From a virus, in IMG/VR virus record IMGVR_UViG_3300049043_000157, positions 1 to 34,390 of that record: a stretch of DNA of 34,390 nucleotides; one strand, given 5' to 3'. Made by a program: the position numbers and the translations under genes. Positions within the stretch are counted from its first letter, which is position 1, and each line of letters starts with the position of its first letter. Of this stretch, positions 1 to 34,390 are shown piece after piece. The notes below the pieces were generated by a model that had not been told where the DNA came from, searched no databases, and saw only the letters and a program-made list of their open reading frames with translations.

Positions 1-706
1 ACGCAACGTCAGGTGCTAGAGCAGGAATTGTCCGATGCTCGCCAGCGCGGCGACCTAAATGCCATGGCTGACATTCAGCGAGAAATTGGCAATCTCGGCG
101 GGGCGCGGTCGCCTGTTCTCACGCAGACCGGCGCACCTTCTCAACCCGAACAAACACCTGGGCTTGCGATTTTCTCCGGAGCAGCGCAGGAAGCTGGAAT
201 TAGAGCGGCCGCAGGCGACTTATGCATTTAGGTCTACGACAGCCAACCTTCAGCGGCTGGAAAGCGCGGTTGACGATTTACTTAAGCAGCCCGGCTTGCG
301 TGGGATTACTGGCATACAAAGCGCCGTCCCCAACATCCCAGGAAGCGCAGCGGCAAACGCACAATCTCGGTTGGAAACGCTGCGCGAATCAGATCGCAAC
401 AAGTACGCTTCAAGCAATGCGAGACGCAAGCAAAACAGGCGGTGCCATAGGGAACGTGACCGACAAGAGAATGGCCGAGGCTTGAAAACGCGCTTACGTC
501 ACCTAAAAAACGGGCGAAAGCTTTGGACAGATGCAAGAGTCTTTGCGGCTAATCAGAGCAGATTGCGGCCGACAGCCGGGCGCGTGTAGCGAAGCTTTAA
601 TATGACTTACCCGCAGGAACGGGAGCAAATCATCCCACCTGCTGGCGGCGCTTCGCCATCGACTTCTCGTGTCGTTGATTTTAACAGTTTGCCGGGAGCG
701 CGCTAA
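1..706 (+). CDS. Phage ejection (internal virion) protein, C-terminal part, frame-broken
   Basis: The C-terminal portion of a virion protein whose N-terminal part is probably the gene at 33595-34390, because the frame there runs in phase into base 1. The start is helical and charged (a QELSDARQRGD stretch). Further on comes a conserved segment of podovirus internal virion proteins: GLRGITGIQSAVPNIPGSAA, then LQAMRDASKTGGAIGN, then WPRLENALTS. These pieces lie in three frames, so at least five indels break the gene, for example near 389 (an extra G) and 467 (an extra A). The last restored segment begins MTYPQEREQ near 599 and stops at 704-706, overlapping the next ATG by one base. Such proteins are carried in the head and enter the cell with the DNA. 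That role is inferred from family and position; no enzymatic motif is visible. Confidence 0.6.
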
Positions 707-2274
707 TGGATGTTCGTCTCCCTGACGGGACCGTTGTTACAGATGTTCCCGATAACATTACCAAGCCTGAGCTAAGTCAATCGACTTGTCGCAGCGGGTT
801 ATTCCAAGTCGCTAGGCGGAACGGATTACAGCGCGCAGGCGCCTTCCTCGTCGTTTGGCGGCAGGGTGTTGGAAGGTATTGGGCAAGGGCTTACAAATCT
901 CGGGCGAGGCGTTAGGCGACGGCTCGGCATGATGTCGGAACAGGAGGTTGCGGAAGCGCGCAAGGTAGACGAACCGCTGCTTAACACTGGTGGCGGTATC
1001 CTCGGCTCTGTGATTGGACAAGCCGCGCCTGCGGCTGCGGCGTCTATAATTCCTGGCGCGAACACCTTGGCCGGTTCTGCTGCTATCGGTGGTGTCATGG
1101 GGGCGCTTCAGCCAACCGTCGAGGGCGAGGATGTTGGCGCCAATGCGGTAAAGTCGGCACTGTTTTCTGTTGGCGGGCATTTGCTTGGCAAAGCGATTAC
1201 CGGGCCTATTGCTAACCGCAATCTGCCGCCGAGGCAGGCGCTGATGCGACGCGGCGCGCACGAAGTACGGCGTTGATCTGCCGGCGTCCGTTCGGACGAA
1301 CAGCACACCTCTGGCGTACTTGGAGTCGCAAGTTGCGGCAACGCCGGGCGGCGGGCGCATGGCTGACATGTTGCAACGGTCCAACGAACAATACACGCGG
1401 GCGGTAATGCGGGAGGCGGGCGCTCCGGGCGAGTTGGCAACTCAAGGCGCTTTGGATACTGCGCGGCGAGGGACGCAGCAGGCGTATCAGCAACTGTGGG
1501 CGCAAAATATCGTAAAGGCCGATCAGCAGTTGCTCAGATGATTTTGTAAACGCGCAAGACTTGGCAAATCGCACCCTCACGCCGGAAAAAGCTCGCATCG
1601 TTCAACGTCAGATAGACAACATACTCACCAAGATTAAGCCCGGTGATGTGATTGACGGCGATGTGTATCAGATGTTTTTGCGTCCGGAAATTCGGGGCGC
1701 GGCAACCGGCGACTCGTCTCTAAAAATGCCGCTTAAGCAGGTGCAGCGGGCGCTTGATGCTGCTGCAATGCGTAGCCTGTCTGGCGCAGACGTTAGCGCC
1801 GTGCAAAAACTGAACTATCAATACGCGGTTCAAAAGCAGTTAGGCAATGCGGTGCGCGAAGCAGAGGCGCGGGGTGGAACTTTTAGTCCGGCTGCGGTGA
1901 AGGGTGCAACGCGGCAGATGAATATGGGCAACATCACTGAGCTTGGAAAGATTGGCCCGCTATTGCGGGAGCCTCCGCAGTCCGGTTCTGTGCCTCGCGC
2001 GATGTCTCAATACCTCATCACCGGGGTTCCAGCTGCTGGCATTGGCGGCGCGTATGGTTATTCAGAAAGCGGCGCGCCAGGCGCATTGGCCGGCGTTGGT
2101 TTAGGCATGCTGTCCCCAATGTTGGCGGGGCGTGCATTGAGTTCGCCAGCCGTGCAAGGCTATCTCTCGCAAGGGCTGCTTAACACAACGCCAAGGCAGG
2201 CAGAGGTGCTTGGCGCACTTCTGCGGGCTGGCGCGGCTCCTGCGCCGCAGTTAATTGATTTTGCGCAGAAGTAG
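706..2274 (+). CDS. Large phage ejection / internal virion protein, frame-broken
   Basis: The gene starts at ATG 706 with MDVRLPDGTVVTDVPDNITK, a leader common on large internal virion proteins of small podoviruses. It ends at 2274 after restoring three single-base breaks near 780, 1260 and 1534, giving about 522 residues. A segment around LEGIGQGLTNLGRGV and RRLGMMSEQEV is followed by an alanine/glycine-rich hydrophobic stretch (residues about 95-150) that could insert in a membrane. The rest is helical and glutamine-rich, with a second glycine/alanine hydrophobic stretch near the C-terminus (around GAPGALAGVGLGMLSP). It is the last virion gene before the lysis cluster, as expected for a protein ejected with the DNA. 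It may form part of a channel across the envelope. I see no lytic transglycosylase motif. Family and context are convincing; the exact role is inference. Confidence 0.65.
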
Positions 2275-2354
2275 GCGCTTGAGTATCCTGAGTTTGGCCT
2301 GTATACGGCAGCATCAATCAACAGGCAGCAACAGCCGCAAGAGGAAATGCAACA

Positions 2355-2624
2355 ATGAGTGACGACGCCGCAATGAAGCGTTTGGAGGAAAAGGTTGATC
2401 GACTGACAGAAGCGATCAACAAATTGGTGCTCATCGAGGAGCGGCAGTCGAATCATAGTGAGCGCCTTGGTAAAGTCGAGAACAGCATTGCGGCGCACTC
2501 CGCGTCAATTCATTTGGTCGACGCAAAGCTCGATAAGTGGATCAACCGCGGTATAGGTGTCTGGGCATTTGCTGGCGTGGTATTTATTCTTGTGCAATTT
2601 GGAATGACTGTTGCAATTCGATGA
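2355..2624 (+). CDS. Coiled-coil protein with C-terminal membrane helix (XhlA-like)
   Basis: An 89-residue protein. Residues 1-60 are a charged heptad-like helix with regular Leu/Val/Ile spacing. Residues about 66-86 (around GIGVWAFAGVVFILVQFGM) form one membrane helix, followed by a short AIR tail. This layout matches the small coiled-coil membrane proteins next to holins and endolysins, such as the XhlA group. It would sit in the inner membrane with the coiled coil in the cytoplasm and may aid or time holin action. AGAGGAAATG lies just upstream of ATG 2355. The stop overlaps the next start (ATGA at 2621-2624), so translation is probably coupled. The lysis role is inferred from position and topology. 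Confidence 0.6.
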   Translation: MSDDAAMKRLEEKVDRLTEAINKLVLIEERQSNHSERLGKVENSIAAHSASIHLVDAKLDKWINRGIGVWAFAGVVFILVQFGMTVAIR

Positions 2625-3098
2625 GCACAAACGCCTATCCGTTCGACCCGATTTACGATGCGGCAATCGCTTTGCTGCCTGCCCTCAATGGCATCCCAAG
2701 AGGCAAAAGCGCTGGTAAAAGCAATTTGTTACCAGGAATCCATGCTGCGATTTCGTCGGCAGATGTATCAGGGTCCGGCGACCGGATTTGCGCAGTTTGA
2801 GCAGGGTGGCGGTGTTCGAGGGGTCATTGAGCACGCCGTAGTTGGTCCGATCGTGCGACCGATTATATTGTCGATGCAATATGAGGTTTATGTGCCGACG
2901 ATCTGGGCCGTGCTGGAGCACAACGACATCCTGGCGTTCGTATTTGCGCGATTGTTGGTGTATACCGTGCCACAGAAGTTGCCTGGACGCGATCAATGGG
3001 AGGAAGGATGGCGGCAATATCAATGGGCGTGGCGGCCGGGGAAACCTCATCCAGAAAAGTGGCGCGAAAACTACGACCGCGCGTGGAAAGAAATATAA
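2621..3098 (+). CDS. Candidate endolysin, lytic-transglycosylase-like, frame-broken
   Basis: The start ATG 2621 overlaps the previous stop, and the first residues are MSTNAYPFDPIYDAAIALLP. One break near 2685-2692 separates this from the body, which resumes with MASQEAKALVKAICYQES. The restored protein has about 158 residues. Key pieces are the YQES motif with its Glu, the segment GPATGFAQFEQGGGVRGV, and the C-terminal WRPGKPHPEKW. The Glu-Ser followed by a G-(x)n-GF.QFE pattern resembles the catalytic region of SLT/lysozyme-like folds (Glu general acid, then the glycine-rich wall). This family is common in small Burkholderiales and Pseudomonas phages and is usually left hypothetical. With no other peptidoglycan hydrolase in the window, it is the best endolysin candidate. 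No signal peptide is seen. The fold assignment is by eye. Confidence 0.5.
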
Positions 3099-3099
3099 G

Positions 3100-3287
3100 G
3101 TGTTGGCTGTGATCGAAATGCTGCTCACCCTGGCGGGCGGTGCTTTGCTCGGAATGGTGATCTTTTTTATTGCATCATCCGATTGCACGATAAATACGGC
3201 CTTCCGATTCCGGCAGTTGACGTTGCAATCGTGTTGTACATCACGCTCCTGGCGGCTTTGTTTGGCGTCGCAACGGTGTTGAGGTGA
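3100..3287 (+). CDS. Small two-helix membrane protein of the lysis cluster, frame-broken
   Basis: About 62 residues when one missing T is restored in the T run at 3161-3166. The start is probably GTG 3100, one base after the previous stop, with GGAAAG upstream; ATG 3118 is the alternative. The first membrane helix is around LLTLAGGALLGMVIFF. A short charged loop (RLHDKYGLPIP) follows, then a second helix around VAIVLYITLLAALFGVATVL. The restored stop at 3285-3287 is embedded in the Shine-Dalgarno of the holin gene (GAGGTGATT). A two-helix protein between an endolysin candidate and a holin could be a second holin, an antiholin or a pinholin-like protein. No spanin lipobox is visible. As written, the sequence reads out of frame in the second half. 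Confidence 0.5.
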
Positions 3288-3289
3288 TT

Positions 3290-3700
3290 ATGCTGCCCGC
3301 GCTCATACCAATAATTACAACGGTGCTTGATAAGATCTTGCCGGATCCGCAAGCAGCGGCAGACGCGAAGTTGAAAGCGCTGGAGATGGCGCAGAGAGGT
3401 GAGCTGGCAACGCTGGATGCGGATATGCGTCTTGCGCTGGGGCAACTTGAGGTCAACAAGGCTGAAGCGTCCACCGACATATTTCGAGGCGGTTGGCGCC
3501 CTGCCTGTGGATGGGTCTGCGCTGTGGGTTTAGCGTATTCGTTCTTGTTGCAGCCCATTCTGCCGTGGCTGGCGGCGCTGTTCGGAGCACAAGTGCCAGC
3601 GCTGCCATCCATAGACACGGACACGCTTATGGTGCTTCTGACGGGAATGCTAGGGTTAGGCGGACTTCGTACATTCGAGCGGGTAAAAGGCAAAGCCTGA
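3290..3700 (+). CDS. Holin, three-helix GTA-holin family
   Basis: A 136-residue protein from ATG 3290 with GAGGTGA just upstream; GTG 3284 is a weaker alternative. The N-terminal hydrophobic segment (LPALIPIITTVLDKILP) is followed by a helical charged region (residues about 20-60). Next comes the conserved block GGWRPACGWVCAVGLAYSFL, then QPILPWLAALFG and a last hydrophobic segment around DTLMVLLTGMLGLGGLRTFE ending in Arg and Lys. This matches the three-transmembrane holin family (Pfam Holin_3TM / GTA holin), where the GGWRP.CGW motif is characteristic. It would open the inner membrane to release the endolysin. It is the most clearly identified gene of the lysis cluster. Confidence 0.85.
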   Translation: MLPALIPIITTVLDKILPDPQAAADAKLKALEMAQRGELATLDADMRLALGQLEVNKAEASTDIFRGGWRPACGWVCAVGLAYSFLLQPILPWLAALFGAQVPALPSIDTDTLMVLLTGMLGLGGLRTFERVKGKA

Positions 3701-3721
3701 TCTTCTCCTATGGGAGGCGGT

Positions 3722-4015
3722 TTGATCCAATTGCGCCACGACCTTTGCCTTATCACCTGGGACGACGCCGCAGAACTCAATCTCGGCTGGCAGGACGAGT
3801 CCGACGTTGAGGCGAGGCCGATGCTGGTGCGGACGGTGGGTTTTCTCATTCGCAAGACCAAGGCGCATGTCATCGTGGCATCGACCATCGGTGATTTAGC
3901 GCACTGCCATGCGCAGTTTCAGATACCTCGAAAGATGATTGTCAGCATGCAGACCATTGCCAAGCGGGGCAGCGAATTTCCTGTAGCTACAGAGGTGGTA
4001 AATGACCAAGCCTAA
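3722..4015 (+). CDS. Conserved small phage protein, unknown function
   Basis: About 97 residues, from TTG 3722 with GGGAGG at 3712-3717 at good spacing. ATG 3710 is in frame but has no ribosome site and would put this Shine-Dalgarno inside the gene, so I prefer TTG. The sequence is soluble and mixed alpha/beta, with the motif LITWDDAAELNLGW near the start and QIPRKMIVSM near the end. Short proteins beginning with a T-W-D/E-D-A pattern and containing an I-P-R-x-M-I segment recur in small podoviruses near the lysis genes. No catalytic motif is visible. The 3' end overlaps the next gene by 14 bases. Confidence 0.55.
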   Translation: MIQLRHDLCLITWDDAAELNLGWQDESDVEARPMLVRTVGFLIRKTKAHVIVASTIGDLAHCHAQFQIPRKMIVSMQTIAKRGSEFPVATEVVNDQA

Positions 4016-4295
4016 AACAGAGCAGCGCATCGGCAAAACGTTGGCAGATTTCCGCGCGGCGCATGACAAAGACTTCATCGTGCCTGCCAAGATCCGAGAC
4101 GCGCTGAAAGCACTCGGCGACGGATGGGAGGCCGAGGTTGAGTTTCTGCGTCTTGCCAAAGTGTCGACCACTGACCTTGCAATGTACCGTGACCAGTTTG
4201 CGGATCATTGGGTTGTCGTCGACCGTAGCGGGAAGCGCGTCTGGGCAGGAACTAAGACCCTTGCGGACAAGATGAGGAGTATGGTCCGTGGCTAA
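4002..4295 (+). CDS. Conserved small phage protein, unknown function
   Basis: A 97-residue soluble protein from ATG 4002, preceded by AGAGGTGGTAA and overlapping the upstream gene by 14 bases. It is lysine- and arginine-rich, with a helical N-terminal half (KTLADFRAAHDKDFIVP) and a second region around MYRDQFADHWVVVDRSGKRV that could be a beta hairpin. The end overlaps the metallophosphoesterase start by eight bases, so the three genes at 3722-5322 look like one translational unit. The size and charge would suit a DNA-binding accessory of the downstream phosphoesterase. This is a context guess only, and I do not recognise a domain. Confidence 0.6.
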   Translation: MTKPKTEQRIGKTLADFRAAHDKDFIVPAKIRDALKALGDGWEAEVEFLRLAKVSTTDLAMYRDQFADHWVVVDRSGKRVWAGTKTLADKMRSMVRG

Positions 4296-5322
4296 GTCTC
4301 TCTCTGAGTTTGAATCACGCCACAACCCGAAGCAGGAAGTCGAGCACCTGCGCGCACAGGTCCGTGAGCTTGAGGCGAAGCTGAAGGCAGAGCGCAAGGC
4401 AACCGGCGAGGCTCGTGTGGCTACGCTGGCGCTAACGGAAGCAATAGAAGCTGCCAAGCCGGTAAACATGGTCTATAAGCCTGTCACGGGCGCAGGGCAA
4501 CCCGTCACGCACGTTGTACACCTTACCGATTTACACAACGGCGAAGTGACGGAGCGCGACGAGGTAGACGGCTTCGGCGAGTTCAATCCAGAAATCTTCG
4601 ACGCGCGGCTCGAGGAGCTGTCTTCAAAAATTATCAACCACACGAGCATCAAGCGTGCCGGCTACAACATACCCGTCCTGCACATCCTGGGCACGGGCGA
4701 CTATATCAGCGGTGACATACATGACGAACTCCGTGTGACGGCGGCTTACCCCGCGCCCGTACAAGCAGTGCGCGCAGGCATGAGCATCGGCGCATTCGTG
4801 CAGACGCTCTCGCCGCATTTCGAACGGATCGAAGTGGACATGCTAACGCTGGATAACCACGGTCGTATGACAAAGAAAAATCAAGCGGCGCAGGGCGGCG
4901 AAAATAACTGGTCATATGTCGTTGCGCACATCGTCAAGCAGCGCTGCGCTGATCAGAGCAACATCAACGTCCGCATCCACGCCAAGCCGTCTGCGTTGAT
5001 TTCCATCGGTCCGGAACGCTACCTCTGCATGCACGGACATCAGATCAAGGGATGGGCCGGTCTTCCCTACTACGGGTTTGACAGGCGGGTAGCAATGGAA
5101 GCCGTTAAGCGTATGGGCGTCGTTGAGTCCTCGTTTTCGAAGGTCGTGATGGGGCACTTTCACACCGCCTGCGACACGCCCAACTGGATTATCGGCGGCA
5201 GTCTCAGCGGTACAAATGCTTTCGACCACAGTTGCGGGCGGCACGGTGAGCCGCACCAGACCTCATGGATGGTTCACCCGGAGCATGGGCAATTCGACTT
5301 TACGCGCTGGTGGTTGCGATAA
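4288..5322 (+). CDS. Calcineurin-like metallophosphoesterase with N-terminal coiled coil
   Basis: A 344-residue protein from GTG 4288, with GAGGAG eight bases upstream. Residues about 10-60 form a charged coiled coil (QEVEHLRAQVRELEAKL). The catalytic domain shows the metallophosphoesterase motifs in order: DLH in VVHLTDLHNGEV (about 78-86), GD in GTGDYISGD (about 135-143), DNHGR in place of the usual GNHE/D (about 189-193), HGH in CMHGHQIKG (about 247-255) and GHFH (about 289-292). These ligands bind two metal ions and cleave phosphoesters, so a nuclease or phosphatase role is likely. The nearest known relatives by architecture are SbcD/Mre11-like and phage phosphoesterases, but no capping domain is recognisable. 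It ends the rightward unit and faces the leftward early genes. Confidence 0.8.
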   Translation: MAKSLSEFESRHNPKQEVEHLRAQVRELEAKLKAERKATGEARVATLALTEAIEAAKPVNMVYKPVTGAGQPVTHVVHLTDLHNGEVTERDEVDGFGEFNPEIFDARLEELSSKIINHTSIKRAGYNIPVLHILGTGDYISGDIHDELRVTAAYPAPVQAVRAGMSIGAFVQTLSPHFERIEVDMLTLDNHGRMTKKNQAAQGGENNWSYVVAHIVKQRCADQSNINVRIHAKPSALISIGPERYLCMHGHQIKGWAGLPYYGFDRRVAMEAVKRMGVVESSFSKVVMGHFHTACDTPNWIIGGSLSGTNAFDHSCGRHGEPHQTSWMVHPEHGQFDFTRWWLR

Positions 5323-5403
5323 GCACCCACATTAAATGCTAAAGTTGGCCGGAGTCAAGACGCAAAACCAAGTCGTTGCGCAGCAACGCAAGCAGATCGG
5401 AAA

Positions 5404-5649
5404 TCATAATTTGTTGTCAAAACCAAGTCGCCGAATCGTTAGTTCTAACAGCATTGCGGCATCCTCTAGCCTGTTTGAACTGGCGCTCATTCCCGTCTGC
5501 CACTCTCCGCCAATGCGCTTGCCGACCAGCCCCACTGAAACTAGTTTGCCAGATCGAGCCTCTTTTAACCAATCCTCAAGTATTTCTATGACATCCTGGT
5601 TGTTAGAGTTTACCGGCGTGATGAACGGTTTGATGATTTGGTCAGTCAT
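5404..5649 (-). CDS. Small phage protein, unknown function
   Basis: An 81-residue protein. ATG 5649 is chosen because GGGAGGT lies directly upstream; the longer reading back to 5682 would overlap the preceding gene. The sequence is soluble and helical, with IEILEDWLKEARSGKLVSVG and a C-terminal LEDAAMLLELTIRRLG. The short KLVSVGLVGKR part could be a beta strand pair. It is the last gene of the ten-gene leftward early cluster and overlaps its upstream neighbour by four bases (ATGA). I do not recognise the family. Confidence 0.6.
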   Translation of the reverse strand: MTDQIIKPFITPVNSNNQDVIEILEDWLKEARSGKLVSVGLVGKRIGGEWQTGMSASSNRLEDAAMLLELTIRRLGFDNKL

Positions 5650-5960
5650 TTTACCTCCCATAGTTTTCGAACCCGTTCCCATTCCTTGCGGTCGCAGTCC
5701 CAGCCCAGCGGCTTGTACGACTCATTACTTGCGCGCGCCTGATCGTCCCGGACAAATTCTTCTTCAAGGTCGCGCTTGATCACCGCTCGCATGTGGTCGG
5801 ACAGCATGGGCCAGACTTCAATAAGCCAGTTTGCGCAAACACTTACAATATATGTCTGACGCCCGCAGCAGTAGCGAAACGCCGCCACGACCATAAGGTC
5901 GTTAAATCCCCACGCCTGTTCGCGCGTGAGTTCCGGCTTGGGTTTTTTAGTTCTAGTCAT
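5646..5960 (-). CDS. Conserved phage protein (LTREQAWGFNDLMVVAAFRY family), unknown function
   Basis: A 104-residue protein from ATG 5960, with GGGAGGCG upstream; longer in-frame readings lack a ribosome site. The N-terminus is basic (TRTKKPKPELTREQAW). A helical middle part follows (LMVVAAFRYCCGRQTYIVSV, then WLIEVWPML), and then an acidic helix RDLEEEFVRDD. The AAFRYCxGR.TYIV pattern is one I recognise from early gene clusters of betaproteobacterial phages, where it is uncharacterised. It overlaps both neighbours by four bases, showing tight translational coupling in the early operon. Confidence 0.65.
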   Translation of the reverse strand: MTRTKKPKPELTREQAWGFNDLMVVAAFRYCCGRQTYIVSVCANWLIEVWPMLSDHMRAVIKRDLEEEFVRDDQARASNESYKPLGWDCDRKEWERVRKLWEVK

Positions 5961-6172
5961 TTCGCCTCCCGTGCCTTGAGCATCGCGTCGGCCATTGCGT
6001 ATGCCCATCTAGATATTTGCGCTTGCGTCATGTCGTGCTGATCACATAGATCAGCAACGAAGCCTTGCATTGCTTTTGCCGCAAAGTAGTCGCGAAGGGT
6101 CATGCCCTCTTGCGCGAATTCCATTGTTCCGCTGGCCGGTCGCGGAAACGCATGAATGTCGCCTGGATTCAT
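5957..6172 (-). CDS. Small phage protein with GMTLRDYFAAKAM motif
   Basis: A 71-residue protein from ATG 6172, preceded by CGGAGCGC. The middle motif QEGMTLRDYFAAKAMQG and the C-terminal AYAMADAMLKARE are hallmarks of a very widespread family of small phage and prophage proteins with unknown role. In that family the first third usually holds a GGPAFP-like stretch, here reduced to DIHAFPRP. It is soluble and largely helical. Four-base overlaps on both sides place it in the leftward early operon. Confidence 0.75.
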   Translation of the reverse strand: MNPGDIHAFPRPASGTMEFAQEGMTLRDYFAAKAMQGFVADLCDQHDMTQAQISRWAYAMADAMLKAREAK

Positions 6173-6471
6173 TTTGCGCTCCGTTCGGCGTCAATGGCCG
6201 CAGTAATTTTGTCGCCAAAAAAGTTATATCCTATCCCGCCTTGTTGGCGACTGACCATCCAGCAGGAATCATTAGAGTAAAAATAGTGTTTCTTGGCGCT
6301 TTCCTCTAACAGCCACCGATACCGATCCGCATCCGCCCGCAGCCGCTCGATCTCGGCTTTCTCCATCAGCGCCGCCTCCAGCTCCAGATTTGACGCTGTC
6401 AGCGCCTGCTGCATCCGGTCGACCAGCAGTTTCAATGCGTTTATTTCGTTTTGCAAGTTGTTATTGCTCAT
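6169..6471 (-). CDS. Small coiled-coil phage protein (LRADADRYRWL family)
   Basis: A 100-residue protein from ATG 6471, with GAGGCGA upstream. Residues 1-50 are a heptad-patterned coiled coil (LQNEINALKLLVDRMQQAL and following). The conserved IERLRADADRYRWLLE comes next, and the C-terminus ends in ITAAIDAERSAK. The ADAxRYRWL...IDAE pattern is common in small early proteins of proteobacterial phages with no known function. The gene overlaps both neighbours by four bases. Confidence 0.7.
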   Translation of the reverse strand: MSNNNLQNEINALKLLVDRMQQALTASNLELEAALMEKAEIERLRADADRYRWLLEESAKKHYFYSNDSCWMVSRQQGGIGYNFFGDKITAAIDAERSAK

Positions 6472-7064
6472 GACGTCGCCTCAAGCTCACTGTCGGGCGG
6501 CGTAGGCGTAGCAAGCGCGTCCTTACGAGCGTCTTTCGCCTCGGTGTACTGCGCCAGCAGGCTGCGGTCCTTGGTCGAGGAAATTGCCGACTTGAATGCC
6601 GCTTTTAATTCGTTCATGTTCGCGGCCGCGTTGATCAACCCAACGTGATCCGCCGTCGTTGGACGATCCATTTTGCGAACAGAGGTCTGCGCCTTCTTCC
6701 CACGCGTTGTTGTAAGCGAAATCTTGATGTCACTCTGAATGTCGGACAGGTGACTGATTCGGATGCCTCCCACCATTTCGCCGCCGAATTTTACGCCGGG
6801 ATCGTTGTACAGCGTCATTGCACGGCCGATCCACGTTGCGGCATTGCTGCTCCAGGCATAGGCTAGCAGCTTGCGCATGGTCTTGCACGGCTTGTACGGA
6901 CGCCCCTTGTCGCCTTCGTAATAAATGCTTACGGGCTGCTCGGCGCTGCTACCGACTTCTACGCGCGCCACGACAATGGTTAGGTTATCGCAGAGCAACT
7001 GCTCGGCGTTCAATTGATCCGACTTTGGAATTATTGTCGGGCTGATATCAATTACGTCATTCAT
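6468..7064 (-). CDS. Conserved phage protein paired with the exonuclease, possible recombination partner
   Basis: A 198-residue protein. ATG 7064 is chosen because CGGAG lies upstream and it overlaps the exonuclease end by eight bases. The N-terminal half is beta-rich (NLTIVVARVEVGSS, then SIYYEGDKGRPYKPCKTMRK). The middle holds AMTLYNDPGVKFGGEMVGGI and RISHLSDI. The C-terminal part is helical. I recognise this as a conserved phage family regularly found beside YqaJ/RecE-like exonucleases, in the place where a RecT/Erf/Bet annealase would sit. No annealase is otherwise present, so a role in single-strand handling is a reasonable inference. The beta-rich core could be OB-like, but nothing in the sequence proves DNA binding. 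Confidence 0.65.
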   Translation of the reverse strand: MNDVIDISPTIIPKSDQLNAEQLLCDNLTIVVARVEVGSSAEQPVSIYYEGDKGRPYKPCKTMRKLLAYAWSSNAATWIGRAMTLYNDPGVKFGGEMVGGIRISHLSDIQSDIKISLTTTRGKKAQTSVRKMDRPTTADHVGLINAAANMNELKAAFKSAISSTKDRSLLAQYTEAKDARKDALATPTPPDSELEATS

Positions 7065-7855
7065 ATTCGAACTCCGTTTCTCCGTAAATGTAAGCCGGCA
7101 GCTGTAACGCCTGTTCGCTGACATACCGGCTCGGCCAATTGTTTGTCTGCCTGCACGTCTGCACCATGCGCAGCAGCGTTGCGACTTCCTCAGCCGCCAT
7201 GTCCAGTGCGTCTTGCGGAACGTCGAAAACGCTAATCTCGTGTGGGCCGTCTTTTTCAACCGCGATGATCTTGCACTTGTTCGGCGCCCATCCGAGACCG
7301 TGTGTCAGCGCATTGGCGTACATGGCCATCTGAAGATGATAGCCATAACGCGCCGCTGATGCGCCGAATCGCCTGGCGTCCGCGCTCAAGCACGTCTTGA
7401 GGTCGATCAGAATCCGCCGGTCCGGAATGATCCAATCAGGGCGCGCCTTGCATGCCAGGTTAGTTTCTGGATCCGTCCAGGAGATTGGTTGTTCCATAAA
7501 ATCCGCCGTCGAGATATGGGCGCACAAGTGGATGCGACCGCACTGCGTCGGCCATTTCCATGGCAGTATCGATTTCTTGCGGCTTGAATATTGTCTTGCC
7601 TGCGTTTTCCTCCTGAAATTCTTTCCAAGCATTGCCCCGGCGATCGCCGCCCTCCCAAACAGCGTATTCGTGTCGAAACTTCTCCGGCTCAAACACAAGG
7701 GTATGCGTCGCCCGCCCCATTGCTAATGCGGGCGTGTCCGTACGTGCTTGCTTCAGCCTATAGCGGTAGACGGCCGGACTTTTTAGCATCCATTTCAGCG
7801 TCGACCAGTTCACCGCATCAATCAATGAATATTCGTTGCTGGTGCTTTCGCTCAT
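7057..7855 (-). CDS. PD-(D/E)XK exonuclease, RecE/YqaJ-like, frame-broken
   Basis: About 265 residues once one extra T is removed from the TTTT run at about 7497-7500. The start is ATG 7855, overlapping the upstream gene by four bases. The N-terminal part has the pattern typical of these nucleases (SLIDAVNWSTLKWMLKSPAV, then ALAMGRATHTLVFEP). The catalytic centre is ARPDWIIPDRRILIDLKTC: the first Asp follows Pro, and D-x-K lies in the IDLKT strand. The following YHLQMAMYANAL supplies the QxxxY motif. This is the signature of the exonuclease VIII/YqaJ/DUF3799 group, which resects double-stranded ends to make 3' single strands for annealing recombination. It lies upstream of the likely partner gene in the same operon. 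As written, the break splits the protein before the active site. Confidence 0.8.
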
Positions 7856-8037
7856 TTGATGATCCATCCAACCACGATGGCCAAAAACACCGCATAACCG
7901 ACCCAGAACAATCCGCATCGGGGTTTTCTCGGCGCGTGCCAGTCCGTCCATCCCGCCTCGCGACAGGATCGCGCAAACCGCAAGTTCCGCAGCGACGGGT
8001 CTATGGCTCGGATTTCCCGCAGGGTGCGATATGTCAT
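7852..8037 (-). CDS. Small protein with C-terminal membrane helix
   Basis: A 61-residue protein from ATG 8037, with GGAGG about nine bases upstream. The first 40 residues are basic and soluble (TLREIRAIDPSLRNLRFARS). The last 20 (CGLFWVGYAVFLAIVVGWII) form one membrane helix ending in Lys. It would be an inner-membrane protein with a cytoplasmic basic head. Four-base overlaps on both sides couple it to the exonuclease and to the upstream gene. Small membrane proteins of early phage operons sometimes inhibit host functions or exclude other phages; nothing here proves that. Confidence 0.6.
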   Translation of the reverse strand: MTYRTLREIRAIDPSLRNLRFARSCREAGWTDWHAPRKPRCGLFWVGYAVFLAIVVGWIIK

Positions 8038-8264
8038 AGCAGCGCCTCCGGCGCGTTGCCAAACGGCCAGCTGTCCGGCAGCTGTGGGAGTATCTCGGGA
8101 TGGGGAACAAGATCCTCGACGCTCTGGAGAATCAGCAGCGCCGCATCATGGTGACCGTGTTTGCGCAGCAATCTTGATGCGGCCAGTAGGGTTTCGCATG
8201 CCCCTTTATGCTGCGAAATGTCCACGACTCTTTGAATACTCATCATGCTCTTCAAGTCGGTCAT
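8034..8264 (-). CDS. Small early phage protein, unknown function
   Basis: A 76-residue protein from ATG 8264, preceded by AGGGGA. It is helical, with VDISQHKGACETLLAASRLL followed by a histidine-rich turn RKHGHHDAALLILQSVEDLV. The C-terminal part is proline-rich (PHPEILPQLPDSWP). The overall pattern resembles a short helical-hairpin repeat, but I do not recognise a family. It overlaps both neighbours by four bases. Longer in-frame readings extend into the upstream repeat array and are rejected because they have no start or ribosome site. Confidence 0.6.
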   Translation of the reverse strand: MTDLKSMMSIQRVVDISQHKGACETLLAASRLLRKHGHHDAALLILQSVEDLVPHPEILPQLPDSWPFGNAPEALL

Positions 8265-8842
8265 GCCGTCCCCTTTTGCTGACAAAATATCTCGCGGAAG
8301 CGGGCGGCTTGTGCGTCCCGCGCTGCGTCCCGCGCTGCGGCCCACGCTGCGTCCCGCGCTGCGGCCCACGCTGCGTCCCGCGCTGCGTCCCGCGCTGCGT
8401 CCCGCGCTGCGGCCCACGCTGCCCACGCTGCGTCCCGCGCTGCGGCCCACGCTGCGGCCCACGCTGCGTCCCGCGCTGCGGCCCACGCTGCGTCCCGCGC
8501 TGCGTCCCCCGCTGCGTTTCGCGCTGCGGCCAGTTCATCGTCCGTCGCCTGCCCGTACGCGTGCCGCTCGGCGACATCCAAAGCGGCCAGGCTGCGCGGA
8601 TCGGTCATCAGATGCTGGACATCCCTCGCGCAAGCGACAGCAAACAGGCGCATCTCGCGCCGGTGCCCTTCGACCGCGCGCAAGCACCACAAAGCATCGT
8701 CAAGGCCGTTGCTGTTTAGGATCGTTCCAAGCGCAAGCGGTTCGTTGTCGGCCTCGACCTTGCCGAGGTACGCCAGCAGTTTGCGCCAGCCGTCAACACA
8801 GGGACCGTGCGCGCGAATTGCGGTGAGCGTTGTGTAAATCAT
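8261..8842 (-). CDS. Alanine-rich repeat protein (AWAA/ARDA repeats)
   Basis: A 193-residue protein from ATG 8842, with GGGAGG upstream. Residues 1-105 form a conserved domain: IYTTLTAIRAHGPCVDGWRK, later LNSNGLDDALWCLRAVEGH and DPRSLAALDVAERHA. Residues about 118-180 are a tandem array of four-residue units, ARDA or AWAA, encoded by 12-base units. The array should form a long alanine-rich helix with Trp and Arg/Asp along its faces. I recognise the family from many phages and bacterial genomes, always with variable numbers of such repeats and no known function. The C-terminus (RFREIFCQQKG) is short and basic. The stop overlaps the next start. Confidence 0.75.
   Translation of the reverse strand: MIYTTLTAIRAHGPCVDGWRKLLAYLGKVEADNEPLALGTILNSNGLDDALWCLRAVEGHRREMRLFAVACARDVQHLMTDPRSLAALDVAERHAYGQATDDELAAARNAAGDAARDAAWAAARDAAWAAAWAAARDAAWAAWAAARDAARDAARDAAWAAARDAAWAAARDAARDAQAARFREIFCQQKGTA
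8310..8525 (-). repeat. 12-base tandem repeat array inside the alanine-rich gene
   Basis: About seventeen units of two closely related 12-mers, GCTGCGTCCCGC and GCTGCGGCCCAC as read on the plus strand, mixed in irregular order. One shortened nine-base unit (GCTGCCCAC) sits near 8417. Unit length is a multiple of three, so gain or loss of units keeps the reading frame. The degenerate units GCTGCGTCCCCC and GCTGCGTTTCGC mark the array's right end. Five of the six reading frames are open across the array, which produces long false readings there on both strands. Confidence 0.95.
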
Positions 8843-8843
8843 T

Positions 8844-9233
8844 TCAGATAGCCTCCCGCAGGAGCGTCGGCAGGTCCATCGGCTCGTATGGCGGCCGGAT
8901 CTCGCCGCGTTCCGCCCAAATACGTGCAAGGCGTTCGTTCTCTTTTGCCGCCTTGCGGTCGAGCATGCGGCATGCCCTCTTGTAACCTTCCCAGCGGTCC
9001 CATTCGCGCTCATGCGCGCGGGGATCTTGGTACACAGCATCGGCATTGGCCATTACCTGGGTGATAATTTCACTTGCGCACGTAGCAAGCGAGGTTGCGG
9101 CGTCCGTGTCGTCGGCCGCCTCGAGCATCAGCTCGCACGTGATGCCTGTTTCAATTTCCCGCTCCCACGGGTCATCGATCTCAAGTAACGCCTCGAGAAA
9201 TGCCGCGCGCGCTGCTATCAGTTTTGCTGACAT
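8844..9233 (-). CDS. First gene of the leftward early operon, unknown function
   Basis: A 129-residue protein from ATG 9233, with GAGAGGG upstream; longer in-frame readings extend through the promoter region and are rejected. It is helical and acidic in the first half (FLEALLEIDDPWEREIETGI, later LMLEAADDTDAA). The second half is basic (WDRWEGYKRACRMLDRKAAK). It holds the position where lambdoid phages keep a CI-type repressor, but there is no helix-turn-helix or peptidase-like domain here. I do not recognise the family. The stop precedes the next start by one base. Confidence 0.6.
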   Translation of the reverse strand: MSAKLIAARAAFLEALLEIDDPWEREIETGITCELMLEAADDTDAATSLATCASEIITQVMANADAVYQDPRAHEREWDRWEGYKRACRMLDRKAAKENERLARIWAERGEIRPPYEPMDLPTLLREAI

Positions 9234-9265
9234 TGTTATTCCCTCTCCGGTTGAACGACACGCGC

Positions 9266-9295
9266 AGGATAAACATTCGTTACCGCGCTTGTCAA
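9266..9295 (-). promoter_or_regulatory. Candidate leftward early promoter
   Basis: On the minus strand a consensus -35 TTGACA (9295-9290) is followed after 18 bases by TATCCT (9271-9266). It points to the gene starting at 9233. The -35 lies inside the left operator-like repeat, so a bound regulator would block it. This is a pattern match only. Confidence 0.45.
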
Positions 9296-9329
9296 CACTT
9301 GCGGATAAAATATATTCGGCTGTTGACAA
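9289..9329. promoter_or_regulatory. Inverted operator-like repeats and rightward early promoter
   Basis: TTGTCAACA (9289-9297) and its exact reverse complement TGTTGACAA (9321-9329) flank an AT-rich spacer. The left copy doubles as a rightward -35 (TTGTCA), followed after 16 bases by TATATT (9311-9316), a good -10 for the Cro-like gene at 9358. The same left copy contains the leftward -35. One regulator binding both arms, about three helical turns apart, could control both directions. Site sequence and spacing are seen directly; protein binding is inferred. Confidence 0.6.
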
Positions 9330-9357
9330 CGGGGGAAAATCAAGCATGGTGCGCGCC

Positions 9358-9525
9358 ATGAACCATACCGACATCATTCAGCATTTCGGTTCGCAAGCGG
9401 AAGCGGCGCGCCGGCTCAAGCTGCGTCCGCAGGTTTTGCAAATGTGGAAACGCAGGCGTAAGATTCCCCGCTCCTGGCAATTTGCAATTGAAGTTTTAAC
9501 TTCTGGCGCCTTAAAAAGTGATTGA
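9358..9525 (+). CDS. Cro/YdaS-type transcriptional regulator
   Basis: A 55-residue protein from ATG 9358; ATG 9346 would add three residues (VRA) and is the alternative. The sequence MNHTDIIQHFGSQAEAARRL continues through LKLRPQVLQMWKRRRKIPRS and ends QFAIEVLTSGAL. This matches the YdaS/Cro family of short helix-turn-helix regulators: helix 2 is SQAEAARRLKL, the recognition helix is around RPQVLQMWKRR, and the IP.SWQFAIEVLT tail is typical. It would bind the paired repeats just upstream and repress early transcription. A terminator-like structure follows the stop within 15 bases. Confidence 0.85.
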   Translation: MNHTDIIQHFGSQAEAARRLKLRPQVLQMWKRRRKIPRSWQFAIEVLTSGALKSD

Positions 9526-9535
9526 TTTTTTTTCG

Positions 9536-9611
9536 CCGCACGCCGCGCAACAGCTCCGGCGTTTTCCCTCCTCCGATCCCCTCCGGCGTCGGGCTGGGCG
9601 TGCGGTTTTTT
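9536..9611 (+). terminator. Rho-independent terminator / attenuator after the Cro-like gene
   Basis: A nine-base perfect stem, CCGCACGCC (9536-9544) with GGCGTGCGG (9597-9605), is followed directly by TTTTTT (9606-9611). The loop is long (52 bases) but can hold a smaller stem (CCGA/TCGG around 9573-9592). Position between the regulator and the replication genes resembles lambda tR1, where early readthrough is controlled. No antiterminator gene is recognisable. Confidence 0.6.
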
Positions 9612-9713
9612 CCTTCTGATGGGCACGTGTCAGGGTATCCGTCCGGTGAGTCCGGATGCCGAAGGTCGCATGGGCCAGCCCCGGACGCAGCGCCGGAACG
9701 TGTATTCGCTGCA

Positions 9714-9998
9714 ATGAGCGCGCCGTACGAGAGGAGCCGAAAGGCAATTCGGCCAAAGGCAACGGAGGAAACAAAGGAATACGCTCTTTCCGAAATTCGC
9801 GCAGGCAAGAATCTGTATCATGTTGCAGCCGAGATTGACGTCGATCCGAGATCAATCAGGCAATGGGCCTACGATGCAAAAATCGTGATTCAAAAGCAAA
9901 GAACAATGCCGAAACGCAAAAAAACGAGCAGTAAAAGCGGCCAAATTGCGCCGAAACCGTACGCCACCGGGTATAACTGGCTGAAGGATTCAGAATGA
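9714..9998 (+). CDS. Helix-turn-helix protein, possible early activator
   Basis: A 94-residue protein from ATG 9714. Longer in-frame readings would run through the terminator and are rejected; the ribosome site is weak. The core is ETKEYALSEIRAGKNLYHVA followed by AEIDVDPRSIRQWAYDAKI, a clear helix-turn-helix (helix 2 NLYHVAAEI, recognition helix RSIRQWAYDA). The C-terminus is very basic (KRKKTSSKSGQ). Size and place after the Cro-like gene recall CII-type activators, but a terminase-like or replication-associated HTH protein is also possible. The stop overlaps the SSB start (ATGA). Confidence 0.55.
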   Translation: MSAPYERSRKAIRPKATEETKEYALSEIRAGKNLYHVAAEIDVDPRSIRQWAYDAKIVIQKQRTMPKRKKTSSKSGQIAPKPYATGYNWLKDSE

Positions 9999-10388
9999 TC
10001 ATGAGCGGGATTGTACGATTGGGTCGGGACGCCAGCTTGCGGCAGACCGACAGCGGCATGCAGATGTTGTCGTTCGATGGCGCGTACAACTATGGAAGAG
10101 AAAAAAACGCAGTGGGTGCGTTTTACGCTTTTTGGCAAACGGGCCGAAACCGTTGCGCCGTACATGAAAAAAGGAACGGCATTGTCGGTTGTCATCGACG
10201 AGCCGCGCACGGAGCTGTACGAGAAAAAGGATGGGACCGCAGGCGTCTCCCTGAGCGGCATCCTTCTGGCGTTTGATTTTGCCGGCGGCAAGAATTCGGA
10301 TTTGGAAGCGCCAGCGGCTGCGCCTGGCCGGCAACCCGCGGCTGGCATCAGCGGCATTACTTCAATGGAAGACGATATTCCGTTCTAG
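9995..10388 (+). CDS. ssb: Single-stranded DNA-binding protein, frame-broken
   Basis: About 130 residues once one extra A is removed from the A7 run at 10100-10106. ATG 9995 has AAGGA upstream, with ATG 10001 as alternative. The N-terminal part reads GIVRLGRDASLRQTDSGMQM and FDGAYNYGR. After the break come TQWVRFTLFGKRAETVAPYM and KGTALSVVIDEP, the typical SSB OB-fold strands. A glycine/proline/alanine-rich linker leads to the acidic tail MEDDIPF, the C-terminal motif by which SSBs recruit partner proteins. It would coat single strands made by the exonuclease and by replication. The tail and fold make the identification firm; the frame break is most likely an error. Confidence 0.9.
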
Positions 10389-10396
10389 GAATTTTC

Positions 10397-10615
10397 ATGA
10401 ACGAACGAATGATTGAATCCATACAATCCAGCATCAAGAAAAACGGCGCAATTGTTGTTTTTCTGGTGAATGGAGCGCTCAAAACAATGCGTTCCGACCA
10501 TCCGAAGCTCGACATCGTGCTCAAAGATCCAAGCATGCGCCGTCGCTGTCTGGGCACTTACGATGAACGCGCGACGGCAGAAATGATTGCCGACGACCTG
10601 CGCGCGGTGGGTTGA
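10397..10615 (+). CDS. Small early protein, unknown function
   Basis: A 72-residue protein from ATG 10397. It has a basic helix (MIESIQSSIKKNG), a hydrophobic beta-like stretch (AIVVFLVNGALK) too short to be a clear membrane helix, and a C-terminal helix TAEMIADDLRAVG. The gene lies between SSB and a small HTH protein, in the rightward replication operon, with short spacers (8 bases before, 1 after). I do not recognise it. Confidence 0.5.
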   Translation: MNERMIESIQSSIKKNGAIVVFLVNGALKTMRSDHPKLDIVLKDPSMRRRCLGTYDERATAEMIADDLRAVG

Positions 10616-10616
10616 C

Positions 10617-10796
10617 GTGCGCTCGGGCAACCGCACGCGCGGCGAAAAACATCACCGCGCTAAACTGACGGATGAACAGGTCGCACGTATTCGGCGGCGC
10701 TACATAAAGGGCGTGCGCGGTTATGTCGTGCTTGCCCAGGAAGAGGGTTGTTCGCCGTGGACGATTCGCGACATCGTTCTCCACTGGACCAGATAA
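10617..10796 (+). CDS. Small helix-turn-helix DNA-binding protein
   Basis: A 59-residue protein probably starting at GTG 10617, one base after the upstream stop; an ATG at 10587 would overlap the upstream gene by 29 bases. The sequence RGEKHHRAKLTDEQVARIRR leads into YIKGVRGYVVLAQEEGCSPW and TIRDIVLHWTR. The pattern H-x-R-A-K-L-T-x-E-Q-V-x-x-I-R followed by a second and third helix is typical of small homeodomain-like HTH proteins and of the DNA-binding tails of phage HNH homing endonucleases. The nuclease half is absent, so it is either a stand-alone DNA-binding protein or a remnant. Confidence 0.55.
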   Translation: MRSGNRTRGEKHHRAKLTDEQVARIRRRYIKGVRGYVVLAQEEGCSPWTIRDIVLHWTR

Positions 10797-10797
10797 A

Positions 10798-11292
10798 TTG
10801 ATCCGCCGCAAACCAGGGTTTCGTCCGTCCCTCGCCGAAACAAAGCGGCGAAACCAGGAGGCACTCGATTTTTTGCGGGCGCTGTCGACGCGGGAGGACG
10901 CGCCGCGATTGGACTTGCAGGCAAAGGCGAAACGCGTTGTGCAGCCGCGGCCGAAGACGCTCGAGCGCGACGTTCTGAAGGCAGTCCTTTTCTATTTGCG
11001 CCGGCATCGTAAGGTTGCTTGGGTAGGCCGAATCAATTCTGGTGCGGCCAGGAACGAGAACGGACAATTTTTGCGTTTCCACACGATTCCTGGGTGCTCG
11101 GACATCATTGGCCAGATGAGGTCTGGGCATTTCCTTGCGATTGAGGTCAAGCGTCCGGGGGAGAAGCCGACCCCGGAGCAGATGATATTTTTGGATATGG
11201 TATTGCAGCATAGCGGGTGCGCCGGCTGGTGCGATTCGGTGGAGGCGTGCGAGCGGTTGATTGCTGGGTGGGCGACACAGGTGGCCGATTAA
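10798..11292 (+). CDS. VRR-NUC domain nuclease
   Basis: About 164 residues if TTG 10798 is the start, directly after the upstream stop; ATG 10723 would add 25 residues and overlap that gene. After a basic N-terminus comes the VRR-NUC core: LERDVLKAVLFYLRRHRKVA, GRINSGAARNENGQFLRF, then PGCSDIIG and FLAIEVKRPG. The Asp of GCSD and the E-x-K of AIEVKRPG are the PD-(D/E)XK catalytic residues. The tail QMIFLDMVLQHSGCAGWCDS is typical. Stand-alone VRR-NUC proteins are frequent in phages and cleave branched DNA such as Holliday junctions, so a resolving role before packaging is likely. The stop overlaps the next start. Confidence 0.85.
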   Translation: MIRRKPGFRPSLAETKRRNQEALDFLRALSTREDAPRLDLQAKAKRVVQPRPKTLERDVLKAVLFYLRRHRKVAWVGRINSGAARNENGQFLRFHTIPGCSDIIGQMRSGHFLAIEVKRPGEKPTPEQMIFLDMVLQHSGCAGWCDSVEACERLIAGWATQVAD

Positions 11293-12603
11293 TGAGCGCT
11301 CCAATCCCTCGCGTGCGTTTGGTCACGTTGGGCAGCAATCCGTTGCCTGACATTCCTGCGGCAGACCATCCAGCCGCGCATGAAATAATCGGCGTGGTCC
11401 GCCGCCTCGCGGACGACGACAATGTCGGCGATATTGCGGCCTTCCACAACGAGCAAAACCTGGGCGGAAAATTCGACGACTCGATAGTTCGCCGACTGGT
11501 TGCGTACGCGCTGCAATCGGAGGCGCCGGTCGGTTCGGAGGCGCGTTTCGACGTTCGCTCTCTGTCGGAAATCGTCGAGCGGCCGTACGCGACATGGATC
11601 GTTAGGGAGGTCATGCCGGCGTCCGGCCTGGCGGTAATCTACGGCGGACCTGGCAGCGGGAAAACATTTTTGATGCTTGATATGGCAATGGCGATCTGTC
11701 GCGGCATCAAGTGGCACGGCCGGCGCGTCAAGCGGGGCGTGGTTGTTTACGTGGCGGGCGAGGGCGCGCTGCGTTCTAGAGTGGAGGCGTACATGCGGCA
11801 CCATAATATGACGAGCGGAGGATATTCCGGATTTTTTTGCCATCGAGTCGCCGGTCAATTTGCTTGACCCGACTGCGGATCTTCTGGACTTGATCGAGTC
11901 GATACAGGCAAAGGTTGGAGACCGGCCGATTAGAATGGTCATTGTTGACACTCTGGCGCGCAGCATGCCGGGCGGCAACGAAAACGCCTCCGAGGACATG
12001 GGCGCGGTGATTGGTTCGGCCGGCAAACTGGCGAGCGCGTTCAGCTGTCTTCTGGCGTTCGTCCATCATTCGGGCAAGGACGACACCAAGGGTTCTCGCG
12101 GTCACTCAAGCCTCAAGGGCGCATGCGACGTAGAAATCAGCGTCAGGCGCGAAAAAGACCTCCGCGAAGCGACGGCCGAGAAGGTCAGAGACGGTCCGGA
12201 TGCCGCGTCGTTGCTGGTTTTTCGCCTTGCGCCGGTCGACTTGGGGCCAGTGTCGGATTTTGACGATGATGCTGAGGAATGGGAGCGGATCACCTCGTGC
12301 GTAGTTGAGCCTGTCGACGAGCCGCTGATTGCTCGAGGCGATCCTCCGACCAAGAATCAGCAGGCCGCACTGTCTGCCATCAAGGCGACGCTGGCGGCCA
12401 CTGGAAAGCGCGCAATGACCCAGGAAGAGGCGCTCAAGGCGGTACGTACGGGCACGGGCATGGCCCGGAATCGAGCGCATGAAGCGATTGCCGGGCTGAT
12501 AAAAAATTGCTACCTGAAGCACTCTGCCATGGGCGGAATAGAAGTAATTCTCGATTCAGGGCGTCCGAAATCGTCCGAAACAGCGTCCGAATTGCTTTTT
12601 TAG
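11292..12603 (+). CDS. RepA-like AAA ATPase (AAA_25), probable replicative helicase, frame-broken
   Basis: About 436 residues once one extra T is removed from the T7 run at 11831-11837. ATG 11292 overlaps the nuclease stop. An N-terminal region of about 100 residues precedes the RecA-type domain. Walker A is GGPGSGKT (residues about 118-125), Walker B is MVIVDT (about 215-220), and FVHHSGKDD is the motif-3-like strand with a His sensor. The segment KGSRGHSSLKGACD is typical of RepA/RSF1010-type hexameric helicases and their phage relatives. The C-terminal part contains a winged-helix-like segment (TQEEALKAVRTGTGMARNRA). It probably unwinds DNA at the origin, which may be the repeat array overlapping its 3' end. 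No primase or polymerase is seen, so host enzymes are probably recruited. Confidence 0.8.
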
Positions 12604-12744
12604 CGTCCGAAATCGTCCGAAAAATGGTTAAAAAAGCGTCCGAAACCGTCCGAATCCGTCCGAATGCGTCCGTCCGTCCGTCCGAATCCGTATATATAGA
12701 TACGGATTCGGTACGTGCGGACGGGGCGTTCGATTTTTCGGACG
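12562..12744. repeat. Iteron-like CGTCCGAA array, candidate replication origin
   Basis: Nine exact copies of CGTCCGAA start at 12562, 12572, 12584, 12604, 12614, 12637, 12647, 12657 and 12679. Degenerate CGTCCG units fill 12667-12680, and one inverted copy TTCGGACG lies at 12737-12744. Many spacings are 10 bases, one helical turn, so a protein could bind on one face. The array covers the 3' end of the ATPase gene and the 5' end of the next. Position beside a replication ATPase fits an iteron origin. Repeats and spacing are seen directly; origin function is inference. Confidence 0.7.
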
Positions 12745-12992
12745 TGCCGAGCACTCTGGCCGGCCTTGATGAGCGGCGAGCGTATCTCGACGAAATGGAC
12801 CCGCTGCAAGCAGGAGGGTGGAAACTGGTCGAGGGCGACGAGTGGCGGATCGGGAAACTGCCGGCTGGGGATGATGCGTTATGGGCGATGATTGAGCGCG
12901 CGGATGCACGGTTCGGATGCGATGACACAAGCGATGAGGCGCGGATGAGGTTTGCGCGGGCTAAGTCAGTTAACCAGAAAAAGGGGAAGTGA
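12624..12992 (+). CDS. Small replication-region protein, unknown function
   Basis: About 122 residues if ATG 12624 is the start. There is no ribosome site there, and the first 25 residues are encoded by the iteron-like array, giving a basic, low-complexity N-terminus (VKKASETVRIRPNASVRPSE). The real start could lie further in. The remainder is acidic and globular: FDFSDVPSTLAGLDERRAYL, LQAGGWKLVEGDEWRIGKLP and a C-terminal helix ARMRFARAKSVNQ. The stop overlaps the next start (TGATG). No domain is recognised. Placement right after the RepA-like ATPase suggests an accessory replication protein. Confidence 0.5.
   Translation: MVKKASETVRIRPNASVRPSESVYIDTDSVRADGAFDFSDVPSTLAGLDERRAYLDEMDPLQAGGWKLVEGDEWRIGKLPAGDDALWAMIERADARFGCDDTSDEARMRFARAKSVNQKKGK
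12682..12711. repeat. Perfect 12-base palindrome with AT-rich centre
   Basis: CCGAATCCGTAT (12682-12693) and ATACGGATTCGG (12700-12711) are exact reverse complements separated by ATATAG. The left arm includes the end of the last CGTCCGAA unit. It can form a cruciform or a strong RNA hairpin, and the TATATATA centre would melt easily. A role as unwinding element or hairpin at an origin is plausible. As RNA it could also regulate the overlapping small gene. Confidence 0.75.
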
Positions 12993-13423
12993 TGAGCAAG
13001 GTTTCGCAGTTTGCAGAATCTTCATGGAAAAACGGGATCGAGTCGAAATCGGATGCCGTAAGTCATGCGAAGTTCGTATTGAGCGGCAAACGCACGATTA
13101 CTAGAGACGAGGCGGTAAAGCTTTTTGGAGAAGCGGCAGACATTCTTGATGTCCAGTTTAAGCGCATGGTTTTGAATCTCGGGGCGATAATCGCGGCAGA
13201 GATTGAAGTCGCAGAAAAGGCGCGCGGTTTGATCTCTTCCAGTAAGGACATAGCCGGGAAGATCGGCGACGCAATGGCGCGAATCGATAAGGTTGTGGTG
13301 TCGGATTTTGAGCGGAAACTAGATCATCTGGAAAGGTTCGTGGCCGCCATGAAAGAACTGGACCGGCTGAAGCAAAGCGGGACGCTTGATGCTTTTGTTT
13401 CACTGATGGCGAAAAAGCAATGA
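12992..13423 (+). CDS. Coiled-coil phage protein, unknown function
   Basis: A 143-residue protein from ATG 12992, with AAGGGGAAG upstream and a one-base overlap with the previous stop. It is almost wholly helical: SDAVSHAKFVLSGKRTITRD, EVAEKARGLISSSKDIAGKI, then a heptad-rich C-terminal part (FERKLDHLERFVAAMKELDR). It looks like a cytoplasmic coiled-coil protein. No DNA-binding motif is visible. It overlaps the next small gene by four bases, so it belongs to the rightward early operon. Confidence 0.6.
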   Translation: MSKVSQFAESSWKNGIESKSDAVSHAKFVLSGKRTITRDEAVKLFGEAADILDVQFKRMVLNLGAIIAAEIEVAEKARGLISSSKDIAGKIGDAMARIDKVVVSDFERKLDHLERFVAAMKELDRLKQSGTLDAFVSLMAKKQ

Positions 13424-13581
13424 CTGACGAAGAGCGCGACGAATGGATCTTCGAGAGGGCGTGCATCATGTGGGTAGAAAACGGATGGGATTTCGACAAA
13501 GCGTATCAGGCGGCAGGAGAGGCATTCGAAAGAATGCCAGGAAAGGCGCCTGAGACGGCCCAGGAGCGCGTGGATCGGTGA
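13420..13581 (+). CDS. Very small acidic protein closing the rightward early operon
   Basis: A 53-residue protein from ATG 13420 overlapping the upstream stop by four bases. It begins MTDEERDEWIFERACIMWVE and continues NGWDFDKAYQAAGEAFERMP, ending ETAQERVDR. Acidic and helical, it shows the repeated pattern E-x-A-x-x-M/A-x-x-x-N-G-W typical of tiny early phage proteins. The coupled start supports that it is real. Function unknown. It is the last plus-strand early gene; convergent minus-strand genes follow. Confidence 0.55.
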   Translation: MTDEERDEWIFERACIMWVENGWDFDKAYQAAGEAFERMPGKAPETAQERVDR

Positions 13582-13645
13582 TTGCGGACGTTGGCCGCCA
13601 GATTGCCTCAGCGAAGCGATAGGCGGCGCGCTGGAAACTGAATGC

Positions 13646-13660
13646 TCACTGACTCAGTGA
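13646..13660. repeat. Operator-like palindrome
   Basis: TCACTGA (13646-13652) and TCAGTGA (13654-13660) are exact reverse complements around one C. The site lies at the 3' end of the small membrane peptide gene, between convergent operons. It could be a protein-binding site or part of a transcript end. No T run follows in either direction. Confidence 0.4.
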
Positions 13661-13749
13661 TACGGCCAAAATGTACGGCGCGACCAGCATTGCGCCGCCG
13701 ACAGCGAGCGCAAGTAGGTAGGTGAGGAGAAAAGGAGATTGGATAGCAT
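13646..13749 (-). CDS. Small single-helix membrane peptide, frame-broken
   Basis: A start ATG at 13749 has CAGGAG six bases upstream. As written it reads 31 residues without clear character. Adding one G after the ATG gives 34 residues starting MAIQSPFLLTYLLALAVGGA and ending LVAPYILAVSLSQ, with one strong hydrophobic helix, and stopping at 13646. The good ribosome site and the striking hydrophobic frame make a real small membrane protein likely, with a missing base in the consensus. It lies just downstream of the ArdC-like gene, probably on its transcript. Function unknown. Confidence 0.4.
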
Positions 13750-13763
13750 GGTGGCTCCTGAAG

Positions 13764-13781
13764 AGCCGCCCGGAGGCGGCT
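13764..13781. terminator. GC-rich hairpin between the ArdC-like gene and the membrane peptide
   Basis: AGCCGCC (13764-13770) pairs exactly with GGCGGCT (13775-13781) around CGGA. The stem is strong but has no T run on either side. It lies just after the restored ArdC stop, so it may stabilise or partly end that transcript. Confidence is low for true termination. Confidence 0.35.
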
Positions 13782-13787
13782 GGTCGA

Positions 13788-14563
13788 TTAATTGTCGGTT
13801 TCTGGCGTTAAGCCGCCAGCTCTTAAGATGCGGTCGGCAGCACCAAAATTTTTTGGGCGCTCTTATTCGGGATGTCGTTACCTTGGAGCCAATGTTGTAT
13901 ATAACCACGCGCTTCATCCTGGCCGGGTAAATGACAGACCGCGCAGCAGATCAGCGCAACCGATTCTGCCTCTACTTCTCGAATGCTTTTTGGTGTTCGT
14001 TCGCTGTCGGTCATCGTCGATTCGGCCGTGTGCCCGAGGACGACGTGCGCGATTTCGTGGAACAATGTTTTATGGGGCAGCGCTGCTACTGGATTAATCG
14101 AGACGTTTCGGCCAACTGCGTAGCCTTGACAATTGCCGTCTGTCGACTCAAAAGGGCGCTCCTCAATTTGCAATTGTGCTAACGCTAATTTAGCACTCCA
14201 GTCGGTGTTAACAGTGCGCTCCTGGTATGGTTGTCCTTCAGTTTGCGACAAAACAAACCAGTAATTCTTGAGAACAAAAGTCTGGAAAATTTCATCCTGA
14301 CCGTGTTTTTCCTTTTTAATCGTAATCGGCATGCACAAATGGATTGCCTTTGCTCCCTTTACAACAGACCGGCCCAAGCTCTTCCATTTTTTGAAGGTTG
14401 CAATAGGACCGACTGGTAATTCTCGGTCTTGGCATTGTGACCAGGCAAGGATCTGGTTCCCGATGCTGTAGTTATGGAATGCCGTATAGGCGGTCGAAAT
14501 AATCCCAGGTTTTTGCACTGCTTCAATTAAAAGTTGCGACCATTGGACGGCAGCGGATTGCAT
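13788..14563 (-). CDS. ArdC-like antirestriction protein: ssDNA-binding domain plus metallopeptidase, frame-broken at the end
   Basis: A protein of about 258 residues from ATG 14563, with GGAGAGA upstream. The N-terminal domain (residues 1-125) matches the ArdC ssDNA-binding domain (DUF1738): WSQLLIEAVQKPGIISTAYT, FHNYSIGNQILAW, then ATFKKWKSLGRSVVKGAKAI. The C-terminal domain has the zinc-peptidase motif HEIAHVVLGH (HExxH at 169-173) and REVEAES for the third ligand. ArdC proteins of conjugative plasmids protect incoming DNA from type I restriction. In phages the combination is less discussed, and the peptidase substrate is unknown. The end is shifted by one missing base in the run at about 13841-13850; restored, it reads KIFGAADRILRAG and stops at 13788. 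It is transcribed opposite to the late genes from its own promoter region. Confidence 0.85.
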
Positions 14564-14618
14564 GGTGGTCTCTCCGTTGTGGTTGGGTTAGTACGTACAT
14601 CAGCTCGGCAACGTAAAC

Positions 14619-14647
14619 ATTAGAGCACTATTTCGGCGTGTTGTACA
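14619..14647 (-). promoter_or_regulatory. Candidate promoter for the ArdC-like gene
   Basis: On the minus strand TGTACA (14647-14642), a 17-base spacer ending in TGC, and TCTAAT (14624-14619) form an extended -10 type promoter about 55 bases before ATG 14563. The -10 matches the consensus in five of six positions. The -35 is weaker and is itself palindromic. Confidence 0.4.
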
Positions 14648-14710
14648 CAAAAGTTTATAGAATAGTTTCGCATGTAGAACGCAAAAAATATGCGGGAAAC
14701 AGATATAGGA

Positions 14711-14739
14711 TTGACCGATGGCAGGATTCGGTTCAGAAT
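14711..14739 (+). promoter_or_regulatory. Candidate late promoter before the terminase genes
   Basis: TTGACC (14711-14716), a 17-base spacer and CAGAAT (14734-14739) precede the terminase start by about 37 bases. GATTC (14725-14729) and GAATC (14736-14740) form an inverted repeat across the -10, a possible regulator site. A second TTGACA at 14745 has no convincing -10. The match is moderate. Confidence 0.35.
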
Positions 14740-14775
14740 CGGACTTGACATAACATCAGTAAGTTAAAAACCGTT

Positions 14776-15102
14776 ATGCAGCCGGGAAACAAAAATGCGC
14801 AGAAGCGAAAGATTTTTGAGGGCGCAGTTCGTCGCGCAATCGCTGGCGATGATGGGGCGCGACTGCGAGAGGCGGCAGAGACGTTGCTCACGCTGGCAGC
14901 TGGAGGCGAGCGCTGGGCGGTCGAATGTTTGCGGGACACTTTAGATGGACGACCGCGTCAGCAGCTCTCACTTGATGTCGCCGACAGTCGACCCGTCGCA
15001 GATCTGGACGATGCGACACTCCTCGGAGTTCTGCAGTCAGACAGCAGCAGCCGAGCTGCTAGCGAGGAGATTAGCGAGGCGAGATCTTCTGAGCTTCACT
15101 AA
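14776..15102 (+). CDS. terS: Probable small terminase subunit
   Basis: A 108-residue protein from ATG 14776, with a weak ribosome site. It has a basic N-terminus (QPGNKNAQKRKIFEGAVRRA), a helical middle part (DGARLREAAETLLTLAAGGE) and RWAVECLRDTLDGRPRQQLS. The pattern N-x-N-A-x-K...AxRRAI...A..LL.LAAxGE.WAV..L.D.LDG is the usual one in small proteins directly upstream of TerL in this phage group. It would bind the packaging site and recruit TerL. It overlaps TerL by about 90 bases. The HTH is not obvious, so the assignment rests on pattern and position. Confidence 0.65.
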   Translation: MQPGNKNAQKRKIFEGAVRRAIAGDDGARLREAAETLLTLAAGGERWAVECLRDTLDGRPRQQLSLDVADSRPVADLDDATLLGVLQSDSSSRAASEEISEARSSELH

Positions 15103-16486
15103 ATATACGCATCCATCCTATTCTGCAGCCTCGCACCACGAACGCATCTGCGCGGCGCTCGAGTCGGTTGCTCGAGGCGAATGCAAACGGTTGATGATCC
15201 ACATGCCGCCGCGGCATGGTAAGTCGGAGCTTGCGTCTCGGCGGTTTCCAGCCTGGTATCTCGGCGCTTTTCCGGATCGGCAGATCATTGCCGCCAGCTA
15301 TAACTCGGAGCTGGCATCCGACTTTGGCCGCGAGGTGCGCAATATAGTTAACTCTCGGGAGTATCGAGCGCTATTTGAAACCGCGCTCGCTCCGGATAGC
15401 CAGGCCGCCAACCGCTGGCACACGTCGCAAGGAGGATCTTACGTCGCGGCCGGCGTTGGCACGGCCATCACGGGGCGCGGTGCGCACGTCCTCCTTATCG
15501 ACGATCCGATCAAGGACCGCGAAGAGGCAGACAGCAGCGCGACACGCAGCAGAGTTTATGACTGGTACACGTCCACCGCCTACACCCGCCTCATGCCTGG
15601 CGGCGCAATCGTTTTAATTCAAACCCGCTGGCACGAAAACGACCTCGCAGGCCGTTTGCTCGAGGCGCAAGAGCGCACGGGCGGCGACAAATGGGATGTC
15701 CTCGAGCTTCGCGCTATTGACGACCAGGGACAGGCGCTCTGGCCCGAATGGTATCCGCTTTCTGACCTCGAGCGCATCCGATCAGTCATCGGGCCGCGTG
15801 ATTGGTCGGCACTCTACCAGCAGCGGCCGACTCCGGACGGCCGGGCAGAGTTTCGTCGCGAGTGGTTGCGTTGGTACACCAATGCCTCCACAGGAGACGG
15901 CATGAACGTATATATACTGTGCGACCCGGCCGGAGAGAAGAAAAAAACCAGCGACCGCACGGCAATCTGGGTCGTCGGACTGAACGGAGACGGCAACTAC
16001 TACCTCCTCGATTTTGTGTACGACCGCCTTCACCTCGCCGAGCGCGCGCGCGAGCTGATGCGCTTGCATCGCAAGTGGAGGCCGCTGCGGGTCGGTTATG
16101 AAAAATACGGCAAGGACTCGGACATCGAGGCCATCAAGATCATCCAGGGCGCCGAGAACTACCGCTTCGACATCGCCCAGCTGGGCGGCTCGCTTAAAAA
16201 GGAAGACCGCATCCGCCGCCTGGTGCCGCTCTTTGAGCAGGGCCGAATCTACATGCCGCCGACAATGCACCGCACTCTTTCGGACGGCAGCACGGTCGAC
16301 TTGCTGGATCAATTGCTGACCGAGGAGTACGACCGATTCCCGGTCGGCGCGCACGATGACGGCCTAGACTGCCTGGCGCGCATCACGGATCCGGCGCTCA
16401 ATGCAATCTTTCCGTCTGGCGATCCTGCGCCGGACTCGCGATACCGGCGCCATCGTCGGGACAACAGTAGCCTGTGGGCTGCGTAG
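15011..16486 (+). CDS. terL: Large terminase subunit, ATPase and nuclease
   Basis: About 491 residues from ATG 15011; ATG 14945 is in frame and would add 22 residues. The ATPase domain has the Walker A variant MPPRHGKSE (residues about 65-73), Walker B VLLIDDP (about 160-166) and a coupling motif region around IVLIQTRWHENDLAGRL. The nuclease domain is RNase H-like: the first Asp in LCDPAGEKKKTSDRTAIW (about 304), later acidic residues around KDSDIEAIKI, and HDDGLDCLAR (about 448-457). This matches the Terminase_6 type of headful or cos packaging motors. It pumps DNA through the portal and cuts it. The gene is uninterrupted, and length is normal for the family. Confidence 0.95.
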   Translation: MRHSSEFCSQTAAAELLARRLARRDLLSFTKYTHPSYSAASHHERICAALESVARGECKRLMIHMPPRHGKSELASRRFPAWYLGAFPDRQIIAASYNSELASDFGREVRNIVNSREYRALFETALAPDSQAANRWHTSQGGSYVAAGVGTAITGRGAHVLLIDDPIKDREEADSSATRSRVYDWYTSTAYTRLMPGGAIVLIQTRWHENDLAGRLLEAQERTGGDKWDVLELRAIDDQGQALWPEWYPLSDLERIRSVIGPRDWSALYQQRPTPDGRAEFRREWLRWYTNASTGDGMNVYILCDPAGEKKKTSDRTAIWVVGLNGDGNYYLLDFVYDRLHLAERARELMRLHRKWRPLRVGYEKYGKDSDIEAIKIIQGAENYRFDIAQLGGSLKKEDRIRRLVPLFEQGRIYMPPTMHRTLSDGSTVDLLDQLLTEEYDRFPVGAHDDGLDCLARITDPALNAIFPSGDPAPDSRYRRHRRDNSSLWAA

Positions 16487-16494
16487 GGGGAGCT

Positions 16495-16968
16495 ATGCCA
16501 CGAGATTTCATCCGCACGCCAAATATCGGCATCGTCGACGTAGACGGCAATCCTGACGTCTCGCAAGTGACGGGCACACTGCGCAGCTACATGATGACGC
16601 CCGTAGCTCAGGCGAGCGCCAATTTTTCCAACGCCAAGGAGTGTTACACCAACGCTACCGGCGTCAAGGCATTTCGGGTCATCCCGTGCAGCGCTGTCAC
16701 GGCAGGCGAGGCAATCGTTTACGCTTGGAGCACGACGGCTAGCGACCAGACGGCGGTCAAGGCAACGATTGACGCAATCACGACGACGACTACCGGCACA
16801 TGGGACGCGCCGGCTGGTGGCGCGCATTCTGGGGCACTGACACTTAGCGCGCAGTCTAAGGATACGCCGTGGATCAAGTGGGACGGCAGCAACCGCATCA
16901 AGACAATTGGCATGGAGCTTACGGCGTCCGTTGCTGGGCTGAATGCGGTCCTTGAGACGATAGAGTAA
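16495..16968 (+). CDS. Conserved phage protein between terminase and beta-helix protein
   Basis: A 157-residue protein from ATG 16495, with GGGGAG upstream. It begins MPRDFIRTPNIGIVDVDGNP and is rich in Thr, Ala and Ser with predicted beta strands (KAFRVIPCSAVTAGEAIVYA, later WIKWDGSNRIKTIGMELTAS). Low charge and beta-rich composition suit a virion protein. Its tight packing with the beta-helix gene (three bases) suggests they act together, for example as an anchor or adaptor. I do not recognise a family. Confidence 0.55.
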   Translation: MPRDFIRTPNIGIVDVDGNPDVSQVTGTLRSYMMTPVAQASANFSNAKECYTNATGVKAFRVIPCSAVTAGEAIVYAWSTTASDQTAVKATIDAITTTTTGTWDAPAGGAHSGALTLSAQSKDTPWIKWDGSNRIKTIGMELTASVAGLNAVLETIE

Positions 16969-16971
16969 ATC

Positions 16972-18576
16972 ATGCCTTTATACGAGCCGACGCCGACACA
17001 TTACTTCGATCCGACCGCAACGACGAGCACCGGGGCGGGGACGTTTGCCAATCCGTATAACAGCATTGCGCAGGTAGTTGCCGGATTCACGGGCAATATG
17101 GCGGGTCAGGTCCTCGGGATAAAGAGAGGCACGGTGGTGCGGGTGCCGTCGAGCGGGTTTACATTGGATTTTTATGGTACATCCGCTGGCGGTCATGCGC
17201 AGATTAGGCCGTATGGCGACGCCTTGAACGATCCGATTATCACTGGAGCGCAGATACGCCGAGACTGGATTCAGGACACAGTAGATTCTCGCATCTGGTA
17301 TTTGACGGGTGTTACGGCGGAGCAAAGCGTTTGGCAAAGTAACATCAGGATGGAGAACAAATCGAGCTATGCTGCGATGCAGGCAGCTGGTCGAGGATCG
17401 GCGTTTTGGAATAGTTCTTCGAACCGCATGCACATTTTTCCGCTGGATACATCGTCTCCGAATGGCGGTCAAACGGAAATGACGACGGCAACGAACGCGC
17501 TTTACTGCGCCTATTCTAATGTCGCAGCGACAGGGTTCATGACCATCAGCGGGTTGGAGTTTCGCGGATCGAGAGATGCTGGCCTTGCTGTTTACGTTCC
17601 TGGGTCGACCGGTTCCATTACATCAATTGGGCCGGTTCATGTTATTGGCAATAAATTCCGCTACATTGGGGCTGACTCTTCCGCCGAAAATCTTGGTGCA
17701 TCTGGAGTCATTGTTTATTCATTGTCGGACGCCGTGAGATTTTCATTTGTGAATGTCTCGAATAATGTTGGGCATGACATCCTGAACAATTTGATTGAAT
17801 CGGGCGGGTGGACGACTGGGCTGGTAAGCGGAAATTCGGCGTCCTTTATTGGCGCCAATGTTCATGAATTGTGGTTCAGTGTCAGCGGCACGGACAGTAG
17901 TTACAACACGCTGGTGAACGGCGTAAATCCGGCTACGAGGCGAAAAGTTTATCACGCAAGCATGTTTTGGCAGACCGGCTACACAACGGCGGCGGGCGCA
18001 TCTCCAGATTCGACGAAATTCAACAACAATCGTTTTTTTGGTAATTTTTGTAACGGCGTATTTGAGCCTGGGATTGATTTATCTTATGGCACAAATACCA
18101 GTGTATTCAACAATACGATTTACAACACGAGTCTTTCCGGCGCTGGAGCGCCGGCGTTGAGAATTGACAATGGATCGGCGGTGATAAACAACAATCTTCT
18201 GCACCTTGGTGCAACTGGCGCTGCCAATCTGTTTGGAAATACGGGCACCACGTTGACTGGAGATAGAAACGTTTACTCTCGTGTGTTGTTTGGTGGCGCG
18301 GATATGTATTGGAATGGCGTTTTTCAAAGTGGGATGACAGCATGGAAAGCGGCTGCGACGCCTCAGTTTCAGAACGATAGCGCGGTTGTTCCGGGTTCGC
18401 TTGGGATTGATTCAAATTACATGCCGACGACTGGATCTGTTTTGATTGGTGGTGGCGGAACCGTAAGCGGTTGGAATTACGATCTTGACGGTGATGCGGT
18501 CCGGGGAACAGTTTCTGTTGGTTGTTATCAACAAAGATTTGCGATGATGACTCAACGATGCACGAGTGAATCATGA
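16972..18576 (+). CDS. Parallel beta-helix virion protein, tailspike or depolymerase candidate
   Basis: A 534-residue protein from ATG 16972. The N-terminus THYFDPTATTSTGAGTFANP with NPYNSIAQV resembles the start of right-handed beta-helix proteins (the D-P-x-A...G...NP pattern). The central part has repeated short strands with N/G turns: FMTISGLEFRGSRDAGLAVY, VHVIGNKFRYIG, NNLIESGG, NTIYNTSLSG, NNNLLHLG. This is the pectate-lyase-like fold used by tailspikes and capsule depolymerases. The end DLDGDAVRGTVSVGCYQ is typical of such extracellular beta-helix proteins. A catalytic pair cannot be named. It lies between TerL and portal rather than with the tail genes. Stretches of the gene are more AT-rich than its neighbours, which may signal exchange. 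Confidence 0.75.
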   Translation: MPLYEPTPTHYFDPTATTSTGAGTFANPYNSIAQVVAGFTGNMAGQVLGIKRGTVVRVPSSGFTLDFYGTSAGGHAQIRPYGDALNDPIITGAQIRRDWIQDTVDSRIWYLTGVTAEQSVWQSNIRMENKSSYAAMQAAGRGSAFWNSSSNRMHIFPLDTSSPNGGQTEMTTATNALYCAYSNVAATGFMTISGLEFRGSRDAGLAVYVPGSTGSITSIGPVHVIGNKFRYIGADSSAENLGASGVIVYSLSDAVRFSFVNVSNNVGHDILNNLIESGGWTTGLVSGNSASFIGANVHELWFSVSGTDSSYNTLVNGVNPATRRKVYHASMFWQTGYTTAAGASPDSTKFNNNRFFGNFCNGVFEPGIDLSYGTNTSVFNNTIYNTSLSGAGAPALRIDNGSAVINNNLLHLGATGAANLFGNTGTTLTGDRNVYSRVLFGGADMYWNGVFQSGMTAWKAAATPQFQNDSAVVPGSLGIDSNYMPTTGSVLIGGGGTVSGWNYDLDGDAVRGTVSVGCYQQRFAMMTQRCTSES

Positions 18577-20864
18577 TAGAGACGCGCGACGATCTTGCCC
18601 GCTGGATCACCGAATCGCTGAAGGATGCGCACAAGTCGACGTCGCGTTGGCGGATGGAGGCGCGCAAGTGTTATGACTTCTACGCCAGCAATCAATGGGA
18701 GGAGGAAGCCAAGGCGCAGATGATCGAACAGCGCAAGGTGCCGGTAGTGTTCAACCGGGTGGCGCGCACAATCAATGCGGTGATTGGTCTGGAAATTCAG
18801 AATCGGCAGCAGGTTCAGTACATTCCGCGGGAGGTTGGTGACACACAGGTCAATGAGATTTACACCAGCGCGGCCGATTGGATTCGGGACAATTGCGATG
18901 CGGAGGACGAGGAATCCGAAGCGTTCCAGGATCTAATGATTTGCGGTGTGGGTGGTACGGAGACGCGGATTGACTATGACGAGGAACCGGACGGGAAACC
19001 TGTCATCGAGCGGATTGATCCGTTGGAATTGTTCTGGGATCCGACGGCGCGCAAGAAAAATTTGCGTGATCGTCGCTGGACTGCGCGGGTCAAGCGAGTG
19101 TCTGATGCGGACATCCGGGAGATGTTTCCTGGATACACGGCGCCGGAAAAGACTGGCGAATCATATTTGGAGGAGCGGGATCAACCGCACGATGCGACGC
19201 GTCCGTTGTATGACGGGGATGAGCCGTCTGCGACGCAGCCGAGGCATCGTGAGCTGGTATGTTTCGAGTGGTGGGAGAAAAAACCGTTTTTCCGATTCGT
19301 CGATCTTGACGGGCAGATGAAGACGGTGGATGAGCAGCAGGCGCAGACGATTCGCGAGCGGTTCACGCAATTGGTTCAGGTGACGCCTGGCATGCAGATG
19401 CCGCAGATGGTTGAGCAGAAAAAGAAGGTTTATTACAAGGCTTACCTGGTTGGGAATGAGGTGCTCGAGGCGTATGACCTTGAGGTGCAGTCTGGGTTTA
19501 CGATCAATTTCATCACGGGCGCGCGGGACAGGAACAACAATACGTGGTTTGGTTTGGTTTCGTTGATGATGGACCCGCAGCGGTGGGCAAACAAGTGGTT
19601 GTCGCAGATCATGCACATCCTGAACAGCAGTGCAAAGGGCGGGCTGATTGCGGAAAAGGATGCGTTTAGCAAGACGAGTGATGCCGAGCAGTCCTGGGCA
19701 AAGAGCGAAACGATTACGTGGGCGAATCCTGGCGCGGTGAGTGGCGGAAAGATTCAGCCGAAACCGAATACGCCGATGCCTGATGGTTTTGCAAAGTTGT
19801 TGGATTTTGCGGTGAACAGCATCAACGACGTTCCCGGCGTGAATATGGAACTGATGGGCCTTGTTGGCGCGAATCAGCCGGGTGTGCTCGAGAATATGCG
19901 CAAGCAGGCTGGGATGACGATCCTGGCGGTGTTTTTCGATGCGATTCGGTTGTATCGAAAGGAACAGGGTCGGATCATGATCGAGATTATCCGGGACAAG
20001 ATTTCGGACGGTCGGTTGATTCGCGTTGTGGGCAAGCAGGGTGCGCAGTATGTGCCATTGATTCGCGACCCGCAGGCCAAGGAGTTCGATGTTGTCGTCG
20101 ATGAAGCGCCGACGAGTTCGAATAACAAGGAGCGTGTTTTCGCGCTGATGACGCAGTTGGCGCCGGTGTTTCAGAATGCCGGAATGCCGATTCCTCCGGA
20201 TATTTTGGATTACTCTCCGTTGCCTGCTAGGTTGGCGGAGACTTGGAAGGAGTTTGCGCGGCAGAGCAAGCAGCTGTCTCCGGAGGTGCAGGCGAAATTG
20301 AGTGAAATGGATCAGGCGTTGCAGGTGATGCAGGCGCAGTCCAAAGCTCTGGCGGACGAGAATTTAAAGTTGCGCACCGATATGGCGGTGGATGTGTACA
20401 AGGTGAACAAGCAGGCAGAGGTTGATACGCAGTTGGCGGCGATGAAGGCGGAGACTGAGTCGGAGAAACGTCAAGTTGAGTTGTACAAGGCGAACCTGGA
20501 CGCGATGATGGAAAAACTGTCGTTGGCTATGGACACGATGGCGCAGAACATGCGAGTCGCTGGCGAATCGCACATACCGCGGACAGAGCAGGCGGTTGGC
20601 CGATTGGGTGAGGCGTTGGCGCCGGCGTTGCAGCAGATGATGGAATTGAGTGTTGGTCAGGCGCAGCAGTTGCAGAATCTTGGTCCGATGCTCGAGCAGT
20701 TGGGCGAACGGATTGTTCAGGGTGTTCGCCAGTCGTTTGCTGATAATCGACTGGTGAGTTCGTCGCCGGTGTATGGTGAGAACGGTCGGATGCGTGCGAT
20801 AAGGCGGCGGTTTGGTGACGGCACGGAAGACGAATTGCCCTATGGGCAGACGATGATGCAATAA
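18573..20864 (+). CDS. Portal protein, P22 gp1-like
   Basis: A 763-residue protein from ATG 18573, overlapping the previous stop by four bases. The N-terminal part (ARWITESLKDAHKSTSRWRM, FYASNQWEEEAK, QRKVPVVFNRVARTINAVIG) is the classic P22-like portal opening. The segment VIERIDPLELFWDPTARKKN is the core-domain signature. The middle part has GVNMELMGLVGANQPGVLEN. The last 200 residues are a long helical barrel-like region rich in Gln and Ala, followed by a short basic tail. Twelve copies form the ring through which TerL pumps DNA. P22 gp1 has 725 residues, so length agrees. It is uninterrupted. Confidence 0.93.
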   Translation: MIETRDDLARWITESLKDAHKSTSRWRMEARKCYDFYASNQWEEEAKAQMIEQRKVPVVFNRVARTINAVIGLEIQNRQQVQYIPREVGDTQVNEIYTSAADWIRDNCDAEDEESEAFQDLMICGVGGTETRIDYDEEPDGKPVIERIDPLELFWDPTARKKNLRDRRWTARVKRVSDADIREMFPGYTAPEKTGESYLEERDQPHDATRPLYDGDEPSATQPRHRELVCFEWWEKKPFFRFVDLDGQMKTVDEQQAQTIRERFTQLVQVTPGMQMPQMVEQKKKVYYKAYLVGNEVLEAYDLEVQSGFTINFITGARDRNNNTWFGLVSLMMDPQRWANKWLSQIMHILNSSAKGGLIAEKDAFSKTSDAEQSWAKSETITWANPGAVSGGKIQPKPNTPMPDGFAKLLDFAVNSINDVPGVNMELMGLVGANQPGVLENMRKQAGMTILAVFFDAIRLYRKEQGRIMIEIIRDKISDGRLIRVVGKQGAQYVPLIRDPQAKEFDVVVDEAPTSSNNKERVFALMTQLAPVFQNAGMPIPPDILDYSPLPARLAETWKEFARQSKQLSPEVQAKLSEMDQALQVMQAQSKALADENLKLRTDMAVDVYKVNKQAEVDTQLAAMKAETESEKRQVELYKANLDAMMEKLSLAMDTMAQNMRVAGESHIPRTEQAVGRLGEALAPALQQMMELSVGQAQQLQNLGPMLEQLGERIVQGVRQSFADNRLVSSSPVYGENGRMRAIRRRFGDGTEDELPYGQTMMQ

Positions 20865-20874
20865 GGGAGGGGCT

Positions 20875-21303
20875 ATGTCCAAAGGCAATACGTTTGAAAA
20901 TGATTTGCTCAAGTTGATTTTCAACGCAACTGCAATTTCGAATATTGCAGATAATGCCGCATCGTCACCGTTGACGAATCTGCAGGTGTCGTTGCATACG
21001 GCCGATGTTGGAGAGGCCGGAGATCAGACGACGAATGAGGTTTCGTATACCGGTTATGCGCGTGTTGCGGTTGCCAGGACGACGGGCGGGTTTACGGTCA
21101 CGGCAAACAGTGTAAGTCCGGTGGCGAATATTGATTTCGGTGCGTGTACGGCTGGAACGGCGACTGCGACGCACTGGGCGGTTGGCACTGCGTCGACCGG
21201 AACAGGGAAGGTACTGTACAAGGGTTCGATTTCGCCGTCGATATCAATTAGTAGTGGCGTGACACCAAGATTGACGACGGCCAGCACGGTAACGGAGGAT
21301 TGA
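20875..21303 (+). CDS. Small virion-region protein (ATAISNIADNAASSPLTNL family)
   Basis: A 142-residue protein from ATG 20875, with AGGGAGGGG upstream. It begins MSKGNTFENDLLKLIFNATA and has NLQVSLHTADVGEAGDQTTN, then YTGYARVAVART. This family is very common in tailed phages, often annotated as tail fibre-like or hypothetical. It is beta-rich, Thr/Ser/Ala-rich and lacks charge, consistent with a structural protein. In this cluster it opens a run of four small virion genes between portal and scaffold. The exact structural role is unknown. Confidence 0.75.
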   Translation: MSKGNTFENDLLKLIFNATAISNIADNAASSPLTNLQVSLHTADVGEAGDQTTNEVSYTGYARVAVARTTGGFTVTANSVSPVANIDFGACTAGTATATHWAVGTASTGTGKVLYKGSISPSISISSGVTPRLTTASTVTED

Positions 21304-21304
21304 T

Positions 21305-21871
21305 ATGCCGATGACCAATGCACAGCTACAAGTTCTGAAAAATGCCATTATTGCCGATCCGGTGTTGGCGGCGAAGCCAAACAACAGCGATGGCGCATTC
21401 GACATTGCAACGGCAATGAATCTGCCGGCGTCGCCGACTGCCAACGTGTGGCGCACGGATGCACGTGTGCAGGCAATCAACGATGCGATCAATTGGTCGC
21501 TATACACCCCTGCCGACACGCCGGATGGTACAGCGGTGTGGACCAATAGAATTCTGAGCATTCAGACTAAGCAGATGAATCTGCAATTGATGCTGCAAGG
21601 TCGTGACACGGTAGATGCAAGCAAGGCAAACGTGCGCGCCGGATTGCGTGATGCTGTGATGCAAGTGCCTGCTGGTGCAAACGGAGCGCTGGTTTCTCCT
21701 GGCGGCGCAAGTGGTGTTAATGTAATGAACGCATGCATTCGCCCCGGACTGCGCATCGAAATTTTGCTTAAAACATCGGACGTGACCACCGGTGGAGTAA
21801 CTGCGGCGATCATGGGCTACGAAGGCACGATCTCATACCAAGATGTTGAAGCGGCGCGGAGCCTGCCATAA
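21305..21871 (+). CDS. Conserved phage protein (NAIIADPVLAAKPNNSDGA family)
   Basis: A 188-residue protein from ATG 21305, with GGAGG upstream. The N-terminus TNAQLQVLKNAIIADPVLAA followed by NVWRTDARVQAINDAINW matches a conserved phage family in which a short helical region precedes a beta-rich part. The C-terminal part contains IRPGLRIEILLKTSDVTTGG and MGYEGTISYQDV. It is probably a virion or assembly protein. It overlaps the next start by one base. No enzymatic motif is seen. Confidence 0.65.
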   Translation: MPMTNAQLQVLKNAIIADPVLAAKPNNSDGAFDIATAMNLPASPTANVWRTDARVQAINDAINWSLYTPADTPDGTAVWTNRILSIQTKQMNLQLMLQGRDTVDASKANVRAGLRDAVMQVPAGANGALVSPGGASGVNVMNACIRPGLRIEILLKTSDVTTGGVTAAIMGYEGTISYQDVEAARSLP

Positions 21872-22380
21872 TGGCTACCGCAACGATAAGTTACAGTAGT
21901 AACACTGCGATCACGATGGATCTTGCCAATCTGGCAACTTCCTCTACGTGGATTGCAGGGCGCGAGTCGTCGCAGGTAGACAACACGACGAACAAATACG
22001 TCGATGCCATCGTGTCCGGTCAGATCAGCGTCGGCACGACGCCAACGGCAAACACGAACATTACCGTGTTCGTGTGGGGCGCAGATACTTCGCTTGCAAC
22101 GACTGCGCTGGACGTGCTCGACGGCACAGATAGCGCGGAGACTCTGACCAATACCGGCATACGCGATAACTTGCGCGTGGGCGCTGTGCTCAACGTGTAC
22201 GCAACGACGAGCGACATTGCCTATCTTGTGCTGCCGTTTTCAGTGGCGACATTGTTCGGCGGCATTTTGCCGAAGTTCTGGGGATTGTTCGTTGCGCACA
22301 ATACTGGCGTGAATCTGCGCAACACGGCGGTCAATACTAACTCGCTGGAATACGTCGGCATTAAGTACGACATCGCCTAA
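21871..22380 (+). CDS. Conserved phage structural protein, unknown role
   Basis: A 169-residue protein from ATG 21871 (TAATG overlap with the upstream stop). It is beta-rich and low in charge: ATISYSSNTAITMDLANLAT, ANTNITVFVWGADTSLATT. The end FGGILPKFWGLFVAHNTGVN followed by EYVGIKYDIA is a pattern I recognise from podovirus virion clusters, where it is uncharacterised. The composition suggests an exposed structural protein, and it sits with three other small virion genes. Confidence 0.65.
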   Translation: MATATISYSSNTAITMDLANLATSSTWIAGRESSQVDNTTNKYVDAIVSGQISVGTTPTANTNITVFVWGADTSLATTALDVLDGTDSAETLTNTGIRDNLRVGAVLNVYATTSDIAYLVLPFSVATLFGGILPKFWGLFVAHNTGVNLRNTAVNTNSLEYVGIKYDIA

Positions 22381-22388
22381 TAAGTGAC

Positions 22389-23724
22389 ATGCTGACAATC
22401 GGCCCGAAGGTTTGGACGCAGCAACCGCAAGGGCCATCGCTCGCGCAAGAAGGCATCGACGTTGCTGTTAATGCTGCGGTGCCGAGCAAGAATCTTGTGC
22501 CGGGTGGTGCGCTGTTTAGTAACGCAAACCCGATTGTTTTCGGCCAATATGGAAAAGCAATCTCGTTTGACCGGGCATCAGCGACTCCCATTAACACTGG
22601 ATATGTTCCTGGGACGATTACTGCGCATTCGGCCATACTGCTGGTGCGACACAGACTGTTGCAAACGGCAAATCAAGAAACGTATTTAACTAATCGTGTT
22701 TCGGCAAATAATGGGTTTTTATTCTGGACAACTTCGGCCGCCGGTAGCGCTCCGAGATCGAACATTCACTATTGGCATTACGCACGGCGGTGTTGCGAAC
22801 TACACTAGTTCGTCCATTTCGGGCGGAGATGATAAATACATAGTTGTAGGGTTTTCTGCGCTAACAAACGATTCGGTTCGATTTTTTAACAACGGGGATT
22901 TTCTTTCTTCGTCCGCCATAGGGTCAATGACCCAAAACACTGATGCATTGTACATCGGTCGCGACGTATTTTTCAGTGGTAGCCAAGCACACTATGACAT
23001 GCCGGTGTGTTTGTATTGGCAAGGAAAATTCCTTTCGGATGCGCAGCACAAAGCATATGCGCAGAATATTTGGCAACTTTTCCAACCAATCTCGCGGGAA
23101 ATATTTGCGGAACCTGCGCCAGCAGGAGGAGTTAGCAGTGCGGTTGCGTCGTCTGCTGGGTCTGGCGCGGCAAGTGGAACTGCCGCTTCAACGTTTGCAT
23201 CGACCGCGTCGTCTGCTGGATCTGCTACGGCGAGTGGCACTGGCGCCTCGACGTTTGCATCGACTGCGTCTTCATCCGGAATTGCAACGGCTAATGCAGT
23301 TGGATCCAGCGCCGGCGTTACATCGGCCGTTGGATCTTCTAGTGGCTCTGGTCTTGCCAATGGTGTTGGCGTTGGATTGCAGACAATTTCCGCTGCTGCA
23401 TCATCTGCGGGTGTGGCAACAGCAAATGCCGTTGGCAGCACTGGTTCGGAGCTTGTTGGTGTTTTGCGCAGACGGCGTCGCCGTCCGCTGTATACCATTG
23501 GACCAAAGAAAAAACTTTCGACGCCGGCGTTGAAGGAGGAGGATGCATATATTGCATTTCTCCAATCGATCACAGATTTGCAAGCAGAACAACGAATTTT
23601 GCAAGAAGCGCTGGATGTTGCAACAGCGCAGCAGGTCAAGATGGTTACGTCCTTGTTGGCAAAGATTGAGCGGCGAGTGGACGAAATCGAGGATGACGAA
23701 GCCGCTACTTTTTTACTTATGTGA
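22389..23724 (+). CDS. Lectin-like (concanavalin/LamG-like) virion protein with Ala-Ser-Gly repeats, frame-broken
   Basis: About 445 residues if one break near 22750-22770 is repaired; the start is ATG 22389. The first 225 residues look like a concanavalin A-like jelly roll: GKAISFDRASATPINTGY, ITAHSAILLVRH, TFTIGITHGGVANYTSSSIS, and the closing FLSDAQHKAYAQNIWQLFQP. That last motif is the hallmark end of phage LamG-like domains. A low-complexity region follows (about residues 250-350) of Ala/Ser/Gly/Thr repeats. The C-terminal 80 residues are a charged helix (YIAFLQSITDLQAEQRILQE). It may bind surface glycans or decorate the virion. The fold is inferred from strand pattern and the terminal motif. 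Confidence 0.65.
23138..23445 (+). repeat. Imperfect Ala-Ser-Gly-Thr coding repeats
   Basis: Tandem imperfect units of about 66 bases encode variants of ASSAGSATASGTGASTFAST, shown best at 23145-23275 and then decaying into shorter ASSAG.A.A..VGSS units. The array forms a flexible or repetitive beta region inside the lectin-like protein. Repeats of this kind are frequent in phage surface proteins. Confidence 0.7.
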
Positions 23725-23730
23725 GGATTT

Positions 23731-24595
23731 ATGAGCGAGTTGACGCAGCAAGAGCAGGCTTTTTTTGAATCTGGCGGTGAGACGTCTCCGGAGGCAGCGC
23801 CCACAGAAGCGCAGCCGGAAGTGTCGACGACTCCTGCCGCCGAGCCTGCTGGTGGTACGGTAGAAACAACGCAGGAAAAGTCTGAAAGCCGTACGGTGCC
23901 GCTCGCTGTGTTAATGGAGGAGCGAGCAAACGCAAAGGCGCTGAAGAATCAACTTGCGCAGTTGCAGCAGCAGCAATCGGTATGGGAAGCGCGTTTTGCC
24001 GAAATGAATAATCGGCTCAATCCGCGCCAAGAAGCGCCATCGTTTGACGACAATCCGGCAGAGCATCTGCGTTCCGAGGTGGTGCAAACAAAGGCGGAAC
24101 TTCAGGAAATAAAGCGTAAACAGGAAGAGGCGCGGCAGGATCAACAGTTTGCTTTGTGGTATCAAGCTCAAGCAGCGCAATTTTCGCAGTCTACGCCTGA
24201 TTTTATGCCTACTTACAATGCCTTCATGGCTGGTCGGGGCAGTGAATTAATTGAGTCAGGCATGGCACCAGACCAGGTAATTGAAAAAATCCGCCAGGGA
24301 AGAAAAACTGTTGGCAGCAACCGCTGCGCAGTTGGGCATGAATCCGGCCCAAATGGTTTATCAGGCGGCATTGGCGAAAGGATACGAGCCGGCCGCTCCC
24401 GAACAAGTTAAGCCAACGGTTTCACCGCAAGAAAAGTTGCAAATGGTTGCGGATGGCGTAAAATCCAGCAAGTCTCTGTCTCAAGTGCCTGGCAAACCAG
24501 TGCCAAATCTGACAGCAGAATATGTTTTGAATATGTCTGCGTCGGAATGGAAGCAGTGGTCAGACAATTGGGAAGAAAATATGTCGAAGCTTTGA
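23731..24595 (+). CDS. Scaffolding protein, frame-broken
   Basis: About 287 residues once one extra G is removed from the GGG at 24298-24300. The start is ATG 23731. The N-terminus is acidic and disordered (EQAFFESGGETSPEAAPTEA). It is followed by a long coiled coil (VLMEERANAKALKNQLAQLQ and onwards, residues about 60-140), then a helical region with QFSQSTPDFMPTYNAFM and, after the break, EEKLLAATAAQLGMNPAQMV. It ends in a helix ASEWKQWSDNWEENMSKL. The order acidic tail, coiled coil, helical C-terminus, directly before the major capsid gene, is that of phage scaffolds such as those paired with N4-gp56-type capsids. It would guide procapsid assembly and leave before DNA packaging. Confidence 0.75.
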
Positions 24596-24609
24596 TAGCT
24601 CGACGCGCC

Positions 24610-24651
24610 GCCTGGGCGTAAAACAGTCTCGTCTGCCTGGGCGTAAAACAG
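24610..24651 (+). repeat. 25-base direct repeat in the capsid gene leader
   Basis: GCCTGGGCGTAAAACAG occurs exactly at 24610-24626 and 24635-24651, a period of 25 bases, in the 140-base gap between scaffold and capsid genes. Downstream, CGTCC (24662-24666) and GGACG (24676-24680) can pair. The gap could hold a capsid-specific promoter, processing site or RNA structure. No clear -35/-10 pair is seen. Confidence 0.6.
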
Positions 24652-24735
24652 GTTCTCGTTGCGTCCCGCGTAAGAGGACGAATCGCAAAGCAGCGTTATT
24701 GCTTATCGTGATTCATTCTTTTATTCGGAGATATC

Positions 24736-25813
24736 ATGGCAACGACGGAATATGGGGTTAATGACCAACTGGCAGTAAAGCTGTGGAGTCGCAAGCTGTA
24801 CGAGGATGTCGTCGGCAAGGGTTATTACGGACGATTCCTCGGGCGCAACTCCAACAGCTTGTTTCAAATCAAGGAAGAATCAAGCAAAGGGCCTGGAGAC
24901 AAGGTTACCTTTGGCCTGCGCGGACTGCCGGTCATGCCGGGTATTCAAGGCGATGCCACGCTCGAGGGCAACGAAGAGGCGCTGCTGACTTACACGGATG
25001 CTGTGTTTGTCGATCAGCTGCGCCACGCTTTCCGCACTGGTGGTCGGATGAGCGAGCAACGCGTACCGTTTTCGGTTCGCGAGGAGCTGCGTTTTGCGGC
25101 GACTGACTGGTGGTATGAGCGGATGGAAGTCAGCATTGCCAATCAACTTGTTGGCTATGCGGACCAAACCGACACGCGATATACGGGCAATCAAGTTGCT
25201 ATTGAGCCTTCGACGGCAACTGGGGTGACTCGGATTATCGTCGGCGGCAATCAAACCGCAGAAGCCAGCCTGTCTGCCACGACCACGCACGCCATCAAGC
25301 TGTCCGATTTGGACAAGGCGGCTGCAATTGCCAAGACGCAAACGCCTCGCATTCGTCCAATCCGGGTTGACGGCAAGGAACTGTTTGTCTGCTTTCTGCA
25401 TCCGTATCAGATTCTGCAACTGCGTCAAGATGCGGCAACGCAGGGCAATTTCTTTGATGTGCAGAAGGCGCAACTGCAAGGCGGCAAGATCTCGGATAAC
25501 CCGATCATTACCGGTGGTGAGTTCATTTACAACGGTGTGATTGTGTACGAGTGGCCGTATCTGCCGGTTGTAAAAAACACCGTTGCATCGTTTGCCAGTT
25601 ACCGCCGCGGTGTTTTTTGCGGTGCGCAGGCGCTGGCGGTAGGCATCTGGTCAGAACAATTCCGCAACCCGAATGAATTGGGAAGAGGAAATGTTCGATT
25701 ATGGCAATCAACTTGGCGTGTCGGCAGGCATGATTTTCGGCGTGAAAAAGGCGAGATTCAATTCGTCTGATTACGCCACGATTGTGCTGTCTGGTTACGC
25801 GCCGGCGCCCTAA
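24736..25813 (+). CDS. Major capsid protein, N4-gp56 type, frame-broken near the end
   Basis: About 358 residues once one extra G is removed from the GGG at 25680-25682. ATG 24736 has GGAG upstream. Conserved pieces: NDQLAVKLWSRKLYEDVVGK, FGLRGLPVMPGIQGDATLEG, YTDAVFVDQLRHAFRTGGRM and FVCFLHPYQILQLRQD. This is the N4-gp56/DUF4043 group of HK97-fold capsid proteins. The natural C-terminus, restored, begins NELEEEMFDYGNQLGVSAGM and ends SGYAPAP at 25813. As written, the frame shifts and stops at 25770 with an unlike basic tail. It forms the icosahedral shell with the scaffold encoded just upstream. Confidence 0.9.
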
Positions 25814-25824
25814 GGAGAACTGAC

Positions 25825-26313
25825 ATGCCTGTAACTCTTACCGCTGCAACGATGGCATCTCCTATTGCCAAAAATCATGTTGGCGATAATGTGCTGACGT
25901 TCAATGTTAATTCGGGCGCAAGCAAATTCGGAAGTATTTCCGATGTGTATTTGCTCGGGCGCATTCCGAATGGTTCGCTGGTGACTGACGGCGCAATTTC
26001 CTTTGGTATTCAAAAAAGCGCTATTCAGACATTCACAATGCTTGTATTGGGTCAGGATGACGGCGGTACGTACACCGTTCTTCAGACCCTGCGAGCGTCT
26101 GGCGCGCAACCTAGCATCACCGCCAATGCCACTACGGTGCAATCGTATCATCTGGTAAATCCATCGGCGCTGTTCCCAAAATTTCGATTTCGGACGATCG
26201 CGCTGATTAAATTTGCCACGTTGGCACTTAATTGCACCGTTGGCGGCTCTGGAACGACATCGTTTTCTTTCCAGGGTTTTGTGCGCTACGTTGCTGACGG
26301 TCGAGCCGAGTAA
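25825..26313 (+). CDS. Virion protein following the capsid gene, possible decoration protein
   Basis: A 162-residue protein from ATG 25825, with AAGGAGAA upstream. It is beta-rich and Ser/Thr-rich: PVTLTAATMASPIAKNHVGD, SISDVYLLGRIPNGSLVTDG, LVLGQDDGGTYTVLQTLRAS. It ends in SFSFQGFVRYVADGRAE. Small beta proteins directly after N4-gp56-type capsid genes are usually virion components, and many act as decoration or head-completion proteins. The hairpin at 26319-26341 right after the stop suggests this is the end of the capsid transcript unit. Function is inferred from position only. Confidence 0.6.
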   Translation: MPVTLTAATMASPIAKNHVGDNVLTFNVNSGASKFGSISDVYLLGRIPNGSLVTDGAISFGIQKSAIQTFTMLVLGQDDGGTYTVLQTLRASGAQPSITANATTVQSYHLVNPSALFPKFRFRTIALIKFATLALNCTVGGSGTTSFSFQGFVRYVADGRAE

Positions 26314-26318
26314 AAACG

Positions 26319-26341
26319 CAGGGAGGTGCAACGCCTCCCTG
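26319..26341 (+). terminator. Strong hairpin between capsid unit and glycosyltransferase gene
   Basis: CAGGGAGG (26319-26326) pairs exactly with CCTCCCTG (26334-26341) around TGCAACG. There is no T run after it on the plus strand, so termination would be partial at best. The 5' arm holds GGGAGG, a Shine-Dalgarno-like sequence 22 bases before ATG 26349, which is sequestered in the hairpin. Confidence 0.5.
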
Positions 26342-26348
26342 TACTCGC

Positions 26349-27707
26349 ATGGACGTTATCGCACAAACGATAAATCAAGCGCTCGCCTTTCACAAGGCGG
26401 GCGACTTTGAGCGTGCTGCGCCGCTTTACAATGCGGTCCTCAATCTTCAGCCGTTTGATGAAACAACGCTGTTTCTCCTGTCGGATATGTATTTGCGGCA
26501 GGATTACAGCGGTCTTGCCGTCAATCTGTCGACGCATCTTCTGGATCGAAATCCAAAAAACGGCGCTGCCTGGTGCAATTTAGGCGTCGCTTTTCGCAAG
26601 GAAGATAAGTACGACCAGGCAATGCACGCATGGAATCGTGCTCTAAAAATACAGGGCGACACGTCAGAAGTATGTTGCAACATGGCAACGCTTTACAGTG
26701 ATCGAGCGCAGCCAGACAAGGCAATACATTGGCTTGATCGTTCGCTGAAATGCGAGCCGGACAATTCTGGTGCCCAGTGGAGTAAATCTCTTGCGCTGTT
26801 GACCAAGAAGGATTGGGCAAATGGCTGGCCGCTGTACGACTATCGGCAAAAGCTTGATCACTGGGATTCTCGCGCTGGTATTGATGTTCCATCCTGGGAC
26901 TTTACGCCGACCGATCATCTTTACATTCACGGAGAGCAAGGCGTCGGTGACGAAGTTATGTTCCTCTCGTGTTTGGACGATGTGCTGCCGCTTGCCAAGC
27001 GCGTTACTTTGGAACTTAATGATCGTGTTGCAGGCATAGCGAAACTAACGTGGCCCAACGTCCGTATCGTTACTGTCGAGACGCCTGGCGATTACAGCGC
27101 AAAGATTCCGATTGGCAGTATTGCGGCAAGACTGCGGCGCGATGAGCGTGCTTTCCCCGGTGTGGCATATCTTCGACCAGATCCGGCGTTGGTTGAACAC
27201 TACAAAATCCGGCTCGCCGCACTTGGTCCGCGGCCTTGGGTCGCTGTTGCGTGGCACGGCGGATCGAAAGTAACTCGAGTCAAGGATCGCAGTACGACGC
27301 TTGAAGTATTCAAGCCATTGCTGGAGCCGATTTACGTGCGTGAGCGCTCAGTATGAGCACACAAATCCAATGGTCAAGCTCATGCGAGAAGAGTACAAGT
27401 TGCCGGCGCTAGACAATTTGTGTTTGGCGAGGATCTGGCGCATCAAGCGGCACTATTTGCCGCCGTCGATCATGTGGTAACGGTTCAGCAGACCGCGGTT
27501 CATGTAGGTGGCGCGGTTGGCGCAACAACGCATGCCTTGATTGGCACCGCTCCGCATTGGCGGTATGGGATTGACGGAAATATGCCGTGGTATCGCTCGG
27601 TGCAACTCTACCGAGCAAAAAACGGTTGGGATGAACAAATCAAACGGATAGAGGTGGAAATTGCTAATCACACCGCAGTACAAGCAACTGAACGCGCAGC
27701 TGCATGA
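26349..27707 (+). CDS. TPR-domain glycosyltransferase (GT9/GT41-like), frame-broken
   Basis: About 450 residues after repairing two breaks near 27340 and 27420. Residues 1-150 are tetratricopeptide repeats (ALAFHKAGDFERAAPLYNAV, AAWCNLGVAFRKEDKYDQAM, DKAIHWLDRSLKCEPDNSGA). The remainder is a GT-B-like domain: SWDFTPTDHLYIHGEQGVGD (the EQGxGD motif), PWVAVAWHGGSK, then QAALFAAVDHVVTVQQTAVH and VGGAVGATTHALIGTAPHWR, ending PWYRSVQLYR. This matches bacterial TPR glycosyltransferases related to ADP-heptose and O-GlcNAc transferases. It would transfer a sugar from a nucleotide donor onto a protein or glycan. Its place within the virion genes suggests modification of virion or host surface; the acceptor is unknown. 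The breaks lie in the donor-binding half. Confidence 0.75.
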
Positions 27708-28158
27708 AGACAGGGAAGACTACGGCACCAACGGGTATAAGTGGGCTGGATTGATCTCCAAGTTGATGCAGGAACATGATTGTGTGTCAGTTCTTGATTA
27801 TGGGTGTGGTAAGCGCTCGCTGCAAAAAGCGTTAGGGTTTCCGATTTTCAACTACGATCCTTGTATTGAAGGGTTGGATAATCCGCCGGAGCCTGCGGAT
27901 CTGGTTTGCTGCACTGATGTGCTAGAGCACATCGAACCGGAATGCATTGACAAGGTGCTAGACGATCTCCGAAGACTGACCGGGAAAATTGCATTTTTTA
28001 CGGTTGCAATGGTGCCGGCAAAAAAAGTTCTTGCTGATGGTCGCAATGCGCACATTCTTCTGCGTCCGTTGAATTGGTGGTTGCCAAAATTCATGGAGCG
28101 ATGGGATTTGATGTCGTTTCATAATTTCAAAAATGAATTTGTTGTGGTGTTGAAATGA
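27661..28158 (+). CDS. Class I SAM-dependent methyltransferase
   Basis: A 165-residue protein from TTG 27661, with AGAGGTGG upstream; the start overlaps the glycosyltransferase end by about 47 bases. It begins MLITPQYKQLNAQLHEDRED. Motif I is VLDYGCGK (residues 44-51), the SAM-binding loop, and CCTDVLEHIEPE (about 83-94) is the second SAM-site motif. The C-terminal part ends RPLNWWLPKFMERWDLMSFH. The pattern YGxxGxxWA...LDYGCGKxxL...ADLVxCTDVLEHIEPExxDxVLDDL is frequent in phage and prophage small methyltransferases. The substrate is unknown; neighbours suggest a sugar or protein substrate rather than DNA. No DNA target-recognition domain is present. Confidence 0.8.
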   Translation: MLITPQYKQLNAQLHEDREDYGTNGYKWAGLISKLMQEHDCVSVLDYGCGKRSLQKALGFPIFNYDPCIEGLDNPPEPADLVCCTDVLEHIEPECIDKVLDDLRRLTGKIAFFTVAMVPAKKVLADGRNAHILLRPLNWWLPKFMERWDLMSFHNFKNEFVVVLK

Positions 28159-28370
28159 GACGAAGGCAGATATTTGAGATTCGACAACATGAAGCAGAAC
28201 TTGAGCGAAGGGAGGTGATTAACTATGCCAATGGACAAATACAAGAAGAAGCCGATGCCGGTAAAGCCTGGAAAAAAGAAGTAATGATAGATCCGCACGG
28301 ACACAAGACTTGCGTCAAGTGCGGCAAGACGCTCTGGGCGTGGCGCCCATCTGCACGTCCGAGTGTGTAA
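28155..28370 (+). CDS. Small protein with CxxC motif, start and end uncertain
   Basis: A 71-residue reading from ATG 28155 (ATGA overlap with the methyltransferase), basic and helical at first (RRRQIFEIRQHEAELERREV), ending in a part with HKTCVKCGKTLWAWRP. The CxxC could be half of a zinc ribbon: a one-base shift near 28345 would give ICTSEC and complete a C2-C2 set. An alternative is a separate 28-residue gene starting at ATG 28284, overlapping the tiny gene nested here. The cysteine pair and its context in related phages favour a small zinc-binding protein. The exact limits cannot be settled by eye. Confidence 0.4.
   Translation: MRRRQIFEIRQHEAELERREVINYANGQIQEEADAGKAWKKEVMIDPHGHKTCVKCGKTLWAWRPSARPSV
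28225..28284 (+). CDS. Nineteen-residue basic peptide gene with near-perfect Shine-Dalgarno
   Basis: ATG 28225 is preceded by GGGAGGTGATT (28210-28220), an almost exact complement of the 16S rRNA 3' end, four bases before the start. The peptide is MPMDKYKKKPMPVKPGKKK: nine lysines, five prolines and glycines, no acidic cluster. Similar tiny K/P-rich peptides recur between virion genes of small phages. It may bind nucleic acid or the capsid interior. The ribosome site is the strongest in the window, which supports that it is real. Its stop overlaps the next ATG (TAATG). Confidence 0.55.
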   Translation: MPMDKYKKKPMPVKPGKKK

Positions 28371-28379
28371 AGGCTGATT

Positions 28380-28997
28380 ATGGCGATTGCTACTTATTCC
28401 GATCTCAAGACTGCAATCTACGCTTGGGCAGATTCGACATCGGCCGATTTTTCCGGCACGACGATTGACGACCTCATCTTGATGGCGCATCAGCGGATTG
28501 GTCGCGAGGTTCGATGTCGGGAGATGGAGGCGGATATAAGTGCGACAGTAAGTGCTGGCGTTGTTCCGCTTCCGGCAGATTATGTCGACCTGAAATATGC
28601 CTATATGGCAAATGAACAGCCGACGAAATTTCTTGAAAAGCGTACCGCGCCGTTTATTTATCAGCGATACCCGCATCGTGATGTCTCTGGACGTCCTGGG
28701 TATGTTGCTAGAGAAGGGTCAAATTTCATTTTCGGGCCGTACCCAGATCAGGCAGTGACATACATTATGAAAGGCGTCTACTGGCGGCGAATGACGCTGA
28801 CGACGACCGCCACATTCAACGAAGTGTTTCGCATGCATCCTGATTTGTATTTGTCGGCGTCGATTGCCGAAGCCGTGCCGTTTCTGGGTCAGGATTCGCG
28901 CATACAGATTTGGGAAGCCAAGTATCAGAGCATCAAAAATGCGCTGCAACTTGAAGTGCAGAACGAAGGCTATGAAGGCAGCGAGGTGGACTTTTGA
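28380..28997 (+). CDS. Head-tail adaptor protein (SU10/P22 gp4-like)
   Basis: A 205-residue protein from ATG 28380. It begins MAIATYSDLKTAIYAWADST and continues through TIDDLILMAHQRIGREVRCR, the two-helix opening typical of phage adaptor proteins that dock under the portal. The middle part (VVPLPADYVDLKYAYMANEQ) and PDLYLSASIAEAVPFLGQDS, then IWEAKYQSIKNALQ, match podovirus adaptors of the SU10/gp4-like type. It would form the ring linking portal and tail. Its 3' end overlaps the next gene. The call rests on pattern and position. Confidence 0.7.
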   Translation: MAIATYSDLKTAIYAWADSTSADFSGTTIDDLILMAHQRIGREVRCREMEADISATVSAGVVPLPADYVDLKYAYMANEQPTKFLEKRTAPFIYQRYPHRDVSGRPGYVAREGSNFIFGPYPDQAVTYIMKGVYWRRMTLTTTATFNEVFRMHPDLYLSASIAEAVPFLGQDSRIQIWEAKYQSIKNALQLEVQNEGYEGSEVDF

Positions 28998-29686
28998 TCC
29001 AACCGCTTCGTATTTTCATTGGATACGATCCGCGTGAAGCGGTAGCTTTTCACGTCTGCGTCAATTCCATCATTCGTCATGCGTCCCTGCCGGTAAGTAT
29101 TGTTCCGTTGGCATTGAATACAATTGCACCGTGCTATGAGGAGCTGCACAAGGACGGGTCAAATCAGTTTATCTATTCAAGGTTTCTGGTGCCTTACCTC
29201 TGCAATTTCCGAGGCCAGGCATTATTTGTTGATGGCGATATGATTTTTCAGGATGATGTTGCCAAGTTATTTGGATTCTACTTCGCAATGACGTTGATGT
29301 TGCGGTCGTCAAGCACGACTATAAAACAAGGCATGCAATCAAGTATTTCGGCCAGAAAAATGAAGATTATCCGCGTAAAAATTGGTCAAGTGTAGTTTTG
29401 TGGAATTGCGGTCATTCTGCAAATCTTGTGCTGACGCCAGAATTCATGTGCGGACAAGACGGGAGCGTTTTTGCATCGTTTCACGTGGATCAAGGATGAA
29501 CGTATTCAAGAGCTGCCGATAGAGTGGAATTGGCTAGTGGACGAATACGAACACAATCGAGACGCAAAATTGCTGCATTTTACGCTGGCAATTCCTGCGG
29601 TGCAGTCCTACGAGGATTGCGACCACAGCACGCAGTGGTGGGATGAATTCCATCGTACGGTGGAAGTGGATCAGAGGCGCGAATAA
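28994..29686 (+). CDS. DxD glycosyltransferase (GT-A fold), frame-broken
   Basis: About 230 residues after repairing breaks near 29278 and 29462. The start is TTG 28994 with GAGGTGG upstream. The N-terminus is LRIFIGYDPREAVAFHVCVN, followed by KDGSNQFIYSRFLVPYLCNF and ALFVDGDMIFQDDVA: the DGD (residues about 80-82) is the metal-binding DxD motif. After the first break comes VAVVKHDYKTRHAIKYFGQK with NWSSVVLWNCGHSAN, then FLHRFTWIKDERIQELPIEW and LLHFTLAIPAVQSYEDCDHS. This is a recognisable glycosyltransferase family found in phages and bacteria. It probably uses a UDP- or GDP-sugar; the acceptor is unknown. It is the second glycosyltransferase in this late segment. Confidence 0.75.
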
Positions 29687-30287
29687 TGGCGAATACAACC
29701 TACACCGATAACGTCACGGTGATCACGGCCGACACGATGAACGATCTGAATCGGCTGCACTATACGATTTTCAACGATCCGGCAGACGTGACTGCGGCAA
29801 GCAATGCGCTCCTCAACAGTGCTGGCGATGTTGGTGTTGGTGGTGTTGCCGTTGGCGGGACGAAGGCAACTATCTACGGCAATTTGCAAACGCAGATCAC
29901 GACCAACACTGGCGTGGCGATGACCGCGTATAACGGCAGCGCGGGTGGCAGCGCCTACGCTCAAGTGGCGGCGCAGACGACGGCTGGGTCGGTTGTCATG
30001 CAGATTGGCGGCGCTGCGTCTTCACAAGCGTTGCTGTACACAAATTCCGCGCAAGGGCTGAACATTTACACGTCCGTTGCGCAACCCATTATTCTGGGAA
30101 TCAACGGTACTGAAGGGTTTCGATTGAATTCGACACGTGACGTTGTATTCAATACGAACACAACCGCTCCATCGCTTCGGCACTAATGGACAATTGACTT
30201 TCGAACGGACTAGCAACACGCAACTCAAAATTTTGATGCGCGGTTCTGACGGAAGCGACTCGGTCGGTTACCTTAACTTTGGCTTGA
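29686..30287 (+). CDS. Tail protein, possibly tail fibre-like, frame-broken
   Basis: About 200 residues after repairing two breaks near 30175 and 30258. The start is ATG 29686. The opening MANTTYTDNVTVITADTMND and LNRLHYTIFNDPADVTAASN is characteristic of podovirus virion proteins that precede the gp10-like gene. The middle part is beta-rich and glycine-rich. Restored, the end reads GTNGQLTFERTSNTQLKILM then RSVTLTLA and stops at 30285-30287; this short terminal pattern is common at the end of phage fibre-like proteins. It may be a host-contact or tail-decoration protein. Exact function unknown. Confidence 0.6.
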
Positions 30288-30289
30288 CG

Positions 30290-31821
30290 ATGCCGATTTT
30301 TCGATTTCCTCTTGTTGCCAGCATCAACACGCGATTCGGTGTTTCGGACTTGCTGCCGGGACAATCTGGAATTGCTGGAGAAGCTACTCTGGAATCGCAG
30401 TTGTTGGCAAAGCGCCAGATGGATCGTCCAAGGATGCACGGATGATCAACTGTTTTCCAATTTACACCGCTAATCCGTTTTCTTCTCAGCGCAGTTCTTA
30501 TTTCGGTAAAGCGCCAGGTTGGGCGGTTAACACGACGCCGCAAGCGGGCAGTGTTGGGTCGGCAATCCTGGTCTGGAGTGGTCAGGGTTCTGGAACAAAA
30601 GTCATTTCGGCATTTGGGTCGACAAACTCATCAATTTACGATGGGTCAACGCAGGCTGGTAACGAACCACACAAACACCACTATCATTACCGGTGTCGCC
30701 AGCGGAATCACTGCAGACAACCTTGTCGGGCACGGCGACGATTCTCATCACTTCGTCGGATCGTACCGCTTGGTATTATCAGCCGTCTGGCACGGTAACG
30801 AAAATCACCGGACGCGGATTTCCCAGGCAACGCAAGCAAAACGCTCGCCGGCACGTTCGCGCACCTTGACGGGTTTTCGTTCATCATGACGGCAGATGGA
30901 TATATTTATCATTCTGATATCAATTCCGTCACATCGTGGACGGCAAGCAGTCGCATTGAGACGGGTGCTTATCCCGATAAAGGGATCGCCTGCGTACGTT
31001 ACAAGCAGTTTATTGTCGGTTTCGGTCCGCAGACAATGGAATTTTTCGTCAACGCGGGCAATGCAACAGGCTCTGTTCTATCTCGGCAAGCGGAACTTAC
31101 GCGAAAGATCGGGTTGTGCAACAGCGAGTCATATACTTCCTTTGGCGATTCCTTATATTGGGTAGGATCGTCTCCGGAGGGCGGAATCTCTGTTTATCAG
31201 CTGTCGGATGGAATTCGGCGGATCTCAATACCTGCCATTGAAGCCAAATTATCGTTGGCTGGTGCCAGCAATATCACGATGAGTGTTGCGGCTTTTTACG
31301 GGACAACGCACATTCTTGTTCGCGCCAAAACGGCAACATTTGTCTACTGCGTTGAAAGCGAAGCTTGGTACGAATGGAGCGGTAACGCAGTGTTGTGGGA
31401 CAAGACCGCTGCGGTGAGCACTGGGACCGAAATTAACGTTTACGGATTGAGCAAGACCAGCACGAGCGGGAAAGTCTATCTGTTGAATCCGACGTCTCGC
31501 ACGTTCCAGGATGATAGTGTGGCGTACAGCGCAACAATGATCACCAGTCCGATTGATGCTGATGTTTACGCTAAAAAAGTTTGGCGCAGCATTGCTGTTG
31601 TCGGCGACAAGGAAACCTCTACAAGCACAATAAATATTAGTTGGAGCGACGACGATTACGTTACGTTTAGCGCGGTGCGGACGGTCAGCATGAGTGGTGG
31701 GTTTGCTCGAGCGCGCAAGCTTGGTCAAAGTCGACACCGTGTGTTTCGTTTCGATCATTCGGACAATTTGCCATTACGTGTTCGGGCGGTGGAATTGGAA
31801 TATGAATCGAGCGCAGTATGA
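30290..31821 (+). CDS. P22 gp10-like tail hub / packaged DNA stabilisation protein, frame-broken
   Basis: About 510 residues after repairing four or five breaks near 30390, 30660, 30717 and 30818. The start is ATG 30290, two bases after the restored upstream stop. The N-terminus PIFRFPLVASINTRFGVSDL is followed by VVGKAPDGSSKDARMINCFP and AILVWSGQGSGTKVISAFGS. The clean C-terminal two thirds hold AYPDKGIACVRYKQFIVGFG, TMEFFVNAGN, LYWVGSSPEGGISVYQL and LAGASNITMSVAAFYGTTHI. Repeated blades of this kind suggest a beta-propeller-like tail protein. The family is that of P22 gp10, which closes the tail and keeps packaged DNA in place. Name and role are by family; the breaks make the first third unreadable as written. 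Confidence 0.65.
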
Positions 31822-32192
31822 TTATTCTCGACACAACGACGAAGACCTTGGAGATTGGTCTTGCCGGATCGGTAACCACGACAGAACCGCATGTGACTGT
31901 CTGTTACTACGATACGATCAGCCAAACCAAAACTGATTTTTCCGAGCCAAGACGAGCAACGAAATTGACTAAAACGTCTGGGGTAACGCCGGTAACAATT
32001 TGCGATGCGCCGACTATTATTGGCGCGGCACGATGCATTTTTTACATTTGCATACACAATGCGGATAATACTTCTGCGACGATAACCGTAAGAATTGACG
32101 ATGGCGGGACGGATTACCGGCAATATTCGCATGCAGTGCCTGCTGGTCACAGTCTGATTTACGACAGTGGGAACGGATGGGTGAAACAATAG
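31818..32192 (+). CDS. Small beta-rich virion protein
   Basis: A 124-residue protein from ATG 31818, overlapping the upstream stop by four bases. It begins MIILDTTTKTLEIGLAGSVT and contains FYICIHNADNTSATITVRID, DGGTDYRQYSHAVPAGHSL and the closing YDSGNGW. This layout, an opening LDT..KxLEI.LAG.VTT, NAD.T.ATVTV and a terminal GxGW, is a recognisable small virion family of podoviruses, probably an immunoglobulin-like sandwich. It may be a tail or head accessory protein. It is uninterrupted, unlike its neighbours. Confidence 0.65.
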   Translation: MIILDTTTKTLEIGLAGSVTTTEPHVTVCYYDTISQTKTDFSEPRRATKLTKTSGVTPVTICDAPTIIGAARCIFYICIHNADNTSATITVRIDDGGTDYRQYSHAVPAGHSLIYDSGNGWVKQ

Positions 32193-32201
32193 GGGCGGGA
32201 C

Positions 32202-33585
32202 ATGAGTGAAGCATCCGAGGCAAGACTTGAGCGCGAATTACGTCGGCGAGCAATGGCGCTTGCACAAAATGCAGGCAATCTCACCGCGGCAGACATCAAA
32301 ACCATGGTTGATGCCGGCGTGCCCGTTCCTGCTGGCGCAACGATTCCGTTCACGAGCATGCGGGATTTGCTCGACCTCGGATTGGGCGGCGGAGGATCTC
32401 CGACCGAGTCCATGGGCCTTGAGCAATATCTTGCCTCGCAGGGAATGACACCGCAGCAGTTTCAGGCGCAATACGGCGGTCTGCCGTTCAACTTCAATGC
32501 TGATGGCACGGTGACGTATGACCCTGCGGCGCAGAGGCAGGCGTTTGAATACACACCGGCAAGTTACGCGCGCAATCAGGCAATCGGTCTTGGGTTGATG
32601 GGTGCGCTTGCCGGTGCCGGTTTGACTGGATTAGGGCAAGCGGCAGCCGCTCCAATAACGTCCGAAATACCGCTTGGAACGTATGCAAATGCGTTTCAGG
32701 CGGTGCCTAGCGCAGCCAGTGACTTTTCGCTTATGGCTTCAGGAACTGGTCTGCCGACCGTAGGCAGTACGATTCCAGGTTCAGCAAACATTGGTCTAAA
32801 TTCGGCCGGCATCGGTCTATCGCCTGGGTTAACTAGCGCCGCCACGGGAATGACAGCGCCTTCTGCTCTCGGTCTCAACCTTGGAACGACTGGCGGGTTG
32901 ATTGGGCAAACAGCATCTCAACTTGCTGGATCTGCTGGCGTTGGTGCGCTCAATTCAATTGCTTCCGCAGGTCGCTGCGCCAGGCGCCGGTAACGCAGCA
33001 TCGACCATGACTCGCGGTGCGTCTCCGACTGCGGCAAGTACCGTTTCTCGGCTGTTGCAGGAGCAACTCGGCATTAATGTTGAGCCTGGAACTGTCGACC
33101 TTATTGGTCGTGGACTGGGTGCTGGTCTTGGTCTGCTTGGATCTCGAGCATCGACCAATGCAATGCAGAGTGTGCAGGACCAGATTGCCGGTCAGCGCGC
33201 GCCTTTTCTCAATCAGGCGCTTGGCTATTTGCAGAATCCGGAATTTTTTTATTCCAGTCCGGCGGCTACTGGAGCGGCCAATGCGACGATGCGAGCGCTG
33301 TCTACGCGATTCGGCAATCCTGGCACGTCGCCGACCGCCCAAAACCTTGCAACCGATGCGCTGTATGGCAACTATTTGAACACGGTTAACACGCTAGGTT
33401 CGCTGGGATTAGGCGGTCAAGGAATACAAGCAAATTTGGGGCAGCAAACGGCTAACATGGCTGGACAACCGTACGCAATTGCGGGCAACGTATTAGGCGG
33501 ACTGACAAGTAACATGCCAAATATTGACGAGATTCTGGCAAATGCAATTTCTCGTCGATATGGCGGGACCGGTTCGCTTCCGTAG
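32202..33585 (+). CDS. Ejection (internal virion) protein, frame-broken
   Basis: About 460 residues after repairing one break near 32970. The start is ATG 32202. The N-terminal part has a charged helix (SEARLERELRRRAMALAQNA). It is followed by a glycine/alanine-rich hydrophobic stretch (AIGLGLMGALAGAGLTGLGQ) that could cross a membrane. The C-terminal part, with PFLNQALGYLQNPEFFYSSP and AATGAANATMRALSTRFGNP, is a conserved segment of podovirus internal virion proteins. Such proteins enter the periplasm with the DNA. Together with the next gene and the one at 706-2274 it makes a three-gene ejection set, as P22 has gp7, gp20 and gp16. Confidence 0.65.
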
Positions 33586-33594
33586 GGGATTGAT

Positions 33595-34390
33595 ATGGAT
33601 CTGACGCAGATGTTCGGACCGGGTTATGCCGGGTATCTCTACGGAAGGCAGAATCGTCGACAGAACATGATTAGTGGGCTTGAGGGCCTTGGCATGCTGT
33701 CGAATATGCAACGCCAAGAGCAGCAGATGGAACTGCTCCAGCAAGATTTGGTGCTGAAGAAACTAGCCGAAGAACGAGAGCGGCGCAAGTTGGCTTTCGG
33801 CTTGGGCCTGCTTAGCGGTGGCGGCGCGCCGTCCGCTGCTGCTGAAACGGCCTTGACACAAGGCGCAGCCGAAGGTGATGTAGGGCCGACCGTCAGTAAC
33901 GCGCAACGTATGGCCATGCTAAATCAGCCCGGCGCGGGCGTTATGGGATGGTCCCCGGATCAAATCATGGGCGCGGGTGTGGCTGGCCTTGCCAGCCCCA
34001 GAGACATTGTAGCGGTGCGCGGCGCATTTCTGCCGAAGTACGAAGTGCAAGGCGGCGCAATCATGGGCGGTGCGCCGGGACAGGTACCTCAGTTCCAAGG
34101 GTTTGCGCCGCAAGCGAAGATGTCGGACACCGGACAGGCAAGCATGCTGATCCCGACGCAGGGCGGGGGATTGCAATCGGTCATCCCGCAGGGCGCGCTG
34201 GAAAACTACGGAGCATTCAGAACGGGTCGATGCCGCCGCGCAGATGGGAAATCCGCTTGCGGTTTCTGCCGAACTTCGCCAAATCGCAGAAGTACGGGAT
34301 AAAGGGCTACTCGTTCCAGATTTGCCTATCGCACCGACACAGCCTAGCGGTGGATTCCCGTCTCAGCGGACGGACACAGCCGGGGCAACT
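33595..34390 (+). CDS. Ejection (internal virion) protein, N-terminal part, runs off the window
   Basis: The start is ATG 33595, ten bases after the upstream stop, with TAGGGGATTGAT upstream. It begins MDLTQMFGPGYAGYLYGRQN, followed by a coiled coil of Gln/Glu/Arg (MQRQEQQMELLQQDLVLKKL). A glycine/alanine/proline-rich middle part comes next (AGVMGWSPDQIMGAGVAGLA). One break near 34220-34226 shifts the frame; restored, it continues VDAAAQMGNPLAVSAELRQI and reaches the last base in phase. The same phase continues at base 1, giving about 500 residues in total if the window is circular. Its coiled-coil head and Gln-rich body match internal virion proteins that pass through the portal. No lytic domain is seen. 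Confidence 0.6.

Follow-up and report, generated by a model that had tools for sequence, protein, structure and literature searches.

A probable replication origin behind a RepA-like phage helicase gene, with repeats that co-vary with the predicted winged helix of the helicase

The helicase gene and the repeat array behind it

The window, that is, the whole stretch of DNA analysed here (34,390 nucleotides, the entire virus record IMGVR_UViG_3300049043_000157), encodes portal, major head, head-closure and large-terminase proteins, as well as genes for replication and recombination. The latter comprise an exonuclease VIII-like protein (DUF3799) on the minus strand at 7460-8110 (phrog_412, E 2.4e-24; PF12684, E 2.6e-10) and, on the plus strand, a single-strand DNA-binding protein at 10011-10388 (phrog_44, E 1.2e-12), a VRR-NUC endonuclease resembling Holliday-junction resolvases upstream in the replication module at 10723-11292 (PF08774, E 9e-6; phrog_93, E 2e-12), and a RepA-like helicase. 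The N-terminal part of the helicase, including the Walker A motif, lies at 11217-11867 (+; Pfam AAA_25, E 3.7e-16; 68% identity to residues 2-184 of L001, the closest relative with an intact gene), and its C-terminal part follows in a second frame at 11860-12603 (+; AAA_25, E 7e-12; 74% identity to L001 residues 178-423). Near 11,815, not far from seven consecutive T, a one-base shift of the reading frame relative to L001 breaks the gene, which may reflect a sequencing error, decay or a programmed frameshift; no intact helicase gene is found in this contig, and L001 encodes the protein in a single frame of 423 residues. An anti-restriction protein (phrog_7245) is encoded on the minus strand at 13823-14563, just 3' of the replication region.

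Matches to PF13481 (AAA_25) were found by Pfam in the helicases of the window and its relatives, and the helicase core is homologous to RepA of plasmid RSF1010 (1g8y), with a RecA fold, as seen both in a profile match (E 9.6e-20) and in a fold match (E 1.6e-11). Pfam gave no match to DUF927 in these helicases, detecting AAA_25 instead, nor to a RepA_N domain, and no primase domain was matched in the 423-residue protein of the window and L001; a distant relative, L293, carries Prim-Pol/PriCT-2. The C-terminal end of L001 is predicted to form a three-helix, two-strand winged helix, the AlphaFold2 model placing helices at residues 355-371, 378-389 and 393-405 together with two strands (pLDDT 87-97). 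The corresponding coding segment of the window, at 12348-12542 (+), aligns without gaps with L001 residues 355-419, and its recognition helix is encoded at approximately 12462-12500. In a model of L041, which is of modest confidence (pLDDT 66), the variable residues sit in helix three of the winged-helix domain, and a fold search with this model returned winged-helix proteins (ORC, CAP) only at E 0.3 or worse, matches that are no more than suggestive of a winged helix; searching solved structures with the sequence of the winged helix alone yielded nothing credible.

An iteron array occupies positions 12562-12744 (+). As the earlier note had reported, it holds nine exact direct copies of CGTCCGAA, starting at 12562, 12572, 12584, 12604, 12614, 12637, 12647, 12657 and 12679, and one exact inverted copy at 12737-12744, to which an inverted copy with one mismatch can be added at 12716-12723. 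The description of many copies at 10-base spacing applies to four of the eight start-to-start distances, the others being 12, 20, 23 and 22. The array is real and non-random: the whole window contains 15 exact matches to CGTCCGAA against 1.81 expected, a count reached by none of 100 dinucleotide shuffles, and only five copies lie beyond the array in 34 kb, each of them solitary. A pattern search of the record with CGTCCGAANCGTCCGAA found no match because the pattern does not fit the actual gaps between repeats, which are of at least 2 nt. Cumulative GC skew tracks gene orientation along the window with no switch at 12.6 kb, and therefore speaks neither for nor against an origin at this site. 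Elsewhere, GGGACGCA-type DNA repeats at 8311-8528 fall within a gene for a repeat protein (ARDAAWAAARDAAW..., phrog_18326) on the minus strand at 8261-9046; they are a coding repeat unrelated to the CGTCCGAA array.

The array had also been described as overlapping the 3' end of the ATPase gene. The open reading frame of the window does run into the array, and its last 15 or so residues are array sequence itself, but this overlap is partly a read-through of a few repeats, since the helicase of L001 ends (GGIEVITDE, then the stop codon) just ahead of its own array. On the other side, the next open reading frame, at 12624-12992 (+), crosses the array with its 5' end if begun at ATG 12624, a later ATG such as that at 12795 being more plausible, and it had no family match in profile searches. 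The idea that coding and cis functions are combined here is weakened by the relatives, in most of which the array is intergenic; in L002, an extra small reading frame (3676-3960) separates the helicase stop codon from the array, which is intact some 290 bp further on.

Arrays in relatives and the palindrome

Relatives were drawn from IMG/VR (five seeds), whose contigs are partial, from phage and plasmid records, and from genomes, with the genome collection contributing only three. The 296 loci with at least 380 bases downstream fell into 53 groups (70% identity over the C-terminal 250 residues), and the count of the most frequent 7-mer in the 380 bases at the stop codon was compared with that of 100 shuffles. 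Thirty-one of the 53 groups carry a significant array just past the helicase stop codon, above all 100 shuffles, and in 30 of these the array also outdoes every other window of its own locus in repeat density. The distance from stop codon to first repeat has a median of 8 nt (range 0-42, 30 loci), and copies are often 9-12 nt apart. The array is kept in place across very divergent helicase loci, with repeat letters that differ by lineage: CGTCCGAA, GCGGGACA, GGACAAATGG, GTCTACA, CTACAAA, GTCCGAA, CGGGACA, CGTGACA, CAAATGG, TGCGGAA, GCGGAGA, CGCAACA, TGAACCA and AAGTGAG, among others.

The same design is present in Roseobacter phage CRP-811 (CTACAAA), Rhizobium phage RHph_N65 (GGCGGAGAT), Alteromonas phage PB15 and Salicola phage CGphi29, on plasmids of Methylobacterium and Caenibius, and in two integrase-AlpA-helicase-capsid elements of enterobacteria. 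The latter (L300 and L299, on E. coli and Klebsiella records) have repeats of their own and look like capsid-forming satellites. The remaining 22 groups miss the significance test, some because their repeats are degenerate or displaced and some for want of an array. L290, L291, L296 and L302 appear to lack one, so the array is not universal, and none was seen in Caulobacter phage GB2A, mycobacteriophage Optimus, Microcystis phage Mae-JY30 or a Photobacterium plasmid. Phage records searched at the DNA level with the 3 kb surrounding the array of the window gave no match.

The palindrome of the window, CCGAATCCGTATATATAGATACGGATTCGG, covers 30 bp at 12682-12711 (no strand assigned), has an AT-rich centre, and is the counterpart of a hairpin found in relatives. 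Described earlier as a perfect palindrome of 12 bases, it has 12 perfect pairs that enclose a 6-nt loop, ATATAG; the element can alternatively be drawn with 15-nt arms and one mismatch. The array does not end there, as had been proposed: the palindrome lies inside the array, because the mismatched and the exact inverted copies of CGTCCGAA both come after it. A hairpin with a TA-containing loop, a criterion chosen after the sequences had been viewed, was present at 25 of 39 array loci, compared with 78 of 715 control windows, examples being CCC-TTTA-GGG, GTGTAT-GT-ATACAC and CTTAAG. A blind 'best hairpin' score, by which 19 of 53 loci exceed the 95th percentile of controls, is only mildly informative because inverted repeats make hairpins too; limiting the comparison to hairpins with TA in the loop gave the clearer result.

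In the marine family, the hairpin is flanked by a direct and an inverted repeat, as read by eye, and its stem varies jointly on both sides (GGTGTGTGTAT/ATACACACC in L053 versus GGGGTGTGTAT/ATACACCCC in L070; also GGGTGCGGG versus GGGTGCGTT, with matching right arms), changes that were likewise read by eye. In an alignment of 21 hairpins four Gs stand opposite three Cs, in an ambiguous register. It is of note that L249, L273, L190 and L239, whose repeats are of the CGTCACG/TGTAACA type, have an additional GGTTATAACTAACCTA-like palindrome followed by a long hairpin 3' of the helicase; in L190 and L239 the gene beyond the long hairpin encodes an antiterminator.

Co-variation of the repeats with the helicase C-terminus

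Among 95 loci retained after thinning at 95%, similarity of the iterons correlates at 0.60 with identity of the helicase C-terminus versus 0.46 with identity of the core. Controlling for the core leaves the effect of the C-terminus in place (partial r 0.45, permutation p 0.001), whereas that of the core given the C-terminus is -0.15. Once the next gene is included as well, the C-terminus carries a standardised weight of 0.82, the core one of -0.27 and the next gene one of 0.02. The repeat letters track the winged-helix domain, and neither the helicase core nor the next gene.

Pairs of similar phages locate the variation. In five such pairs, identity falls sharply between about -300 and +180 nt relative to the helicase stop codon, with flanks that are mostly about 80-100% identical on both sides; this valley, of approximately 0.5 kb, runs from the winged-helix-coding end of the gene to the end of the array. 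Of the 26 positions at which the helicases of L005 and L002 disagree, 19 fall within the last 70 or so of 651 residues, and their arrays consist solely of GCGTGACA-type repeats in L005 and solely of GCGGGACA-type repeats in L002. L041 and L050 form another natural pair, whose cores are nearly identical and whose repeats differ. Within the marine family, helices of the form K/R-x-L-W/F-W-R-V-K pair with GTCTAC (11 loci, 95% thinning) and those of the A-W-x-R type with GACAAA (17 loci, 95% thinning), so that recognition-helix class and repeat class agree in all 28 classifiable loci; one further locus is a tie and another is unclassified. The helix classes were defined after the data had been viewed. 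On a tree of core DNA, at least five changes of repeat type are observed, and the helix type changes along every time; at least three of these joint switches lie on strongly supported branches, a number so small that a sign test is not significant. Taken from sequence comparison, these patterns suggest that the winged-helix end and the array behave as one specificity cassette, which phages that are otherwise alike swap or alter as a whole.

Origin reading, rival explanations and known systems

The array and palindrome very probably constitute a phage replication origin, the repeats of which would be read by the winged helix of the adjacent helicase. The iteron-type origin beside a RepA-like helicase that the earlier note had put forward is supported, with the conserved place of the array, its occurrence on plasmids and satellite-like elements and its co-variation with the winged helix all pointing the same way. 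In the mechanism that we propose, the C-terminal winged helix would bind the repeats, and helicase subunits would collect on the several copies to either side of the AT-centred palindrome; the hexameric helicase could then load itself on DNA that is opened or extruded at the palindrome, after which a primase, whether fused, encoded nearby or supplied by the host, would prime DNA synthesis. The palindrome might serve as an opening site, as a start site for primase or as a signal for bidirectional loading.

Four other explanations have to be weighed, one of which retains the origin and changes only its reader. Since the C-terminus and the array are adjacent, recombination could link the two without any binding, and both lie within one identity valley; some other protein of phage or host might then bind the repeats. 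This is unlikely: the next gene adjoins the array on its other side and yet gives no independent signal (weight 0.02), and the fit between recognition-helix residues and repeat class extends to every classifiable locus. An operator, at which a repressor, possibly the helicase itself, would bind the repeats while the hairpin stops transcription, is less probable again. Repeats and hairpin do sit between two genes, repressors often have winged helices, and one weak terminator-like site is found at 12718-12732; however, the array is downstream of the helicase gene, away from its promoter, no promoter-like site was found at the array, no T run follows the palindrome at 12682-12711, and 5-12 repeats at about one helical turn exceed the usual operator. 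An operator role could nevertheless coexist with origin function.

Terminase sites can pair repeats with a palindrome, which brings to mind a cos or pac packaging site, where the small terminase would bind repeats around a palindromic cutting site, and in some relatives the gene past the array is indeed a terminase (large in L046, small in L154 and L159). Packaging is nonetheless very improbable, because the gene behind the array varies, being in other relatives a Holliday-junction resolvase, an antiterminator, a DNA methyltransferase, a single-strand binding protein or a gene of unknown function; furthermore, the arrays follow the helicase C-terminus rather than the next gene, and the large terminase of the window is encoded 2.2 kb further on. 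Least credible, to the point of being nearly dismissed, is that the array is merely the 5' end of a gene for a repetitive (SVRP-like) peptide with no role in cis: a reading frame at 12507-12992 is open across it, but has no family match, copies occur on both strands at spacings that are mostly not multiples of three (10, 20, 23, 22), and relatives retain the array though its letters change.

Several known systems resemble the origin proposed here, in which the helicase would read its own array. The alpha protein of phage P4 is a helicase whose C-terminal, origin-binding winged helix reads iterons; it belongs to another helicase superfamily (SF3) and uses separate ori and crr sites. In SaPI Rep (Ubeda et al. 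2007, as reported in PMC7581432), the C-terminal domain recognises iterons directly downstream of its own gene, and the likeness lies in short iterons directly 3' of the gene for a helicase, here a putative initiator. A staphylococcal-island protein of the DUF927 family is reported as a helicase in work cited by PMC5862659 (ref. 38 there), and is taken to be of the SaPI Rep type; in contrast, the motor here is a RecA-fold RepA/AAA_25 domain, found mainly in phages, and not DUF927. The isolated C-terminal domain of SCC Cch2 binds its repeats in vitro, and SCCmec Cch2 likewise has intergenic direct repeats after the helicase gene with hairpin-forming inverted repeats nearby (PMC7581432), but it unwinds 3'-5', belongs to another helicase family and resides in a staphylococcal cassette, outside any phage context, and its putative origin has three 5-nt iterons. 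The layout known for SaPI Rep and Cch2, with iterons bound by the helicase itself and placed here on a RecA-fold RepA core, appears to be the best explanation of the locus.

The plasmid RSF1010 (IncQ) has the RepA homologous to the helicase core, and there a separate protein, RepC, melts oriV (PMC8965321). Its 279-residue RepA matches the core alone, whereas here a winged helix is fused to the helicase; no separate RepC was seen among the genes of the window that were scanned, the locus offering this fused domain instead, and its next gene has no family match. For the PrimQH primase-helicases, some of which have RepA-type motors, origin recognition by a C-terminal winged helix was proposed in 2018, with no origin identified (PMC5862659); a single polypeptide there unites a primase, a helicase of RepA type and a winged helix at the C-terminus, unlike the protein of the window, which has no fused primase. 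In the PLE satellites of Vibrio cholerae, the RepA_N DNA-binding domain and the ori iterons co-vary and swap as a module, as shown by experiment (PMC8263062, PMC7145576), and selection for the swaps is attributed to a phage nuclease mimicking the initiator (PMC8263062). The PLE initiator differs in fold and gene, has no predicted helicase activity and reads iterons of about 30 bp; a similar conflict could, by analogy, drive cassette swaps here. Helicase-adjacent arrays of this kind were not found described in the literature searched, coverage of which is incomplete; a replication origin goes unmentioned in a paper on a Roseobacter phage in which a Prim-Pol/AAA_25 protein is named (PMC11288001), and AAA_25 proteins were still listed without described function in 2022 (PMC8965321).

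A broader proposal, which we advance tentatively and at slightly below even odds, is that of a widespread type of replicon shared by phages, satellites and plasmids. Its RecA-fold helicase would use the winged helix that it carries to load itself at an origin just past the gene, and winged helix, iterons and hairpin would evolve together as a half-kilobase cassette, making up a type system with interchangeable members; satellites or competing phages, by targeting origins or mimicking them, may exert the pressure behind it. The cassette provides a concrete site and a concrete domain for the proposed winged-helix recognition of origins, and since sister phages differ mainly in winged helix and array, the proposal is directly testable by cross-binding. 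If it is true, replication origins would be placed for a large group of uncultured phages, replication specificity would be switched while the rest of the replication gene stays unchanged, and many natural pairs would become available for reading the DNA-recognition code of winged helices. L001 and the window on the one hand and L067 on the other have dissimilar types of winged helix, both accompanied by CGTCCGAA repeats; this counts against a winged-helix reader of the array, and suggests that the two types have converged on one repeat.
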